This document shows, in pieces, positions 1-64,000 of a stretch of 64,000 bases of DNA (positions within the stretch are counted from its first letter, which is position 1; each line of letters starts with the position of its first letter). This DNA comes from Desulfolutivibrio sulfoxidireducens (GTDB lineage: Bacteria > Desulfobacterota > Desulfovibrionia > Desulfovibrionales > Desulfovibrionaceae): assembly GCF_013376475.1 (NCBI RefSeq), contig NZ_CP045508.1:3632001-3696000 (forward strand), given 5' to 3'. Both the position numbers and the translations under genes were made by a program. Under the pieces are notes generated by a model, which had not been told where the DNA came from, did not search any database, and saw only the letters and a list, made by a program, of their open reading frames with translations.

Positions 1-1626
1 GCAGGTCAGGCCGTCGCCTTCGATGTCGCGGGACTTCACCCCGCCGCCGAAGGGGGCGCGCTTGAGGATCTCGGTGACCAGGGGTTCCAGGCCCTGGCTG
101 GACAGGGCCGAGACCGGCACGGCCTCGGGGAATCGCGACAGCAGTTCGCGACCGGCCTCGGGCGTGATCACGTCCCATTTGTTCATCACCAGGATACGGG
201 GGATGGTTTCCAGGCCCAGGTCGCGCAGGATGTCCTCCACGGCCCGGATCTGGTGCAGGACCTCGCGGTGGGAGGCGTCGGCCACCTGGACCAGGAGGTC
301 GGCGGACTCCAGTTCCTCCAGGGTGGCCCGGAAGGCTTCCATGAGTTCCTTGGGCAGTTGGCGGATAAATCCCACGGTGTCCGTGAGGATGACCTCGCGT
401 TCCTGGGGGAAGCGCAGGCGACGGGTGGTGGGGTCGAGGGTGGCGAAGAGGCGGTTTTCGGCGGTGACGCTGGAGCCGGTCAGGGTGTTGAGCAGGGTGG
501 ATTTTCCGGCGTTGGTGTAGCCCACCAGCGACACCACGGGCAGTCCGGCCCCGGCCCGGCCGGCCCGGGCCGAGGCTCGGCGGGTGCGCAGCCCGGCCAG
601 TTCCTTTTTGATGCGGGCGATGCGTTCCCGGATGCGGCGGCGATCGATCTCGAGTTTGGTCTCGCCAGGTCCCCGGCCGCCGATGCCGCCCATGAGCCGG
701 GACATGGCCCGGTCCTGTTTGACCAGCCTGGGCTGAAGGTATTTGAGCTGGGCCATTTCCACCTGGAGCTTGCCGGATCGGGTGCGGGCGTTCTGGGCGA
801 AGATGTCCAGGATGAGCTGGGTGCGGTCCAGGATTTTTAATTCCGTGACCTCGGCCAGGTTTCGGATCTGGCCCGGGGCGAGTTCGTTGTCGAAGAGCAG
901 GGTCCCGGCCCCGGAGCGCAGGGCGATGATCTCCAGTTCCGCGAGTTTGCCCTTGCCCAGGATGAACTTGGGATTGACCCTGGCCACCCGCTGCACCACC
1001 CGGTCGGCCACGGAAAGCCCGGCGGTGTCGGCCAGGGCGGCCAGTTCGTCCAGGGAGGCCTCCATGTCCTCGCGGGGGGCGTCCGAGACGCTGACTAGAA
1101 CGGCCATCTCCCGGGCCTCGCGACTGCCCGGGGCGGCCAGGTTTTCCCCCTCCCGGGCCAGCTCGTCCTCAAGGGCCACGGCCTGGGCCGTGAAATCCGT
1201 GTCCACCCGGTCCCAGGGCACGGGGGGCAGGATGCGGTAGGGGCGCTCGGAGGCCGTCGGGGGCAGCAGGTGCGCGGCGAAAAGGGTGCGTGGGGCGGCC
1301 GCGGCGTCCACGGTCAGGGCGGCCACGCTGTCCAGGCGCAGAAACAGCATGTCCGTGAGGTCCTCCTCGGACAGGGGGTCCTCGGAGAGATGGGTATGCA
1401 GGAGGCGAAGGCCGCGCAGACGGCCGACGCCCATGCGGGAGCGGGCCAGTTCGGGGATGTAGATGCCCTTTGGCTCGCCCACGATGACCATGGTCGGCCG
1501 GCCCTTGCGGTCGATCAGAAGCCCGATCTGGCGGCCGATGCCGGCGCTTAGGGCGGCCAGTTCCCGGGCCTGTTCGATGGTGTAGCCCCCGAGTGCGGGA
1601 TACCGTCGGGAAGAGAGCCGTTCCAC
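1..1626 (-). CDS. hflX: GTPase HflX (3' end outside the window)
   Basis: HflX is a ribosome-associated GTPase that splits or rescues stalled ribosomes. The minus-strand reading frame is open across the whole left edge. It shows the HflX glycine-rich segment ([14 protein letters not shown]), the G1 loop GYTNAGKST, the G3 motif DTVGF and the G4 motif NKWD, followed by a [10 protein letters not shown] stretch before the window ends. The N-terminal part is long, as in many deltaproteobacterial HflX proteins. The start is uncertain. The first canonical start codon is the GTG at 1626, but the frame stays open and looks conserved ([13 protein letters not shown]) upstream of it, back to an in-frame TGA near 1745 with no ATG, GTG or TTG in between. 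A non-canonical start or translational coupling to the gene ending at 1718 is possible. Confidence 0.9.
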
Positions 1627-1717
1627 GGCCCGCAGTTGGCTGGGCTTTAAGCCGGTGGTATTTCCCTGGACCTTGGAGGCGATGGCGTTTCCTTGGGGGG
1701 TTTGGGGTGGTTTCGCG

Positions 1718-2308
1718 CTACCCGGCCAGGTAGGCGGCGATCAGGGCGTCGTATTCGGCGGTCAGTTTGAAGGTGGCGGCGGCCAGTTCCCGACGCAGCG
1801 GCAGTCCGGCGTGGAAGTCCTTGTCCAGAAGCTCGCGTTGCACGCGGGGATACTGGCCGGGTCCCGGGACCACCAGGATGCTTTGGAAATTCTTGGCCGA
1901 GGCCCGCAGCAGGCAGGGACCGCCGATGTCGATGCGCTCCACCATGTCCTTGAGGGACAGGCCGGCCTTCAGGGCGGCGGCGAAGTCGTAGAGGTTGACG
2001 CACACCAGGTCGAAGGCGGCCAGATGGTGTTTGGCCAGGGTGCGCCGGTGCTCGGGATTGTCCTTGTCGGCCAGGATGCCGGCGTGGATATTGGGATGCA
2101 GGGTCTTGACGCGGCCATCGAGAATCTCCGGGAAGCCGGTCACCCGGCTGACCGAGGTCACGGCCAGCCCGGCGTCCTGGAGCATTTTGCGGGTGCCGCC
2201 GGTGGAGACGATCTCCACCCCGCCGCGCTGCAAAAATTCCGCGAAGGAGACTAGTCCGGTCTTGTCGGTGACGCTTACCAGGGCGCGCCGTACGGGCAAA
2301 AGCTCCAT
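1718..2308 (-). CDS. Stand-alone IMP cyclohydrolase (N-terminal domain of PurH)
   Basis: The 196-residue product matches only the first half of bifunctional PurH, the MGS-like IMP cyclohydrolase domain that closes FAICAR to IMP in the last step of purine synthesis. Visible marks are RALVSVTDKTGL near the N-terminus, STGGT, GFPEILDGRVKTLHP and the NLYDF and DIGGP segments. The formyltransferase half is absent, and the gene ends in TAG before hflX, so the formylation step must be encoded elsewhere. The ATG at 2308 was chosen because AGAGGA lies just upstream and residues before it do not resemble the family. It is transcribed toward hflX with about 90 bp between them. Confidence 0.88.
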   Translation of the reverse strand: MELLPVRRALVSVTDKTGLVSFAEFLQRGGVEIVSTGGTRKMLQDAGLAVTSVSRVTGFPEILDGRVKTLHPNIHAGILADKDNPEHRRTLAKHHLAAFDLVCVNLYDFAAALKAGLSLKDMVERIDIGGPCLLRASAKNFQSILVVPGPGQYPRVQRELLDKDFHAGLPLRRELAAATFKLTAEYDALIAAYLAG

Positions 2309-2518
2309 GCCTGTCCTCTTTTTGGAAAGGCACTGCCAAATTCGGCCCGCCTTGGCAAGCCCCGCCAGTGTTCCGAAGACTCGGATTCCGGCCCCCTGGC
2401 TCGCGCCAAGGGACCGAAAACCGAACGGGGAGGGGAGATGCCACGGTCGCGAGACCCATGGAACCACCGCGCGCCATGCCCGGCGCGAGCCGGCGCGGAC
2501 GGCCCGCGCCCATCGGGG

Positions 2519-3091
2519 CTACGCGGCGTTGCGGCGCAACTGTTCCGACAACTCCAAGGCGTTCCTGTTGCCGGGTTCCTGCTCCAGGATGGTCTCCAGA
2601 TGCTCCCTGGCCTCGTCATGACGGCCAAGGCTCATCAGGCAGCCGGCCAAGGTGAAACGCACCTCGTTTTTCATCGGGTCCACAGCCAGGTAATCCTTGA
2701 GATAGGGCAACACGTCCTCGATCCGGTTCTCGGTATAGGACAGCCGCACCATCCCGAAAAGAGCCACTACATTTTCCGGATTCTTGGCCAGGGCCATGCC
2801 GAAGTGGGCAAAGGCGGCATCGATCTCGCCCCGCTCCATCTCGATAAGGGCCATTCCCGCATAGGACCGGTCGCTGCCCTCCAGGTCGGCCGCCTCCCGG
2901 TAGTGCCCCATGGCCATATCCAGTTCGCCGCGCTGCACGGCGATGGTGGCCAGGCCCAGATGCGGCTCGGCATGCACGCCGTTGCCGTTCATGGCCTTGC
3001 GGTAATACTCCTCGGACTTGTCCAGGTCGCCCATGAACAAGTAGCACTCGCCAAGTTCCTTGTTGATTTCATAATCAAGCTGACCGCTCAT
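2519..3091 (-). CDS. TPR-repeat protein
   Basis: The 190-residue soluble protein is built from about five tetratricopeptide repeats. Recurring helices such as ELGECYLFMGDLDKSEEYY, GLATIAVQRGELDMAMGHY, GMALIEMERGEIDAAFAHF and FTLAGCLMSLGRHDEAREHL carry the usual small and large hydrophobic TPR positions. TPR domains scaffold protein-protein contacts; no catalytic domain or signal peptide is present, so the partner is unknown. The start at 3091 is supported by GGAGGGG eight bases upstream. The gene is divergent from the flagellar operon, and its 5' region overlaps the 380-bp intergenic stretch that holds the flagellar sigma54 promoter. A link with flagellar assembly is only suggested by position. 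Confidence 0.8.
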   Translation of the reverse strand: MSGQLDYEINKELGECYLFMGDLDKSEEYYRKAMNGNGVHAEPHLGLATIAVQRGELDMAMGHYREAADLEGSDRSYAGMALIEMERGEIDAAFAHFGMALAKNPENVVALFGMVRLSYTENRIEDVLPYLKDYLAVDPMKNEVRFTLAGCLMSLGRHDEAREHLETILEQEPGNRNALELSEQLRRNAA

Positions 3092-3379
3092 GGCGTGTCC
3101 CCTCCGTGGCATTCGAGGTTTCCGGCCTGCTTCCATGCATTTTTCGGACCGTACCCCTGATGACCGTCCCCGCACGGGGCGGCCGAAGGAACGTCTCCCC
3201 GTTCCCTTCCCCTTGACCGCCCGGGGCATTGCCCCGGGACCCGTTTTTTCCGGGCAAGCCGGGGGATGCAACCCGCATGCCACGCACATTTTTCCGTTCG
3301 GGCCATCCCCTTGGCCGGGCAGCCTCCCCGATCCGCTGTATTGGCATTTCATCATATAAATTCAAAATGTTACCATTCT

Positions 3380-3395
3380 TGGAATGCTTCTTGCC
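3380..3395 (+). promoter_or_regulatory. Sigma54 promoter of the flgB operon
   Basis: TGGAATGCTTCTTGCC has the invariant GG (-24) and GC (-12) at the exact sigma54 spacing and matches the consensus TGGCACG-N4-TTGCA well at the -12 element. It lies in an A+T-rich patch 77 bp before flgB. Class II flagellar operons in related bacteria are RpoN-dependent, which fits. The rest of the 380-bp gap (3092-3471) shows no gene. Confidence 0.7.
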
Positions 3396-3471
3396 TAAGC
3401 ATGTCCGAACCGCCAACGGCCAACCCGGCCCGCAAGGGACCCGAACCAGCCGAGCGAGGGAGGAAGCACCG

Positions 3472-3882
3472 ATGAAGACCATGTTTCCAGACAATGTGGC
3501 CCTGGTGGGCAAGGTTTTGGACCTGCACCTGGAACGTCAAAATGTCGTCATGTCCAACCTGGCCAACATGGATATCCCGGCCTACAAGGCCAGACGCCTG
3601 GATTTCGAGTCCGAACTGCAAAAGGCCGTGGGCAACGACGCCCAGGGCAAGCTCACCCGCACCGCCTCGGACCACATGCCATCGGCCTTCGACGCCGCGA
3701 ATTTCGAGGGCGAGCTGTCCGAGAAGTGGAAGCCCCGGGTGGTGGCCGGGCTCGACGCGGTGAACATGGAGAAGGAAATGGCCGTGATGGCCAAGAACAG
3801 CCTGATGTACAACGCCCTGTCGGACATCGCCCGACGCAGTTTCGAGGGCATTCAGAAGGTCATCGCCGAGGGAGGCAAGTAA
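3472..3882 (+). CDS. flgB: Flagellar proximal rod protein FlgB
   Basis: FlgB forms the proximal rod of the flagellar basal body, crossing the periplasm next to the MS ring. The 136-residue product has the flagellar rod N-terminal signature (hydrophobic heptads followed by VVMSNLANMDIPAYK) and a C-terminal amphipathic helix (VNMEKEMAVMAKNSLMYNALSDI) typical of axial proteins. Its length is normal for the family. An AGGGAGGAAG ribosome-binding site precedes the ATG. It is the first gene of an uninterrupted seven-gene plus-strand operon and lies 77 bp downstream of a sigma54 promoter. Confidence 0.95.
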   Translation: MKTMFPDNVALVGKVLDLHLERQNVVMSNLANMDIPAYKARRLDFESELQKAVGNDAQGKLTRTASDHMPSAFDAANFEGELSEKWKPRVVAGLDAVNMEKEMAVMAKNSLMYNALSDIARRSFEGIQKVIAEGGK

Positions 3883-3883
3883 C

Positions 3884-4324
3884 ATGGACTTCATGACCGC
3901 CCTGGACATCGGTTCGTCGGCCCTGAGCGCCCAGCGCACCAACTTGAACGTCATTTCCATGAACCTGGCCAACATCAAATCCACCCGGACCGCGAACGGG
4001 GACGGCCCCTATCAGAGAAAAAGCGTGCTCCTGGAGTCCACCCCGGTGGACTCCCCCTTCTCCAAGGCCATGCAGGGGGCGCTTGACCGGGACCTGTCCG
4101 GGGTCAAGGTCACCGGCGTGGTCAACGACAACCGCCCGCCCCGGATGGTTTACGAGCCCGGGCATCCCGACGCCGATGAAAACGGCTATGTGGCCTATCC
4201 GGACATCAACGTGGTGGAGGAGATGGCCAACATGATCACCACCATGCGCACGTACGAGGCCAACGCGGCCTCGATTTCGACCACCAAGACCATGTTCACC
4301 AAGGCCCTGGAAATCGGAAAGTAA
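3884..4324 (+). CDS. flgC: Flagellar proximal rod protein FlgC
   Basis: FlgC is the second proximal rod component of the basal body. The 146-residue protein begins with the rod/hook N-terminal motif (DIGSSALSAQRTNLNVISMNLAN), has a VAYPDINVVEEM segment and ends with the conserved C-terminal helix (MITTMRTYEANAASI) used for axial packing. It starts one base after the flgB stop, with the GGAGG in the flgB end acting as its ribosome-binding site, so the two are translationally coupled. Confidence 0.95.
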   Translation: MDFMTALDIGSSALSAQRTNLNVISMNLANIKSTRTANGDGPYQRKSVLLESTPVDSPFSKAMQGALDRDLSGVKVTGVVNDNRPPRMVYEPGHPDADENGYVAYPDINVVEEMANMITTMRTYEANAASISTTKTMFTKALEIGK

Positions 4325-4337
4325 AAGGAGAGACACC

Positions 4338-4664
4338 ATGGCCATTTCCCCCGTCGCCCTGTCCGCCTATCAAAACGCCATGGCCTCGGCCGGGCGCATC
4401 GACTCCCGGGTCTCCGAGAGCCTGGCCAAGCCCGGCAAGTCCGGCGAGTCCTTCCTGGACACCCTGTCCGGGTCGATCGAGAAGGTCAACGCCCTGGAAA
4501 ATCAGAAGGCGGACATGGTCCAGTCCTTTGCCACGGGCGAGACCCAAAACGTCCATGAGCTCATGATCCACCTGCAAAAGGCCGGACTGGCCATGAGCCT
4601 GACCACGGCCGTGCGCGGCAAGGTCATGGAGAGCTACCGCGACCTGGTCAAGATGCAGTTCTAA
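4338..4664 (+). CDS. fliE: Flagellar hook-basal body protein FliE
   Basis: FliE joins the MS ring (FliF) to the rod. The 108-residue product ends with the family signature: an alanine-, leucine- and methionine-rich helix (VHELMIHLQKAGLAMSLTTA) and a VRGKVMESYRDLVKMQF tail. AAAAGGAGAG just before the ATG is a clear ribosome-binding site. It follows flgC by 13 bp and precedes fliF by 40 bp, the usual flgB-flgC-fliE-fliF order. Confidence 0.95.
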   Translation: MAISPVALSAYQNAMASAGRIDSRVSESLAKPGKSGESFLDTLSGSIEKVNALENQKADMVQSFATGETQNVHELMIHLQKAGLAMSLTTAVRGKVMESYRDLVKMQF

Positions 4665-4704
4665 CCTGGATCGCCGATAAACCGACCACCTCCGGAGAAG
4701 ATCC

Positions 4705-6336
4705 ATGCCCCCCGCCCTCTCGCAATACTGGTCAAAAATCGCCCGCTTCTGGTCCGACCGCACCCTCGCCCAGCGCATCCTGGTGGGCGGTCTGGCCGCC
4801 TCGGTGATCCTGGCCTTTTTGTTCATGCTCTATTTCCTGAACCAGGTGGAATACAAGGTTCTGTACTCCCGCCTTTCCCAGGAGGACGCCTCCCGGGTGG
4901 TGGAGCAGCTCCAGGCCGCCAAGGCCCCTTACCAGATCAAGGACAACGGCACGACCATCATGGTTCCCGAGGACATGGTCTACGAACAGCGCCTGCGCAT
5001 CGCCGGGGAAGGGGTCATGCACGGCGCGGGCGTGGGGTTCGAGCTTTTCGACGAGCTCAAGGTGGGCCAGACGGATTTCGTCCAGCGCATCAACTACCAA
5101 CGCGCCCTGCAAGGGGAGCTGTCCCGGACCATCAGCGAATTTCCCCAGGTGGACAAGGTCCGCATCCATCTCGTGTTGCCCCACAAGACCCTGTTCATCG
5201 AGGAACAGCGGCCGGCCTCGGCCTCGGTGGTGTTGACGCTCAAGCAGGGCGAACGCCTGGACAACAAGCAGCTTTTGGGCATCGTCAATCTCGTGGCCCT
5301 GTCCGTCGAAGGCTTGACGCCGGACCATGTGACCGTCACCGACACCAACGGCCAGGTCCTGTACCAGCCCTCGGGCGACAGCACCATGGAGGGCATGACC
5401 ACCTCCCAGCTCGAATACAAGACCACCTACGAGGCCAACCTGGAAAACCGCATCCAGCAGTTGCTCACGCCCGTCGTCGGTCCCGGCCGGGCCATGGTCA
5501 AGGTCAACGCCGACCTCGACTTCAACCAGAAGACCGTGCGCAAGGAGTCCTACGATCCCAACACCACCGTGGTGCGCAGCGAGCAGAGAAGCGAGGACTC
5601 CACCTCGGGTTCGGCCATGGTCGAGGACGCGGCCATAAGCACCCCCCAGGGCGGAGCCGCCGTGCCCAACACCAATTTCCGGGGCGACGGCTTCTCCGGC
5701 ACCGAATCCACCCAGAAGTCCAGCCGGGAGAACCGGACCACCAACTATGAGATCAACAAGGAAGAGCAAAACATCGTCACCGCCATGGGAGGCTTGAATC
5801 GCCAATCCATCGCGGTTATCGTGGACGGGACGTACACCAAGGCGGAAGGATCGGACGTGCCGGTGTTCACGCCGCGCAAGGCCGAGGAACTGGAGCGCAT
5901 CCGGGCCCTGGTGGCCAAGGCCGCCGGCCTCAACCCCGGGCGCGGCGACGAGATCGAGGTTTCGAGCTTCGAGTTCGGTTCCCCGGACCTCACGGACGAG
6001 CCGAGCCTCATGGAGACCATGCTGGAATACGCCCAGCGTCTGGGCAAGCCCTTCCTCAACGGGCTTCTGGTCTTTTTGTTCCTGGTTTTGGTGGTGCGTC
6101 CCGTGGTCATGGCCCTGATCCGGCCGAGGGTCTCCGAGGAAGGCATCGAGACCCTGGAGCGGCTGCCCGAGGGCGAGGCCCGCATGGCCCTGGGCGAACC
6201 CGAGGCCGAGGAGATGGGCATGCTCGAGGAGTCCAAGCGATTCGAACTGGCCAAGACCCTGGCCCTGCAACTTTTCGAGGAAAACGTGGAACAATCCGTA
6301 ACCGTGCTCAAGACCTGGCTCAAGCAGGAGGCGTAA
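4705..6336 (+). CDS. fliF: Flagellar MS-ring protein FliF
   Basis: FliF builds the membrane/supramembrane ring that templates the motor and houses the type III export gate. The 543-residue protein has a first membrane helix near residues 25-45, a periplasmic YscJ/FliF domain (YKVLYSRLSQEDASRVVEQL; VRIHLVLPHKTLF), a large second periplasmic region rich in polar residues, a second membrane helix near 448-468, and a cytoplasmic tail ending in LAKTLALQLFEENVEQSVTV, which in the family binds FliG. GGAGAAG lies nine bases before the start. Length and layout are normal. Confidence 0.97.
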   Translation: MPPALSQYWSKIARFWSDRTLAQRILVGGLAASVILAFLFMLYFLNQVEYKVLYSRLSQEDASRVVEQLQAAKAPYQIKDNGTTIMVPEDMVYEQRLRIAGEGVMHGAGVGFELFDELKVGQTDFVQRINYQRALQGELSRTISEFPQVDKVRIHLVLPHKTLFIEEQRPASASVVLTLKQGERLDNKQLLGIVNLVALSVEGLTPDHVTVTDTNGQVLYQPSGDSTMEGMTTSQLEYKTTYEANLENRIQQLLTPVVGPGRAMVKVNADLDFNQKTVRKESYDPNTTVVRSEQRSEDSTSGSAMVEDAAISTPQGGAAVPNTNFRGDGFSGTESTQKSSRENRTTNYEINKEEQNIVTAMGGLNRQSIAVIVDGTYTKAEGSDVPVFTPRKAEELERIRALVAKAAGLNPGRGDEIEVSSFEFGSPDLTDEPSLMETMLEYAQRLGKPFLNGLLVFLFLVLVVRPVVMALIRPRVSEEGIETLERLPEGEARMALGEPEAEEMGMLEESKRFELAKTLALQLFEENVEQSVTVLKTWLKQEA

Positions 6337-6342
6337 GCGAGC

Positions 6343-7341
6343 ATGCCCGCCTTCACCGGTCCCCAGAAAACCGCGGTGCTGTGTCTGGCCCTTGGCGAGA
6401 AGTTCACCGGCGAGGTGTTCAAGCGCCTGGACCGCCGTGAAATCGCGCGCATCTCCAAGGCCATGCTGGAGATGGAGACCGTGCCCAAGGAGCGCGTGGA
6501 GGAGGTGGTGCGCGAGTTCAACGACAACATGCAGTTCGGCAAGGAGATGGTCGTGGGCGGCCCGGACCAGGTCAAGCGGCTTTTGGGCAAGACCCTGGAC
6601 GCGGACACCGCCAAATACATCATGGACTCCCTGGAGATCGACACCGGCCCCACCCCCTTCCAGGAACTGGGCAACGTCAGCCCGCGCATCCTGGCCCAGA
6701 TACTGCGCAACGAACACCCCCAGACCCTGGCCCTGATCCTTGGCCACCTGCACTCGGACCAGGCCGCCGAACTGCTCCAGAATCTGCCCTCGGGCGTGCG
6801 CGCCGAGGTGCTGATGCGTCTGGCTAGGCTCGAGGCCGTGGCCGAGGAGATGCTTATGGAGGTGGACAAGGTGCTGCAGAACCAGCTCATCGCCATGGGC
6901 GGCAAGGAAGGCAAGAAGGTGGGCGGCGTGACCTCCGTGGCCGAGATCTTAAACGCCGTGGACCGGGCCACCGAGGAGGAGGTCCTCTCCGAGATCGAGG
7001 AGGAATCCGCCCAGATGGCCGAGGACATCCGCAACCTCATGTTCGTGTTCGAGGACATCAAGGCCCTCGACGACCGGGCCATCCGCGAACTGCTCAAGGA
7101 GGTCTCCAACGAGGAACTCACCCAGGCCCTAAAGGGCGCCAGCGACGAACTCAAGGAGAAGTTCTTCAAAAACCTCTCCGAACGCGCCGCCACCATGATC
7201 CAAGAGGACCTGGAAATCATGGGCCCGGTCAAACTCTCGGACGTGGAGTCCTCCCAGCAAAACGTGGTCAAGACCGTGCGCCGCCTGGAGGCCGAGGGCA
7301 AGATCGCCATAGGGCGCGGAGGCGGCGATGTCTTTGTCTAG
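6343..7341 (+). CDS. fliG: Flagellar motor switch protein FliG
   Basis: FliG couples the rotor to MotA/MotB and carries the torque-generating charged helix. The 332-residue product shows the N-terminal KTAVLCLALGE segment, the central EHPQTLALILGHL motif and the C-terminal domain with MFVFEDIKALDDRAIRELL, whose charged residues face the stator. It starts six bases after the fliF stop and overlaps fliH by 14 bp, so translation is likely coupled. Confidence 0.97.
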   Translation: MPAFTGPQKTAVLCLALGEKFTGEVFKRLDRREIARISKAMLEMETVPKERVEEVVREFNDNMQFGKEMVVGGPDQVKRLLGKTLDADTAKYIMDSLEIDTGPTPFQELGNVSPRILAQILRNEHPQTLALILGHLHSDQAAELLQNLPSGVRAEVLMRLARLEAVAEEMLMEVDKVLQNQLIAMGGKEGKKVGGVTSVAEILNAVDRATEEEVLSEIEEESAQMAEDIRNLMFVFEDIKALDDRAIRELLKEVSNEELTQALKGASDELKEKFFKNLSERAATMIQEDLEIMGPVKLSDVESSQQNVVKTVRRLEAEGKIAIGRGGGDVFV

Positions 7342-8098
7342 CCGGACAAGCGGCGTCGCGGCCCCGACGGGCCGGGTGGTACTGGGCATCGGCGCGGCCG
7401 GCCCCCAGGAGACCACCGTGGCCGAGATCGAGGCCAGGCGTTCGCCCATGCATTTCGAGCGCATGGAGGCCGAATTCTGGGAGCGGGTCCGGGCCAAGGC
7501 CCAGGACAAGGCCAGGGAGATCATGGCCCAGGCCATGGCCGAGGCCGAAAGGCTCAAGGCCTCGGCCCGGGCCGAGGGGCTGGCCGAGGGCACGGAGCAG
7601 GCCCGGGTTCAGTTCGACGCCCATCTGGACGAAATGGGCAAGGCCTTCGCCGAGACCCTCGCGGCCATCCAGAAGGACCGCAAAACCCTGTGGGCCTCCT
7701 ACCAGCGGGATTTCACCACACTGTTGCGCCTGGCCGTGGAAAAGACCCTGGGCATCCTTCTCGAGGAGCGACGCCGGGACGTCCTGGGGAGCCTTTTGGA
7801 CGAGGCCCTGGACGTCATCGACTCCCGCACGGAGCTGACCGTGACCGTCAATCCCGACGACGCGCCCATGATCGAGGAGCTTTTGTCCCGGGCCTCGACC
7901 ACCAGGCAGGGCCTTGAGCGCTGGCGGGTCAAGGGCGACGCCTCCCTGACCCCGGGCGGGGTACGCCTGGAGAGCCGCGACGGCATGGCCGACAACACCG
8001 TGGACAGCCGCTTCGCCGAGGTGGCACACGTTTTCGACAGACTTTCCGTGGGCGCCGAGGGCGATCCCGGCCCCGACGGCGGCGGCCATGGAACTTGA
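7328..8098 (+). CDS. fliH: Flagellar export regulator FliH
   Basis: FliH is the stator-like negative regulator of the FliI ATPase in flagellar type III export. The 256-residue protein has a variable N-terminus, a long alanine- and glutamate-rich helical region (roughly residues 40-110) with GxxxG-like spacings, and the conserved C-terminal domain seen in FliH/YscL/V-ATPase E relatives (LRLAVEKTLGILL, LTVTVNPDDAPMIEELL). It overlaps fliG at its start and fliI at its end (11 bp). Family sequence identity is generally low, so the call rests on both helix pattern and position. Confidence 0.9.
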   Translation: MSLSSRTSGVAAPTGRVVLGIGAAGPQETTVAEIEARRSPMHFERMEAEFWERVRAKAQDKAREIMAQAMAEAERLKASARAEGLAEGTEQARVQFDAHLDEMGKAFAETLAAIQKDRKTLWASYQRDFTTLLRLAVEKTLGILLEERRRDVLGSLLDEALDVIDSRTELTVTVNPDDAPMIEELLSRASTTRQGLERWRVKGDASLTPGGVRLESRDGMADNTVDSRFAEVAHVFDRLSVGAEGDPGPDGGGHGT

Positions 8099-9404
8099 CG
8101 CCAAGGCCGTGATCAGCGTCCTTGAGGACTTAAGCCCGGCCCAGACCTACGGCAAGGTCACCAAGGTGGTGGGCCTTATCGCCGAGGGCCGGGGCATCAA
8201 GGCCCCGGTGGGTTCGGTGTGCCGGCTTCTGCCGGACGACTCCCGGGGCGCGGAGATACCGGCCGAGGTAGTCGGATTCCGCGACGGGGCGTGTCTTTTC
8301 ATGCCCTACGGGGACATGCGCGGCATAAGCCCGGGCACGCTCATAAAAAACACCTCCACCCCGCCGCTTATGCCCGTGGGCCGGCGTTTCCTGGGCCGCA
8401 CCGTGAACGCCTTCGGCGATCCCATAGACGATCTCGGCCCGATCTTTCCCCGCAAATTCCGCCACATCTTCGCCGATCCGCCAAGTCCCCTGGAGCGGCC
8501 GCGCATCAACGACCCCCTGGACGTGGGGGTCCGGGCCATAAACGGCCTTTTGACCCTGGGCAAGGGCCAGCGGGTGGGCATCATGGCCGGTTCGGGCGTC
8601 GGCAAATCCACGCTCATGGGCATGATCGCCCGGGGCACCAAGGCCGACGTCAACGTCATCGGCCTTGTGGGCGAGCGCGGCCGGGAGGTTCTGGAATTCA
8701 TCGAAAAGGATTTGGGGCCGGAGGGTCTGGCCCGCTCGGTGCTGGTCGTGGCCACCTCGGACCAAAGCCCGCTGATCCGCATGCGCGCGGCCTACGCGGC
8801 CACGGCCATGGCCGAATATTTCCGGGACGAGGGCGCGGACGTGATTCTGATGATGGATTCCGTGACCCGCTTCGCCATGGCCGGCCGGGAGGTGGGGCTG
8901 GCCGCCGGGGAGCCGCCGACCACCAGGGGCTACACCCCCTCGGTCTTCGCGCATCTGCCCAAGCTTTTGGAGCGGGCCGGAAAAAACAAGGCCGGCTCCA
9001 TCACCGGCATCTATACCGTGCTGGTGGACGGCGACGACTTCACCGAGCCCATCGCCGACTCCACCCGGTCGATTCTGGACGGGCACATCGTGCTCACCCG
9101 GGATCTGGCCGACCAGGGCCATTTTCCGGCCATCGACGTCTTAAAGAGCATCAGCCGCCTGCGCTCGGACGTGACCACGCCCAAGGAGCGCGAGGCGGGC
9201 ACGACGCTGATCCGTCTTCTGGCCACCTACCGCCGGGTGGAGGACATGGTGAACATCGGGGCCTACGCCCGGGGGTCCAATCCGGACATCGACCGGGCCC
9301 TGGAGATGATCGGCCCCATCAACGCCTATCTGCGCCAGGACGTGGGGGAGCCGTCCCCCCTGGCGAACAGCTTCGCGGCCCTGGCCGCCCTGGCCGGTTC
9401 CTGA
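8088..9404 (+). CDS. fliI: Flagellum-specific export ATPase FliI
   Basis: FliI is the hexameric ATPase that unloads substrates at the flagellar export gate; it is related to the F1 beta subunit. The 438-residue product has the Walker A GSGVGKST, the VGERGREV motif, Walker B DVILMMDSVTRFAMA and the arginine-finger region. It overlaps fliH. No fliJ follows: the next plus-strand stretch is a 150-bp gap and then a convergent gene, so the FliJ stalk protein must be encoded elsewhere or be unrecognised. A 16-bp perfect palindrome sits at 9427-9442, and no canonical terminator is visible. Confidence 0.97.
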   Translation: MELDAKAVISVLEDLSPAQTYGKVTKVVGLIAEGRGIKAPVGSVCRLLPDDSRGAEIPAEVVGFRDGACLFMPYGDMRGISPGTLIKNTSTPPLMPVGRRFLGRTVNAFGDPIDDLGPIFPRKFRHIFADPPSPLERPRINDPLDVGVRAINGLLTLGKGQRVGIMAGSGVGKSTLMGMIARGTKADVNVIGLVGERGREVLEFIEKDLGPEGLARSVLVVATSDQSPLIRMRAAYAATAMAEYFRDEGADVILMMDSVTRFAMAGREVGLAAGEPPTTRGYTPSVFAHLPKLLERAGKNKAGSITGIYTVLVDGDDFTEPIADSTRSILDGHIVLTRDLADQGHFPAIDVLKSISRLRSDVTTPKEREAGTTLIRLLATYRRVEDMVNIGAYARGSNPDIDRALEMIGPINAYLRQDVGEPSPLANSFAALAALAGS

Positions 9405-9556
9405 TCCGCGCCCGCGAAAACCCGCCTGCGGCCATGGCCGCATCTGTCGCACAGTGGTCCGCAACGGCCAAAGAGGGTCCCCTTCCGGGTTTCCGCCACA
9501 TCTTCGGCCTGTCCCCCTTCGTGGATTTGACATTCCGCCCCCCGCCGGCCCCGGAT

Positions 9557-10678
9557 TCACTCCACCCGGCACGGCGGCTGCGGGGTGCCGGGCTTGGTCA
9601 TGACCAGTTGCCACAACTGCACGGCCCGGGCCCGAAAGGCCCCGGCGCAGGACAACAGATAGTACTCCCACATGCGCCGGAAGCTCTCCGGAAACCGGTC
9701 CCGCATCCCGGGCCAGGCGGCCTTGAAGCGCTCGCGCCAGGCCATGAGCGTCTTGTCGTAATGGGGACCCAGGTTGTGGGCGTCCTCAATGACGAAAAGC
9801 CCCTCGGCGGCCCGGGATATCTGGGCCAGGGAGGGCAGCGAGCCGCCGGGAAAGATGTACTTGCGGATCCACGGGTCGCACCCGGTGGAGGAGACGTTGG
9901 CGGCGATGGTGTGCAGAAGGAACGTGCCTCCGTCGCGCATGGCCCGGCTGACGGCGCGCATGAAATCCCGGTGGTTTTTCTGGCCCACGTGCTCGAACAT
10001 GCCCACGGAGACGACCTTGTCGAAGCGGCCATCGAGGTCGCGGTAGTCGCGCTCGACGATCTCCACCGAAAGCCCCCGCGCGGCCGCGCATTTTTTGGCG
10101 TAGGCCACCTGCTCGTGGGAGATGTTCACCCCGGTGACCGTGCAGCCGCAGTGTTCGGCCAGGTACCTGGATAGCCCGCCCCAGCCGCACCCGATGTCCA
10201 GGACGGCCTGGCCGGGCCTGACGTCGAGCTTGCGGCGGATGAGGTCGAGCTTTTGCCTCTGGGCCGTTTCCAGGTCGTCGGTCCCGGCGAAGTAGGCGCA
10301 ACTGTACTGGTTGTGGGGGTCGAGCCAGGACAGAAACATCTCGTTGCCCAGGTCGTAGTGCCGCTTGGCCACGGTCTTGGATTTGCGGCGCGTCTGGCGG
10401 TTGAGCAGGCGTTCGAGGAAGGTGTCGAGCACAAGCGGCAGGCTTTTTCGCGCCCAGGCGTCCAGTTCGGCGACGCAGACGCGGCGGAAGAATTCATCCA
10501 GGCAGTCGCAGTCCCACCATTTTTCCATGTAGGCCTCGCCAAGGCCCAGGCTCTTGTCTCGAAGGACACGGGGAAAAAGCCCCGGGTCGTGGACCCGGAT
10601 GTCCCACGGTTCCGGCCCATTGATGGCGATCCCGGCATGCGCCAGGAGGGTGGCCACAATGCGTTCGGCCCTGCTCAT
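9557..10678 (-). CDS. cfa: Cyclopropane-fatty-acyl-phospholipid synthase
   Basis: This S-adenosylmethionine-dependent methyltransferase adds a methylene bridge across the double bond of membrane phospholipid acyl chains. The 373-residue product carries the SAM motif VLDIGCGWGGLSRYLAE, the family motif YDLGNEMFLSWLDP, SYACFA-type NQYSCAYF, VSVGMFEHVGQKNH and KYIFPGGSLPSL. The ATG at 10678 is preceded by GGAGG at five bases, which favours it over upstream in-frame ATGs. It is convergent with fliI. Upstream lies the GC-rich hairpin region next to the restriction-modification island. Confidence 0.93.
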   Translation of the reverse strand: MSRAERIVATLLAHAGIAINGPEPWDIRVHDPGLFPRVLRDKSLGLGEAYMEKWWDCDCLDEFFRRVCVAELDAWARKSLPLVLDTFLERLLNRQTRRKSKTVAKRHYDLGNEMFLSWLDPHNQYSCAYFAGTDDLETAQRQKLDLIRRKLDVRPGQAVLDIGCGWGGLSRYLAEHCGCTVTGVNISHEQVAYAKKCAAARGLSVEIVERDYRDLDGRFDKVVSVGMFEHVGQKNHRDFMRAVSRAMRDGGTFLLHTIAANVSSTGCDPWIRKYIFPGGSLPSLAQISRAAEGLFVIEDAHNLGPHYDKTLMAWRERFKAAWPGMRDRFPESFRRMWEYYLLSCAGAFRARAVQLWQLVMTKPGTPQPPCRVE

Positions 10679-10793
10679 GATCGCCTCCGTCACGCAAGCA
10701 GGAGGTTCAAGGAGGGAGAGGTTGTTGACGCCTATGCAGTAGGGCATAAGCGGGAAGAAATATCAAGGGCCGCTGTTGTATTTTTTGAGCGTG

Positions 10794-10823
10794 GCGCCCC
10801 CCGGGCTCTTGCCCGGGGGGCGC
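10794..10823. repeat. Strong GC hairpin between cfa and the RM island
   Basis: Two perfectly complementary 13-base arms (GCGCCCCCCGGGC and its reverse complement) flank a TCTT loop. It lies upstream of cfa and just outside the left copy of the 67-bp repeat. There is no T-run directly after it on either strand, so it may insulate cfa from read-through out of the island rather than act as a textbook terminator. Confidence 0.6.
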
Positions 10824-10825
10824 GC

Positions 10826-10892
10826 AAAAACGCCGCGCCCCGGCCGGGAGGCAGGTCCCGGGCCGGGGCGCGGCGCGATCGTGGAGGCGACG
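10826..10892 (-). repeat. 67-bp direct repeat, left copy; also a terminator on the minus strand
   Basis: This 67-bp stretch is identical to 13417-13483. It contains a 15-base perfect stem (arms 10831-10845 and 10861-10875) that is followed on the minus strand by TTTTT, a rho-independent terminator for the Eco29kI-like gene ending at 10956. Beyond the 67 bp, similarity continues weakly into the flanking 17 bp toward the island. Confidence 0.85.
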
Positions 10893-10955
10893 GCCACCCC
10901 TCGGGCGATTTCCTGACGGGACTTGCGGTGTCAGCTGAATACTCTCTCTGTACCC

Positions 10956-11564
10956 TCAGGCGATTCCTCGTAAATACGCTTTAATCTCTTCCATTATCTG
11001 TTGTGGTGTTTCGGCCCTCTCGGCGCATTTGCTTGCCCAACCCCGACCAGGATGAAGAGTATCCCACTTAGGACGCGCGCCTTCATACCGCCCTTTACCT
11101 GGGTCATGGTTTCCGAAACCATCGATGAGTTTATTCCAAATCGGCGCGAATTTGGCAATTAGCAGAGATTCGCCCAAGGGAATCCAGATATCGTCCACCA
11201 CCAAAAAGCGGCAAAAGAAATGCTCAATTCGTAAGTTTTCAGCGGCGTTCACGCTTTCAGCATGTTCTTGTAAGCGCTTATACAGAGCCATGCCGGGCTC
11301 GGCATCCAAGCCGAAGTTTCCTTTCCTCGCGCCGGGGGGAACGGCTTTTCCCACATAAATGGGAGCTTCAAATTTACCATTTATGTTCTTCGCCGCCAGC
11401 GGGTTATACGCCTCAAAATCGCCCGTGTAATAAATGGCGTAGATGCCCGCGCCGTTGAATGATTCCAATCCGCTCAAAGGATGCACCGCTCTTTCCAGCA
11501 TGGCGTCCGCCACGCTGCCCCCAAGGTTCATTTTATCGAGAGGATTGTAAGGCTTTATATCCAT
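10956..11564 (-). CDS. Eco29kI-like GIY-YIG restriction endonuclease
   Basis: The 202-residue product matches the Eco29kI family of type II restriction enzymes, which use a GIY-YIG nuclease fold. The expected catalytic elements are visible in order: GIYAIYY, then PIYVGKA (the two tyrosines), YKRLQEHAESV (arginine and histidine), GESLLIAKFAPIWN (glutamate and asparagine). R.Eco29kI is known to cut CCGCGG; the same specificity here is an inference. Its ATG overlaps the methylase stop (ATGA), so it is made from the methylase message. G+C content is clearly lower than in the flanking genes. It is the last gene of the island operon and runs into the left 67-bp repeat terminator. Confidence 0.88.
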   Translation of the reverse strand: MDIKPYNPLDKMNLGGSVADAMLERAVHPLSGLESFNGAGIYAIYYTGDFEAYNPLAAKNINGKFEAPIYVGKAVPPGARKGNFGLDAEPGMALYKRLQEHAESVNAAENLRIEHFFCRFLVVDDIWIPLGESLLIAKFAPIWNKLIDGFGNHDPGKGRYEGARPKWDTLHPGRGWASKCAERAETPQQIMEEIKAYLRGIA

Positions 11565-12769
11565 CAGGCGGCCCGCGTCATCTTGGCTATAAGTTTTTTG
11601 GTTTCAGCTTCAATCAATTTTTCCGCGATGCTGCCCGCCATAATGCGGGCGAGAGCCACCGGGACAGCATTGCCAAGCTGGCGCATGGTTTCCGTCCATG
11701 AACCGTGAAAAACATACGTATCAGGGAATGTTTGCAGGCGGGCGGATTCCCTGACCGTGAAGTACCGTGCCTTGCCGGTCGGTATGACCAGCATGTTTTC
11801 CCCTCCGGGAACGCCGTGGTCACCGGCTTTAAGCGTCTTAGCGGGGAAATCCAAAGGACTTCCGGTGTGCCCAGCGTAAATCCTCGCTCCCGGCTGAAAA
11901 ATATGGTTACCGTGCATCGCGGCGGCTTTTTTATCCTGAGGGTCGGGCAAGCCTTGCAGCGCGTCCCGCACGGTGAGCCACGGCCTATCCAAAGGCGCGG
12001 CATCGATTCCGCGTAATTTTTCTATGCGGGTTTTATGTTTGGCGTCCAGGTTGCCACGTTCCTTACGGCTTACTTTGTGGCGATCCCAATACTCACCACT
12101 TACCCATTGAGCATAAATCAAGCCGTCTAAGGAGTGGGTCGTTTCAGGGAAAGACCAGCGGATTCCTAAATCATGGCGAAATCCCACAATAAACACTCGC
12201 TCACGACGTTGCGGAATGCCGTAATCGGCGGCATTCACCACTCGGCAAACCACGTCATAAGTGAGCCCTTGCACTTTACCGGAAGTTTTTTCTTTTTCTA
12301 GACGGGCAAGGTGTTCCATCCAGCCTTCTTTAGGGAGACGCACTAGCTCTGGATAGCTCAGTTGCAGGATGGTATATTGCAAATAGTTGGTGAACGCCGC
12401 CCTGGTGAGTCCTTTGACGTTCTCCATAAGGAAGGCTTTGGGCTGTAAACGTCGCACGGTATCAATGGCGGTGGGAAACATATCCCGTTTGTCGGAGTAG
12501 GCTCTGTGCTTTCCGCCAAGGGAAAACGGCTGGCAAGGTGGGCCACCAGCAACAAGGTCAACGCCCTTGATGGTGGAAAAATCAAACAGGCGCACGTCTT
12601 GCTCGTGCAAAGGCCAATCCACCACCAGCGGGTTCTGTCTCTGTTGGTTTTCGCGGATGGTATCGCACGCCCATTTATCCCATTCTATGACCGCATCGGG
12701 AGTGAATCCGGCCAAGGATGCCCCTAAGGCCAACCCTCCGGCTCCAGCGAACAGTTCAACAGATCTCAT
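11564..12769 (-). CDS. DNA (cytosine-5) methyltransferase of the RM island
   Basis: This modification enzyme of a type II restriction-modification system methylates C5 of cytosine in the recognition site. The 401-residue protein has motif I (ELFAGAGGLALG), motif IV with the catalytic cysteine (GGPPCQPFS), motif VI (ENVKG), motif VIII (RRERVF), a target-recognition region of about 120 residues and the late motif RQLGNAVPV. It lies between vsr (15 bp upstream) and the endonuclease (4-bp overlap). The order vsr, methylase, endonuclease means the protective enzyme is translated before the toxic one. Lower G+C than the host genes suggests recent transfer. Confidence 0.95.
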   Translation of the reverse strand: MRSVELFAGAGGLALGASLAGFTPDAVIEWDKWACDTIRENQQRQNPLVVDWPLHEQDVRLFDFSTIKGVDLVAGGPPCQPFSLGGKHRAYSDKRDMFPTAIDTVRRLQPKAFLMENVKGLTRAAFTNYLQYTILQLSYPELVRLPKEGWMEHLARLEKEKTSGKVQGLTYDVVCRVVNAADYGIPQRRERVFIVGFRHDLGIRWSFPETTHSLDGLIYAQWVSGEYWDRHKVSRKERGNLDAKHKTRIEKLRGIDAAPLDRPWLTVRDALQGLPDPQDKKAAAMHGNHIFQPGARIYAGHTGSPLDFPAKTLKAGDHGVPGGENMLVIPTGKARYFTVRESARLQTFPDTYVFHGSWTETMRQLGNAVPVALARIMAGSIAEKLIEAETKKLIAKMTRAA

Positions 12770-12784
12770 CCGCGTGTCCCGTGT

Positions 12785-13204
12785 TTACTTTCGTGCCGAG
12801 CCATCAAGAAAGGCACGAATAGTCTTTTGTAAGGCTATTTCATCCCGAAGCATGCATTCCCAAATGACCAGGATATTCCAACCCTGTTCCCGCAATTTGG
12901 CTTGGTTTATTATGTCGCGTTCCCGGTTGCCTTCCAGCTTTGGAAGCCAAAAATCAAGGCGGGATTTTGGAAACCGCCTGCCATTGGGACAATCGTGCCG
13001 GTGCCAGTAACAACCATGCACAAAAATCACGGCGTGATATTTTGGCAATACAATGTCCGGTTTGCCCGGAAGGCCTTTCCTTTGGAGCCGGAACCGGTAG
13101 CCCATGTGATGCAGGAGGGAACGCACGGCTTTTTCCGGCCTCGTGTTGCGCCCCTTCACCTGGGCCATCACCCAACTGCGCTTTTCCGGGCTGACAGAAT
13201 CCAT
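12785..13204 (-). CDS. vsr: Very short patch repair endonuclease Vsr
   Basis: Vsr nicks beside T:G mismatches that arise when 5-methylcytosine deaminates, so it protects the methylated sites of the linked methylase. The 139-residue protein has the family start (VSPEKRSWVMAQVKGRNT), the conserved GKPDIVLPKY and VFVHGCYWHRHDC segments with the zinc and active-site residues, and WNILVIWECML near the end. No Shine-Dalgarno sequence lies close to the ATG, while a -35/-10 pair ends eight bases before it, so the message may be leaderless. It is the first gene of the island operon. Confidence 0.93.
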   Translation of the reverse strand: MDSVSPEKRSWVMAQVKGRNTRPEKAVRSLLHHMGYRFRLQRKGLPGKPDIVLPKYHAVIFVHGCYWHRHDCPNGRRFPKSRLDFWLPKLEGNRERDIINQAKLREQGWNILVIWECMLRDEIALQKTIRAFLDGSARK

Positions 13205-13212
13205 CTAGGCAA

Positions 13213-13241
13213 CGTATATCCTGTGAAAAAGGGCTGGGCAA
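13213..13241 (-). promoter_or_regulatory. Candidate promoter of the RM operon
   Basis: On the minus strand TTGCCC and TATACG are separated by 17 bases, each matching four of six consensus positions. The -10 ends eight bases before the vsr ATG, which predicts a transcript with almost no leader. The rest of the 301-bp gap 13205-13505 holds this promoter and the right 67-bp repeat but no gene. Confidence 0.45.
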
Positions 13242-13416
13242 GACGCCAGTGACAATAAAAAAGATGAGTAAAACCGTGGGCTATGATGTTTCCGCCAGTG
13301 CGGGCTTTGCGGGTGGAAGGATTTTATGTCCGTCCGGCTTCCGCTTCCTTTTTTAGCGTATGGATTCACGAGCAACGGATTTCGAGGTCGCGGCGCTGTC
13401 CCCCATCCCCTTCCCA

Positions 13417-13483
13417 AAAAACGCCGCGCCCCGGCCGGGAGGCAGGTCCCGGGCCGGGGCGCGGCGCGATCGTGGAGGCGACG
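13417..13483 (-). repeat. 67-bp direct repeat, right copy; terminator of the TauE gene
   Basis: This copy is identical to 10826-10892 and lies 22 bp after the stop of the TauE-type gene. Its 15-base perfect stem (arms 13422-13436 and 13452-13466) is followed by TTTTTT on the minus strand, so it is a good rho-independent terminator for that gene. The two copies enclose the restriction-modification operon exactly. Confidence 0.85.
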
Positions 13484-13505
13484 ATCAACCCTCGGACAAT
13501 CCGAA

Positions 13506-14561
13506 TTACGCGCTTTCCACGGCCTCCGCGGGAGCCCGCCTGGCCTTCCACATGCTGCCCAGGATGATCACCGCGCCGATCACAAGGGCCGCGCACATGA
13601 AGACGAAGCTGACCTTGTCCATGATCCATATCGTGTTCTCGGACAGATCCATGATCCCCAGCTTGGCTAGGTACTTGGGCACGGCGATGCCCCGGCTCAC
13701 GGCCACCACCAGCATGATCACGGCCATGACGATCTTGATCATATGCTCGCGCACATAGGTGGTGCCGATGGCCCCGAGCTGCACGCCCAGGAGCGACCCG
13801 CCCAGGATGATCAGCACCAGGCGGATGTCCACCATGCCCTGCATGGCCCAGTTGATGGACCCGAACAGGCCCATGGTGAAGGCGACGACCAACTCCGTGG
13901 CCGAGGACACGAGGCTCGAGGCCCCGAGCACGTAGATCATGCCCGGCACGCCGATGAACCCGCCCACCGCGATGGTGGCCGCCAGCATCCCGGTGGCGAA
14001 CCCGACCGGAACCGTGAACCAGAACGAGACGCGAATCCCGGAGGTCTTGAAGGTCATCATCGGCCACAGGTTGATGGACTGGACCCGGCGGGCCAGCGGG
14101 GCCACCTGTTCGCTCCCGCCCCGGCGCGAGGTGGTGATGGCGTCGCGCAGGACATAGCCGCCCACGATGACCAACACGGCCACGAAGGACAGACTCACGT
14201 ACAGATCCGAACCGGCCTGGCCCCACTGGCTCAAAATGAAGTTTTGCAGCTTGATGCCCACCTGCACGCCGACCCCGGCCGAGATGGCCATGACCAGCCC
14301 CAGCTTGATGTCCACCTGGCCGTACTTGAAGCGCTTGATGGCCCCGACCAGGGCCTTGGGGAATTTGTGACACATGTTGCTGGCCACAGCCACGGTGCCC
14401 GGAACCCCCAGGCTCATCATGCCGGGCGTGAGCACGAAGGCCCCGCCGGAACCGATGAAACCGCTGACCAAACCGCCTATGAACCCCACAATGAACAGGA
14501 ACGTGATGTTCTCCGGAGTCAGGGCGATGAACTTGCTGGCGTCAAGAAGAAGCGTATCCAT
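13506..14561 (-). CDS. TauE/SafE-family anion exporter
   Basis: TauE/SafE proteins are membrane carriers implicated in export of sulfite, sulfoacetate or other small anions. The 351-residue product has about eight hydrophobic spans and both family repeats: GFIGGLVSGFIGSGGAFVLTP near residue 30 and, in the second half, ATIAVGGFIGVPGMIYVLG. An N-terminal loop with SNMCHKFPKALVG is also typical. It is the last gene of a minus-strand cluster with a small membrane protein (25 bp upstream), a stress-protein-like gene and a 59-residue protein. The substrate is not determined by sequence; sulfite would be sensible in a sulfate reducer. Confidence 0.88.
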   Translation of the reverse strand: MDTLLLDASKFIALTPENITFLFIVGFIGGLVSGFIGSGGAFVLTPGMMSLGVPGTVAVASNMCHKFPKALVGAIKRFKYGQVDIKLGLVMAISAGVGVQVGIKLQNFILSQWGQAGSDLYVSLSFVAVLVIVGGYVLRDAITTSRRGGSEQVAPLARRVQSINLWPMMTFKTSGIRVSFWFTVPVGFATGMLAATIAVGGFIGVPGMIYVLGASSLVSSATELVVAFTMGLFGSINWAMQGMVDIRLVLIILGGSLLGVQLGAIGTTYVREHMIKIVMAVIMLVVAVSRGIAVPKYLAKLGIMDLSENTIWIMDKVSFVFMCAALVIGAVIILGSMWKARRAPAEAVESA

Positions 14562-14585
14562 GTGAAGGTATCCTCCGTGCGTCCG

Positions 14586-14888
14586 CTAGGCGTTGAGGGT
14601 GGCCCGAACGCGGGGACGGGCGACGGGTTGCTGCGTGGTCCGGACGTCGGCGCGCTTCTGCTTGGCCGTGATGCCCAGACAGGCCCACAGGTTGTTGGCG
14701 AATGAGCCGTGGACCCAGGAAACGAGAAAAACCGTGGCAATGGGTCCGGCCGCCCACAGGGCGCCCTGGGCGAACCGGGCCGCGATGGCGTCGGCAAAGG
14801 AGAAAACCCCGGCGTACAGCGCCACGGTGGCCAGCCCGTAGGCTACCGTCTTTTTTACCGGCTTCGCGGCCGTTTGCACATGAGCCAT
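14586..14888 (-). CDS. Small membrane protein paired with the TauE gene
   Basis: The 100-residue protein has two hydrophobic spans (around VAYGLATVALYAGVFSFADAI and LWAAGPIATVFLVSWVHG) and a basic C-terminus (KRADVRTTQQPVARPRVR). No domain is recognised. The ATG at 14888 is preceded by GGAGGAACGGATC, which favours it over an ATG five codons upstream. It sits 25 bp before the TauE gene, so it may be an accessory subunit of that carrier. A 217-bp upstream gap contains a 32-bp palindrome that could control this gene pair. Confidence 0.7.
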   Translation of the reverse strand: MAHVQTAAKPVKKTVAYGLATVALYAGVFSFADAIAARFAQGALWAAGPIATVFLVSWVHGSFANNLWACLGITAKQKRADVRTTQQPVARPRVRATLNA

Positions 14889-15039
14889 GATCCGTTCCTC
14901 CATGAGTTTTCACCCCCCTCGGGGCGTTTTATCCAAAAATGACATCCCCTTCCGGGGACCTGCGTCGCAAGAGAAATCCAGGCCATGCCGAGGCGCGGAT
15001 CGTGTTGCGCCCCTTGAAAAAATCCGCCCGCATTTTTTA

Positions 15040-15071
15040 GAAAATAACAATTATTTCAAATTGTTATTTTC
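15040..15071. promoter_or_regulatory. 32-bp A+T-rich palindrome (candidate operator)
   Basis: Perfectly complementary 12-base arms (GAAAATAACAAT and its reverse complement) flank an 8-base spacer in an otherwise G+C-rich region. It lies 35 bp after the stress-protein-like gene and about 150 bp before the small membrane protein. It is not followed by a T-run on the minus strand, so it looks more like a regulator-binding site or internal promoter than a terminator. Confidence 0.55.
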
Positions 15072-15105
15072 AAAATTCGGGTTCTCGATTTTCGAGGATA
15101 CGACC

Positions 15106-15696
15106 CTAGGACACGGTAAACACCGCGGCCGGGGCCGTGTCGCCGATGCCATCGGCGTCGCCTGGGTCGCTCAGGATGAGCTCCACCCGGTGCAGCCCGT
15201 CGCTGACGGCCCGCACGGCCTGCTCCGGATCCCCGAAATAGACCATGTGCCCGGCCTCGACTCCCAGCTCCACGGCCCGCAGGATCCAGGGTCGCACGGC
15301 GTTCGAGGCCGCCAAGGCGAAGGATTCGCGGAGGTAGCATTCGATCTTTGCGCCCCCGTCGTCCCGGGCCCGGCCAACGCTCAGAAAGACCAGGCCGTAC
15401 CCCAGCCGCCCGGCCAGTTGCAGGGCGTATTCGGCCAGCCTGGCCGTGAACAGGCGCTCGCGGCCAAGGACGATGATCCGTTTCCTCCCCGCGCCCCTGC
15501 GGGCGATGACCCGCTCGGCCAGGAGAAGCTCGCCGGACTCGGCCAGGGACAGGGCCTCGGCGTAATCGTCCAGGCCGTCGCGCAGTCCCGGACGGTCCAC
15601 CCGCACCCCCTTCGGGGGCCTTGGACCGAACCCCAGCCGGCCGGCGGCCTTTTTGGGGATCATCCCTTTTTTGACATCGGAACGGCTGCCGGACAT
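15106..15696 (-). CDS. UspA-like nucleotide-binding protein
   Basis: The 196-residue soluble protein has an approximately 70-residue lead, then a domain resembling universal stress proteins: a first strand and helix KRIIVLGRERLFTARLAEYALQLAGR, a strand LVFLSVG and a later strand pattern VELILSDPG. The ATP-binding glycine motif of canonical UspA is not evident, so nucleotide binding is uncertain. It starts four bases after the 59-residue gene and heads toward the small membrane protein and TauE genes. The cluster is divergent from the receiver-Lon operon. Confidence 0.55.
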   Translation of the reverse strand: MSGSRSDVKKGMIPKKAAGRLGFGPRPPKGVRVDRPGLRDGLDDYAEALSLAESGELLLAERVIARRGAGRKRIIVLGRERLFTARLAEYALQLAGRLGYGLVFLSVGRARDDGGAKIECYLRESFALAASNAVRPWILRAVELGVEAGHMVYFGDPEQAVRAVSDGLHRVELILSDPGDADGIGDTAPAAVFTVS

Positions 15697-15699
15697 GCC

Positions 15700-15879
15700 C
15701 TATTCCGCCCGCATTCCCTGACGGGATTTCTGTCCCGCGCACAGGCGTTCGGCCCGTTTTCGAGGCCGCTCCTCTTCATCTTCCTCGCGCAGAAGCCGCC
15801 TGGCCTCGCCGTCCATGTTCCGCTCCGCAAAGGCCACCGTGGCGAAGGCTGATTCCATTTTTTCCCGTAAGCTGCCCAT
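15700..15879 (-). CDS. 59-residue charged protein, first gene of the TauE cluster
   Basis: A short reading frame starts at the ATG at 15879, with GGGAG ten bases upstream, and ends in TAG at 15700-15702. The product begins MGSLREKMESAFATVAFAERN and has a highly charged middle (REEDEEERPRKRAERLC). Codon use is like that of the neighbours, and the four-base gap to the next gene argues for real translation. The function is unknown. It lies about 30 bp from the predicted start of a sigma54-dependent transcript, so it would be the first product of that operon. Confidence 0.7.
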   Translation of the reverse strand: MGSLREKMESAFATVAFAERNMDGEARRLLREEDEEERPRKRAERLCAGQKSRQGMRAE

Positions 15880-15920
15880 ACCGACTCTCCCGGTTTGAAA
15901 GTTGCAATCGATCCGGTCAT

Positions 15921-15936
15921 AACAAAGGCCGTGCCA
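15921..15936 (-). promoter_or_regulatory. Sigma54-like promoter of the TauE cluster
   Basis: Read on the minus strand, TGGCACGGCCTTTGTT has a perfect -24 element (TGGCACG) and a near-match -12 element (TTGTT instead of TTGCA) at the correct spacing. The expected start site is near 15910, some 30 bp before the 59-residue gene. An inverted repeat 75-175 bp upstream would serve as the activator site. Confidence 0.55.
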
Positions 15937-16009
15937 ATCCGTTGTTTACGGGCAATATACTGAAATAAAAGGGATAATAAGGGCAGAAAAGGAATCGTGA
16001 CTGCCTCGG

Positions 16010-16111
16010 CGGACGTTGCAATATCGAACACAAAAGCGTAGAAAAAGGGTATCACATGGAAATAAAAGGTAAATATTTGGCAAAGGCTACTGTTCGTTTT
16101 TGCAACGTCCG
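16010..16111. promoter_or_regulatory. Inverted-repeat pair, candidate activator-binding sites
   Basis: A 21-bp sequence at 16010-16030 recurs in inverted orientation at 16091-16111 with 19 of 21 positions equal; the shared core is GGACGTTGCAA followed by CGAACA. A shorter related element, GTTGCAATCG, lies at 15901-15910. The pair is in the divergent gap between the TauE cluster and the receiver-Lon operon, at typical enhancer distance from the sigma54-like promoter on the minus strand. Confidence 0.6.
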
Positions 16112-16159
16112 TTCGTTCCCGCAACACGCCGCATCGAGCAAGGGACCCGGAGGGAGGCC

Positions 16160-18217
16160 ATGATTTTTTTTCGAAAGACGGAGGAGGACCGCCAGTCCCC
16201 GCCCGCCCCCGAGGGCCTGCGCGAGCGCGCGGCGGCCGCCGCCCTGCCCGAGGCCGTCCGGACGGCCGTGAACACCGAGCTTTCCAGGCTGGCCAACACC
16301 GATCCCTCGGCCGCCGAATACGCCATCTCCCACGCCTATGTGGAGCTGGTTCTGGCCCTGCCCTGGGAGAGCGTCACCCCGGACAACCTGGACCTGGCAA
16401 GGGCCGAGGCGGTCCTGGACGAGGGCCATGCCGGGCTTGGCCAGATCAAGGACCGCATCCTGGAGCACCTTTCCTCCCGGACCATGCGCCAGTCCCGCCA
16501 GGCCTGGATCCTGGTGGTGGACGACGAGCCCATCGCCCGGGAAAACCTGCGCCACGTGCTGGCCCGCGAGGGCTACCGGGTGGAGACGGCCGAAAACGGC
16601 CAGACGGCGCTTGAACGGGTGCGCCGCTTCGAGTTCGACCTGATCGTCACCGACCTCAAGATGGATCGCATGGACGGGCTGCAACTGCTCGAACAGGCCA
16701 AAAAGGTCTCCCCGGGCACCAAGATCATGATCGTCACCGGCTACGCCACCGTGGACACGGCCGTGCGGGCCCTAAAGACCGGGGCGGCGCACTACCTGCC
16801 CAAGCCCATCGACCTGGACGAACTGCGGACCTCGGTGCGGACCATCCTGGCCGATCGGGACGCGGGGCTGGCCTCGCGCTCGCCCATCCTGTGCTTCGTC
16901 GGGCCGCCCGGGGTGGGCAAGACCTCGGTGGGCATGGCCATCGCCAAGGCCATGGGCCGGAAGTTCACCCGCATCTCCCTGGCCGATCTGCGCGACGACG
17001 CCGAGCTTCGCGGCCATCGCCGGACCTACGTGGGGGCCTTGCCCGGCCGGGTGATCGGGGCCCTGCGGGATCTTGGCGTGCGCAACCCAGTGTTTATGCT
17101 CGACGAGGTGGACAAGATCGGCCGGGACGTCAAAGGCGACCCGGCCCAGGCCCTGCTCGAGATCCTGGACCCGGAGCAGAACGCCCGGTTCGTGGACCGC
17201 TACCTGGAGGTCCCCTTCGACCTCTCGGGGGTGTTTTTCATCGCCACGGCCAACTCCACCGAGCGTCTGGCCGGCCCGATCCTGGACCGCATGGAGGTGG
17301 TGCCCTTTTCGGGATACGCCGAGGACGAGAAGGTGGAGATCGCCGCCCGCTTCCTGGTGCCGCGCCAACTGCGCGAGCACGGCCTGACCCATCCCTTTCC
17401 GGAGTTCACGGAGGGGGCGCTGCGGCGCATCATCCGCGACTACACCAACGAGGCCGGGGTGCGGGGGCTGGAGCGGGAGATCGCCCGGGTGTGCCGCAAG
17501 ATCGCCCGGGTATGCCTGACCGAGGGCAAAAGCGGTTTCGAGGCCAGCGTCGAGCCCGAACTGGCCGCCGCCCTGCTCGGCCCCAGGCGGTTCGCCCACG
17601 AGGCCGCGGCCCGGGGGGCGCGGCCGGGAACGGCCTGGGGGCTGGTATGGTCCGAGGCCGGAGGGGAGATCGTGTCCGTGGAGGTCTCCCGGATGCGCGG
17701 GGCCAGCCGGCTTCTGCTCACCGGGTCGCTGGGCGAGGTGCTCAAGGAATCGGGGCAGATCGCCCTAAGCCACATCCGGGGCAACGCCGTGGATCTGGGC
17801 GTGGACCCGGGCTTTTTCGCCGGCCACGACATCCACATCCACATCCCGGCCGGAGGCGTGTCCAAGGACGGCCCCTCGGCCGGCCTGACCATTGCCGTGG
17901 CCCTTTTTTCCCTGCTCACGGGACGTCCGACGCCCCCGGAGGTGGCCTTTTCCGGGGAAATCTCCCTTTCGGGGCGTGTGCTTCGGGTCGGGGGGATACG
18001 CGAGAAGCTCCTGGCGGCGGTCCGGGCCGGGATCAAGAAGGTGGTCCTGCCCGAGGAGAACGCCGCCGACATCGAGGTGCTGCGCCGGACCATGACCGCC
18101 ATGCCCGAGATCGCGCTCATCGCCGAGGTGGACCAGGCCTTCGCGACCGTCTTCGATCCCGTTGCCGGGGAGGCCGCGCCGCCGCCGCACGCCGCCGAGG
18201 CAAAGGGCCAGCCATGA
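16160..18217 (+). CDS. Lon-type protease with an internal response-regulator receiver domain
   Basis: The 685-residue protein is a rearranged Lon. It lacks the roughly 200-residue Lon N-terminal substrate domain and begins with the helical segment that normally follows (about residues 30-105, VELVLALPW, GLGQIKDRILEHL). Then comes a complete receiver domain (about 115-230) with acidic pair D121-D122, phospho-acceptor D165, T193 and K215. The AAA+ module follows directly (Walker A GPPGVGKT 248-255, Walker B VFMLDEVDK 311-319), and the S16 protease domain has S573 (DGPSAG) and K616 (GGIREK). The receiver replaces the short linker that in ordinary Lon joins the helical segment to the ATPase. GGAGGGAGG precedes the ATG at 16160. 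It overlaps the kinase gene by 4 bp. Phosphorylation probably gates proteolysis; this is inferred. Confidence 0.93.
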   Translation: MIFFRKTEEDRQSPPAPEGLRERAAAAALPEAVRTAVNTELSRLANTDPSAAEYAISHAYVELVLALPWESVTPDNLDLARAEAVLDEGHAGLGQIKDRILEHLSSRTMRQSRQAWILVVDDEPIARENLRHVLAREGYRVETAENGQTALERVRRFEFDLIVTDLKMDRMDGLQLLEQAKKVSPGTKIMIVTGYATVDTAVRALKTGAAHYLPKPIDLDELRTSVRTILADRDAGLASRSPILCFVGPPGVGKTSVGMAIAKAMGRKFTRISLADLRDDAELRGHRRTYVGALPGRVIGALRDLGVRNPVFMLDEVDKIGRDVKGDPAQALLEILDPEQNARFVDRYLEVPFDLSGVFFIATANSTERLAGPILDRMEVVPFSGYAEDEKVEIAARFLVPRQLREHGLTHPFPEFTEGALRRIIRDYTNEAGVRGLEREIARVCRKIARVCLTEGKSGFEASVEPELAAALLGPRRFAHEAAARGARPGTAWGLVWSEAGGEIVSVEVSRMRGASRLLLTGSLGEVLKESGQIALSHIRGNAVDLGVDPGFFAGHDIHIHIPAGGVSKDGPSAGLTIAVALFSLLTGRPTPPEVAFSGEISLSGRVLRVGGIREKLLAAVRAGIKKVVLPEENAADIEVLRRTMTAMPEIALIAEVDQAFATVFDPVAGEAAPPPHAAEAKGQP

Positions 18218-19686
18218 ACATCCGCCAGAAAATCGTCCTGAGCATCTTTGTGGCCTTCGCGGGCATGGGGCTTCTGGGGAGCATCTCCTACGACCACCTG
18301 CTGCGCATCGGCGAGGCCCTGCGCCTGGCCGAGGTGGTGGACGACCTGAGCAACGACATTCTCGAGGTCCGGCGCTACGAAAAAAACTACCTGCTCTACG
18401 CCATGGACGAGGACTACCGGGAAAGCCTGCTTTACGTGGACAAAAGCCTGGACATCATCCGCGGCAGCATTGCCCCGTCCGGGGACGGACAGGCCGCCGC
18501 CGAGGGCGAGGCCGACTTCGCCGGGCTGCGCGCCCAACTCGAAGGCTATCGTCGGACCTTCGGGGATCTGGCCGCCATGAGCGGAAAAACGCCCCCGGAG
18601 GCCGTGGAGAAGGCCCAGGCCACGCTTCGCGAGCAGGGCAAGGGGCTGGTGGGCACCTCCCGGCGCATCAAGGAGGTCCAGCGCGACGGCATCCTGCGCA
18701 TCGTGGACAACCTCAAGCGGCAACTGCTTCTCTCCACCCTGGCCCTGATTTTCCTGGGCCTGGGTTTTTCCTGGGTGGTGGGACGGCGGATCATCACCGC
18801 CCTGCACCTGATCGAGAACACCACCCGCCAGGTGGCCAAGGGCCATTTCCAGGCCATCGACCTGCCGGCCAGCCGGGACGAGACCCGGGACGTGGTCAAG
18901 GCCTTAAACCGCATGATCGTGGAACTGGACAAGCGGCAAAACCAGCTCCTGCAGGAAAAAAAGCTGGCCTCCCTGGGCGTTCTGACCTCGGGCATCGCCC
19001 ACCAGCTCAACAACCCGTTAAATAACATCTCCACCTCCTGCCAGATCCTGCGCGAGGAGGACATCGGCAAAAACGACGCCTTTGTCGGACAGATGCTGGA
19101 CAACATCCACCACGAGGTCCTGCGCTCCCGGGACATCGTCAAGGGCCTTCTGGAATTCTCCCGGGAAAACGAGTTTTCCATAAAGCCCACCCGGCTGGCC
19201 GAGGTCGTGGAACGCTCGGTGGGGCTGGTGGCCGCGCAGCTTCCGGCCGACGTGGACATCGCCCGCCGGGTGCCGGACGATCTGTGCGTGCCCATGGACC
19301 CCCAGCGCATGCAGGAGGTCTTTTTGAACCTCTTTCTCAACGCGGCCCAGGCCATCGGGAACACCCCGGGGACCATCACCGTATCCGCCGGGCGCGACCC
19401 GGAGGCCGGCCAGGCCGTGATCCGGGTGGAGGACACCGGCCGGGGCATCGTGCCCGAACACCTGGGTCGGGTCTTCGATCCCTTCTTCACCTTGAAGGAG
19501 GTGGGCAAGGGCACGGGGCTTGGGCTTTCGGTGGTTTTCGGCATCGTCAAGAAACACGGCGGGACCATCGTCGCCGAGAGCGAACCCGGCCAGGGCGCGG
19601 CCTTCATCATCCGCCTGCCCCTTGGCGCGCCGGCCTGCCCCCCCGATGACGTCGAAGACGGCCCCAAGGAGGTGCCGATCGCGTGA
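18214..19686 (+). CDS. Membrane histidine kinase with helical periplasmic sensor
   Basis: The 490-residue kinase has a membrane helix at about residues 7-27, a helical extracytoplasmic domain of about 140 residues with the HBM-like segment EVRRYEKNYLL, a second membrane helix at about 170-190, a HAMP region, an NtrB-like H-box (GIAHQLNNPLNNIS, H263) and an ATPase domain with N, G1 (DTGRGI) and G2 (GKGTGLGLS) boxes. Its ATG overlaps the Lon-receiver stop (ATGA) and its stop overlaps the regulator start (GTGA), so all three are co-translated. It probably phosphorylates both flanking receivers, which share the VDDEPIAR-x-NL-x-H start. The signal sensed is unknown. Confidence 0.92.
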   Translation: MNIRQKIVLSIFVAFAGMGLLGSISYDHLLRIGEALRLAEVVDDLSNDILEVRRYEKNYLLYAMDEDYRESLLYVDKSLDIIRGSIAPSGDGQAAAEGEADFAGLRAQLEGYRRTFGDLAAMSGKTPPEAVEKAQATLREQGKGLVGTSRRIKEVQRDGILRIVDNLKRQLLLSTLALIFLGLGFSWVVGRRIITALHLIENTTRQVAKGHFQAIDLPASRDETRDVVKALNRMIVELDKRQNQLLQEKKLASLGVLTSGIAHQLNNPLNNISTSCQILREEDIGKNDAFVGQMLDNIHHEVLRSRDIVKGLLEFSRENEFSIKPTRLAEVVERSVGLVAAQLPADVDIARRVPDDLCVPMDPQRMQEVFLNLFLNAAQAIGNTPGTITVSAGRDPEAGQAVIRVEDTGRGIVPEHLGRVFDPFFTLKEVGKGTGLGLSVVFGIVKKHGGTIVAESEPGQGAAFIIRLPLGAPACPPDDVEDGPKEVPIA

Positions 19687-21041
19687 ACGATCTCCCCCCG
19701 CAGATCCTGGTGGTGGACGACGAGCCCATCGCCCGGGCCAACCTGGCCCATATCTTCTCCCGCCGGGGGGCCCAGGTGACCGTGGCCGCAAACGGCCGGG
19801 AGGCCCTGGCCGAGCTTGAAAAAAGCGAGTTCGACCTGGTGATCACCGATCTGATCATGGAGGAGGTGGACGGGCTGGCCGTTCTGGAGCGGACCAAGAC
19901 CCTGTGGCCGGACACGGAGGTGGTGGTGGTCACGGGCTATCCCACGGTGGAGACGGCGGTCACGGCCATGCGCCGGGGGGCCTACGACTATCTGGCCAAA
20001 CCCTACGGCATCGAGGAGGCCAGGCTTTTGGCCCAAAAGGCCATGGAAAAGCGCCGGCTGCGCCTGGAGGTCAAGACCCTGCGGGAGCGGCTGCGGGAGA
20101 ACCCGGATCCGTTGACCATCATCGGCCACTGCCCGGCCATGGAGCGCCTCAAGCGCACCGTGGCCCAGGTGGCGCCCACGGACTCCACAGTGCTGATCCT
20201 GGGGGAGACGGGCACGGGCAAGGAACTGGTGGCCCGGACCCTCCACCTCTTGAGCGCCCGGCGGGAGGAACGCTTCTTGGCCGTCAACTGCGGGGCGTTT
20301 AACGAGGAACTGCTGGAGAACGAGCTTTTCGGCCACGAGCCCGGGGCCTTCACCGGGGCCACGCGCCTCAAAAAGGGGCTCTTCGAGTCCGCGCCGGGCG
20401 GCACGCTGTTCCTCGACGAACTGGGGGAGACCTCGCCGGCCATGCAGGTCAAGCTCCTGCGCGTCCTACAGGAACGGGTCATCCGCCGGGTGGGCGGCTC
20501 CCGGGACATCCCTGTGGACGTGCGCATCGTCGCCGCCACCAACAAGGACGTCAAACGCGAGGTGGAGGCCGGCCGTTTCCGCCAGGACCTGTACTATCGC
20601 ATAAACGTCATCGTGCTGACCCTGCCGCCCCTGTCCGAGCGCCAGGAGGACATTCCCCTGTTGTGCCGTTTTTTCCTGGCCAAGATGGCCAAAAAGCTCG
20701 GCAAGCCCAATCTGACCCTGTCCGCCGAGGTGTACGAGACCCTGGCCCGCTATCCTTTTCCCGGCAACGTGCGCGAGCTTGAAAACATCATCGAGCGGGC
20801 CTCGATCATGGCCGACGGGGAGGTCATCGAGCCCCGGCACCTGCCGCCCGACCTAAGCGGCGCGCCGGTGCGGGTGGCCAGGCCGTGCGTCAACGAGCCC
20901 ATGACCCTGGAGGAGAACGAACGCCGGCACGTGGCCTGGGTGCTTGGCCACTGCGGGGGCAACCGCTCCAAGGCCGCGTCGGTTTTGGGCATCGACCGGG
21001 CCTCCCTGTGGCGCAAGATCAAGAAATTCGCCCTGGCCTGA
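19683..21041 (+). CDS. NtrC-family sigma54-dependent response regulator
   Basis: The 452-residue activator has a receiver domain (D56 phospho-acceptor in DLVITD, T84, K106), a sigma54-contacting AAA+ domain with Walker A GETGTGKE (174-181), the GAFTGA loop (221-226) and DELGE, and a Fis-type helix-turn-helix at the C-terminus (GGNRSKAASVLGIDRASLWRKIKK). All sigma54-activation elements are intact. The start is a GTG overlapping the kinase stop. Its receiver closely resembles the one inside the neighbouring Lon. Likely targets are the inverted repeats at 16010-16111 and the sigma54-like promoter at 15921-15936. Confidence 0.95.
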   Translation: MNDLPPQILVVDDEPIARANLAHIFSRRGAQVTVAANGREALAELEKSEFDLVITDLIMEEVDGLAVLERTKTLWPDTEVVVVTGYPTVETAVTAMRRGAYDYLAKPYGIEEARLLAQKAMEKRRLRLEVKTLRERLRENPDPLTIIGHCPAMERLKRTVAQVAPTDSTVLILGETGTGKELVARTLHLLSARREERFLAVNCGAFNEELLENELFGHEPGAFTGATRLKKGLFESAPGGTLFLDELGETSPAMQVKLLRVLQERVIRRVGGSRDIPVDVRIVAATNKDVKREVEAGRFRQDLYYRINVIVLTLPPLSERQEDIPLLCRFFLAKMAKKLGKPNLTLSAEVYETLARYPFPGNVRELENIIERASIMADGEVIEPRHLPPDLSGAPVRVARPCVNEPMTLEENERRHVAWVLGHCGGNRSKAASVLGIDRASLWRKIKKFALA

Positions 21042-21174
21042 CGGGCTCTCCGCCGTCTTTCCCGGGCATTCCCGTATTGACCGCCCGTTCCGCCGACGGT
21101 ATGAGATGCGCAGTGAACCGGCAAGGATGTCTTTCGCCGGACCGAGAGACCCACCGTCAAGCTGGAGAAACACC

Positions 21175-21408
21175 ATGCGTCGGCTTTTGACTTCGGCTGC
21201 CCTGGCCTTGACTCTTTTCCCCATCGGATGCGCCGGAACCTCGCCGGACTACGACACCCGCATGGCCACGGAACGCGATTATCTCGACTGCCAGAACCAG
21301 TCCTATGTCTCCACCGGGACCATCACCGATCCCGATATGGCCGATGAACGGCGCCAGCTCATCATCGACGAGTGCATGCGGCACAAGGGATACGACGTCC
21401 ATGACTAG
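21175..21408 (+). CDS. Small secreted or lipoprotein-like protein
   Basis: The 77-residue product has a hydrophobic signal (LLTSAALALTLFPIGC) ending in a cysteine that could be lipidated. The -3 residue is proline, which is atypical for a lipobox, so simple secretion is also possible. The mature part is short, acidic and contains two more cysteines (YLDCQNQ, IIDECMRHKGY), a pattern common to small outer-membrane lipoproteins of unknown role. TGGAGAAAC precedes the ATG. It overlaps the thioesterase gene by 8 bp. Confidence 0.7.
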   Translation: MRRLLTSAALALTLFPIGCAGTSPDYDTRMATERDYLDCQNQSYVSTGTITDPDMADERRQLIIDECMRHKGYDVHD

Positions 21409-21907
21409 TCCCGGCAAGGCCGTCTCCGAGAGCCAGGTGATCATGCCCCAGCGCATGCTCCCCCAGGACGCCAACCCGGCCGGAAACGTCCACGGCGGGG
21501 TGATCCTCAAAATGATCGACACCGCCGGAAGCATCGTGGCCATGCGTCACTGCCGCACCAGCGTGGTCACCGCCTCCATCGACCGCATGGACTTCATCAA
21601 GCCGGCCTTTATCGGCGAGGTGATCATCATCAAGGCCAGCGTCAACTATGCCGGGCGGACCTCCATGGAGGTTGGCGTCCGGGTGGAGGCCGAGGACCTG
21701 ATCACCGGCGAGATACGCCACACCGGCTCCTGCTACCTGACTTACGTGGCCTTGGACAAGAACCGCCAGCCCATCCAGGTGCCGCCGCTTCTTTTGGAAA
21801 CCGAGGACGACTGCCGCCGGAACCGCGAGGCCAAGGCCCGCCGGGAAAGCAGGCTGGCCGAAAAACACCGGGAACGGGCCTCCCAGAACGAAACCCGGGC
21901 CTGCTGA
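21401..21907 (+). CDS. Acyl-CoA thioesterase (hotdog fold, YciA-like)
   Basis: The 168-residue protein belongs to the hotdog-fold acyl-CoA hydrolases, which free CoA and fatty acid in the cytoplasm. It has the family signature NPAGNVHGGVILKMIDTAGSI with the catalytic-loop aspartate, then VTASIDRMDFIKPAFIGEVI and YLTYVALD. A highly charged C-terminal tail (RRNREAKARRESRLAEKHRERA) extends beyond the domain. It starts inside the end of the upstream small gene and the two probably share a message. Confidence 0.88.
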   Translation: MTSPGKAVSESQVIMPQRMLPQDANPAGNVHGGVILKMIDTAGSIVAMRHCRTSVVTASIDRMDFIKPAFIGEVIIIKASVNYAGRTSMEVGVRVEAEDLITGEIRHTGSCYLTYVALDKNRQPIQVPPLLLETEDDCRRNREAKARRESRLAEKHRERASQNETRAC

Positions 21908-21970
21908 CGCCACGTTGGCCATGACGCCGCGCCCTTGGACGACAATCAACCTCCCAACATGATTCCGCTC

Positions 21971-22001
21971 TTCAAAAAATACGGTTCATGTGTTTTTTGA
22001 A
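21971..22001. promoter_or_regulatory. Inverted repeat before the MoaD/E1 cluster
   Basis: Nine-base arms TTCAAAAAA and TTTTTTGAA flank a 13-base spacer, ending 18 bp before the next start codon. It may be an operator or a leader hairpin for the gene cluster at 22020-23482. Confidence 0.4.
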
Positions 22002-22019
22002 TGCGAACCAGGACACCCC

Positions 22020-22310
22020 ATGGCCGCCACCATTGACGAGATCACCATCAATTACGAGGAAGACGGCCTGTTGAAGGTCAAGGAACTGGACAAGGTGGTG
22101 CTCTCCAAGGGAGCCTGGACCACCATCATCTTCCGGTTCACCCAGTGGGACAACAAGCTCGGCGACTACGGCCCGGACCGCTACATCATCCGCCGCTACA
22201 AGAAGCAGAACGACGAATACCGCTCCCAGTCCAAGTTCGCCATCTCCAGCCGCGACCAGGCCAAAAAGATCATCGCCGCCCTGCAAACGTGGGTCGATCT
22301 GCCGGAGTAG
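22020..22310 (+). CDS. Small conserved protein, possibly PC4-like
   Basis: The 96-residue protein has alternating beta-strand and charged segments (VVLSKGAWTTIIFRFTQWD, YIIRRYKKQNDEYRSQSKF) and a C-terminal helix (SSRDQAKKIIAALQTWVDL). The pattern of strands followed by one helix resembles the PC4/p15 single-stranded nucleic-acid-binding fold, but this is only a resemblance. It is followed four bases later by the MoaD-like gene. No signal peptide is present. Confidence 0.6.
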   Translation: MAATIDEITINYEEDGLLKVKELDKVVLSKGAWTTIIFRFTQWDNKLGDYGPDRYIIRRYKKQNDEYRSQSKFAISSRDQAKKIIAALQTWVDLPE

Positions 22311-22314
22311 TCCC

Positions 22315-22623
22315 ATGGCCGGCCCCTCCGACACCCCGGACGGTCCGTACGCCACCCCCGGGCACGACCACGCCTCCGACGCCTCGGACCAGCCGACGGT
22401 CACGGTCAAATGCTTAGCCACCCTGGCCGCCTATCAGCCCGGAAACGCCGGGGCCTTCCCGCTTTCCGGGAGCATCCGCCGGGTGGCCGACCTGTTGGCC
22501 GCACTGCACCTGCCCGCGTCCAAGGTCACCACCATCCTGGTCAACGCCGCGCCCGCCGACCTGGACATGCCCCTTTCCCCCGGCGACGCCGTGACCCTAC
22601 TTCCCACCCTCAGCGGCGGCTGA
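22315..22623 (+). CDS. MoaD/ThiS-family ubiquitin-like sulfur carrier
   Basis: The 102-residue protein ends in the double glycine (TLLPTLSGG) that E1-like enzymes adenylate so that the carrier can be loaded with sulfur. The beta-grasp core is visible from VTVKCLATLAAY through VNAAPADLDMPLSPGDAVTLLP. A polar N-terminal extension of about 28 residues is unusual for MoaD. It lies one base before the E1-like gene, which is presumably its activating enzyme. The pathway could be tungsto- or molybdopterin synthesis or another thiolation. Confidence 0.88.
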   Translation: MAGPSDTPDGPYATPGHDHASDASDQPTVTVKCLATLAAYQPGNAGAFPLSGSIRRVADLLAALHLPASKVTTILVNAAPADLDMPLSPGDAVTLLPTLSGG

Positions 22624-22624
22624 C

Positions 22625-23482
22625 ATGGACCTGACGGACGCCCTCGCCTCCCGGGCCGCGCCGGCACGCCTGCCCGACGGCACGTCCGTCCGGGTGCTCG
22701 CCGGTCCGGACGCCTCGGCCATCTCCCGTAAGACAGGCCTCCCCCTTTGCGAGGTGGAGCGCGCGGCCCTGGACACGGGGATCGTCCCGGCCCGGTATCT
22801 GCGCAACCTCGCCACCTATTCCCTGGCCGGGCAGGCCCGCCTTGCCCGCTCGAGGGCGGCCCTGGTGGGCCTTGGCGGGCTTGGCGGGACCGTGCTCGAG
22901 ATCCTGGCCCGCACGGGCGTGGGGACCATTGCCGCGGCCGACGGCGACGTGTTCGAGGAATCGAACCTGAACCGCCAGCTTTTGTCCGAGGTCTCCGTGA
23001 TCGACCGCCCCAAGGCCGAGGCCGCCCTGGCCCGGGCCGAGGCCATAAACCCCGCGATCACGGTCACGACCCGCCGGGTCTTTCTCGACCAGGCCGGAAT
23101 GCGCGATCTGCTTGACGGCGCGCAGGTGGCCGTGGACGCCCTGGGGGGCCTGGCCGACCGGCCGGCCCTTACCCGGGCGGCCGCAATGCGGGGCATCCCC
23201 CTGGTCACGGCGGCCGTGGCCGGGGAAACGGGATATGTGGCCACGATCCCGCCGGGCGGACCGTCGGTGTGGGAGGTCATGGAACCCGGCGGATCCGGGA
23301 GCTCCCGGGGAACCCCGGCCGAGGACGTCCTGGGCTGTCAGGCCGCGCCGGTCACGGTCCTGGCCGGGCTCCAGGCCGCCGAGGCGCTTCGCGTGCTGGC
23401 GGGCCGGCCGCCGCGTCTGGCCGGGAAGATGCTCATCGTCGATCTGTCGGACATGAGCTTTGAGACGGTGACGCTTGCGTAG
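22625..23482 (+). CDS. ThiF/MoeB/HesA-family E1-like adenylyltransferase
   Basis: This 285-residue enzyme activates the C-terminal glycine of a ubiquitin-like carrier. It has the nucleotide-binding GLGGLGGTVLE, the ADGDVFEESNLNRQLL motif, a VDALGG segment and a candidate catalytic cysteine in EDVLGCQAAP. The paired CxxC zinc motifs of classical MoeB are not present, which makes it closer to HesA/ThiF forms. An 80-residue N-terminal region precedes the Rossmann domain. It follows the MoaD-like gene directly. Confidence 0.88.
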   Translation: MDLTDALASRAAPARLPDGTSVRVLAGPDASAISRKTGLPLCEVERAALDTGIVPARYLRNLATYSLAGQARLARSRAALVGLGGLGGTVLEILARTGVGTIAAADGDVFEESNLNRQLLSEVSVIDRPKAEAALARAEAINPAITVTTRRVFLDQAGMRDLLDGAQVAVDALGGLADRPALTRAAAMRGIPLVTAAVAGETGYVATIPPGGPSVWEVMEPGGSGSSRGTPAEDVLGCQAAPVTVLAGLQAAEALRVLAGRPPRLAGKMLIVDLSDMSFETVTLA

Positions 23483-23533
23483 TTGCGCATAACGGCGGGT
23501 CGAAAACAGAGTTTGCAACCCAGCGAGGTCGCG

Positions 23534-25522
23534 ATGGACAGTTATGCGCTTTTCGGGATGGTAGCGGCGCTTTTCCTCCTTCTCATTCCCTGTCTCGTCC
23601 AGGCCGGCACGGACGCCCCCGGCGGCGCCAAACCGGCCTCCGCCGCCACCAAGGCCGCCAACGAACGGGTCAGGGCCTTGCTCGATTTCGGCGACGCCCT
23701 GGATTTCGAGGAGGCCGCGCGCGGCTTCATCGCTCCGCTTCCGGACGGCGGGGTGATCAAAAACGCCGCAGGCGAAGCGGTCTGGGACATGTCGCGGTAT
23801 GCGTTCATCGAACAGTCGGAGACCGCGCCGCGGACCGTCAACCCGAGCCTGTGGCGGCAGTCCCGACTGGCCATGAAGGGCGGACTGTTTCGGGTCGTGG
23901 ACCGGCTCTATCAGGTGCGCAACGCCGACCTCTCCAACCTCACCATCATCGAGGGCGACACCGGCCTGATCGTGGTCGATCCGCTCATCTCGGTCGAAAC
24001 CGCCCGGGCCGCCCTGGAGCTCTATTATGCGCACAGGCCCAGGCGGCCGGTGGTCGCGGTGCTGTACTCCCACAGCCACGCCGACCACTACGGCGGCGTG
24101 CGCGGCGTGGTGGACGAGGCCGACGTCGCGTCCGGCAGGGTGAAGATCGTCGCCCCCGTGGGATTCATGGAAGCGGCGGTCACCGAGAACGTCCTGGCGG
24201 GCACGGCCATGGGGCGGCGCGCCATGTACATGTACGGCAACCTGCTTCCGGCCTCGCCCGAGGGGCAGGTCGGGTCGGGCCTGGGCATGACCCTCTCCTC
24301 GGGCACGATAACCATCATCCCGCCCACGGACCTCGTCACCCGCACCGGCCAGACCATGAATATCGACGGCGTGGAGTTCGAGTTCATGCTCGCACCGGAC
24401 ACCGAGGCGCCCGCCGAGATGCACTGGCTTTTGCCGCGGCTTCGGGCCGTGACCGCAGCCGAGAACTGCTGCCACGTCCTGCACAACATCTACACCCTGC
24501 GCGGGGCCAAGATCCGCGATCCCCTCTCGTGGTCCAAGCACCTCGACCAGACCATCACCCTGTGGGGCGACAATTCGGACGTCATGTACGGCATGCACCA
24601 CTGGCCGGTGTGGGGAAAGGACCGGGTCAACGAGATGCTGCGCATGGGGCGCGACGGCTACCGCTTCATCAACGACCAGACCCTGCGGCTGGCCAACCAG
24701 GGCTACGGACCGGAGGAGATCGCCGAGCGCATCGCCTTTCCCGAGTCCCTGGAGCGCCACTGGGCCATGCGCGGCTATTACGGAACCCTGCGCCACAACG
24801 CCAAGGGCGCCTACGTGAAGTATCTCGGCTGGTTCGACGGCAATCCCGCCAACCTCAACGGTCTCGTGCCTGTGGACGCGGCGAAAAAATACGTCGCGTA
24901 CATGGGCGGCGCCGATGCGGTCATGCGCAAGGCCAGAGAGGATTTCGACAGGGGGGAATACCGCTGGGTGGCCGAGGTCATGAACCGAGTGGTGTTCGCC
25001 GATCCCGGCAACATGCCCGCCCGCGAGCTGGCTGCGGACGCCCTGGAGCAGATGGGCTATCAGGCCGAGTCCGGCCCCTGGCGCAATTTCTACCTGACCG
25101 GGGCCTTGGAGCTGCGCCACGGGGTGAAGCCGCTTGTCGAAGGCAAGGAGCCCAACCTGGATTACGTGCGCAACCTGCCCCCGGACCTGCTTTTCGACGC
25201 CATGGCCGTGCGCCTGAACCCGGAGAAGGCCGCAGGCAAATGGTGTACGATCAATTTCGTCTTCACCGACAAAAACGAGCAGTACGCCCTGTCCCTGGAA
25301 AACTGCGCCCTCTCCCACCGGCCCAACGCCCAGGCCGCCGACGCGGACGCCACGTTGACCATGCCCCAGGAGATTTTCACCTACGTCCTGCTCGGAAAGG
25401 CCAGCCTGGACAAGGTGCTGGCGGGCAAAAAGGCCGTGCTCCAGGGCGATCCGGCCGCCCTGCCGAACCTTTTGGCCATGATGGACGACGTCGATCCCTG
25501 GTTCAACATCGTGACGCCCTGA
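23534..25522 (+). CDS. Secreted metallo-beta-lactamase-fold alkylsulfatase
   Basis: The 662-residue protein resembles SdsA1/BDS1-type linear alkylsulfatases, which hydrolyse alkyl sulfate esters such as dodecyl sulfate to an alcohol and sulfate. It has a signal peptide (MVAALFLLLIPCLVQAG), the zinc motif HSHADHYGG, later family segments (AENCCHVLHNIYTLRGAKIRDP) and a C-terminal SCP2-like lipid-binding domain. The ATG at 23534 was preferred because the signal peptide begins there. It stands alone 51 bp after the E1-like gene. It could supply sulfate from sulfate esters. Confidence 0.9.
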   Translation: MDSYALFGMVAALFLLLIPCLVQAGTDAPGGAKPASAATKAANERVRALLDFGDALDFEEAARGFIAPLPDGGVIKNAAGEAVWDMSRYAFIEQSETAPRTVNPSLWRQSRLAMKGGLFRVVDRLYQVRNADLSNLTIIEGDTGLIVVDPLISVETARAALELYYAHRPRRPVVAVLYSHSHADHYGGVRGVVDEADVASGRVKIVAPVGFMEAAVTENVLAGTAMGRRAMYMYGNLLPASPEGQVGSGLGMTLSSGTITIIPPTDLVTRTGQTMNIDGVEFEFMLAPDTEAPAEMHWLLPRLRAVTAAENCCHVLHNIYTLRGAKIRDPLSWSKHLDQTITLWGDNSDVMYGMHHWPVWGKDRVNEMLRMGRDGYRFINDQTLRLANQGYGPEEIAERIAFPESLERHWAMRGYYGTLRHNAKGAYVKYLGWFDGNPANLNGLVPVDAAKKYVAYMGGADAVMRKAREDFDRGEYRWVAEVMNRVVFADPGNMPARELAADALEQMGYQAESGPWRNFYLTGALELRHGVKPLVEGKEPNLDYVRNLPPDLLFDAMAVRLNPEKAAGKWCTINFVFTDKNEQYALSLENCALSHRPNAQAADADATLTMPQEIFTYVLLGKASLDKVLAGKKAVLQGDPAALPNLLAMMDDVDPWFNIVTP

Positions 25523-25669
25523 CGACGGCGGCGGCTGCGCCGCCAGAGGAAGGGACGAAACAGGGAGACGCGGATGTCGCGCCGCGCATCCTGGCGGGAG
25601 GGCCGCCGCGCGTGGCCGGGATGATGCGCGTGGCCGGCCTGCCGGACGTGCGCCTTGGGGCGGCGATTC

Positions 25670-26815
25670 TCACCGCCCCTCGATATACCCCTTAAGCCGT
25701 CTCAACCCCTCCGCGATATTCTCCAGCGAATTGGCGTAGGAAAACCGCAAATGCCCCTCGCCGCCCGGGCCGAAGTCGATACCCGGCGTGACCCCAAGAT
25801 GCGCCTTGTCCAAAATGTCATGCGCCAGGGCCAGCGAATCCGTGCCCAGGTGCGCCGCGTTCACCAGCACGTAAAAGGCCCCCGTGGGCTCCACCCGGAT
25901 CGTAAACCCAAGCTCCCGCAGGCCCTTGATCAGAAACCTGCGCCGCTGATCATACGTCCGGCGCATGCGCTCGATGTCCGGCCCGGCCTCGGTCAGGGCC
26001 GCGATCCCGGCCCACTGGGCCACGGACGAGGCGCAGATGAAAAAGTTTTGCTGCAGCTTTTGCAGGATGCACAGGTACTTCTCCGGCGCGATGAGATACC
26101 CCAGCCGAAACCCAGTCATGGCGTGCAGTTTGGAAAAGCCGTTTAAGACAAAGCAGTTGTCCGTGAATTCCAGGGCGCTGTGGGCTTTCCCCTCGTAGAC
26201 CAGGCCGTGGTAGATCTCGTCGGAGACAATCGCCGGCCCCCGCTCCCCGATCTCGCAGATGCGCCGCAGGGCCTGCTCGCCAAGCACGGTCCCGGCCGGG
26301 TTGGACGGCGAATTGACCAGGATGGCCCGGGTCTTGTCGTTGACCCGCGCCGCCAGCTTGTCCGGATTGAACTGGAAGCCGTCCTCCTCGGCCACCCGGA
26401 TGTAGGCCGGACTTGCGCCGGTGAAGCGGATGAAGTTGGGATAGCAGGCATAGCCCGGGTCCGAGAGCAGGATGTCGTCGCCGGGCCGGGCATAGGCCGC
26501 GAAGAGAAGAAACAGGGCCGCCGAGGTGCCTCCGGTGACCACGATGTTTCTCGGCTTCACGGTCACGCCGTATTCCTCGGCGTAGTGGCGGCAGATGGCC
26601 TCGCGCAGTTCGATCAGGCCCAGGCTGTGGCTGTAGTGGGTCTTGCCGTCGCGGATGGCCCGGCAGGCGGCCTCCTTGACGCAGTCCGGGGTGTCGAAGT
26701 CGGGCTCGCCGATCTCCAGATGGATGATGTGATGTCCCTGGCGTTCCAGGCCCTGGGCCTTCTCCAGGATGTCCATGACCAGAAAGGAGGTGATGTCCTT
26801 GCAGGCGGGATTCAT
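25670..26815 (-). CDS. PLP-dependent aminotransferase, class I/II
   Basis: This 381-residue fold-type I aminotransferase has the LEIGEPDFDTP N-terminal motif, the GGTSAALFLLF segment, NSPSNPAGTVL, SDEIYHGLVYEG and the PLP lysine in LNGFSKLHAMTGFRLGY, with a C-terminal LRFSYANS arginine motif. It is close to aspartate/aromatic aminotransferases; the amino-acid substrate cannot be fixed. The ATG at 26815 overlaps the stop of the dynamin-like gene (ATGA), so translation is coupled. Confidence 0.9.
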   Translation of the reverse strand: MNPACKDITSFLVMDILEKAQGLERQGHHIIHLEIGEPDFDTPDCVKEAACRAIRDGKTHYSHSLGLIELREAICRHYAEEYGVTVKPRNIVVTGGTSAALFLLFAAYARPGDDILLSDPGYACYPNFIRFTGASPAYIRVAEEDGFQFNPDKLAARVNDKTRAILVNSPSNPAGTVLGEQALRRICEIGERGPAIVSDEIYHGLVYEGKAHSALEFTDNCFVLNGFSKLHAMTGFRLGYLIAPEKYLCILQKLQQNFFICASSVAQWAGIAALTEAGPDIERMRRTYDQRRRFLIKGLRELGFTIRVEPTGAFYVLVNAAHLGTDSLALAHDILDKAHLGVTPGIDFGPGGEGHLRFSYANSLENIAEGLRRLKGYIEGR

Positions 26816-28275
26816 GAGGTGCTGCCACATTCCGTTTGGTTGGAGGTTTGGGGGGAGTCCGGCCGCGCCCCGGAGGGATGGGCGTAGCGGTCGTTTAGGG
26901 CCTGCACCAGGGCCTCGGCCCCGGCCACGGCCTCCCGGATGCGCCGGCGCGAGGCCTGGCCCCAGCCGGCCGGCTCCGGCGGAAATATGCTGCGCCACCA
27001 GACCGTGTTCCTGTCCAGGGCCCGCTCCAGGGCCTCGCGCATGGCGCCCGGCGGATGCTCGCGCGCCAGGGCCTTGCGCGTGCGGTCCTCGGCCAGGGCT
27101 CGGGCCTTGGCGTGCACGAACCCGGCCCCGGCCGCGACCAGGGCCGCAAACGCAAGAACGCGCCAGGTCGCGTCGAACACCCAGGAAAGCCAGCCGGGCA
27201 GGAACCGGCCCTCGGCCGGAAGCCCGGCCAGCACGTACGCCGCGACGCATACCGCCAGGGCGAGCCCGAAAAAAAGGGCGTCGAAGCGAAGCGTGGTCCG
27301 CCGCCACCGGGCGCACAGCTCGCGGATGCGCGGCACGAATCCGTCCTCGATCTCCCGGGCCATCTTCTCCAGCGTGCCCACGATCCGGTACGAGCGCTCC
27401 ACCCGGACCTGGGCCATGCGGCCGTGGATCTCGGCCAGGTCCTTGTCCCGTTTGCTCTCGAAGCGCCGGCAAAGGGCCTCGTCGGCGATGGGCAGGGCCG
27501 CCTCGGGGCTGTAGATGCGGTAGAACTTCCCGGCCGTCAGCCCGTGCTGGGCCAAGGCCCGCTGCCAGGCCCCGACGACCTCCTCGGGGCTGTCCTCCCG
27601 GGCGGTCACGTCCATGCGGTTTAAGATGTACAGGAACTTGCTCGAATCCTTGCGATTCACGGTCCCGGCCACCAGGTGATGCAGGGTGTCGCGCATGGCC
27701 CCGGGCTCGGGGCGGTTGGCGTCGAAAAGGACCAGGACCAGGTCCGAGAGGTCCATGATGTAGTCGGTGATGCGGAGCGTGGCCGTGCGTTGGGCATCGG
27801 CGTCGAAGCCCGGGGAGTCGATGAGGATAAGCCCCTTGACCCGCTCGCTTGGGCAGGTCTTGAGCTTGAGGTAGGCGTCGATGCGCCCGCCCTCCCCGGC
27901 CTCCACCTTTTCCAGCTCCTGGCTCATCTTATAGAAGGGGAAACGCAGGTCCGCGTCCAGGGCCACGCCCGGCAGGACCCGGGCCTCGGGTTCCCCGGTG
28001 AAGCAGATGACCGTGAAGGTGTCGTCCACGGCGTGGGTGCCGGTCTGTTGCAGGGGTTGGCCCAGGTAATTGTTGATGAACGTGGATTTTCCAGCGGAAA
28101 AGGGACCCAGCACGGCAATAAGCGGCCACCAGGCGATGCGCTGGGCGAACGAGCCGCCCTTGGGCAAAATCCCGAGCCGCCCGCCCACCCGGTCGAGTTT
28201 GGCGAAGGCGGCCACGGCGTCCACCAAAAGGGGGTTTTCCCGACGCAACTGCTCTTTAAGGCTTGAAAGGTCCAT
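26812..28275 (-). CDS. Dynamin-like membrane GTPase
   Basis: The 487-residue protein has a dynamin-type GTPase domain with G1 GPFSAGKST, a G2 threonine region (VDDTFTVICF), G3 DSPGFDADAQ and G4 NRMD. After about residue 330 come two hydrophobic spans (LFFGLALAVCVAAYVLAG and WRVLAFAALVAAGAGFV), then a helical, charged tail. Bacterial dynamin-like proteins remodel or protect membranes. The gene overlaps the aminotransferase that follows. Confidence 0.82.
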   Translation of the reverse strand: MDLSSLKEQLRRENPLLVDAVAAFAKLDRVGGRLGILPKGGSFAQRIAWWPLIAVLGPFSAGKSTFINNYLGQPLQQTGTHAVDDTFTVICFTGEPEARVLPGVALDADLRFPFYKMSQELEKVEAGEGGRIDAYLKLKTCPSERVKGLILIDSPGFDADAQRTATLRITDYIMDLSDLVLVLFDANRPEPGAMRDTLHHLVAGTVNRKDSSKFLYILNRMDVTAREDSPEEVVGAWQRALAQHGLTAGKFYRIYSPEAALPIADEALCRRFESKRDKDLAEIHGRMAQVRVERSYRIVGTLEKMAREIEDGFVPRIRELCARWRRTTLRFDALFFGLALAVCVAAYVLAGLPAEGRFLPGWLSWVFDATWRVLAFAALVAAGAGFVHAKARALAEDRTRKALAREHPPGAMREALERALDRNTVWWRSIFPPEPAGWGQASRRRIREAVAGAEALVQALNDRYAHPSGARPDSPQTSNQTECGSTS

Positions 28276-28365
28276 GCCGTCTCCGTGGTTTTTTCCGGAC
28301 TACCGCATCCCCGGACAAAAATCGAGCCGGGTGTTCCCCGGCCCCCGGGTCTCGGCCCCATGCCG

Positions 28366-28394
28366 TTGACTCGGTTCAAACTGATGGTTAGAAA
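28366..28394 (+). promoter_or_regulatory. Candidate promoter of the RelE/XRE module
   Basis: TTGACT and TAGAAA are separated by 17 bases (five and four of six consensus matches). The -10 ends six bases before the ATG at 28401, which predicts a leaderless toxin message. Confidence 0.45.
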
Positions 28395-28400
28395 TTGGTT

Positions 28401-28655
28401 ATGTATGCGCTCCGCTTTTCCATGGCCGCGATCAAGGCCTTGAAAAAGGCCCCGGACGACGTAGCCGGGCGCATCCGGTCCAGACTCGATGAACTCGCCA
28501 AAGACCCCTTCGCGGCCCCAGGCGTCAAGAAGCTGACTGGGCATCCGGGCTACCGGCTTCGTGTCGGGGACTGGAGGGTTTTGTACCTGATCGAAAAAGG
28601 GGAGCTGGTCATCCATGTGGTGGAGCTCGGCCAGCGCAAGGAGGTCTCCCGATGA
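28401..28655 (+). CDS. RelE/ParE-superfamily toxin
   Basis: The 84-residue basic protein has the RelE/ParE fold pattern: an N-terminal strand YALRFSMAAIKALKKAP, a helix-rich middle (IRSRLDELAKDPF), GVKKLTGHPGYRLRVGDWRVLYLI and a final strand VIHVVELGQRKEV. Such toxins cut ribosome-bound mRNA or poison gyrase; the subtype cannot be set. The stop overlaps the antitoxin start by 4 bp. Toxin-first order with an XRE antitoxin is the HigBA-like arrangement. Confidence 0.9.
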   Translation: MYALRFSMAAIKALKKAPDDVAGRIRSRLDELAKDPFAAPGVKKLTGHPGYRLRVGDWRVLYLIEKGELVIHVVELGQRKEVSR

Positions 28656-29023
28656 GCGTGCATATCCTGGAACGCGACGGCCGTCCCGCCTTCGCCGTCC
28701 TGCCCATCGAGGAATACGAACGGCTTGTGGCGGCCCTGGAGGACGCCCGCGACGCGGCCGTCATCGAGGCCTTCCACAAATCCCTGATCTCCGGCGAGGT
28801 GGAAACCATTCCGGCCGAGGTCGTAAACCGCCTGCTTGGCGGGGAGAACCCGGTGAAGGTGCTGCGCGCCCACCGGGGGCTGACCCTGCAACAGGTGGCC
28901 GAGGCCTGTGGGGTGACCAACTCCCACATCTCCCAGATCGAGCGGGGCAAACGGTCCATGTCGGCCGGGCTGCTCAAGAGGATGGCCGCCGCCCTCGGGG
29001 TCGACGCGGAGCTTTTGCTCTAG
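28652..29023 (+). CDS. Antitoxin: Phd-like N-terminus fused to an XRE helix-turn-helix
   Basis: The 123-residue protein begins with a Phd/YefM-like segment (RPAFAVLPIEEYERLVAALED), has a linker, then a helix-turn-helix domain of the XRE type (VLRAHRGLTLQQVAEACGVTNSHISQIERGKR). The second part probably binds the module's own promoter, and the first may neutralise the toxin. It is encoded just after the toxin, whose stop overlaps its ATG. No repeat flanks this module, unlike the two other transferred units in the window. Confidence 0.88.
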   Translation: MSVHILERDGRPAFAVLPIEEYERLVAALEDARDAAVIEAFHKSLISGEVETIPAEVVNRLLGGENPVKVLRAHRGLTLQQVAEACGVTNSHISQIERGKRSMSAGLLKRMAAALGVDAELLL

Positions 29024-29208
29024 CGCGTCCAACGCCGATGAGCGGGAACGCCGCACAGCGAGGACGGCGCGACTGCGCAAGGCCCGCAGGCCATTTTCGA
29101 GCACGACATGATCGGCCGCCCCGGTTCCCGCTGCCGCCGCCTTGTCTTCTCCCCCGCCCTGGGATATCTTGCCGACGATACGAAGAAACCCCTTCCCCGG
29201 ACGCCTCC

Positions 29209-31773
29209 ATGCGCACCCCCGGTTACAGGTATGTCCTGACGATCCCGGCCATCTACCTGCTGGCGGCCGGGGCCTGGATCCTGTTCTCGGACATGGCCGT
29301 CACGGCCCTTTTCCCGGATCCTGAGACCGCCGCATCCATGCAGACGTACAAGGGCTGGTTTTTCGTCGCGGCCACGACGCTGCTTCTCTACGCCCTGCTG
29401 CGCCGGGTGGCCGCCCGGCAGCAGGCCGATCTGGCGGGCCTGGACGCGGCCAAACGGGAAGTGACGGCCGCGGGCGACAGGCTGGCCTCGGTGATCCGCG
29501 CCTCCCCCCTGGCCATTTTCATCCTGGACCGGCAGGGCCGGGTGACCCTGTGGAGCCCGGCGGCCGAGCGGCTTTTCGGCTGGAGCGAGGCCGAGGTCCT
29601 GGGCCGGGTGCTGCCCACGGTTCCGGCCTCGATGCGGGCCGAGTTCGAGACCGGCCTGACCCGGGCCTTTTCCGGAGAGCCCATTTCCGGGCTGGAGGCG
29701 GCCCGCATGCGCCGTGACGGGTCCATGGTGGAGATCAGCCTGAACACCGCCCCGCTATTCGACGGCGCAAGCGGGGTCGCGGCCATCCTGGTCATGGCCT
29801 CCGACGTCAGCGCGGCCCGGGGCATGGCCCGGGAGCGCGATCTTTTCTTCAATAATTCCATAGATCTGCTCTGTGTCACGGATTTCGCCGGCATCCTGCA
29901 GCAGGCCAATCCGGCCTGGACCCACACCCTGGGCTATCCCCCGGAGGAACTCGCCGGCCGGCCGTGGATCGAGTTCGTCCACCCGGACGACGTCACCGCC
30001 ACCATCGCCATGGGTGAGCGCCTGGTCGAAGGCTCGTCCGTGCGCAACTTCGAGGTCCGCCTCCATCGCAAGGACGGCGCGTCCAGGTGGCTGTCCTTCA
30101 CCTCCCACCCCATCCCCGAGGAGCAACGGATCTTCTCCGTGGCCCGGGACATAAGCGACCGCAAGCAGGCCGAGGAGGAGCTGCTCAAACGCCGCCGGTT
30201 CGTGGAGACGGTCCTGCGCAACATACCCATAGGGGTGTGCGTGCGGACCCTGGACACGGGGCGGGCCACGTTCCACAATCCCCGCTATACCGATATCCTG
30301 GGCTGGCCCCTGGACACGCTCATCACTCCGGAAGGCTCCTTCGAGCGCCTGTTTCCCGACCCGGACATCCGCGCGCTGCACGCCACACGCATGGCCGCCG
30401 ACATCCAAAGCGGCGATCCCGCCCGCATGTTCTGGAAGGACGTCCCCATCGTCACCGCGCGGGGGGAACGCCGCCACGTGACCATGGCCAGCTTCCCGGT
30501 CCCGGATCAGAACGTCCTGGTGACCACGGTCCAGGACACCACCTTCCGCAAGGTTGCCGAGACCACCCTGGCCCAGGCCAAAAAGGAGGCCGAACAGGCC
30601 AACCAGGCCAAGACCCAGTTTTTGGCCAACATGAGCCACGAACTGCGCACCCCCCTCAACGCCATCTTCGGCATGGCCCAACTGGCCCAGCACGAGACCT
30701 TGAGCACCGAACAGGCCGAATGCTGGGACATCACCTTCCAGTCGGCCAAACGGCTCCTGGCCATCGTGGACAACCTGCTGGAACTGGCCAATCTCGAATC
30801 CGGGGCCGTGCAAATGGCGGTCAAGGAATTCGACGTCCGCGCGCTCATCGACTCCCTGTGCCGGACTCACGCGGTCCAGGCCCGGCTCAAGGGACTCTCC
30901 TTCTCGTGCGTGGTCGAGGACGACGTGGCCCATATCCTTCTGGGCGACCCCTTCCGTCTGCGCCAGATCCTGCTCAATCTGCTGTCCAACTCCATCCGCT
31001 TCACCTCGCGCGGGATCATCGAACTGCGGGTGTCGCGCTACCAGGAACCGCCGGAAGGACCGCGCCGGGTCTTTGTGGAGCCGGGATTTTCCGGGGAATG
31101 CCTGCTCTTCCAGGTCACGGACTCGGGCATCGGCATTCCCAGGGACAAGCAGGACGCCATCTTCGACAGTTTCTCCCTGGCCGAGGAATACCTGACCAAG
31201 AAATACGGCGGCACGGGCCTGGGGCTTAGCATCGCCAAGCAACTGGCCGAGCTTCTGGGCGGGACCGTGTGGGTGCAGAGCGAACCCGGCCAGGGCAGCG
31301 TCTTCTCCTTCACCGCCGCCTTCTGGCTGCCCGCGCGCCTGGCGGAAACGCCCCTGGACGATCTTGCCTCGCCCCTGCCGCCTCGTTCCCTGCGCGTGCT
31401 CCTGGCCGAGGACGAGGAGAGCAACCGCATAAGCGCCGGGACCATGCTGCGCCGCCACGGCCACACCGTCACCTCCGTCGGAAACGGCCAGGAGGCCCTG
31501 CGCGCCCTGTCCGCCGCCCCCTACGACGTGGTGCTCATGGACATCCAGATGCCGGTCATGGACGGCCTGGCCGCCACCCGGCACATCCGGGGAGGCGAGA
31601 TACCCGGCGGCGTCAAGACCATCCCGATCATCGCCCTGACCGCCTACGCCATGGAGGCCGACCGGGAGCGGTTTCTCTCCGCCGGCATGGACGATTTCGT
31701 GGCCAAACCCTTCGAAATGCGGACCCTGCTGGACACCGTGGACCGGGTCATGGCCCGCAAGCGGCTTAACTGA
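29209..31773 (+). CDS. Hybrid sensor histidine kinase with three PAS domains
   Basis: The 854-residue protein has two N-terminal membrane helices, three PAS/PAC units (about 100-210, 220-330 and 340-460), a HisKA domain with H-box FLANMSHELRTPLNAI, an ATPase domain with DSGIGI and GGTGLGLSIAK, and a C-terminal receiver with the DVVLMDIQMPVMDG phospho-acceptor motif. PAS domains may bind a ligand, flavin or haem; nothing in the sequence says which. A histidine phosphotransfer domain is absent, so a separate one is needed for a full phosphorelay. The ribosome-binding site is weak. Confidence 0.92.
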   Translation: MRTPGYRYVLTIPAIYLLAAGAWILFSDMAVTALFPDPETAASMQTYKGWFFVAATTLLLYALLRRVAARQQADLAGLDAAKREVTAAGDRLASVIRASPLAIFILDRQGRVTLWSPAAERLFGWSEAEVLGRVLPTVPASMRAEFETGLTRAFSGEPISGLEAARMRRDGSMVEISLNTAPLFDGASGVAAILVMASDVSAARGMARERDLFFNNSIDLLCVTDFAGILQQANPAWTHTLGYPPEELAGRPWIEFVHPDDVTATIAMGERLVEGSSVRNFEVRLHRKDGASRWLSFTSHPIPEEQRIFSVARDISDRKQAEEELLKRRRFVETVLRNIPIGVCVRTLDTGRATFHNPRYTDILGWPLDTLITPEGSFERLFPDPDIRALHATRMAADIQSGDPARMFWKDVPIVTARGERRHVTMASFPVPDQNVLVTTVQDTTFRKVAETTLAQAKKEAEQANQAKTQFLANMSHELRTPLNAIFGMAQLAQHETLSTEQAECWDITFQSAKRLLAIVDNLLELANLESGAVQMAVKEFDVRALIDSLCRTHAVQARLKGLSFSCVVEDDVAHILLGDPFRLRQILLNLLSNSIRFTSRGIIELRVSRYQEPPEGPRRVFVEPGFSGECLLFQVTDSGIGIPRDKQDAIFDSFSLAEEYLTKKYGGTGLGLSIAKQLAELLGGTVWVQSEPGQGSVFSFTAAFWLPARLAETPLDDLASPLPPRSLRVLLAEDEESNRISAGTMLRRHGHTVTSVGNGQEALRALSAAPYDVVLMDIQMPVMDGLAATRHIRGGEIPGGVKTIPIIALTAYAMEADRERFLSAGMDDFVAKPFEMRTLLDTVDRVMARKRLN

Positions 31774-31957
31774 CGCCCCGTGCGGAAAGCGGGCGGCCCC
31801 CCCGCGCCCGACTTTGAAACCCTGGCCGGACGTGCTAAAAGCCTGCCGTCACGACCTTCACGACCCGGAAGGCCCGCTGGTCGCGAAGCGGCCGTGACTG
31901 CCGCACAAGCCTTTGGCCGCCGCGTTGCGCCAAAAATCCACGTCGCGAGGGAATGCC

Positions 31958-32536
31958 ATGCACGAGGAAAGCCTCAACCGGGTCATCCGGGACTATCTGA
32001 CCGGCGAGGACGTGGAGGAGACCTCCTACGAGGAGTTCCGCCAGGCCCTGGCAAGGCTTCTGGTGGAGGAGCGCGGTTTCCCCAAGGATCGGCTGTGCGC
32101 CAAGGTGGGGGTATGCTTTCCGGTGGACGGCCGGGACTACACCCGCATGGTGGACCTGGCGGCCTTTTCCGAAGACGGGGCCCCGCTTCTGGTGGTCATT
32201 TTTTGTTCCGGGGAACCCGGCTCCTACATCCGCGAGACCCTGGCCGCCTCGCGACTCTTTCCCGGCGGTCCGGCGCCCCTGGCCCTGATCACGGACACCC
32301 GGGAGGCCCTGCTCCTTCGCGTGGCCGACGGCCACATCCTGGCCCGGGGCGGCATGCGGGTCATCCCCTTCCACGACGACATGCCGGCCCTGGTCGCGGC
32401 CTCGCCCGCCCCCCCCGTGTCCGAAGCCGCCCTTGAACGCGAGCGGCGCATCCTTTTCGCCTACAGCGAATTTCTCTCCGGCGGTTGCTGCGCCGGGGCC
32501 TGCCGACCCACAGCCAAAACAAATCCGGGCGACTGA
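31958..32536 (+). CDS. HsdR N-terminal-like (type I restriction R-type) domain protein
   Basis: The 192-residue protein resembles the stand-alone HsdR N-terminal domain family, with the pattern FRQALARLLVEERGFPKDRL, then VDLAAFSEDGAPLLVVIFCSGEPG and alternating strands. In restriction enzymes this nuclease-like fold carries D/E-x-K residues. Here the equivalent acidic and lysine positions are partly replaced (the segment ends in FCSG rather than ECK), so nuclease activity is doubtful. The last 20 residues are cysteine-rich (GGCCAGAC). GCGAGGG precedes the ATG. Confidence 0.6.
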   Translation: MHEESLNRVIRDYLTGEDVEETSYEEFRQALARLLVEERGFPKDRLCAKVGVCFPVDGRDYTRMVDLAAFSEDGAPLLVVIFCSGEPGSYIRETLAASRLFPGGPAPLALITDTREALLLRVADGHILARGGMRVIPFHDDMPALVAASPAPPVSEAALERERRILFAYSEFLSGGCCAGACRPTAKTNPGD

Positions 32537-32739
32537 CCGGGCACGGCTGTGAAAAAAGGCGGGACTCCGCCTCCTGGCGCCCGGTCGCGGGCCTGGCGGG
32601 AGGAATCCGCATCCCGCCAACCAGCGTCCCGCCGTGGCTCGCCGTGCGGGATGCCCCTTGCCATGTCCGGCGACGGTGTTACTTCTTTCCCCGTCGGGTG
32701 CCGCGACGGGGTCCGCGCACCGGCAAGGAGGATGCGACG

Positions 32740-32901
32740 ATGTGGGAGAAACTTCTCGTTGTGGCCATCGTGCTGGCCGCCGTGGTGTACACGGTGCGCC
32801 GCATGATCCGGTCCGGGAAGACGTCCTCGTGCGGCTGCGGATGCTCGTCGTGCGGGGCGTCTCCGTCGCGGAAGGACAAATGCGGTTCGCGGGACGGCTA
32901 G
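32740..32901 (+). CDS. FeoB-associated Cys-rich membrane protein family member
   Basis: The 53-residue protein has one N-terminal membrane span (LLVVAIVLAAVVYTVRRM) followed by a cysteine cluster (SSCGCGCSSCGAS) typical of the small FeoB-associated Cys-rich family. AAGGAGGATGCGACG makes a very strong ribosome-binding site. No FeoA or FeoB gene lies near it in this window. The cluster could bind iron or another metal at the membrane. A plus-strand terminator follows. Confidence 0.8.
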   Translation: MWEKLLVVAIVLAAVVYTVRRMIRSGKTSSCGCGCSSCGASPSRKDKCGSRDG

Positions 32902-32936
32902 GCTAGGGGCCACGACGCGCGACCTTTTTTTTCCCG

Positions 32937-32968
32937 AAGGCCCGGGGGGGTGCCCCGGGCCTTTCTTC
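32937..32968 (+). terminator. Terminator after the Cys-rich membrane protein
   Basis: Perfect 11-base arms (AAGGCCCGGGG and its complement) flank a GGGTG loop and are followed by TTCTTCT on the plus strand. Confidence 0.7.
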
Positions 32969-33073
32969 TGGGCAGCGGATTCCGGCCGCCTGGCACGGCC
33001 ACGCGGATGTCGTCCCGGGGTGCGCGGGGCCGGGTCGATCTCGCCCAGGGGCGTATCCGGACCGCCACGGGAA

Positions 33074-33511
33074 TCAGGACAGGTTGGAACGGGCCCAGGC
33101 CGCCAGATCCGAGGCGCTTCTGGCCCCCGAGGTCCTGGCCGCCTCCCGGCCGCCCCGGAACAGGATCATGGTGGGCACGCCCTGGATGCGCAGGCGGTCG
33201 GCAATGGCGAGTTCTTCCTGGGTGTCCAGCTTGGCCAGGATGACCGAGGGGAAAAGGGCCGCGGCGGCCTGCTCGAAGGCCGGGGCCATGGCCCGGCAAG
33301 GCGCGCACCAGGGCGCCCAGAAGTCCACCAGGACGGGAGGATCGCTTTTGGCCAAAAAGGCGTCGAAGGTGCGCCCGGTCAAGGTCACGGGCTTTGGTTC
33401 GAGAATTTTTCCGTGGCATTTGCCGCAGGTCGGCCCCTGGGCGATCTTGCCCGGATCGACCCGGTTGACGGCAAGGCAGGCGGGACAGACGACATGAAAG
33501 GAATCCGGCAT
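33074..33511 (-). CDS. trxC: Thioredoxin 2 (TrxC type) with zinc ribbon
   Basis: The 145-residue protein has an N-terminal zinc ribbon (CPAC at about residue 9 and CGKC at about 30) and a thioredoxin fold with active site WCAPC. TrxC reduces protein disulfides in the cytoplasm and its zinc ribbon is redox-sensitive. GGAGG lies seven bases before the start. It is downstream of the CBS-domain gene on the same strand, with a 22-bp perfect palindrome in the gap between them. Confidence 0.93.
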   Translation of the reverse strand: MPDSFHVVCPACLAVNRVDPGKIAQGPTCGKCHGKILEPKPVTLTGRTFDAFLAKSDPPVLVDFWAPWCAPCRAMAPAFEQAAAALFPSVILAKLDTQEELAIADRLRIQGVPTMILFRGGREAARTSGARSASDLAAWARSNLS

Positions 33512-33536
33512 GGCGGGCCTCCAGGGATGAACATCC

Positions 33537-33558
33537 GGCCCGGCGCATGCGCCGGGCC
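33537..33558. repeat. 22-bp perfect palindrome between the CBS gene and trxC
   Basis: The arms start GGCCCGGCGC around a central AT. It is not followed by a T-run on the minus strand. It could be a weak terminator for the CBS gene or a binding site before trxC. Confidence 0.45.
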
Positions 33559-33613
33559 TACCTGGGCATGGCTACCTTTTTTCCGTCCGGTTTGAAAGCC
33601 CACGGCCAGGGCC

Positions 33614-34384
33614 TCAGGGGAAGGCCGCGGCACGGCGCAGGATGTCCGAAAAGGTCAGGATGCCCTTGAGGCGGCCGGCTTCGTCCACCACGGGCACATG
33701 GCGGATGCCCTTCTGGCGCAGATGCAGGATCACCTTGTAGACCATGCCGCCCAGCGGCACGCAGGTCACGGGGGACGAGAGATACTCCGCCACCGGGACG
33801 TCCAGGCCTCCCGGCCGCGAAAAGCTCCCCACGGCCAGGTCCCATTCGGTGACGATCCCGGTGGGCCGGCCATCGACCACCGTGAGCATGCTGCCCACCT
33901 TGCGCTCCACCATGGCTCCGGCCACGGCCCGGGCGGACATCTCGGGCGGTCCGGCAAGCACGGTTTTGCTCATGATGGTCTGGCAGATCGTATCTTCCAT
34001 CATGAAATCCACGCCCAGGGCGGCCACCAGATCCATGTCCGAAACCACGCCGAGCATCATGCCGGCGAGGTCACGCACGGCCAGATGCTTGAGGTCCTTC
34101 TCCACGAGCAGGCGGCAGGCGTGTGGCACGGTCACGTCGACCGCGATCCCCGGAGCCGGGGAGAGCATGGCCCGACCGGCGGATTTCTCCGAGGGCTGCC
34201 CGTCGAGCAGGCAGGCAAGCAGGGAACGTTCGGTGATCATGCCCACCATGGCATCGTTTTCGCGGACGAAAACGCAGCCCCGACGCCGGGAGGCCATGGC
34301 CTGGGCGACCTCATGAAGCGGCGCATCCGCCGAAACATATTGGGGAAACTTGCCGGCGACCTCGCCGACGGTCCTGCTGAACAT
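33614..34384 (-). CDS. Protein of four CBS domains
   Basis: The 256-residue protein is composed of four CBS domains with no other domain. Each has the strand-helix pattern ending in a G-x-(V/I)-T/S-x-x-D motif (GMITERSLL, GVVSDMDLV, GIVTEWDLA, GILTFSDIL). CBS pairs usually bind adenosine nucleotides and report energy state. It is divergent from the HDOD gene, with an inverted repeat (34488-34546) in the shared gap. trxC lies downstream. Confidence 0.9.
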   Translation of the reverse strand: MFSRTVGEVAGKFPQYVSADAPLHEVAQAMASRRRGCVFVRENDAMVGMITERSLLACLLDGQPSEKSAGRAMLSPAPGIAVDVTVPHACRLLVEKDLKHLAVRDLAGMMLGVVSDMDLVAALGVDFMMEDTICQTIMSKTVLAGPPEMSARAVAGAMVERKVGSMLTVVDGRPTGIVTEWDLAVGSFSRPGGLDVPVAEYLSSPVTCVPLGGMVYKVILHLRQKGIRHVPVVDEAGRLKGILTFSDILRRAAAFP

Positions 34385-34487
34385 GCCCTGGCTCCTTGAA
34401 AAGGCGCCTCATAGTTTCTTTCTCGACCGCATTGCTCGAGAAGTCAAGTCAACGGACGCGTCCTCAATCTTGTGACCGGAAGCGTCC

Positions 34488-34546
34488 CCCTCGGGCACGG
34501 ACGCGAAATGCGCCATCACCCCGCGGACCGGTCTTGTGCCCGAGGG
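34488..34546. repeat. Long-loop inverted repeat in the CBS/HDOD divergent gap
   Basis: Arms CCCTCGGGCAC (34488-34498) and its exact complement (34536-34546) are separated by 37 bases. A 10-bp palindrome GGACGCGTCC is at 34454-34463. These may be regulator sites or a leader hairpin for the HDOD gene. Confidence 0.35.
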
Positions 34547-34605
34547 CTCTTTGGCGTAATCACACGTAATCGCCCCAATGGCAGCATCACCAGGGAGCAT
34601 GCCCC

Positions 34606-35676
34606 ATGTCCGACGATCCCGCCACGGGAATCGATCCGCGCATCGCCCTCGCGGCCCGGGAGAAAACCGCGGCCCGCTTCGGCTCCGCGGACATCTCCCA
34701 TCCGGCCGTGGCCGTGCTTTTCGAACTGGCCAGCGAACGCCTGGCCCAGGCGGCCGTCCTTGACCCCGGCCTCCTGGAACCGCCCCCGCGCATGCCGGAG
34801 ATCTCCACGCCGCCTCCGGCCGGATTCACCCCGTCGCGCCGCATGGTGGACGACATCATCCCGCCGCCCCTGCCCCGGGCCTTCATTACCCTGCAGGAGG
34901 TGCTCGGCAATCCGCAAAGCTCCCTGCGCGACATCGCCGCCGTGGTCTCCCATGACCCGGGCCTGTCCGCGCTGTTGCTCAAGCTCGCCAACAGCGCCTT
35001 CTACGGCTTCTCCGGCCGGGTGGACACCATCGAGCGGGCCGTGAGCCTGCTTGGCGCGGCCGAGGTCAACGCCCTGGCCGCCGGCGCCGCCGTGAGCACG
35101 CTTTTTCGGGACAACCCCCATCCCGAGCTCCTGGATCTGCCCCTTTTCTGGAAACACAGCGTGGCCTGCGCCATCGTCGCCCGCTTCCTGGCCGAGCGCG
35201 CCGGGCTGAAAAACCCGGAACGCTTCTTTCTGGCCGGCCTGCTCCACGACATCGGCAAGATCCTCTTGGCCGTGGCCGAACCGGAAATGACCGCCATGGT
35301 CAGGGATATGTCCCTGCGCGACACCCTGCCCGAAACCCGGGCCGAACGGGAAATCTTTTCCTTCGACCATGGAGAGCTGGGCGGCCGGGTCATCGCCAAA
35401 TGGCGGTTCCCCGAGGCCCTGGCCCTGGCCGTGGCCGGACACCACGACCCCCTGCGCGCCGCCGGCGACCCCGGGCCGGTGGTCATCCACGTGGCCGACA
35501 TGGTCGCCCTGGCCCTTGGCCTGGGCGCGCGGCCCGACCCGGCGGTTCCGCCCCTGAGCCCCGAGGCCTTCGCCTCGCTGGGGATCTTTCCCCAGGACAT
35601 GCGCCTGGCCGCCGTGGACCTGGACGAACGCCTGCCGCCCCTGGCCATGGCCTTCCTGGACGGCGGCATGCGCTGA
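34606..35676 (+). CDS. HDOD-domain signal protein
   Basis: The 356-residue protein has an HDOD domain, a phosphodiesterase-like fold lacking full HD catalytic residues that acts in signalling. The start of the domain is visible in PLPRAFITLQEVLGNPQSSLRDIAAVVSHDPGLSALLLKLANSAFYGF and it continues with FFLAGLLHDIGKILL and EFDH-like FSFDHGELG. The HDIGK motif is retained. An N-terminal region of about 75 residues is not recognised. CAGGGAG precedes the start. Target pathway unknown. Confidence 0.88.
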   Translation: MSDDPATGIDPRIALAAREKTAARFGSADISHPAVAVLFELASERLAQAAVLDPGLLEPPPRMPEISTPPPAGFTPSRRMVDDIIPPPLPRAFITLQEVLGNPQSSLRDIAAVVSHDPGLSALLLKLANSAFYGFSGRVDTIERAVSLLGAAEVNALAAGAAVSTLFRDNPHPELLDLPLFWKHSVACAIVARFLAERAGLKNPERFFLAGLLHDIGKILLAVAEPEMTAMVRDMSLRDTLPETRAEREIFSFDHGELGGRVIAKWRFPEALALAVAGHHDPLRAAGDPGPVVIHVADMVALALGLGARPDPAVPPLSPEAFASLGIFPQDMRLAAVDLDERLPPLAMAFLDGGMR

Positions 35677-35792
35677 TTCCCGGGTCTTGCCAAGAAGGGT
35701 TCCCGCGCTTACAACCTTTTCCGGGTGGCGGCGCATCCGCCCACAAAACATTCGCACCCTCTTTCTTCACGCCCCGACTATCGAGAACATCC

Positions 35793-36464
35793 ATGAACCG
35801 CACGGCACATCTTCTTTTTCTGGCCGTTGTCCTGACCCTGGCCCTGTGCGCCCCGGGGCTGCCGACAGCCGTCCACGGCGCCCCGAAGGCCACGTCCGCG
35901 AAAAAGTCCCCCGAGCCTTCTCCCAAAACGCCCCAGGCCGGCGACGCCCCCTCCGTGGCGTTCCCCATAAGCCCCAAATCCTTCCACGGCATCGCCTGGG
36001 GAACATCCCTCGGCGACATCAAGGACATGACCGTCCTGGAAAGGCACGGTCCGGCCATCTACGCGAAAATCCAGGGGGGCACGCCGCGCCTCGGCGACAT
36101 TCCCGTGACCGAGATCGTCTACGCCTTCTGCAACGACCGCTTCGCCGGGTCCATGGCCACCTTCCCGGGCAAGGACCGCTTCGCGGCCGTCAAGGACCTC
36201 CTGGCCAGCCGCCACGGCCAGCCGGTCAAGCCCGACGAAACCTCGGAAAACGTGGGCTGGCCCCTTGGCGATGTGCTCATCATGCTGGAATTCGACGCCA
36301 TCCTGAACGTGGGAACGCTCAATTACGTCCACGTCCTGGAGTACGGCCCCTGTACCGCGCCCGATGGCGCGAAACCCTCCCAGGAAGCGAAGCCGGCCCA
36401 GGAAGCGAAGCCGGCCCAGGAAGCGAAGCCGGCCCAGGAAGCGAAGCCCCAGGACGCGCCATGA
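35793..36464 (+). CDS. Secreted protein with C-terminal QEAKPA repeats
   Basis: The 223-residue product has a signal peptide (LLFLAVVLTLALCAPGLPTAVHG), a proline- and lysine-rich linker, a compact domain (SFHGIAWGTSLGDI, VTEIVYAFCNDRFAGS, GWPLGDVLIMLEF) and a C-terminal tail of about four QEAKPA units. The middle domain starts like several periplasmic proteins of unknown function that open with a GI-x-WG motif. The stop overlaps the next start (ATGA), so the two secreted proteins are made together. No function is assigned. Confidence 0.75.
   Translation: MNRTAHLLFLAVVLTLALCAPGLPTAVHGAPKATSAKKSPEPSPKTPQAGDAPSVAFPISPKSFHGIAWGTSLGDIKDMTVLERHGPAIYAKIQGGTPRLGDIPVTEIVYAFCNDRFAGSMATFPGKDRFAAVKDLLASRHGQPVKPDETSENVGWPLGDVLIMLEFDAILNVGTLNYVHVLEYGPCTAPDGAKPSQEAKPAQEAKPAQEAKPAQEAKPQDAP
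36381..36450 (+). repeat. 18-bp tandem repeat inside the secreted protein gene
   Basis: An 18-bp unit (CAGGAAGCGAAGCCGGCC) is repeated at 36381, 36399 and 36417 with a partial fourth at 36435. It encodes the QEAKPA tail and can change copy number by slippage without loss of frame. Confidence 0.85.
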
Positions 36465-36883
36465 GCATGCCCGCCCGCCGCCTCTGCCTCTTTTTCGCGG
36501 TCCTGGCCCTGGCGACCGGCCTCGCGGCCCCGGCCACGGCCGCCGACGGACCCCGGGCCATGCCCTTCAACGACCAGTCGGTCTTCAACTATTTCAAAAA
36601 CGTCCAGGAACAGGCCGGCGACACGGACAAGCCCATGACCGAGGAGGAATACACCACCCGCAAATGCACCCTCTACTCCGTGGTCATGAAACAGGCGGGA
36701 TACGATTTCGAGGCCACGGTACGAAGCGCCGCGACCAAGCTGGTCAAGGGCGGCGACCCCCTGCGAAACCCCCGCTTCAAATTCCTGGCCGGGGTGTTCC
36801 AGGTCCATCCCCGGGAGTTTCTCAAGCGCAAGCTCATCTCCCAGGAGACCTACGCGGCGGTCATGGCCGTCCTCGAGCAATAA
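36461..36883 (+). CDS. Secreted protein of unknown function
   Basis: The 140-residue product begins with a signal peptide (LCLFFAVLALATGLAAPATA) and has a mature part of about 112 residues rich in charged residues (DTDKPMTEEEYTTRKCTLYSVVMKQAG, HPREFLKRKLIS). One cysteine is present. No family is recognised. It overlaps the upstream secreted-protein gene by 4 bp, so both are probably partners in the periplasm. Confidence 0.7.
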   Translation: MSMPARRLCLFFAVLALATGLAAPATAADGPRAMPFNDQSVFNYFKNVQEQAGDTDKPMTEEEYTTRKCTLYSVVMKQAGYDFEATVRSAATKLVKGGDPLRNPRFKFLAGVFQVHPREFLKRKLISQETYAAVMAVLEQ

Positions 36884-36905
36884 ACGCGGGGGAAACGCGG
36901 ACGCG

Positions 36906-36923
36906 CCGGCCCCAAGGGGCCGG
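36906..36923. terminator. Short hairpin between convergent genes
   Basis: CCGGCCCC-AA-GGGGCCGG lies between the secreted-protein gene and the convergent 72-residue gene. There is no clear T-run on either strand. Confidence 0.4.
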
Positions 36924-36943
36924 ACGAACAGGCGGGAAAAAGA

Positions 36944-37162
36944 TCAGTTGAATTCGGGATGTCCGGGAACCGTCCGGCACCGCCCGCCCACTCCGGCCAG
37001 ACAGGCCCGCAGGCAAAATCCCCCGGAAGGCGAAAGCCTGTCCTCGTTACCGGCCAGAAGTTCGCAGACCGCCCGGTTCAGGGCCTCGGCCAAATCCCAT
37101 CCGCGCCGGACATAGTACGCCGCCTTGCGCTCCACTATTTCCTTGAGAAAGGTCATGTCCAT
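36944..37162 (-). CDS. Small protein of unknown function
   Basis: The 72-residue product starts with a helical segment (MDMTFLKEIVERKAAYYVRRGWDLAEALNRAVCELL) and has a cysteine-containing tail (GGFCLRACLAGVGGRC). No domain is recognised. The ATG at 37162 follows a GGGGGGCGG stretch; an ATG two codons later is an alternative. It is downstream of a receiver-domain gene on the same strand, with a 209-bp gap. Confidence 0.6.
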   Translation of the reverse strand: MDMTFLKEIVERKAAYYVRRGWDLAEALNRAVCELLAGNEDRLSPSGGFCLRACLAGVGGRCRTVPGHPEFN

Positions 37163-37371
37163 GACCGCCCCCCGGACGAGTTTCTCTGGTTTTAGGCGTG
37201 AAGAGCCCGCGCCGCGACGGAAACGCCCCAGGCCGGACCCGGGCCGCTTCCCGGTCGTGCGGCCGGCACGCGACGCCCGCGACTGGGAATTTTGCAAGGA
37301 TGATGCCGGGAAAAAAGCGCCGCCCGGATGAGCCCCCAGGCCATGGGGAAGGCCCCGCCCAGGCGGCCGCA

Positions 37372-37770
37372 TCACGGACAGTTCGCCGCGTGGCCGGCCA
37401 AAACCCGCTTCTTGTGCGCGTCCTCGATCTTGTAGAAAAGATCGTCCATCTCCGCCGGCTTCATCAGGTAGTCGAAGGCCCCCTGCTCCATGCCCTGGAT
37501 GGCCGCGTCCACGTTGGCATGCCCCGTGAGCATGATCACCTCCACATCGGCATGATCCCGCTTGATCCTGGTCAGGGTCTCGATCCCGTCCATTCCCGGC
37601 ATCTTCATGTCCAATATCACCACGTCCACGGGGTTGCCGGCCAACACCTCAAGCGCCCGCTCCCCCCGGTTGGCGGTAAACACCGTAAGCCCGCGCCGCG
37701 TGAGCCGCTTGGCCAGCGTCTCCACGTAGGCCTCCTCATCGTCGACCAGAAGCACCCTGCACTTGCTCAC
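37372..37770 (-). CDS. Single-domain response regulator
   Basis: The 132-residue protein is a stand-alone receiver: acidic pair in VLLVDDEEAY, phospho-acceptor in DVVILDMKMPGMDG, switch threonine in IMLTGHA and lysine in LMKPAEMDDL. It has only a short C-terminal extension and no output domain. Such regulators act in phosphorelays or bind partner proteins. The start is a GTG preceded by CCTGGAGG. It is divergent from cysQ. Confidence 0.93.
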   Translation of the reverse strand: MSKCRVLLVDDEEAYVETLAKRLTRRGLTVFTANRGERALEVLAGNPVDVVILDMKMPGMDGIETLTRIKRDHADVEVIMLTGHANVDAAIQGMEQGAFDYLMKPAEMDDLFYKIEDAHKKRVLAGHAANCP

Positions 37771-37926
37771 AAAAAAACCTCCAGGCGTCGTCTTTCAGGA
37801 CAACACCCCCCTCAATAGCCGCGCGGGTCCGGAAACGCAACCGGTTCCCAGCCCCGGCCTTGCCCCCATCGCGCCATTGGGCCACAATCCCCGCCACCAC
37901 ATCCCCACCCCAAAGGACCCGCGCCC

Positions 37927-38685
37927 ATGACCACCCTCGACATCCGCGCCCTGTGCGGCATCGCCCGCCACGCCGGCCGGGAAATCCTGCGCATCGCCGA
38001 GACCTCCTTTGCAATCGACACCAAGGACGACAACTCCCCGGTCACCATCGCCGACAAGACCGCCGATGAGATCATCCGACAGGCCCTGGCCACCCTCTCC
38101 CCGGACATCCCCGTCCTCTCCGAGGAATCCGCCCAGACCGCCTACGACATCCGCAAAACCTGGACCCGCTACTGGCTCGTCGATCCCCTGGACGGCACCA
38201 AGGAATTCATTAAAAAAAACGGCGAGTACACCGTCAATATCGCGCTTATGGAAAAAAATTCCCCCGCCTTCGGGGTCATCCACGTCCCCACCAAGGATAC
38301 CTGCTACTTTGGCGGCGCATCCCACGGGGCCTTGCGCATCATCGGCACCGGCCACCCCACCCCCATCCGCACCAGGAAACCGGCCCCCGGCGAAACCGTG
38401 GTCGTGGCCGCCAGCCGCTCCCACCCCGACCCCAACCTCCAGGACTTTTTGCGCACCCTCCCCCCGCACCGCCTTCTCATCGCCGGAAGCGCCTACAAAT
38501 TCTGCCTGCTGGCCCAGGGCGACATCCACCTCTACCCCCGCTTCAACCCCACCATGGAATGGGATACCGCCGCCGGACAGGCCATCGTCGAAGGCGCCGG
38601 AGGCGTCTTCACCACCCCAGACGGCGCCCCCTTCCCCTACAACAAGCCGTCCCTGCGAAACGGCCCGTTTTTGGCGCGGGCGTAG
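37927..38685 (+). CDS. cysQ: 3'(2'),5'-bisphosphate nucleotidase CysQ
   Basis: CysQ removes the 3' phosphate from PAP and PAPS, recycling the by-product of sulfonation and assimilatory sulfate steps. The 252-residue protein has the inositol-monophosphatase-fold metal motifs: SPVTIADKTADEII, LSEES, VDPLDGTKEFIKKNGEYTVNIAL and EWDTAAGQAIVEGAGG. Length is normal. The gap that follows contains strong GC hairpins. Confidence 0.92.
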   Translation: MTTLDIRALCGIARHAGREILRIAETSFAIDTKDDNSPVTIADKTADEIIRQALATLSPDIPVLSEESAQTAYDIRKTWTRYWLVDPLDGTKEFIKKNGEYTVNIALMEKNSPAFGVIHVPTKDTCYFGGASHGALRIIGTGHPTPIRTRKPAPGETVVVAASRSHPDPNLQDFLRTLPPHRLLIAGSAYKFCLLAQGDIHLYPRFNPTMEWDTAAGQAIVEGAGGVFTTPDGAPFPYNKPSLRNGPFLARA

Positions 38686-38741
38686 GCGAGGCCAAGGATA
38701 TGGACAGAGGGGAGAACCGGGGCCGCCGCCCCGGACCCCGC

Positions 38742-38824
38742 CCGGGGGGAATACTTCCCCCCCGGACCCCCTTGACCCCGGCGGGCCGCTCCCGGGTGCT
38801 TCGCACCCGGGAGCGGCCCGCCGG
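38742..38824. terminator. Two GC-rich hairpins between cysQ and aguA
   Basis: The first hairpin (38742-38765) is CCGGGGGGAA-TAC-TTCCCCCCCGG with one bulged C. The second (38778-38824) has perfect 22-base arms starting CCGGCGGGCCGCT with a TTC loop. They probably form a two-way terminator for these convergent genes. The first belongs to a palindrome family also seen near 40260 and 51849. Confidence 0.7.
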
Positions 38825-38874
38825 AAGACAATGGGGCGGGAAAACAAGACGAAACGGCGAAGCGGCCACACCTT

Positions 38875-39948
38875 TTACTGTTCCCCGGCCGGCTCCTCGT
38901 GGGTCAGGCAGTGCACGGCCCCGAAGCCCCAGGCCAATTCCACGGCATGGATGCCCCGGACGGTCCGCGTCGGAAAGCAGTCGGCCAGGATGGACAGGGC
39001 CACGCGATCATTCGGGTCGTTGAACGTGGGCGCCAGGACCGTGCGGTTGCCGATGTAGAAATTGGCGTAGCTGGCCGGCAGGCGGATGGACTTGTGGAAA
39101 ACGGGCCCGGGCATGGGCAGTTCGACGATGACCGGGGCGGCGCCGGAGGCCAACCGGACGGACTCCAGGCGTTCCCGATTTTCCGCCAGGATGCGGTGAT
39201 TGGGGTCGCCGGGATTGTCCTCGCGGCACAGGACCAGGGTGTCCGGGGACACGAACCGGCAGAAGTCGTCCACGTGGCCGTGGGTGTCGTCGCCGGCGAT
39301 GCCGTCCCGCAGCCAGATGACGTTGGCGACGCCCAGATGTTCGGCGAGGACGGATTCGTAGTCCCGGCGGGTCATGCCCGGATTTCGGACCTGGACGGCA
39401 GGATCAAGAAGACATTCCTCGGTGGCCAGAAGATCGCCCCGGCCGTTGCCGTCCACGGCCCCGCCCTCCAGGACCACGGGACGTCCATGGAAACAGGGTT
39501 CCACCAGGGTCAGGCCCAGGTGCGCGGCTGCCAGCCGCCCGGCCTGGGCATCCTTGAGATGGTTGGGATACTTCCCCCAGCCGTTGAAGGCAAACCGGAC
39601 GGCCGTGAGGCGTCCGGCTTCGTCCCTGACGAAAAACGGCAGGATGTCGCGGGTCCAGTTGCGGTCCAGGTCCATGGGCGCGAAGCGGACGTTTCCCAGG
39701 TTCGCGCCGACGTCCGCGAGCATGCGGCCGGCCTCGGCCTGGTGTCTGGCGCTTGTGACCAGCAGGCGCACAATCTGGTCCTCGGCCAGAAACCGGACCA
39801 TGTCCGCGAAGGCCCACTTCACGGCGGCGAATTTTCCCGGCCAGTCCCGGCGGTTGGCGGGCCAGCCGATCCACACGGCCTGTTGCTTGTCGAATTCGGC
39901 GACCAGCCGTTTCTGTTTTTTCACGATTCGCTTCTCCGTAAGGCTCAT
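38875..39948 (-). CDS. aguA: Agmatine deiminase (peptidyl-arginine-deiminase family)
   Basis: The 357-residue enzyme belongs to the amidinotransferase-fold agmatine deiminases, which convert agmatine to N-carbamoylputrescine in putrescine synthesis. It has WIGWPANRRDW, DLDRNWTRDILPFF, VLEGGAVDGNG, the catalytic-histidine segment GDDTHGHVDDFCRF and the C-terminal cysteine loop GAVHCLTHEEP. The start at 39948 follows GAGGGGGCA. The leader (39949-40332) carries two copies of a 33-bp repeat and the moeA terminator. Confidence 0.9.
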   Translation of the reverse strand: MSLTEKRIVKKQKRLVAEFDKQQAVWIGWPANRRDWPGKFAAVKWAFADMVRFLAEDQIVRLLVTSARHQAEAGRMLADVGANLGNVRFAPMDLDRNWTRDILPFFVRDEAGRLTAVRFAFNGWGKYPNHLKDAQAGRLAAAHLGLTLVEPCFHGRPVVLEGGAVDGNGRGDLLATEECLLDPAVQVRNPGMTRRDYESVLAEHLGVANVIWLRDGIAGDDTHGHVDDFCRFVSPDTLVLCREDNPGDPNHRILAENRERLESVRLASGAAPVIVELPMPGPVFHKSIRLPASYANFYIGNRTVLAPTFNDPNDRVALSILADCFPTRTVRGIHAVELAWGFGAVHCLTHEEPAGEQ

Positions 39949-40055
39949 TGCCCCCTCATGCTCCGGGGGGTCGGCCGGGCTCGGGGTTTGCGCACGGTCC
40001 GGCGGCAGCACGGCTCCGCTTCGCTCCGCGCTCCCGCCGTCCCGTGCGCAAACCC

Positions 40056-40154
40056 GTCGCCCGGCCTGAGACGTCATCCGTTCCCGGTCAAAATTCAAGA
40101 AGTCTCTCTCCGCATGGAGTCGTCCCCCGGCCTGAGACATCATCCGTTCCCGGT
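40056..40154. repeat. 33-bp direct repeat, two copies, upstream of aguA
   Basis: Copies at 40056-40088 and 40122-40154 share GGCCTGAGAC and ATCCGTTCCCGGT and differ at two positions. Confidence 0.8.
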
Positions 40155-40259
40155 GCTCGCTCATGAAACCCCAGAAAGGACGCGTAGTCGCCTTCTCGTT
40201 CCGAACTTGAACATTTTCCCAAATTTTTCAAAGTATTGTCGAACCCCTTTCCGGGGGGT

Positions 40260-40323
40260 CCGGGGGGAATCATTCCCCCCGGCGGTAGAGGGGTTTGGGG
40301 AGGAGGCGGAGCCTCCTCCCCAA
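40260..40323 (-). terminator. Paired GC-rich hairpins after moeA
   Basis: A 13-base perfect stem (arms 40295-40307 and 40311-40323, GGA loop) is followed on the minus strand by an 11-base perfect palindrome (40260-40282, CCGGGGGGAAT arms). They probably end the moeA message. Confidence 0.6.
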
Positions 40324-40332
40324 CGTCCTCCC

Positions 40333-41571
40333 CTACAGCGGCCGCACTTCCACTCGGGTACCGGCCTCGAGGCCCTCGGTATCGGCCTCGATGGTGATCA
40401 GCCCGTCGGCGTCCAGAAGCGTCTTGAGCAGTCCCGAGCGGCCGAGGACCGGATGGGCCAGGGGGATGTCGCCAGGGCGGGGTTCCAGGCGGACGCGGAC
40501 ATGGTCCTCGCGGCCGGGTTTGGAGGCCAGGTTACGGGCCAGGGTGGCCGGGTAGGTGAAGGGTGTCCTGGTGAGGGCCTGGGGGTTTCCGGCCAGGTGT
40601 TCGACGAGGGGTTTGCCGAAAAGGGTCATGACCACCTGGGCCGAAGCCACCTGTCCGGGCAGCCCGATGACGGGTTTGCGGCCCACGCGGGCCAGGATGG
40701 TGGGTTTGCCGGGGCTTACGGCCACGCCGTGGGCCAGTATTTCCGAATCCGGCAGGGCGGCCAGGGAGGCCAGGGTGAAATCTCGCGCGCCCACGGAGCT
40801 GCCGCCGGAGACGAGCACGGCGTCGCTTCTCGCAACGGCCCGGGCCAGGGCGTCGTGGATGGACGCCTGGTCGTCGGGCACGAGTCCCAGAGGCAGGGGG
40901 ACGGCCCCGAAATCGCGCAAAAGACAGCTCAGGGCGTGGGTATTGACGTCACGGATGCAGCCCGGGGGTGGAGCGGCCTCGGCCGGGACCAGTTCGTCGC
41001 CCGTGGACAGGACGGCCACGCGGGGGGCTTGCCGCACATCGATCCGGGTCACGCCGAGGGCGGCCAGGAGGCCGATTTCCTGGGCCCGCAGGCGGCGTCC
41101 GGCGGGCAGGGCCGCCTGTCCGGCGCGGGCGTCCTCGCCCCGGTGCATGACGTGGTCGCCGGGGGCGGCGAACTTGCGAAATTCCACGGTGCCGGCGCCC
41201 ATGTCCAGGGTATGTTCGACCATGACCACGGCGTCGGCCCCATCGGGCAGCATGCCGCCGGTGACGATGCGGGCGCAGAAGCCTGGCGGCAGGGGCGCTT
41301 CGGGCAGGGAACCGATGGCCACGTCCATGACGCAGTCGAGGTAGGCGGGGTTGGCCTCGCCGGCCCCGAAGAGGTCGGCGGCGCGCACGGCGTAGCCGTC
41401 CATGGCCGCCCGGGAGAGCGGCGGCAGGTCCTCGGCGGCCACCACGTCCCGGGCCAGGAAGCGGCCGTGGGCCGTGTCCAGGTCCACGGTCTCGGTGGGC
41501 AGGGGTGGGAAGCGTCCGAGAAGGGCCAGAAATTCCCGAGGAGAGACGACGCGGAAAAAGCCTTTGTTCAT
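40333..41571 (-). CDS. moeA: Molybdopterin molybdenumtransferase MoeA
   Basis: MoeA inserts molybdate (or tungstate) into adenylylated molybdopterin. The 412-residue protein has the conserved PLSRAAMDGYAVRAAD, IVTGGMLPDGADAVVMVEHT, STGDELV, SGGSSVGARDF, AVSPGKPTI and GLPGQVASA motifs of the four-domain family. An ACGGAAC stretch precedes the ATG. It lies 56 bp downstream of the glucokinase gene on the same strand. The substrate metal could be tungsten or molybdenum. Confidence 0.94.
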   Translation of the reverse strand: MNKGFFRVVSPREFLALLGRFPPLPTETVDLDTAHGRFLARDVVAAEDLPPLSRAAMDGYAVRAADLFGAGEANPAYLDCVMDVAIGSLPEAPLPPGFCARIVTGGMLPDGADAVVMVEHTLDMGAGTVEFRKFAAPGDHVMHRGEDARAGQAALPAGRRLRAQEIGLLAALGVTRIDVRQAPRVAVLSTGDELVPAEAAPPPGCIRDVNTHALSCLLRDFGAVPLPLGLVPDDQASIHDALARAVARSDAVLVSGGSSVGARDFTLASLAALPDSEILAHGVAVSPGKPTILARVGRKPVIGLPGQVASAQVVMTLFGKPLVEHLAGNPQALTRTPFTYPATLARNLASKPGREDHVRVRLEPRPGDIPLAHPVLGRSGLLKTLLDADGLITIEADTEGLEAGTRVEVRPL

Positions 41572-41627
41572 GTGATGTTCCGTGGGGTTCAGGGCGCGGG
41601 CCGCCCGAGGGTGGCGGCCCTGGCGGA

Positions 41628-42641
41628 TCAGGACGGCGGTTTACGGCCAAGGAGCAGGTGGGCGCACAGGGCCGCGCCGAAAAGCCCCATGTCCTGGCGG
41701 GCGGCCAGGGACACGGGGATACCCGATAAAAAGCCGGCCATGGTCGGCGAGTCGTGAAATTCCCGGGCAAAGCGGGGATGCGTCACCAGAAAGGGATTAT
41801 TCGCGGCCACCCCGCCGCTTATGTACACCCCGCCGCCGGCCAGCACGGTCAGGGCGTAATCCCTGGCCGCCCGGCCGTAGAAGCCGGCGAACCAGGCCGT
41901 GGTTTCGCTTTCCGGGTTCAGTTCCGCCGCGACCTCGGCCGGAGGCAGGTCCCGGCCGGTCAGGAAACGGTGCAGGCACGACAGGCCAAACCCCGACAGC
42001 ACGACATCGCCCCGGGGGTAGGGTTCGCCCGAGGCCTCGGCCAGAAAGCGGAAATAGTCCCGTTCCTCGAGGCGAAAGGACCGGGAGGCATGCCCGCCCT
42101 CGGACGACAGCACCTGGTGCCCGCCGCCCGCCAGGGGGATCAACGCGGCCATGCCCAGGCCCGTGCCCGCACCGAGGACCGCCCGGACCTTGCGGGCATC
42201 GTAGCGGCCGGGCAAAACCGACGTAGCCTCGGCCGCCAGCGGCGTGCGGAAGGCCTGGGCCTGGGCCGCGAAATCATTGACCAGGGCCGCCTTGTCCAGC
42301 CCGAAACGCGGGCCGTCGCGATCAAGGTCCATGTCCCAGCCGATGTTGGCGAAGCGGCAGGCCCGGGACGAGGCCGTGCCCATGCCCCCCACCGGCCCGG
42401 ACATGGGGCCGGGCACGGCAAACACCGCCGCATCCGCGTCCGCCGGGCGCAGGGGGAAGTCCGGCCCGCCCAGGGCGGCCAGCAGGTCCCCGAAGGACGC
42501 GGCCTCCCGGGTGGACAGCCACAGGGAGTGGGCCGGCTCGATACGGCCGTCCGCATGGGACAGGAAGTGCCCGAAACGGCTATGGGTACCGCCGATGTCC
42601 GCGGCCAGAAGATGCCTGAGGCCCGTGTCCGTCTCGGTCAT
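41628..42641 (-). CDS. glk: Glucokinase (ROK-unrelated, Glk type)
   Basis: The 337-residue protein matches the bacterial Glk family that phosphorylates glucose to glucose-6-phosphate. It has ADIGGTHSRFGHF, LVNDFAAQAQAF, the GAGTGLGMA phosphate loop, SEGGHASRSF and GGGVYISGGVAANN. The ATG at 42641 is preceded by GGGGAG. It is divergent from the LysE gene across a 215-bp gap without a gene. Confidence 0.88.
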   Translation of the reverse strand: MTETDTGLRHLLAADIGGTHSRFGHFLSHADGRIEPAHSLWLSTREAASFGDLLAALGGPDFPLRPADADAAVFAVPGPMSGPVGGMGTASSRACRFANIGWDMDLDRDGPRFGLDKAALVNDFAAQAQAFRTPLAAEATSVLPGRYDARKVRAVLGAGTGLGMAALIPLAGGGHQVLSSEGGHASRSFRLEERDYFRFLAEASGEPYPRGDVVLSGFGLSCLHRFLTGRDLPPAEVAAELNPESETTAWFAGFYGRAARDYALTVLAGGGVYISGGVAANNPFLVTHPRFAREFHDSPTMAGFLSGIPVSLAARQDMGLFGAALCAHLLLGRKPPS

Positions 42642-42856
42642 GACCACTCCCCGTCCGAAAGGATGTCGCGCGGAGCCAAGGCCCCCGGCCGATCCCGGGC
42701 CGCTTGATGCCCGGGCCGTTTGCGGATACCTCAAGGCCCATCGCACGGAGCGCGCGCGGCCATCCCTGTGCCACAAACCCGCGGCCGTGCCATGTCCGTT
42801 GCGTGACGAACACGCTAGCACACCGATCCTGAAAGAAAAACCCGGGAACTCCGCCC

Positions 42857-43492
42857 ATGTCCGACCTTCTCGCCTTTCTCGCGGCCGGGTCCGCGCTCGG
42901 GGCCAGCGCCGGGTTCTCCCCGGGCCCCCTTTTGACCCTGGTCCTGGCCCAGACCCTGGCCCACGGCCCGCGCGAGGGCATCAAGGTGGCCATGGCCCCC
43001 CTGCTCACGGACACCCCCATGCTGGTGGCCTCCCTCCTGGCTTTGTCCTTTGTCCAGGACCGCCCGGCCATCCTGGGCGTCCTGTCCCTGGCCGGGGCCG
43101 CCGTGGTGACCCTTTACGGCCTGGACTGCCTGCGCGCCCGGCCCATCTCCCTGCCCGACATCCGCGTCTCACCGGGGTCGCTACGCAAAGGGGTCATCGC
43201 CAATTTTTTAAACCCCCACCCCTATGTTTTCTGGGCCACGGTAGGCGCGCCGGCCACCCTGTCCGCGGCCCGCTCCCCGGGCGGCATCCGGGCCGCCGCC
43301 GCGTTCCTCTTCGGCTTCTACCTGTGCCTGGTGGGGGCCAAGGTCTGCGCCGCGCTTTTGACCGGAAAATTCCGCTCCTTCCTGGGCAGCCGGGGCTACG
43401 CCCTGCTCATGCGCCTGCTGGGGCTGGCCCTTTTCGCCTTCGCCGCCATGTTTCTTTGCGACGGCCTGCGCTTTTTCGGGCTTCTCCCCTGA
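42857..43492 (+). CDS. LysE-family amino-acid exporter
   Basis: The 211-residue membrane protein has about six hydrophobic spans and the LysE/RhtB signature GFSPGPLLTLVLAQTLAHGPREGIKVA, followed by SLRKGVIANFLNPHPYVFW. These carriers export lysine, threonine or related amino acids; the substrate is not evident. It is short of its usual partner regulator: the only LysR gene in the area is 5 kb away. Confidence 0.88.
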   Translation: MSDLLAFLAAGSALGASAGFSPGPLLTLVLAQTLAHGPREGIKVAMAPLLTDTPMLVASLLALSFVQDRPAILGVLSLAGAAVVTLYGLDCLRARPISLPDIRVSPGSLRKGVIANFLNPHPYVFWATVGAPATLSAARSPGGIRAAAAFLFGFYLCLVGAKVCAALLTGKFRSFLGSRGYALLMRLLGLALFAFAAMFLCDGLRFFGLLP

Positions 43493-43687
43493 CCTTGGCC
43501 TTCTGCCAGCCTGTGCCGCGCGGTTGCGGGCAGGGGCCAAATGGCGTAGTTTCCCTGCCACCCCGGCCGCGCGGGACTCCCGTTTTCCGGCCAAACTCAA
43601 CCATATGACATGTCTCGATTTCCGTGGCGCGACGGCGCCAGTGGAACCTTTTTGCAACCGTTTACGACTCCCCGGAGACCCCAGCCC

Positions 43688-45940
43688 ATGTCCGAACAGT
43701 CTTTTTCACCGTCCTCGCCGCACTCCCCGCCACAGGATCCGCCCGCCCCGGTCGTCAACGCCAACGCGGCCATCGTCCTTGGCAAACGCTACCTGCGCAA
43801 GGGCCCGGACGGCCTGCCCATCGAGGACGCCACCGGCCTTTTCTGGCGCGTGGCCCGGGCCATCGCCGCCATCGAGGCCACATACGACGAAAAACACGAC
43901 GTGGAGGCCACGGCCCGCCAGTTCTACGAGTTGATGACCTCCTACAGGTTTCTGCCCAACTCCCCCACGCTGATGAACGCCGGCACGCCGCTGGGGCAAC
44001 TGGCGGCCTGCTTCGTATTGCCCGTGGGCGACTCCATGGAGGAGATCTTCGACGCCGTGAAGTTCGCCGCGCTGATCCACAAGTCCGGCGGCGGCACGGG
44101 ATTCTCCTTTTCCAGGCTGCGGGCCAAGCACAGCCGGGTGGGGTCCACCGGGGGCGTGGCCTCGGGTCCGGTATCGTTCATGCGCATCTTCAATACCGCC
44201 ACAGAGCAGGTCAAGCAGGGCGGCACCCGGCGCGGAGCGAACATGGGCATCCTGCGCGTGGACCATCCGGACATAAAGGAATTCATCACCTGCAAGGAGC
44301 GCGAGTCCGCCCTGGACAACTTCAACATCTCCGTGGGGCTGACGGAAAAATTCATGCAGGCCGTGGATGAGGGCCGGGACTATGACCTGATCGACCCCCG
44401 CGACGGCACGTCCGCCGGGACCCAGAACGCCCGGGAGCTCTTCGACCTTCTGGTGCGCAAGGCCTGGGAGAGCGGCGACCCGGGCATCGTCTTCTTGGAC
44501 CGCATCAACCGCGACAACCCCACCCCGGCCCAGGGCGAAATCGAGAGCACCAACCCCTGCGGGGAGCAACCCCTTTTGCCCTACGAGGCCTGCAACCTGG
44601 GCTCCATCAACCTGGCCCTCCTGTATGCCCCGGACCGCGAGGACGGCCTGGACTGGGAGGAACTGGCCCGGGTGGTCCGCCTGTCCGTGCGTTTCCTGGA
44701 CAACGTCATCGACGCCTCCCAGTATCCGCTTCCGGTCATCACCGAGATGGTGCGAAAAAACCGCAAGATCGGCCTGGGGATCATGGGCTTCGCGGATCTG
44801 CTCTACCGCCTGGAGATCCCCTATGACAGCCCCGAGGCCCTGGCCATGGCCGGACGGATCATGGGCTTCGTCCAGACCGAGGCCCGCCGGGCCTCGGCCG
44901 AACTGGCCCGGGAGCGCGGCCCCTTCCCGGCCTACGGCCAGTCGGTCTTCGCCGGGAAAAAGGAAGGCCCCTACCGCAACGCCACCACCACCACCATCGC
45001 CCCCACCGGCACCCTGTCCATCATCGCCGGCTGTTCCTCGGGCATCGAACCCCTTTTCGCCTTGAGCTTCTCCCGAAACGTCATGGACGGGGAGAGGCTG
45101 GTGGAGACCAACCCCTATTTCCAGGCCGCCCTGGAGCGGTCCGGCCTGGCCGCCCCGGAGGTCATCGCCGAGGTGGCCCGCAAGGGCAGCGTGGCCCACA
45201 TGGAGAACATCCCCGAGTCCCTGCGCCGGGTCTTTGTCACGGCCATGGACATCGACCCCCTGTGGCACCTGCGCATGCAGGCGGCCTTCCAGCGGCACAC
45301 GGACAACGCCGTGTCCAAGACCGTGAACCTGCCGGGCACGGCGTCCCTGGAAGACATCGCCGGCATCTACCGCATGGCCTACGAGCTTGGCTGCAAGGGC
45401 GTGACCGTGTATCGGGACGGGTGCAAGTCCGCCCAGGTGTTGTGCACCGGCGAGGCCGGCCAGGAGGAGGCCCCCAAGGTCGCCACCAAGGTCAAGACCC
45501 GGCCCGACGTGGTCTACGGCTTCACCCAGAAGGTCAAAACCGGGCTTGGGGAACTCTACCTCACGGTCAACGAGATCGACGGCAAGCCCTTCGAGGTCTT
45601 CGCCACCATCGGCAAGTCCGGCCGGTCGGTGACGGCCAAGGCCGAGGCCATCGGCCGGCTGGTGTCGTTGGCCCTGCGCTCGGGCGTGGACGTGGAGGAC
45701 ATCGTGGGCCAGCTCAAGGGCATCGGCGGCGAGAACCCGGTCTTCCAGAAAAAGGGACTGTTGCTGTCCATCCCGGACGCCGTGTCCTGGGTTCTGGAGA
45801 ACCGGTACATGCAGGGGCAAAAGATCGTCGACGGCAACCGGTCCCTCACCCATCCGAGATGTCCGGACTGCGGGGCCGATCTGGTGTTCGAGGAAGGGTG
45901 CCACATTTGCAAGTCCTGCGGCTACACCAAGTGCGGCTGA
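43688..45940 (+). CDS. nrdJ: Adenosylcobalamin-dependent (class II) ribonucleotide reductase
   Basis: The 750-residue class II enzyme makes deoxyribonucleotides with a B12-derived radical and needs no oxygen. It has SPTLMNAGTPLGQLAACFVLPVGDS with the first active-site cysteine, SGGGTGFSFSRLR, KQGGTRRGANMGIL, the NPCGEQPLLPYEACNLGSINL active-site loop (asparagine, cysteine, glutamate) and ATTTTIAPTGT, plus a C-terminal zinc-type region (CPDCGADL, CHICKSCGYTKCG). The start at 43688 lies after a C-rich leader; no ribosome-binding site is strong. CbiK, which inserts cobalt for B12, is encoded 2 kb downstream. Confidence 0.96.
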   Translation: MSEQSFSPSSPHSPPQDPPAPVVNANAAIVLGKRYLRKGPDGLPIEDATGLFWRVARAIAAIEATYDEKHDVEATARQFYELMTSYRFLPNSPTLMNAGTPLGQLAACFVLPVGDSMEEIFDAVKFAALIHKSGGGTGFSFSRLRAKHSRVGSTGGVASGPVSFMRIFNTATEQVKQGGTRRGANMGILRVDHPDIKEFITCKERESALDNFNISVGLTEKFMQAVDEGRDYDLIDPRDGTSAGTQNARELFDLLVRKAWESGDPGIVFLDRINRDNPTPAQGEIESTNPCGEQPLLPYEACNLGSINLALLYAPDREDGLDWEELARVVRLSVRFLDNVIDASQYPLPVITEMVRKNRKIGLGIMGFADLLYRLEIPYDSPEALAMAGRIMGFVQTEARRASAELARERGPFPAYGQSVFAGKKEGPYRNATTTTIAPTGTLSIIAGCSSGIEPLFALSFSRNVMDGERLVETNPYFQAALERSGLAAPEVIAEVARKGSVAHMENIPESLRRVFVTAMDIDPLWHLRMQAAFQRHTDNAVSKTVNLPGTASLEDIAGIYRMAYELGCKGVTVYRDGCKSAQVLCTGEAGQEEAPKVATKVKTRPDVVYGFTQKVKTGLGELYLTVNEIDGKPFEVFATIGKSGRSVTAKAEAIGRLVSLALRSGVDVEDIVGQLKGIGGENPVFQKKGLLLSIPDAVSWVLENRYMQGQKIVDGNRSLTHPRCPDCGADLVFEEGCHICKSCGYTKCG

Positions 45941-46021
45941 TGCCAAAGGCGCGCCGCGAATCGCCCCCGCCCCGACGGGAGACGCCGGTTTTCCCGGGGA
46001 CGTGAGGACAGCGGACGTCAG

Positions 46022-46726
46022 ATGGTACGGGTACGCAACGTCTCTTTCCGCTTCGGCCGACGCTTTGCCCTGCGCAACGTGTCTTTTTCCGTGGGCCGGG
46101 GGGGCTTTGTCTTTTTGACCGGCCCGTCCGGGGCGGGCAAGACCACGCTTTTGCGCATCCTGCACGGGGCCTTGCCCCTGCAATCGGGGCAGGCCAGCGT
46201 GGCCGGCCACGACCTGGGGGCCATGAAAAAAAGCCGGCTGCCGGCGCTTCGCCGGGATGTGGGCGTGGTCTTCCAGGACTTCAAGATCCTGCCCGGCCGC
46301 ACGGTGCGCGAGAACGTGGCCCTGCCCCTGGAGGTGCGCGGCGTGGCCCGGCACAAATCCGAGCGCCGGATCAAGGCCGTTCTGCACGCGCTACGGCTCG
46401 ACGACCTGTCGGACGTTCCCTGCGCGGAACTGGCCGGGGGCGAGCAGCAGCGGGTGGCCATCGCCCGGGCCGTGGTCACCGGCCCCCGGGTGATCCTGGC
46501 CGACGAGCCCACAGGCAACCTGGACTGGGAGTTGTCCCTGCGCCTTTTGGACGTTTTTCGCCAGTTCCACCTGCACGGCACGACCATCATCATGGCCACC
46601 CACAACCGGGACATCCCGGCGGCCGTGCCCGAGGCCGGCATCCTGCGCCTGGCGGGCGGCGAGGTGGACCTGGGTGGCTACGACGTGGCCGAGGCCGCCG
46701 GACTGTCCGGCGAGGACGGGCCGTGA
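46022..46726 (+). CDS. ftsE: Cell-division ABC ATPase FtsE
   Basis: FtsE is the ATPase half of FtsEX, which activates cell-wall hydrolases at division. The 234-residue protein has Walker A GPSGAGKTT, Q-loop VVFQDFKIL, signature LAGGEQQR, Walker B VILADEP and the TGNLD D-loop, in the pattern typical of FtsE. FtsX begins 64 bp later. Confidence 0.92.
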   Translation: MVRVRNVSFRFGRRFALRNVSFSVGRGGFVFLTGPSGAGKTTLLRILHGALPLQSGQASVAGHDLGAMKKSRLPALRRDVGVVFQDFKILPGRTVRENVALPLEVRGVARHKSERRIKAVLHALRLDDLSDVPCAELAGGEQQRVAIARAVVTGPRVILADEPTGNLDWELSLRLLDVFRQFHLHGTTIIMATHNRDIPAAVPEAGILRLAGGEVDLGGYDVAEAAGLSGEDGP

Positions 46727-46790
46727 GGCGCGTTTTGCGGCACAACCCTTTTTCGCGGCCCAAAAAGGCGCGCGACGACCGGGCCCGGGC

Positions 46791-47660
46791 ATGCTTTTTC
46801 GTCTGATCTTTCGCGGCATCCGCGACCTGTTCCGCAACCCCTGGCCCCAGGCCCTGACCCTGGCCGCCGTGACCCTGACCGCCTTCCTGGGCGGGCTCTT
46901 CGCCATGTTCCTGCAAAACCTGGAGACCGAGCTGGCCAGGCACCAGGGCAAGGCCCAGTACCAGATCTTCTGGCTGCCGGGGTCGGACGAGGCCACGGTC
47001 GCGGCCCAGTGGCAGGCCCTGCGGGCCCGGGAACAGCTCTCGGAACTGACGACCTTCACCCCGGACCAGGCCCTGACGGTCATGCAGGAGGCCCTGGGGC
47101 CGGGCACGGACCTGTCCTGGCTGCGGGGCAAAAGCCCCCTGCCGTTCACGGCCCTGGCCACCTGCCGCATCCCCCCGGACGATCCGGGCTGGCCGGCGCG
47201 GACCTTCGAGGAATTCAAGGCCCTGCCCGGGGTGGCCGCCGTGCACGTCAATCCCCTGCAAATGGACCTGTCCCGGTCCGTGGCCGACGTCAGTCGCACG
47301 CTCATCTGGCCCACGGGGGTGTTTTTGCTGCTTTTGGTGGCCTTGGTGGTGGGCAACACGGTCAAGCTGTCCCTTCTGGCCCGCTCCGACGAGGTCTCCA
47401 TTTTGCGTCTGGTCGGGGCCAAGACCTGGTACATCCGGCTGCCGCTTCTGGCCGGCGGCGTGGCCCAGGGGCTTGTGGGCGCGGGGTTGGCCCTGGGGCT
47501 GCTCAAGGTGGTGCAGCATTCCCTGGCCGACCTGCTCAACGCGCCGCCGCTTTGGATCACGATCACCTTTCTCACCTGGCCCCATGCGGCGGCCCTGGCC
47601 GGGACCATGGCCCTGGTGGCGGCCATGGCCAGTTGGGTAGCGGCCCGGGACCGGGCCTGA
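46791..47660 (+). CDS. ftsX: Cell-division protein FtsX
   Basis: The 289-residue membrane protein has a first span (LTLAAVTLTAFLGGLFAMFL), an extracytoplasmic domain of about 110 residues and three further spans near the C-terminus, with the LARSDEVSILRLVGAKTWYIRLP loop typical of FtsX. FtsX couples the FtsE ATPase to periplasmic amidase activators. No Shine-Dalgarno sequence is clear at 46791. It follows ftsE and precedes cbiK by 25 bp. Confidence 0.9.
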   Translation: MLFRLIFRGIRDLFRNPWPQALTLAAVTLTAFLGGLFAMFLQNLETELARHQGKAQYQIFWLPGSDEATVAAQWQALRAREQLSELTTFTPDQALTVMQEALGPGTDLSWLRGKSPLPFTALATCRIPPDDPGWPARTFEEFKALPGVAAVHVNPLQMDLSRSVADVSRTLIWPTGVFLLLLVALVVGNTVKLSLLARSDEVSILRLVGAKTWYIRLPLLAGGVAQGLVGAGLALGLLKVVQHSLADLLNAPPLWITITFLTWPHAAALAGTMALVAAMASWVAARDRA

Positions 47661-47685
47661 GCCAGGAATCAGAGCGCGACACCCC

Positions 47686-48570
47686 ATGCCCGCATCCCCC
47701 CCAGTCCCGCCCATTCCCGACACCGGCATCATCCTGGCCGCCCACGGTTCCCGGCTGCCCGAGGCCGTGGCGGCCCTGGAGGCCTTTGCCCGGCGGGTGG
47801 CCGAGGCTCATCCGGACTGCGCGGTACGCCTGGCCCGAACCATGGGCGAGATGCATCGCGGTCGCCATCTGCGGCCCCTTTTCGCGGCGCGTTCCCTGGA
47901 CGCGGCCTTCCTGGAGATGGCCCGGCTGGGGGTCACGCGGGTGGCGGTGCAGTCGCTGCACGTGGTGGCCGGAGGGGAATTCGCACAGGTTCTGGACGTG
48001 GCGGGCCGGGCGCGACGAGGCGGCGCGTTTGCGGCGGTTCCCGTGGGCGGTCCGCTGCTTCGGGACGCCGGGGACGCGCCCGCGGTGGCGGACATGCTTC
48101 TGGCCAGCCTGCCCGGGGATCGGGCCCCGGGCGAGGCTGTGGCGGTCATGGGGCACGGGGCGCGGGGGCCGGCCCGGGAGATCTACGCGGCCCTGGCCGG
48201 GGAGCTTTCGCGGCGCGATCGGCTGGTCTTTTTCTCCACCCTGGACCGCACCCGGGAGGACGCGGCCCGGCCAGACTCGAACATCGGCCGCCTGCGGCGG
48301 GCCATTCTCGAAACCGGTGCGAAGCGGGCGTGGCTGGTGCCCTTTTTCAGCGTGGCCGGGGCCCATGCCCGGCGCGACCTGGCCGGTGCTGGGGAGCATT
48401 CCTGGCGCGGCATTCTGGCCCAGGCCGGGATCGAGTGCCTGCCGGCGCTGGCCGGGCTGGTCGAGATCGAACATTTCTCCCGGGCGTTTCTGGCCCGGCT
48501 GGATGCGGCCCTGGCCGGGCTGGCCAGGCCCGGCGAAGCCGGATCGGGAGGCACCACCTTTTTTCCCTGA
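47686..48570 (+). CDS. cbiK: Sirohydrochlorin cobaltochelatase CbiK
   Basis: CbiK inserts cobalt into sirohydrochlorin in anaerobic B12 synthesis. The 294-residue protein has the ILAAHGSRLPEA start, VQSLHVVAGGEF, VMGHGARGP and VPFFSVAGAHARRD segments, which carry the metal-binding histidines. It has no signal peptide, unlike the periplasmic haem-containing CbiK of Desulfovibrio, so it is the cytoplasmic form. Placement next to ftsEX and downstream of the B12-dependent ribonucleotide reductase may be coincidental but makes metabolic sense. Confidence 0.88.
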   Translation: MPASPPVPPIPDTGIILAAHGSRLPEAVAALEAFARRVAEAHPDCAVRLARTMGEMHRGRHLRPLFAARSLDAAFLEMARLGVTRVAVQSLHVVAGGEFAQVLDVAGRARRGGAFAAVPVGGPLLRDAGDAPAVADMLLASLPGDRAPGEAVAVMGHGARGPAREIYAALAGELSRRDRLVFFSTLDRTREDAARPDSNIGRLRRAILETGAKRAWLVPFFSVAGAHARRDLAGAGEHSWRGILAQAGIECLPALAGLVEIEHFSRAFLARLDAALAGLARPGEAGSGGTTFFP

Positions 48571-48586
48571 CCGTCCTCCCGTCCCC

Positions 48587-49492
48587 TCACTCCCCGCACG
48601 CCCCGGACTCGTCTCCCCACACCCCGGCCAGCACCCCGCACAAGGCCCGGATCACTGGATCGTTCTCCCGCACCCGGCGGTACATGAACGACAGGTCCAG
48701 GCTCATGGGCTCCCGCTCCCACAGGCAGACCTCACCGGCCGCGGCCGCGTCCAGGGCGTCGTCCCGGCGAAGCAGGGTCAGGCCGCACTGCGCCACCACC
48801 AGGGCCCGCAGGGTGGCGTCCGTGTCCCCCACGATGGTCTTGTTCAGGTCGAACCCCTTGTGGGCGAAGGTCTCGGTCAACAGAAACTGGAACGGACAGC
48901 GCTCCGGGAACCACACCCAGGGCATGGCCGAAAGCGCTCCCCAGTCGGCCGCCTCGATCCTCTCCCGCCACGCGGCCGGCCCCACGATGGCCATCTCCAC
49001 CCGGCACAGGGGCATGGAGGCCACGTCCCCGGCCGGGTCCCGGATGTTCTCGTAGACGAACCCGCCGTCAAGTTCCCCCGAGCGCACCCCGTCCAGGGCC
49101 TCCGGCGAGCCGTGCTGCATGAGATGCAGTTCCACGCGCGGATGATCCGAACGCATGCGGGCCAGAAATTCCGTCATCCGCAACCGGCCCGGCTCGTTGT
49201 TGAGCCCGATGCGGACCACGCCCACGGCCTGGGAACGAAACGACCCGGCCGCCGACAAAAGCTCCCCGGCTGACTCCAGGGTCCGCCTGGCCCGGGACGC
49301 CAGTTCCCGGCCGGCCTCGGTCGGAAGCATGCCCTTGGCCGTGCGGCAAAAAAGCTCCACCCCCAGTTCCTCCTCCAGGGCCTTGATCTGGGCGCTCACC
49401 GCCGGTCCGCTGGCGTTTAAGCGCTTTGCGGCCCGGGTCAGGTTCCGGGTCTCGGCCACGGCCACGAAGGTGCGCAGTTGATACAGTTCCAT
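48587..49492 (-). CDS. LysR-family transcriptional regulator
   Basis: The 301-residue protein has the LysR helix-turn-helix at its N-terminus (LRTFVAVAETRNLTRAAKRLNASGPAVSAQIKALEEELG) and a substrate-binding domain. LysR regulators often control the divergent neighbour, here a small secreted cysteine protein across a 176-bp gap. It is convergent with cbiK. The co-inducer is unknown. Confidence 0.92.
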   Translation of the reverse strand: MELYQLRTFVAVAETRNLTRAAKRLNASGPAVSAQIKALEEELGVELFCRTAKGMLPTEAGRELASRARRTLESAGELLSAAGSFRSQAVGVVRIGLNNEPGRLRMTEFLARMRSDHPRVELHLMQHGSPEALDGVRSGELDGGFVYENIRDPAGDVASMPLCRVEMAIVGPAAWRERIEAADWGALSAMPWVWFPERCPFQFLLTETFAHKGFDLNKTIVGDTDATLRALVVAQCGLTLLRRDDALDAAAAGEVCLWEREPMSLDLSFMYRRVRENDPVIRALCGVLAGVWGDESGACGE

Positions 49493-49668
49493 GTCTGCCC
49501 GCCTCGCCGGACGGCGCGTTTCGTTTTTTCAAACGCCGCCTTCCAAACATGCGATTGGATTTGTCCGCCGTTTCCGGCCTACCACGTCTTCATCACGCCG
49601 CTGCCATGGCACACCCATCGTCCGGCGTAAAGAGTCCGCCGGGCGGCACACCTCAGGAGATCGCCGCC

Positions 49669-49995
49669 ATGTTCACCACAAAACAGCTCGCCGCCGTCGC
49701 CATCCTGGCCGTCTGCCTCTTGGCCCTTCTGGCCGGAAAGCCGGCCGGGGACGCCTCGGTCTCCCCGCCTGAGGCCAAGGCGCGGGAAAGCCATGGCGTG
49801 ATCCCGGAGCCGGCCCGCGCGCCGGGAGTCCAAAAAGCCGAGGAGATCTTCGCGGCCCGCTATGCGGCCTATTACGAAAAGGGAATCTATCCGGGACTGC
49901 CGGTAACCATGTGCGAGGCCAGGCTTCTGGCCTGCCGGGGCCTGGACTTCGCGGCCTGCCGGGAGAGCTGCCGCCAGGCCTGCGGCCTCAGATAG
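49669..49995 (+). CDS. Small secreted or anchored cysteine protein
   Basis: The 108-residue product has an N-terminal hydrophobic segment (LAAVAILAVCLLALLAG) and a C-terminal region with five cysteines (MCEARLLACRGLDFAACRESCRQACGLR) spaced like a disulfide-linked helical hairpin. CAGGAG precedes the ATG. The function is unknown. It is divergent from the LysR gene, which may regulate it. Confidence 0.65.
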   Translation: MFTTKQLAAVAILAVCLLALLAGKPAGDASVSPPEAKARESHGVIPEPARAPGVQKAEEIFAARYAAYYEKGIYPGLPVTMCEARLLACRGLDFAACRESCRQACGLR

Positions 49996-50140
49996 GCCCG
50001 GGGGACCGCAAAGCCGCGCCGGGTCCACGGCCGGGGCGGGCTTGTGTCGTATCCTCGAACTTTATGCCAGGGATACTGAGGATACTACCTTTGGAATACA
50101 TGCTTTTTTATTAAGCACTGTCGTCATTTCACGGGACGCG

Positions 50141-51757
50141 TCACGACGCGCCCACGCATTCCCGCGCGGTCAAAAAGGACACCTGGGGCCATTCCTCCAG
50201 GGCCTTTTCCAGCCGCCAGGTATTGGCGAAGGACATGGCCGCGTGCCCGTCGGAATCGGTCAGCATGGCCCCCATGTTCTCGCGCCGCAGGCGGTCAAGG
50301 ACCGGGGCCTCGCCCGCGAGCCAGCGCACGGCCAGGATGCTTACGGGCTCCACGGCGATATGCACGTCGTATTCCGCGCGAAGCCGCTCGGTGATGACGT
50401 CGAACTGAAGCACCCCGACGGCGCCCAGGATGTGTTCGCGCACGGTCACGGGCCGAAAAAGCTGGATGGCCCCTTCCTCGGTGAGCTGTTGCAGGCCCTT
50501 TTCCATCTGCTTGGCCTTGAAGGGATTTTTGAGGATCACCCGCCGGAAGTGCTCGGGCGCGAAGTGCGGGATGCCCAGGTAGCGCAGGGGCTCCCGGCCG
50601 CACAGGGTGTCGCCGATGCGCAGGGTGCCGTGGTTGGGGATGCCGATGATGTCGCCCGGCCAGGCCTCGTCGGCGTTTTGCCGGTCCTGGGCCATGAAGA
50701 TGGTGGCGTTGTGCACCAGCATATCCTTTCCCGAACGCTGATGGCTGACCCGGGTCCCCCGGGTGAAGCATCCCGAATTGACGCGCAAGAAGGCCATCCG
50801 GTCCCGGTGGGCCGGGTCCATGTTGGCCTGGATCTTGAAAACCACCCCGGAGAAGGGTTCCTCGATGGGCGAGACCTCCCGGGTTTCGGTCTTCCTGGGC
50901 CTGGGGGCCGGGGCGTGGCGCAAAAAGGCGTCCAGAAGCTCGCGCACCCCGAAATTGTTCACCGCGCTACCGAAAAAGACCGGGGTCTGCCTGCCCGCCA
51001 GATAGCGGTCCTGGTCAAAGGGATAGCCCGCGCCCTCCAGGAGTTCGATGTCCTGGCGCAGGACGTCGGCCGCCCGGGCCCCCACCTGGCGGTCCAACTC
51101 CGGGTCGTCCAGCCCCCGCACCAGCACGGACTCCCGGGGCCGGGCCCCCTTGTCCTCGCCGGTTTGGAAAAAACGCAGCATCCTTTCACGGATGTCGTAG
51201 ACCCCCTGGAAGAGCTTGCCCATGCCGATGGGCCAGGTCAGTGGGGCGCATTCGATGCCCAGGTTCTGTTCGATATCGTCCAGAAGCTCGAAGGGGGAAC
51301 GTCCGTCCCGGTCCAGCTTGTTGACGAAGGTCATGATCGGGGTATCGCGCATGCGGCAGACGTCCATGAGCTTTTTCGTCTGGGTCTCCACGCCCTTGAC
51401 GCTGTCGATGACCATGAGCGCCGAATCCACGGCCGTGAGCACCCGGTAGGTATCCTCGGAAAAATCCTGGTGGCCGGGGGTGTCCAGCAGATTGACGGCG
51501 AAGCCGTCGTAGTCGAACTGCATGACCGAGGAGGTCACGGAGATGCCGCGCTCCCTCTCGATGGCCATCCAGTCGGAGGTGGCGTGGCGGGCGGCCTTTT
51601 TGGCCTTGACCGCGCCGGCCATGCGGATGGCGCCGCCGAAAAGGAGGAGCTTCTCGGTCAGGGTGGTCTTGCCCGCGTCGGGGTGGCTTACGATGGCGAA
51701 GGTGCGGCGGCGTTCGACCTCGCGCCGCAGGCGGGTCAGAAAGGCGGTGTCGGACAT
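50141..51757 (-). CDS. prfC: Peptide chain release factor 3
   Basis: RF3 is a translational GTPase that removes RF1/RF2 from the ribosome. The 538-residue protein has G1 [12 protein letters not shown], the G2 region [13 protein letters not shown]3 DTPGHQDF, G4 NKLDRDGR and the C-terminal RF3-specific [14 protein letters not shown] motif. The ATG at 51757 is preceded by GAGAGAAATC. It follows the glucan phosphorylase gene on the same strand with a strong hairpin between. Confidence 0.96.
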
Positions 51758-51848
51758 GATTTCTCTCGCCGGAAGACCGGACTTGGTTGTCGTTGGCGGG
51801 CCGAAGCGGGTGGGTATCCGCCTTTTACCCATCCCGTCAACGCATGAC

Positions 51849-51874
51849 GGCGGGGGAAGAATGCTTCCCCCGCC
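51849..51874. terminator. GC hairpin after the glucan phosphorylase gene
   Basis: Arms GGCGGGGGAAG and its complement flank an AATG loop between glgP and prfC. It resembles the hairpins near 38742 and 40260. Confidence 0.55.
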
Positions 51875-51911
51875 GCCGTCCACAGCCAGGCCGTTTTCAA
51901 CTGGTTGGGCG

Positions 51912-54482
51912 TTACATGCTTTGAGCCCAGCGGATAAGCCCCAGGGAATGGGAATCCAGAAGCAGGGGGTGGTGGGGCAGGATGCGCACCGTGAATCCGA
52001 ACCGCCCGGCCTCCAGGGGCATGATTTCCCCCTGGAACAGGTACCAGCCGTCGTTGGCGGTGGACACGGGCTTCATCACCGTGGTCTCGCGCTGGGCGAA
52101 CTTGCCCTCGTAGTTGAGCCGGCCGGAATAGATCTGCACCTCCACGTCCTGGGGCCGGATGCCGTTTAGGTACACCTCGGCGGTCACGGTCACCGAGTCG
52201 CCCACGTGCAACTGGTCCGGCTCCCCGGCCCGTATGTTCCGGATGTCCAGGTTGCTCCACTTGGTCATCATGTCCATGCGCCAGGAGGCCAGATCCTTGG
52301 CCGCCGCGTAGTCGCTTTTCACCAACCGGTTGTAGTTGTCCAGGGCCGGGACGTAGGCCACGCGGGCGTAGTCCTCCACCATGCGGTGGGAATTGTAGAC
52401 GGGCACAAGCGAGCTTATGGACTCCTTCATCTTGCGGATCCAGTTGCGGGGCAGATTGCCGTGGCCGCGCTCGTAGAAGGTGGGGATGATCTCGTTTTCG
52501 ATGATGTTGTAGGTGGTCTGGCTTTCCACGAAATCCTGATAGCCCGCGTCCTCGTATTCCTCGCCCTGGCCGATGGCCCAGCCCACGCTGTTGTCCGACC
52601 GCCAGGCCTCGGCCCACCAGCCGTCCAGGGTGCTCAAGTTGATGACCCCGTTGCACATGGCCTTCATGCCGCTGGTGCCGCAGGCCTCCAGGGGACGGCG
52701 TGGGGTGTTGAGCCACACGTCGCAGCCCTGCACCAGATAGCTGGCCACATCCATGTCGTAGTCCTCGAGAAACACCATGCTGTAGCGGCACTCGGGCGAG
52801 GTGCACAACTGCACCAGCTCCTGGATGATCTTTTTGCCCTCGTTGTCGTGGGGATGGGCCTTGCCCGCGAAAATGAACTGCACGGGCCGCGGCGAGTCGC
52901 TGATGATTTTTATCAGCCGTTCCTTGTCCTGCAAAAGCAGGTTGGCCCGCTTGTAGGTGGCAAAACGCCGGGCAAAGCCGATGGTCAGGGCCTGGGGGTC
53001 GAGGACCTCCTCGGACACCTGCAATTCCTTGCGCTTGGCCCCCCGGGCCAAGAGCTGTTCCCGCAGCTTGACCCGCACGTAGCCCACCAGCCGTTCCCGC
53101 AGCCGTTCGTGGGTGCGCCACAGTTCCGCGTCGGAGATGGCCGGGGCCTGGGAAAAGACCCTGGGGCAATCCGGATCCTCGCGCCAGTTGGCCCCGAGGT
53201 AGCGGTCGTACAGGGCCGCGATGTCCTGGGCCACCCAGGTGGGCACGTGCACGCCGTTGGTGATGGCCCCGATGGGCACGTCCTCCACGGGATACTGGCT
53301 CCAGACCCGGTTCCACATCTTGCGCGACACCACCCCGTGCAGCTTGCTCACCCCGTTGTTGAACCGGGAGAGTTTGAGCGCCAAAACGGGCATGCAGAAA
53401 TGCTCGGCGTCGTTTCGCGGGTCCTCGCGGCCAAGGGCCAGAAAGACCTTGAAGGCCAGGCCCATTTTTCGGGCGTAATCCTCGAAATAGGGCTGCATGA
53501 GTTCGGGCGGGAAGCGGTCGTTCCCGGCCGGGACCGGGGTGTGGGTGGTGAAGACGCTGCTTGAGGCCACGAGTTCCAGGGCGGCCTCGAAGGACAGCTT
53601 GTTTTGCTGCATGAAGTTGCTTATGCGCTCGAGCCCGGCAAAGGCCGAATGGCCCTCGTTCATGTGGATGACCTTGGGCCGAAGCCCCAGGGCGGACAGG
53701 GCCCGGATGCCGCCGATGCCCAGCAGGTATTCCTGGCGCACCCGCATCTCCAGATCGCCGCCGTAGAGCCTGGTGGTGATCAGGCGGGATTGGGGCTGGT
53801 TCTCGGGCACGTTGGAGTCCAGAAGATACAGGGACACACGGCCCACCTGGGCCTTCCAGATCTGGGCCTGGACCTTCTCGCCGCGCAGGTCCACGGAGAC
53901 CAGGATGCGGCTGCCGCCCGGGTCCTTGCACAGGGTCAGGGGAAGCTGCTCGAAGTCGTAGAGGGGATAGCGTTCCTGCTGCCAGCCGTCCGGGGTCAGG
54001 TATTGGCGGAAATAGCCCTGCTGGTAGCCCAGGCCGATGCCCACCAGGGGCACGTTCAGGTCGCTGGCGGATTTGAGGTGGTCGCCGGCCAGGATGCCCA
54101 GGCCCCCGGAATAGACCGGCAGGCACAGGGTGATGCCGTATTCCAGGCTGAAGTAGGCCACCACGGGTTCGCCGGTCTTGTCCGGGAAGGGGATGGAGGT
54201 GGTCTTGCGAGCCAGGTAGGCCTCCAGGCGCTGGCGCAAATCGCCCAGGCGTTCGAGAAAGAAATCGTCCTCGGCCAGGCTTTCCAGGGTCTGCTGGGGC
54301 AGGCGGTTCAAAAATCCTATGGGGTTGCCGTAGCATTCCCGCCACAGCTTGTGATCCACTTGGGAAAAAAGGGAAATGATCTCGGTGTTCCAGGAAAACC
54401 AATAATTGTAGGCCAGTTCCCACAGCGGTTTGAGCCTGGGGGGCAGTTTGGGGACGACGCTGTAGACGCGAAGAGGCTGCAT
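51912..54482 (-). CDS. glgP: Alpha-glucan (glycogen) phosphorylase
   Basis: The 856-residue GT35 enzyme releases glucose-1-phosphate from glycogen or maltodextrin. It has the N-terminal domain of the short alpha-glucan phosphorylase type ([17 protein letters not shown]), [32 protein letters not shown] and the PLP region [23 protein letters not shown]. The C-terminus has an extra beta-rich region. The ATG at 54482 follows GGAGGAAAACGAT, better than the ATG seven codons upstream. The 429-bp gap on its 5' side has no gene. Confidence 0.95.
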
Positions 54483-54911
54483 ATCGTTTTCCTCCGGGAC
54501 CATGTCCGTAAAAAGCCGTGGGAGGCCGGAATCCCGCGTTCGAGCGCGGGCCTCGCGGCACTTTTACGTGCTTCTAGCCGCAAGGGGCGACAAAACGCAA
54601 GCCCCCGCGCCGGTCCCGGCCGGCCGTGAACGCGGTCCGCGCCGCCTTGAAAATACGTCCCGGGGACTAGGCGGGCGGCCGCGTTCCGGAAAACCTGGCG
54701 CGAGTCCTCTTCCCTTCCCGGGCGAAGAGCGGTATGTGACATGTGTTCAACACGAGGAATCCTCGCCCCCAGGCATGGACCTTCCGGAACGGCGCTCCTT
54801 TTCCGTGCCGGGATGGTGACGGGCTAGGCCCTTGTCCGCTTATGGCCCCTGAGCGTTGCGTCGTAAAAACCCCCTTTGATCGCGTTTCGCGTCCCGTCCG
54901 GAGTCCCGTCC
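54483..54911. other. 429-bp divergent gap between glgP and dut
   Basis: No gene is supported here. The only structure seen is GTGTTcAACAC near 54751 and short GC stems. It must contain the promoters of both genes, but no -35/-10 pair is convincing. Confidence 0.5.
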
Positions 54912-55376
54912 ATGCCCACGCCCCCTGAAGACGCCCCCCTCGCCGTGCGCGTCCGATTCCTGCGCGACGCGGCCGCCATGCCCATGCGGGGCACCGCCCA
55001 TTCCGCCGGCTACGACCTGTGCGCGGCCCTGGACGCGGACGTGATCGTGCCGCCCGGGGCGCGGGCCGCGATCCCCACCGGCCTGGCCATCGAGATCGGC
55101 CGGCCCGGCGTGGCCGCCTTCGTCTTTTCCCGAAGCGGCCTGGGGGCCAGGGACGGCCTGACCGTGGCCCAGGGCGTGGGGGTCATCGACCCCGACTACC
55201 GGGGCGAGATCAAGGTCTGGCTCATGAACACCGCGGCCGAGCCCCGGACGGTCCGGCCAGGGCAACGCATCGCGCAACTGCTTTTTCTGCCCGTTTTCAC
55301 CGCCGCCCTGATCCCGGCCGAGACCTTGTCGGAGACGGACCGGGGCGCGGGCGGCTTCGGGCATACGGGCGAATAG
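54912..55376 (+). CDS. dut: dUTP diphosphatase
   Basis: Dut hydrolyses dUTP to dUMP and keeps uracil out of DNA. The 154-residue trimeric-type protein has all five motifs: AGYDL, RSGLGARDGL, GVIDPDYRGEI, RIAQLLF and RGAGGFGHTG. The ATG at 54912 was preferred over upstream frame because motif spacing then matches the family. It precedes argD by 28 bp. Confidence 0.94.
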   Translation: MPTPPEDAPLAVRVRFLRDAAAMPMRGTAHSAGYDLCAALDADVIVPPGARAAIPTGLAIEIGRPGVAAFVFSRSGLGARDGLTVAQGVGVIDPDYRGEIKVWLMNTAAEPRTVRPGQRIAQLLFLPVFTAALIPAETLSETDRGAGGFGHTGE

Positions 55377-55404
55377 TCCCGATCTTTCATCCTTATGGAG
55401 GAAC

Positions 55405-56610
55405 ATGGCCATGGTTGACGCATTTTCGGCACTCAAGACCAGGGAGGAAGCGGTCATCATGCGGACCTACGGCCGGTATCCGCTGGCCGTCTCCCGGGCC
55501 GAGGGCTCGCGGCTTATCGATCTGGACGGCCGGCAGTACGTGGACCTTCTGGCCGGGATCGCGGTGTGCAACCTGGGGCACTGCCACCCCGAGGTGGCCG
55601 AGGTCATCTGCCGCCAGGCCCGCGAACTGGTGCACGTGAGCAACCTGTTCTACCAGACCGAGCAGGTGGAACTGGCCGAACGGCTGCTTTCCACCTGCCA
55701 CTGCGGCAAGGCGTTTTTTTGCAACTCCGGGGCCGAGGCCAACGAGGCGGCCATCAAGCTCGCCCGGCGCTTCATGCGCGAGGTGCGCGGCCGGGAGGCC
55801 TTTGAAATCATCACCCTGGCCGGATCGTTCCACGGCCGGACCCTGGCCACGCTTACGGCCACGGGCCAGGACAAGATCAAGCACGGGTTCGCGCCGCTTC
55901 CCGAGGGCTTTAAGACCGTGGCCTGGGGGGATCTCGACGCCGTGCGCGCCGCCGTGACGGAGGTCACCGCCGGGGTGCTCATCGAGATCGTGCAGGGCGA
56001 GGGCGGGGTCAATCCCCTGCCCGTCGACTATGTCCGGGGCCTGGCGGATTTGTGCCGGGAAAAGGGCATCTTGTTCATGGTGGACGAGATCCAGACCGGC
56101 ATGTGCCGCACGGGCAAGTTCTGGGCCTTCCAGCACTGCGGCGTCACCCCGGACATGTTCACCTGCGCCAAGGCGTTGGCCAACGGGCTGCCCATGGGCG
56201 CGCTTTTCGCCACAGACGAGGTGGCCGCCGGGTTCGTGCCGGGCAGCCACGCCACCACCTTCGGCGGCGGGGCGCTTTTGTCGGCGGCGGCGGCCAAGGT
56301 GGTGGAGATCATGCGCCGGGACCGGCTGGACGAGCGGGCCAGGCGGGTCGGTGACTACGCCATGGGGCTTTTCACGGACCTCAAGCGGACGTTCCCGGAC
56401 AAGATCGCGGCCGTGCGGGGCCTGGGGCTGATGATCGGCATCGAGCTGACCTTTCCGGGGCAGGCGGTGTGGCGGGCGCTTCTGGACCGGGGGTTCGTCC
56501 TCAACCTGACCCAGGACAAGGTCCTGCGGCTTTTGCCGCCCCTGACCATCCCCCGCGAGGACCTGGCCCGGTTCGCCTCGGCCCTGGGCATGGTTCTGGG
56601 CGAGTCGTAG
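55405..56610 (+). CDS. argD: Acetylornithine aminotransferase
   Basis: ArgD transfers the amino group to N-acetylglutamate semialdehyde in arginine synthesis. The 401-residue enzyme has VDLLAGIAVCNLGHCHPEV, FFCNSGAEANEAAIKLAR, SFHGRTLATL, VDEIQTGMCRTG and the PLP lysine in CAKALANGLPMGA. A ribosome-binding site (ATGGAGGAAC) precedes the start. Its 3' end, including the stop codon, is duplicated at 57351-57406 on the far side of a HicAB module. The gene itself is intact. Confidence 0.94.
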   Translation: MAMVDAFSALKTREEAVIMRTYGRYPLAVSRAEGSRLIDLDGRQYVDLLAGIAVCNLGHCHPEVAEVICRQARELVHVSNLFYQTEQVELAERLLSTCHCGKAFFCNSGAEANEAAIKLARRFMREVRGREAFEIITLAGSFHGRTLATLTATGQDKIKHGFAPLPEGFKTVAWGDLDAVRAAVTEVTAGVLIEIVQGEGGVNPLPVDYVRGLADLCREKGILFMVDEIQTGMCRTGKFWAFQHCGVTPDMFTCAKALANGLPMGALFATDEVAAGFVPGSHATTFGGGALLSAAAAKVVEIMRRDRLDERARRVGDYAMGLFTDLKRTFPDKIAAVRGLGLMIGIELTFPGQAVWRALLDRGFVLNLTQDKVLRLLPPLTIPREDLARFASALGMVLGES

Positions 56611-56615
56611 GCCGC
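56560..56615 (+). repeat. argD-end direct repeat, copy A
   Basis: This 56-bp stretch is the 3' end of argD with its stop codon. It matches 57351-57406 with one mismatch: 46 identical bases, one change, then nine identical bases. Confidence 0.85.
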
Positions 56616-56636
56616 ATCCCGCTTCGCGAAAAATGT

Positions 56637-56672
56637 CGCCCCCGTCCGGGTCTCCCGGGCGGGGGCGTTTTT
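56637..56672. terminator. Two-way terminator of argD and hicB
   Basis: Fourteen-base arms with one mismatched position (CGCCCCCGTCCGGG and CCCGGGCGGGGGCG) are followed by TTTTT on the plus strand and by ACATTTTT on the minus strand. Confidence 0.8.
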
Positions 56673-56694
56673 GGTGCGGCTCGAAACGGCGGAC

Positions 56695-57054
56695 CTACCC
56701 GCCGGCCTCTTTCCTGCCCAGGCCCTCGGCCAGAAGCGTCACGGCCAGGGTGTTCATGGACACGCCCTCGATCTGCGCCCGGCTGGCCAGCCGGGCATGC
56801 AGGCTTTTCGGCGTACGCAGGCTGAACTTTCCCGATGCCGCGCCGCCACTGCCCGGGGCGGGAACGGGATCGCCGAACTCCCGGGCCGTGCGCAGCCACG
56901 AGGCCAGGGCGTCCATGCCGTTGGCGACGGCCTCCTCGGGAGTCGCGCCGTCGCTGACGCAGCCCGGCAGGTCCGGGAAGGAGATGAACCAGCCCTGGCC
57001 GTCCTCTTCGGACAAGATGGCCAGGGTGAAGGGATATTCGGGCAGATTGGCCAT
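56695..57054 (-). CDS. hicB: HicB-family antitoxin
   Basis: The 119-residue protein has the HicB N-terminal partially degraded RNase H-like domain (EDGQGWFISFPDLPGCVSDGATPEEAVANG) and a C-terminal ribbon-helix-helix (KFSLRTPKSLHARLASRAQIEGVSMNTLAVTLLAEGL) that probably binds the module's promoter. It neutralises HicA. The ATG follows the hicA stop without a gap, with AAGGAGG inside the hicA end. Confidence 0.93.
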   Translation of the reverse strand: MANLPEYPFTLAILSEEDGQGWFISFPDLPGCVSDGATPEEAVANGMDALASWLRTAREFGDPVPAPGSGGAASGKFSLRTPKSLHARLASRAQIEGVSMNTLAVTLLAEGLGRKEAGG

Positions 57055-57294
57055 TTATTCACCCTCCTTCACGGCGTCGATCATGGCCAGGAAAAGTTTG
57101 ATGTAGATGGGCTGGATCGGCCGATGGGCGGGCACGGTCACCTTGGCCGAAGAGGGATGCCGGAAGGTGACGTGGCTCGTCCCCTGCTGCCGGTAAGCGA
57201 TTCCCAGACGGTCGGCGACGGTTTTTACGTCCTCGATCCGCCAGTCCCGGGGATTGCATCGCATCCTGGCCAGGAGTTTGTCCGCCGTACCCAT
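57055..57294 (-). CDS. hicA: HicA-family mRNA-interferase toxin
   Basis: The 79-residue protein has the double-stranded-RNA-binding-like HicA fold with the catalytic histidine in GTSHVTFRHP and the KVTVPAHRPIQPIYIKLFL tail. A few extra residues precede the usual family start. No Shine-Dalgarno sequence is close; the -10 of the promoter ends six bases upstream, so the message is probably leaderless. The downstream hicB overlaps the stop region. Confidence 0.92.
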   Translation of the reverse strand: MGTADKLLARMRCNPRDWRIEDVKTVADRLGIAYRQQGTSHVTFRHPSSAKVTVPAHRPIQPIYIKLFLAMIDAVKEGE

Positions 57295-57300
57295 ACGATA

Positions 57301-57329
57301 TTGATACCACCTGTGGTGTCATGCGTCAA
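57301..57329 (-). promoter_or_regulatory. hicAB promoter with an operator between -35 and -10
   Basis: On the minus strand TTGACG and TATCAA are separated by 17 bases. The inverted repeat GACACCAC-AG-GTGGTATC (57303-57320, 7 of 8 arm positions) occupies the spacer and overlaps the -10. This is the classic layout for autorepression by the ribbon-helix-helix antitoxin. Confidence 0.7.
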
Positions 57330-57350
57330 GTGAGCACCCGGTGAAAAAAC

Positions 57351-57406
57351 GACCTGGCCCGGTTCGCCTCGGCCCTGGGCATGGTTCTGGGCGAGTTGTA
57401 GGCCGC
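57351..57406 (+). repeat. argD-end direct repeat, copy B
   Basis: A second copy of the argD 3' end (one mismatch to copy A) lies 22 bp upstream of the hicAB promoter. It is followed directly by the 3' end of the deacetylase gene. Confidence 0.85.
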
Positions 57407-57415
57407 TCCCCGCCC

Positions 57416-58741
57416 TCACCCCATGTACCGCAGATACTGCCGGCCCTTGCGGTCGATGAGCCGGATGACCCGGTATTTTCCCTTGAGCTGGCCCTGCTCG
57501 TAGGCCCGGATGCCCTCGGCGTGGCAGCGCGGGCAGGCCCGGATCGGAATCTGCACCCCCAGGCACAGGGGCGTGCGCGACGACTCCGACTCGATCTTGA
57601 GCACGCCCGGGCAGTCCGGGCACACCAAAAGGCTCTCGACCTGATATTCGGTGATATGGTCCGTGTCGTAGTAAAGCGTCTTGCGCCTGACGAACCACTC
57701 CCCCACCATCTCCCCGCTTCGCTGGCGCCTTGGCGGGTTTTTCGCCAGCTTGAGGATGTCCTCGCACTGGCGCTTGATGTATTCGGTGGTCTTGTGCCCC
57801 TGGCGCACCCGGTCCGGGGCGAACCCGGGCTCGCGCACGTGGGAATAGTCCAGTCCGGCCATGGCCAGGACAATGCCCAGGTTCACGTACGGCAGGGCGC
57901 CCTGGATGGCATAGCCGCCTTCCAGCACGGCGATGTCCGCGCCAACGATGTCCGTGAGCCTGGCGTAGCCCTGGGCCGAGAAGGCCATGTCCGTGAGGGG
58001 ATCGGAGAAGTGGTTGTCCTGGCCCGCCGAATTGACCACCAGATCGGGCCTGAACTCGTCCAGAAGCGGCCGGACGAGATGCTCGGCCACATGCAAAAAG
58101 CCCTCGTCCGAGGTGCCCGGGGGCAGGGGCACGTTGACCGTGGTCCCGAGCGCCCCCGGGCCGCCGAGTTCGTGGGCGAAGCCCGTGCCCGGGTACAGGG
58201 TGCGGCCGTCCTGGTGCAGGGAGATGAACAGGGTGTCCGGGTCGTGCCAGTAGATGTCCTGGGTGCCGTCGCCGTGGTGGCAGTCCGTGTCCACGATGGC
58301 CACCCGAAGCGGCCCGTGCTCCTCGCGCAGCCGCTCGATCATCACCGCTTCGATGTTGATGTTGCAAAAGCCCCTGGCCCCGTGCACGCACTTCATGGCG
58401 TGGTGCCCGGGCGGCCGGACCATGGCGAAGGCGCGCTTGGCCTTTTTTTCCATGATCAGCCGGCCGGCCCGGATGGCCCCCCCGGCGGACACCAGATGCG
58501 ACGGGCTGGCCACGCCCTCGGTGTCCGGAAAGCAGAAATGGGCCCGGTCCACGTCGTCGATGGTGGCCACGTCGGGCTTGTATTCGGCGATGCCCGGGAT
58601 GTCGAAGACCCCCTCCTCGCGCAGCTGGTCCAGGGTGTACAAAAGCCGTTCCTGGCGCTCGGGATGGGTGGGGGAGATGGCCCAGTCGAAGGCCGGAAAG
58701 AACACGATGCCCAGTTCGCGGGCCGCCTTCAGCACGGACAC
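57416..58741 (-). CDS. Histone-deacetylase-family amidohydrolase with C-terminal zinc ribbon
   Basis: The 441-residue enzyme has the arginase/HDAC fold: GHHAM, DTDCHHGDGTQDIYW, SLHQDGRTLYPGTG, SAGQDNHFSDPL and LEGGYA. Bacterial members deacetylate acetylpolyamines or proteins, or act on acetoin-type substrates. A C-terminal extension of about 90 residues contains CPDC and CPRC pairs, a zinc-ribbon pattern unusual for the family. The start is the GTG at 58741 after GGGAGG, inside the end of the hydantoinase-like gene (13-bp overlap). Confidence 0.88.
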   Translation of the reverse strand: MSVLKAARELGIVFFPAFDWAISPTHPERQERLLYTLDQLREEGVFDIPGIAEYKPDVATIDDVDRAHFCFPDTEGVASPSHLVSAGGAIRAGRLIMEKKAKRAFAMVRPPGHHAMKCVHGARGFCNINIEAVMIERLREEHGPLRVAIVDTDCHHGDGTQDIYWHDPDTLFISLHQDGRTLYPGTGFAHELGGPGALGTTVNVPLPPGTSDEGFLHVAEHLVRPLLDEFRPDLVVNSAGQDNHFSDPLTDMAFSAQGYARLTDIVGADIAVLEGGYAIQGALPYVNLGIVLAMAGLDYSHVREPGFAPDRVRQGHKTTEYIKRQCEDILKLAKNPPRRQRSGEMVGEWFVRRKTLYYDTDHITEYQVESLLVCPDCPGVLKIESESSRTPLCLGVQIPIRACPRCHAEGIRAYEQGQLKGKYRVIRLIDRKGRQYLRYMG

Positions 58742-60408
58742 GTGACCGCCTCCCGGTACCGGGGCAGGACGCCCGGCCTGACCTGGCACACCACCCGGAT
58801 GTTGCGCCCGGTAAAGGTCGAGTCCTCCACCATGTGAAACGACGAGCTCTCCACCGTCTCCACCGGGGCCTCCTCCTCGGAGGCTCCGGAGACGCGCATG
58901 TGCTCCCGCAAAAGTCCCGAGGCGTCGGCCTCGGCCTGCTTCAGATCGTAGCTGCGGGGCACCTCGCGATACACTCCCAGGCTGGGAACGACCATGCCGC
59001 CCCGGGCCGTGTCCGCGAAAAGCTCCACGGAAAAGGTGGGCCGGGCCAGGGCCGCGCCCACGGCGTTGGCCACGGCGAAATTCTCCGGGACCACGATCTC
59101 CTGGGAAAAGGCGTCCTGCAACAGGGCCGACAGGGCCAGGGCCGGCCCGCCCATGACATAGACCTTGGTGGGCTCGATGCGCCGGCCCTCGAGCATCTCG
59201 GTGATGGTGTAGACCGGCCGGTCGTTGATCTCGCGCACGAATCCGGCCACCTCCTCGCGGATGCGGTTGACCGCCGCGGCGATGGCGAAATCGGCCAACG
59301 TCTCGGGATCGTGTCCCGTGCCCTCGGCCAGGGCGGCCATGCCCCGAAACGAGGCGGCCACGTCGCCAAAGGCGATGACGTTCTGAACATTCAAGGCGTC
59401 GACCAACGTGGGGTGGGTTCCGCCGAAGGCCATGGACGGCCCAAGCCGCCTGGGTCCGACCGTGACCCCCTGGGGAGTGACGCGAATGGCCGAATCGCCG
59501 CCCACGCCGATGGACTTGACCCGAAGGGCCCGCACCAGGGTGGGCCGGCCGGAGATGGCGATGCCCTCGCGCTCGATAAGCGGCGAGGACTGGGCGAACA
59601 CAGCCATGTCCGTGGTGGTGCCGCCGATATCCAGGATCACGGCGTCCTCGCGGATGTCGCAGATGGCGATGATGCCCATGACCGAGGCCGCCGGCCCCGA
59701 GAGGATGGACTGGATGGGCGCAAGCCGGGACGCGGCCAGGGGCATGGTGCCGCCGTCGGCCTTGAGCACCCCGATCTGGGGCCGAAGCCCCAGGGAGAAG
59801 ACGCTTTTTTGCACGGCATCGGCGAAGCGGTTGAACAGCCGCCACACGGCGCTGTTGTAGTAGGCGGTGTTGATGCGCCGGGAAAAGCCCAGGCGGCCGG
59901 AGAAGTCGTGGCCCATGGCCACGTACTCGGCCAGGGGATGGACCAGCTCCTTGATGCGCCTCTCGTGGACGGGGTTTCTGATGGAGAACTTGGACACGGC
60001 GGCGAAGGCGGTGATCCCCGACTTCCGGCAGGCCGCGACTCCCCGGGCCACGGCGGCCTCGTCCAGGGGGGCGGTCTCCTCGCCCCGGTGGTCGATGCAA
60101 CCGCTGGCGGTGAAATAGTGTTCGCCCACCCGGTAGAGTTCGGGATCGATGCCCGGCCCGGCCGAGACAAAGACGCCCACGGGTTCGGTTTTCCCCTCCA
60201 CGATGGCGTTGGTGGACAGGGTGGTGCTCAGGTTGAGGCGGCTTACGCCCCCTGGGCCGGCCACGGAGACGATGCTCTCCAGGGCGTCGGTGATGGAGGC
60301 CAGAAGGTTGTCCTGGTTGGTCCGGATCTTGGCCATGGCCACGATGCCTTGCCGGCCGATCAGGACCGCGTCCGTGTGCGTCCCTCCCACGTCGATTCCA
60401 AGCAGCAT
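58729..60408 (-). CDS. Hydantoinase/oxoprolinase-family protein (HyuA-like)
   Basis: The 559-residue protein matches the ATP-dependent N-methylhydantoinase/5-oxoprolinase alpha family: GIDVGGTHTDAVLI, the LSTTLSTNAIVEGK loop, GHDFSGRLGFSRRINTAYYNSA and ILDIGGTTTDMAVF. A beta (HyuB) partner is absent. The ATG at 60408 is preceded by GGGAGAAGCGC. It overlaps the deacetylase gene by 13 bp, so the two are probably made together. The substrate is unknown; an acyl or cyclic amide linkage is plausible. Confidence 0.85.
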   Translation of the reverse strand: MLLGIDVGGTHTDAVLIGRQGIVAMAKIRTNQDNLLASITDALESIVSVAGPGGVSRLNLSTTLSTNAIVEGKTEPVGVFVSAGPGIDPELYRVGEHYFTASGCIDHRGEETAPLDEAAVARGVAACRKSGITAFAAVSKFSIRNPVHERRIKELVHPLAEYVAMGHDFSGRLGFSRRINTAYYNSAVWRLFNRFADAVQKSVFSLGLRPQIGVLKADGGTMPLAASRLAPIQSILSGPAASVMGIIAICDIREDAVILDIGGTTTDMAVFAQSSPLIEREGIAISGRPTLVRALRVKSIGVGGDSAIRVTPQGVTVGPRRLGPSMAFGGTHPTLVDALNVQNVIAFGDVAASFRGMAALAEGTGHDPETLADFAIAAAVNRIREEVAGFVREINDRPVYTITEMLEGRRIEPTKVYVMGGPALALSALLQDAFSQEIVVPENFAVANAVGAALARPTFSVELFADTARGGMVVPSLGVYREVPRSYDLKQAEADASGLLREHMRVSGASEEEAPVETVESSSFHMVEDSTFTGRNIRVVCQVRPGVLPRYREAVTCPC

Positions 60409-60587
60409 GCGCTTCTCCCGGCTGTGTCCGTCCCGGCGGGGCGATCTGGGCATCGTCGCCGGGCGAGGCCCGGGGGCTTCGCGGGGCCATCCCTTTCCAC
60501 CGTGCCGCGACGGATGCTTTCAAGCCATACCTAGCAGGAAGCGCGCGGCCCTGTCGAGAGGCCGGGGAAGTCGTGAAAAGGACTCCG

Positions 60588-63500
60588 CTACTCGAAGCGC
60601 ACGTCAAGGTCCGCGAGGTACCGTTCGAAGGCGTCCAGGAGCTCGGACACCCTGTCCGTGTCGCCTTCCGAGGCCGCACGCTCGATGTCCCGGCCCACGG
60701 CCGCCAGATAGGCGAAACCCATGGTGGCCCCCGAGCCCTTGAGGCTGTGGCCGCCCCGGCGCACGGCCTCCAGATCGCCCCGGGCCACCCCCTGGCGCAT
60801 ATCGTCCAGGCCCTGGCGCGCCGTGCGCATGAACACCGGCACGATGGGCCTGAGGCGCTCCTTGATGACCACCGCATGCCCGGCGATCCGGGTTGTGTCG
60901 CCCTGGCCGCCCGCCGGTTCCCGGTCCTTCGCGGGCCGGACCGGCGGGCCTGGCCGGGCCTTGTCCCGCCCAAAGCCCCGACCGGGCAGATGGGTGTCGA
61001 GCACCTGGATCAGGCGGGCCTTGCCCACGGGCTTAGTCACGAAATCCGTACACCCGGCCTCCAGGCATTGCCGGCGGTGCTCCTGGAAGGCATGGGCGGT
61101 CAGGGCGATAACCGGCACGGGGGACCGGCCGGTTTGCTTCTCGATCTCCCGGATGGTCTGGGTGGCCGCAAGCCCGTCCATGCCCGGCATCTCCACATCC
61201 ATCAGCACCAGATCGAAGGGCTTTTCGCGGAAAAGGGCCACGGCCTGGACGCCGTTTTCGGCCACCTCGATCCGGGCCGGGCACTCGGCCAGAAACAGCC
61301 TGACCACGTTGCGGTTGGCCTCGTTGTCCTCGGCCAGAAGGATCCCGACCCCGGAGCCGTCGAATGCCGGTTCCCCGGCCGGGACATCCACGGACATGGA
61401 CGCGGCCGAGGGAAAAAGGTCCCCACCCTCGAGGCGTCGGAACGGTTCCGGGACGGCCCCCCGGGGGGCGGCCTGAAGGGCCGCCGTGAAGGTGAACTCG
61501 CTGCCCTGGCCTTCCCTGGAGGTCACGGCGATGGTCCCGCCCATGAGTTCCACCAGCTTGCGGCAAATCGCCAACCCAAGCCCCGTGCCGCCGTATCGCC
61601 GGGAAGTGGAGACGTCGGCCTGGGAGAACCGTTCGAAAATGTCCTCGAGCACCTTCTCCGGGATGCCGATGCCCGTGTCCCGGATGGAAAAACGGGCCGT
61701 GAACGCCTCGCCCGGGGCGGGGGAGGCCATGCCGGCCGCGTCGTCGCCACGTTCCACGGCAAGGCGCACCTCGCCGCTGACCGTGAATTTCAGGGCGTTG
61801 CCTAGGAGGTTCATGAGCACCTGGCGCAGTCTGGCCGGATCGCCGAGGACGTGGTCGGGCACGTTTCCGGCCACGGACCAGGAAAACCCCAGGCCCTTGC
61901 CCGAGGCCCGGAAAGCCGCCAGGTCCGCCACCCGGCGCAACTCGTCGCCCAGGGAAAAGGTCGTGCGCTCCAGTTCGATCTTGCCGGCCTCGATTTTCGA
62001 GAAGTCCAGGATGTCGTTGATGATGGACAGCAAAAGCTCTCCGGCCGACTGGAAGGAACTGACGTAGCGGCTCTGCCTGGGGCTTAAGCCCGATTCGGAC
62101 AGAAGATCGGCCATGCCCATGATGATGTTGATGGGGGTCCGGATCTCGTGGCTCATGCGGGCCAGAAATTCGGACTTGGCCGTGGCCGCCTGCTCGGCCA
62201 CGAACTTGGCCTCGCGCAGGCGTTCCTCGGCCCCCTTGCGCTCCTCGATCTCCCGGCGCAGGGCCAGGGTGCGCTCGTCCACCACGGCGGCCAGTTCCAG
62301 GCGCTTGCGCTCCACCCGGGCTACCCGCCACCGGTAGAAAAACCAGGCCGAGCCCAGGACGACGGCCAGAAACAGCCCCCGAAACCAGGTGGTCTCCCAG
62401 TACGGCGGCAGGACCCGGATGCGCAGGGTGGTCCCGGCGTCGTTCCAGATGCCGTCGTCGTTGGCGGCCCGCATCCTGAGCGCGTAGACCCCGGGGTCGA
62501 GGTTGGTGTAGGTGGCGAAGCGCCGCGGGGAGGGCTTGGTCCAGTCGTGGTCGAAGCCCTCCAGGATGTGCGAATAGTGGTTCTTGGCCGGGTCCGCGAA
62601 ATCCAGGGCCGCATAGGTCACGGTAAAGCCGCGGTCCCCGGGGGAGAGTTCTATTTCCCCCACGAAGTCCGTTGCGGTTTCCCCTGTGTAGGGGCGGTCG
62701 GTGATGGACAGGGCGGTGACCACCACGGGCGGGGCATGGGAATTTTTCTCCACCTCTTTGGGAAAAAACCCGTTTAAGCCCTTTATTCCCCCGAAGAACA
62801 TCTCACCCGTATAGGCGTCGCGGTAGGCCGCGTTGATCCAGAACTCCACGCCCTGCAGGCCGTCCTTGGCCGTATAGTTGCGAAATTCCCCGGCCACGGG
62901 ATCGAAACGGCTTAAGCCCTTGAAGGTGCTCATCCACAGGGCTCCGGTCTCGTCGCGCAGGATGGCCTGAATGCCGTCGTTTTGCAGGCCGTCGGCCTTG
63001 GTGTAGCGGGTGAAGGTTCCGGTCCTGGGGTCGAAGCGGTTGAGGCCGCTGTCGGTGCCCACCCAGAGAAGCCCGTTTGGCATCTCCAGGATGGGGGTGA
63101 CCCGGTCGTTGGACAGGCTGTGGGGATTGTCCGGATCGTTTTCCCAGTGCCGGAAGGTCTCCGTGGCCCGGTCGAAGAGGTTCAGACCCTTGTTGGTGCC
63201 GATCCAAAGCCCCCCGTTGTGGGCCTCGACGATGTGCCGGACCCGGTCGTGGCTGATGCTTTTGGGATCGCCCGGATCATGCCGGTAGCGCCGGCATGCG
63301 CCCGTGGCCGGGTCGAGGCGGTTGAGTCCCCCCTTGCTGGTGCCCACCCACAGCATCCCGTCCCGGGTTTCGGCCACGTACCACACCTTGTCCTGGGAGA
63401 GGCTTTCCGGGTTGTCCGGATCGTGCCGGAAATGCCGCCAGGTTCCGCCGGCCTCGTCGAAGAGGTTGAGCCCCTTATCCGCGGTCCCGGCCCAGACCCG

Positions 63501-64000
63501 GCCGAAGCGGTCGCGCAGCAGGCAGGTGATCTCGTCCTGGGAGATGGACCCCGGATCGTCCGGATCGTGGCGGAACACCTTCCGGCCCCCGGTTCGCCGG
63601 TCGATGACCGTGATGCCGCCGTCGCGCGTGCCCACCCAGAGGCGGCCCCTGGAGTCCATGGTCACGGCGCTGACCTCGCCTCCCGACAGCCCCCGGGGAT
63701 CGCCGGTTTTCTTGCGGTAGAGGTCGAAGGCCCTGGTCTTGGGGGAGAGCTTGCTTATCCCGGCGGTGAAGCTGCCGAACCACAGGATGCCCGAGGCGTC
63801 CTCCATGACGCACCGGATGTCGTTGCCGCAGAGGCTCAAAGGGTCGCCGGCCTCGTGGACGTGCATGACGAAGGGCTTTTCCGGGCTCTCACGCTGGGCC
63901 AGACCGACGTCCGTGCCCACCCACAGGGTTCCCCGGGAGTCCCGGAACGTCGCGGCGATGGCCCGGCCCTCCAGGTGGCGGGTGATCCGGCCGCTTTCCA
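60588..64000 (-). CDS. Two-component propeller hybrid histidine kinase (5' end outside the window)
   Basis: The minus-strand frame stays open past the right edge. From the N-terminal side it has many propeller repeats (GLLWVGTDSGLNRFDP, GLWIGTNKGLNLFD), a Y_Y_Y-type beta domain, one membrane helix (FRGLFLAVVLGSAWFFY), a HisKA domain (FLARMSHEIRTPINII), an ATPase domain (DTGIGIP, GGTGLGLAIC), a receiver (DLVLMDVEMPGMDG) and a C-terminal histidine phosphotransfer region (GGHSLKGSGATMGF). The family usually senses extracytoplasmic carbohydrates or related ligands. At least 1,137 codons are inside the window. Confidence 0.93.
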   Translation of the reverse strand, partial: ESGRITRHLEGRAIAATFRDSRGTLWVGTDVGLAQRESPEKPFVMHVHEAGDPLSLCGNDIRCVMEDASGILWFGSFTAGISKLSPKTRAFDLYRKKTGDPRGLSGGEVSAVTMDSRGRLWVGTRDGGITVIDRRTGGRKVFRHDPDDPGSISQDEITCLLRDRFGRVWAGTADKGLNLFDEAGGTWRHFRHDPDNPESLSQDKVWYVAETRDGMLWVGTSKGGLNRLDPATGACRRYRHDPGDPKSISHDRVRHIVEAHNGGLWIGTNKGLNLFDRATETFRHWENDPDNPHSLSNDRVTPILEMPNGLLWVGTDSGLNRFDPRTGTFTRYTKADGLQNDGIQAILRDETGALWMSTFKGLSRFDPVAGEFRNYTAKDGLQGVEFWINAAYRDAYTGEMFFGGIKGLNGFFPKEVEKNSHAPPVVVTALSITDRPYTGETATDFVGEIELSPGDRGFTVTYAALDFADPAKNHYSHILEGFDHDWTKPSPRRFATYTNLDPGVYALRMRAANDDGIWNDAGTTLRIRVLPPYWETTWFRGLFLAVVLGSAWFFYRWRVARVERKRLELAAVVDERTLALRREIEERKGAEERLREAKFVAEQAATAKSEFLARMSHEIRTPINIIMGMADLLSESGLSPRQSRYVSSFQSAGELLLSIINDILDFSKIEAGKIELERTTFSLGDELRRVADLAAFRASGKGLGFSWSVAGNVPDHVLGDPARLRQVLMNLLGNALKFTVSGEVRLAVERGDDAAGMASPAPGEAFTARFSIRDTGIGIPEKVLEDIFERFSQADVSTSRRYGGTGLGLAICRKLVELMGGTIAVTSREGQGSEFTFTAALQAAPRGAVPEPFRRLEGGDLFPSAASMSVDVPAGEPAFDGSGVGILLAEDNEANRNVVRLFLAECPARIEVAENGVQAVALFREKPFDLVLMDVEMPGMDGLAATQTIREIEKQTGRSPVPVIALTAHAFQEHRRQCLEAGCTDFVTKPVGKARLIQVLDTHLPGRGFGRDKARPGPPVRPAKDREPAGGQGDTTRIAGHAVVIKERLRPIVPVFMRTARQGLDDMRQGVARGDLEAVRRGGHSLKGSGATMGFAYLAAVGRDIERAASEGDTDRVSELLDAFERYLADLDVRFE

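Follow-up and report, generated by a model that had tools for sequence, protein, structure and literature searches.

A receiver-Lon protease linked to a histidine kinase and an NtrC-type activator: a candidate branched two-component system in Desulfolutivibrio sulfoxidireducens

Described relatives of the locus

Control of proteolysis by response regulators is known mainly through separate adaptors. The closest described relatives of the locus analyzed here are DVU3303-3305 of the related sulfate-reducing bacterium Desulfovibrio vulgaris. Rajeev et al. 2011 (PMC3333781) termed these genes a "three-component system" and wrote that its Lon-containing response regulator "may require phosphorylation." Binding of DVU3305 to its targets, namely, its own operon and DVU3302-3298, is reported there. 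DVU3303-DVU3304-DVU3305 of D. vulgaris Hildenborough are also covered in a 2015 paper (PMC4641369). According to a mutant-fitness study from 2023, the three genes are pairwise cofit at >0.9, and chlorate gives them a detrimental effect, in contrast to their target DVU3299, which is important under this condition (PMC10102598). Transposon polarity could lie behind part of this cofitness. In the available portions of these sources, we found no published test of phosphorylation controlling the proteolytic activity of a receiver-Lon (PMC3333781, PMC4641369, and PMC10102598).

The window, a stretch of 64,000 nucleotides of the D. sulfoxidireducens genome, likewise contains genes for a Lon-containing response regulator, a kinase, and an NtrC-type regulator. 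The upstream targets in D. vulgaris encode, among others, Usp-type proteins, membrane proteins, and a putative anion transporter, and the window has divergent genes for a Usp-like protein, a small membrane-type protein, and a TauE-family transporter. DVU3305 is listed with GAFSGA, whereas the translation of the window activator reads GAFTGA. Based on architecture and neighborhood, we infer that the window trio is orthologous to DVU3303-3305. The novelty implied by the first-pass annotation is not supported, as a trio of this kind, its gene targets, and a suggested need of its Lon for phosphorylation were published in 2011 (PMC3333781) and its cofitness in 2023 (PMC10102598). What is new here is the occurrence of receiver-Lons in two phyla with their key residues kept, the linkage counts against controls, the likeness of the docking helices, a sigma-54 promoter with a cluster of dyad-like sites, and an N-terminal motif.

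Architecture and distribution of receiver-Lon proteins

The receiver-Lon gene (positions 16160 to 18217, plus strand, with an ATG start at 16160) encodes 685 aa and has the architecture described for DVU3303. Pfam matches cover a Response_reg domain (residues 117 to 226), AAA (244 to 381), Lon_lid (406 to 456), and Lon_C (467 to 663), in agreement with the first-pass annotation, which had placed a full receiver ahead of the AAA+ module and considered the Lon N-terminal substrate domain lost. No family for that N-terminal domain is among the Pfam matches, and only 16 residues, starting with the motif MIFFRK (16160 to 16177, plus strand), precede the Lon helical segment (residues 17 to 112; 16208 to 16495, plus strand). 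The receiver (16508 to 16837, plus strand; PF00072, E 5.5e-32) is inserted between this helical segment and SPILCFVGPPGVGKT, and its signature is complete, with D121, D122, the phospho-acceptor D165, T193, and K215 exactly where they had been assigned. S573 and K616, the Ser-Lys dyad of the S16 protease domain (17558 to 18148, plus strand; PF05362, E 7.4e-63), also lie exactly where assigned, and the Walker motifs of the AAA+ ATPase (16889 to 17302, plus strand) are present; the ATPase motifs and the dyad had been described as intact. The protein scores 630.6 bits against the LonA family TIGR00763, for which the cutoff is 608.05.

Receiver-Lons were found in two phyla. In the 69 receiver-Lons collected, D121, D122, D165, and K215 are invariant and T193 is kept in 68, while S573 and K616 are present in every sequence long enough to include them (68 and 67 sequences, respectively). 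This recurrence of the architecture in relatives means that it is not a product of chance. An apparent loss of the protease half in one genus, in which matches end near residue 470-495, was rejected, as L204-L206 have longer insertions, beyond which both GPSAGL and the lysine are present. At the other end of the protein, 61 of 68 receiver-Lons, with starts set by ribosome-binding score, carry an aromatic-basic motif, defined as one to three residues followed by [FLIW][FW] and a basic residue within two; it was seen in none of 68 ordinary Lons, or in one of 68 when any start was allowed.

The collection was assembled from several searches. A scan of named organisms kept 80 loci, of which only L060-L063 are receiver-Lons by profile, the other 76 serving as ordinary-Lon controls. 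L060 and L037 are the same contig, and therefore one of the 69 loci is a duplicate. Of 48 phylum hits, 3 were already in the sample, 37 were taken in, and 8 were left out, the latter being G066 and the seven lowest-scoring hits, including G305, whose match covers the Lon part alone. Class hits (n = 107) were included only if also in the relatives sample, plus three more, and 20 of 29 Nitrospirota-type hits were taken in. A sample from the betaproteobacterial phylum, in which there was no positive control, yielded no receiver-Lon among 398 at E 1e-155. Since orthologs in Thioalkalivibrio and Dechloromonas were named in 2011 (PMC3333781), receiver-Lons must be scarce or further diverged in this sample.

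Linkage to the kinase and a docking surface common to both receivers

As noted in the first-pass annotation, the three genes are joined by overlaps; both measure 4 bases. The sensor histidine kinase (490 aa; 18214 to 19686, plus strand), whose ATG start at 18214 was picked by eye in the open frame, overlaps the Lon stop, and the NtrC-type activator (452 aa; 19683 to 21041, plus strand), starting with GTG at 19683, overlaps the kinase gene. The kinase consists of a helical N-terminal half (topology by eye), HAMP, HisKA with H263, and HATPase, and Pfam places a receiver (8 to 112), a sigma-54 AAA+ domain (146 to 312), and HTH_8 (408 to 449) in the activator. No sensor family in the kinase was matched by Pfam, and no credible solved relative was found by sequence (best E 0.007). 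The predicted model, based on four sequences (pTM 0.39), is a helical bundle, and most of the 50 Foldseek matches listed for it matched the catalytic part. The sensor is helical and probably extracytoplasmic.

Linkage was counted on the 57 of 69 receiver-Lon loci with a stretch of at least 15 kb. Absence of the linkage from relatives had been named beforehand as refuting the earlier interpretation; a kinase and an NtrC-type gene are present near the receiver-Lon at 51 of these 57 loci (50 of 56 without the duplicate). The pair occurs at 1 of 20 matched ordinary-Lon loci, hand-picked from same-order genomes that also encode a receiver-Lon, and at none of 37 ordinary-Lon loci elsewhere. Six of the 57 receiver-Lon loci lack the pair in the examined stretch; one of them, L047, ends at a border where a kinase of 378 bits sits. 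Gene order is variable, with the activator on the same strand as the receiver-Lon at 20 and on the opposite strand at 37 of 57 loci with both partners. A kinase match of at least 263 bits occurs in 25 of 25 relatives with a receiver-Lon and in none of 34 without, at a cutoff chosen after the data were seen and just above the 262.5 bits reached by second kinases in receiver-Lon genomes. Further, of the 61 kinases that are the best of their locus, 58 carry the motif NNPL(N/S)NI after the histidine, as against 0 of 19 other kinase frames at these loci.

The two receivers of the window are close paralogs and, as claimed, closely similar (52% identity over 107 aa). Among 90 other receivers of the genome matched at E up to 1e-8, none scores higher against the Lon receiver than the linked NtrC receiver, with 114.5 bits against 91.0 for the next. 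For a comparison across loci, receiver pairs were thinned at 80% identity, leaving 42 of 57, and a background of 46 receivers was drawn from the 145 receiver matches in this genome. Identity in alpha-1 is 0.52 between Lon and NtrC receivers, 0.53 among Lon and 0.54 among NtrC receivers, versus 0.18 to the background. At four docking positions, the counterparts of RR468 V13, L14, I17, and N21 as given in the title of PDB 4jav, a common pattern is fitted at three or more by 37 of 42 Lon receivers, 40 of 42 NtrC receivers, and 0 of 46 others. Common ancestry alone could explain the common docking helix; in the receiver tree, Lon and linked NtrC receivers group together (130 of 131, with two outsiders) at a support of 0.27, with the NtrC receivers not forming a single clade.

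Covariation between the two receivers was dropped as evidence. Mean identity is 0.492 within a locus versus 0.474 across loci, above all 5,000 permutations. However, the strongest signal, at column 136, comes from an R/K exchange that may follow base composition, the excess extends outside the docking positions, and the docking set is marginal compared with random sets (p 0.055). Mutual information of the receivers with 42 kinases gave scattered pairs.

Linkage, kinase co-occurrence, and the docking surface thus make a case, drawn from sequence, that one kinase would serve both receivers, a reading that we regard as well supported. It is scarcely credible that the genes are neighbors without functional coupling: receivers within one genome can be alike, and the pair is missing at six of the long loci, but these same three lines of evidence and the published cofitness (PMC10102598) speak against it. 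A docking helix common to both receivers would also suit a Lon receiver that acts as a phosphate sink tuning the activator while the protease is constitutive. That role appears very improbable, as it would need neither the fusion ahead of the AAA+ module in two phyla nor ATPase and protease residues kept equally well. The receiver could instead be a platform for docking or dimerization without a phospho-switch, pairing with the NtrC receiver via the alpha-4 face and thereby recruiting the protease to the activator. Conservation of alpha-4 and the loop from beta-4 to alpha-4 is indeed 0.60 between Lon and NtrC receivers, near the 0.70 among Lon receivers and far from the 0.21 to the background. 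However, alpha-4 also serves homodimers in other response regulators, and invariant phosphorylation residues are needless for a pure scaffold, which leaves the platform decidedly unlikely.

Proposed outputs and comparison with known systems

Upstream lies a divergent operon on the minus strand encoding the Usp-like protein (196 aa; 15106 to 15696), the small membrane-type protein (105 aa; 14586 to 14903; no Pfam match over the cutoff), and the TauE/SafE-family transporter (351 aa; 13506 to 14561; PF01925, E 5.2e-36). The Usp-like protein, first in this operon, has no Pfam Usp match in the window copy and subcutoff matches in four of five relatives tested (E 0.0011 to 0.086). Relatives of the three occur at 48, 42, and 43 of 68 distinct receiver-Lon loci, respectively. 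The region between both operons holds one predicted sigma-54 promoter core and three candidate activator sites. The -24/-12 core TGGCACGGCCTTTG (15923 to 15936, minus strand) is directed into the divergent operon; as a lone match it is not significant in the window (38 of 100 shuffles), but its conservation across loci is. The dyad-like sites GTTGC-N5-CGAAC lie at 16015 to 16029 (plus strand), 16092 to 16106 (minus strand), and 16111 to 16125 (minus strand), and these three clustered copies are among only five in the 4.16-Mb genome.

We hypothesize, with moderate confidence, that the locus encodes a two-component system that branches into two outputs, with a single kinase acting on both receivers and with Lon gated by phosphorylation. 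The histidine kinase would phosphorylate the activator and the Lon receiver through the same docking surface. The phosphorylated activator would bind the candidate sites and switch on the sigma-54 promoter of the divergent operon. The receiver, directly ahead of the AAA+ module, would replace the Lon N-domain as regulatory input, and its phosphorylation may alter ring assembly, ATPase activity, or substrate access such that degradation of a dedicated protein is confined to one signaling state. Of the earlier proposal that one kinase drives both transcription and proteolysis, the step to both receivers is well supported by sequence, and we infer the gating of proteolysis. With receiver and protease in one chain and a kinase that apparently serves a transcription factor too, one signal could set both transcription and protein destruction. 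Conservation of the architecture in two phyla, with likely targets adjacent, makes the switching of Lon directly testable with purified parts.

We favor activation of Lon by phosphorylation. The published signs are at odds with simple activation, as under chlorate the regulators are detrimental and the target DVU3299 is important (PMC10102598). In a feedback alternative, phosphorylated receiver-Lon would end the response by degrading the activator, the kinase, or a divergent-operon product. The opposite signs for regulators and transporter would be in keeping with a system that reduces the transporter, and relatives of the divergent TauE and Usp-like genes adjoin receiver-Lon genes at many loci. 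Nonetheless, feedback through loss of the activator should make lon and activator mutants opposite, yet they are cofit, polarity permitting, and we consider feedback possible but unlikely.

A more speculative extension, which we hold with little confidence, is that an NtrC-type receiver was moved onto another AAA+ machine without a change of role, so that a single kinase switches the assembly of both sigma-54 activator and Lon rings. The conserved N-terminal aromatic-basic tail on its variable linker would be a built-in latch or pseudo-substrate that occupies the Lon pore as long as the receiver is unphosphorylated. The AlphaFold model bears on neither side of the latch idea, because pLDDT is below 50 for residues 1 to 12. 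If true, this would to our knowledge be the first response regulator with its own ATP-dependent protease output shown to be switched.

Compared with LonA (TIGR00763; PDB 4ypl, 7p6u, and 6u5z), the receiver-Lon has the AAA+ and S16 domains with their catalytic motifs in common, and its predicted fold agrees, but it differs in the lost N-domain and the inserted receiver. For each of its 60 top PDB matches, the best stretch falls within the Lon part or within the receiver part, and none spans both. As in NtrC1 (PDB 1ny5), the receiver lies directly ahead of the AAA+ module, whereas the output of NtrC-type regulators is a sigma-54 remodeller and that of the receiver-Lon is a protease. By Pfam bounds, about 17 residues link receiver and AAA+ in the receiver-Lon, compared with about 33 in the activator of the window. 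RssB and CpdR are response regulators that act as separate adaptors delivering substrates to ClpXP. Receiver-controlled proteolysis is common to them and the receiver-Lon, but they stand alone, whereas in the receiver-Lon the receiver and the protease form one chain and the protease is Lon.

Architecture and distribution of receiver-Lon proteins

The Lon-type protease gene (16160-18217, plus strand, 685 residues) is followed by a histidine kinase gene (18214-19686, plus strand) and an NtrC-type activator gene (19683-21041, plus strand), each of which starts with a four-base overlap of the preceding gene's end. Pfam matches in the 685-residue protease comprise a receiver (residues 117-226), an AAA domain (244-381), a Lon lid (406-456) and an S16 domain (467-663), with the Lon N-domain absent among them. 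The observation made in the first-pass annotation was right and is well conserved, and the residues named there for the Lon protein were all correct when checked on the translation. In an AlphaFold model (39 sequences, mean pLDDT 82.8, pTM 0.76), residues 17-112 are helical and precede a receiver of alternating strands and helices and the Lon core; Foldseek paired the model with experimental LonA structures, the closest at E 4.9e-51. For each of the 60 best PDB sequence matches, the top-scoring stretch lies in one part of the protein, Lon or receiver, and in no case spans both.

Searches with the window Lon (E ≤ 1e-155) gave matches in 107 of the 297 class-sample genomes, in 48 of 395 from the phylum sample (in one of these, G305, the Lon part alone was covered) and in 29 of 245 from a Thermodesulfovibrionia/Nitrospirota phylum sample; the class and phylum samples have genomes in common, and both are subsets of larger groups. 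At the same threshold, none of 398 genomes matched in the phylum sample of a betaproteobacterial record. We assembled 69 receiver-Lon loci (the window, 24 from relatives, 4 named, 37 from the phylum and 3 from the class sample; L060, among the named loci, repeats L037). D121, D122, D165 and K215 are kept in all 69 and T193 in 68, and the catalytic residues S573 (68/68) and K616 (67/67) are kept in every protein long enough to include them. In L204-L206 (genus g47), the protease half carries extra insertions but retains GPSAGL as well as the catalytic lysine. Beyond the receiver-Lon, the window's own genome contains two strong Lon_C matches, whose long frames resemble ordinary Lon genes, and two weak matches (strong and weak together, near 1767195, 3511721, 123526 and 3540645 of G000:C1).

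Linkage to the kinase, the activator and a divergent operon

The predicted linkage to kinase and NtrC genes is present in relatives: profile searches, in which a matching neighbor need not be the ortholog, found a kinase and a receiver-sigma-54 activator in 51 of 57 receiver-Lon loci of at least 15 kb (50 of 56 with the duplicate removed) and in 57 of all 69. With identical profiles, none of 37 ordinary Lon loci of that length from other organisms had both partners, and 1 of 20 ordinary Lon loci (about 17 kb) from same-order genomes that also have a receiver-Lon did. Among the 57 loci with both partners, the activator lies within 2 kb on the same strand in 14, within 2 kb on the opposite strand in 25 and farther away in 18; that the trio is kept together despite such rearrangement argues for function. 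Of 59 relatives (own genome counted), 25 have a receiver-Lon; all 25 have a kinase match of at least 263 bits and the other 34 reach at most 248 bits, although this cutoff was picked afterwards and second kinases score up to 262.5 bits. Among 20 loci fetched from the Nitrospirota-type sample, 14 have both partners and 15 a TauE relative. In L047, a receiver protein with no other Pfam domain above cutoff (10172-10735) lies directly 5' of the receiver-Lon gene, and a tree groups it with receivers of the Lon and NtrC proteins.

Relatives of the divergent genes are frequent among the 68 distinct loci (TauE, 43; small membrane-type, 42; Usp-like, 48; all three, 35). The Usp-like and small membrane-type proteins are fused in one open frame in L168, L169, L173, L176-L179, L182-L185, L187, L190, L191 and L200. 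A sigma-54 core, TGGCAC-N5-TTG (15923-15936, minus strand), points into the divergent operon; taken alone, a single match over 64 kb lacks significance (38 of 100 shuffles). Across the 68 upstream regions, TGGCAY-N5-TTG is present on the divergent-operon strand in 36 and never on the Lon strand, whereas base shuffles gave 0.2 on average. The half site TGTTGCA is present in 47 of 66 regions (4.3 expected) and the dyad GTTGC-N5-GCAAC in 24 of 66 (about 0 expected). The perfect dyad is absent from the window, where a stretch of 111 bases contains three GTTGC-N5-CGAAC sites. Because the whole genome holds just five such sites, the activator is, judging from sequence, probably dedicated to this locus, barring weaker sites at other targets. 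Elsewhere in the window, a putative cytosine-5 DNA methyltransferase adjoining a Vsr-type endonuclease was noted by eye (11564-13204, minus strand).

A probable single kinase for two receivers

Within its own genome, the Lon receiver has the linked NtrC receiver as its top match. We compared 42 thinned Lon/NtrC pairs against a background of 46 other receivers of the window genome. In docking helix alpha-1, Lon and NtrC receivers share a mean identity of 0.52, close to the values within each group (Lon-Lon, 0.53; NtrC-NtrC, 0.54), versus 0.18 to the 46 others. Lon-NtrC identity falls below Lon-Lon identity in beta-2/alpha-2 (0.30 versus 0.42), alpha-3 (0.39 versus 0.52) and alpha-5 (0.37 versus 0.42); alpha-4 is alike too (0.60 versus 0.70). 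Assuming equal spacing, Lon I125, A126, N129 and V133 presumably correspond to V13, L14, I17 and N21 of that response regulator. These RR468 positions are the ones altered in a rewired-interface structure, according to the title of PDB 4jav. The shared pattern is present at three or more of the four equivalent positions in 37 of 42 Lon, 40 of 42 NtrC and 0 of 46 other receivers. On the kinase side, NNPL(N/S)NI follows the histidine in the best kinase of 58 of 61 loci and NNPLNNISTSCQ is found in that of 42 of 61, versus 0 of 19 among the remaining kinase frames of the same loci. Common ancestry contributes to these receiver and kinase likenesses. The first-pass suggestion that one kinase drives both transcription and proteolysis is reasonable, and its outline is already in print.

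Published counterparts and probable control of the protease

In PMC3333781 (Rajeev et al., 2011), orthologs of the Desulfovibrio vulgaris Hildenborough trio (DVU3303-3305) are named in other Desulfovibrio, Thermodesulfovibrio, Thioalkalivibrio and Dechloromonas, and the activator DVU3305 has further targets beyond this locus; a 2015 paper (PMC4641369) repeats the target list. In a 2023 study (PMC10102598), all three regulator genes are detrimental at 6.25 mM chlorate, with pairwise cofitness above 0.9, whereas DVU3299, their target and a putative anion transporter, is important in chlorate. An activator and the transporter that it switches on would be expected to have the same phenotype, and these opposite signs do not fit; a proteolytic branch lowering the transporter, polarity or other targets could explain them. 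A term search of a 2008 survey of Lon architectures (PMC2605481) found neither "receiver" nor "response regulator", and literature searches in a library with few subscription journals listed no title or abstract opening on the biochemistry of receiver-Lon proteins.

The receiver-Lons also share an N-terminal motif (window 16160-16177), defined as one to three residues, [FLIW][FW] and a basic residue within two, with starts chosen by ribosome-binding score alone. It occurs in 61 of 68 receiver-Lons (motif-bearing N-termini drawn from L036-L063, L167-L206 and L292-L311) and in 0 of 68 ordinary Lons, or 1 of 68 when any start is allowed. The stretch that follows varies in length and sequence, and residues 1-12 have low confidence in the AlphaFold model. 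Possible roles of the motif are those of a latch, a contact with the membrane or a tag for docking. The divergent Usp-like proteins of L053, L056 and L178 have similar N-termini (e.g., MFFKK or MLDFFKK).

In both the receiver-Lon and the NtrC-type activator, a receiver precedes an AAA+ module. In NtrC-type proteins, ring assembly is controlled by the receiver, and NtrC1 (1ny5) is among the PDB sequence matches listed for the receiver-Lon. On the simplest reading, the receiver would control assembly of the Lon ring as it does in NtrC types, taking the place of the lost N-domain.
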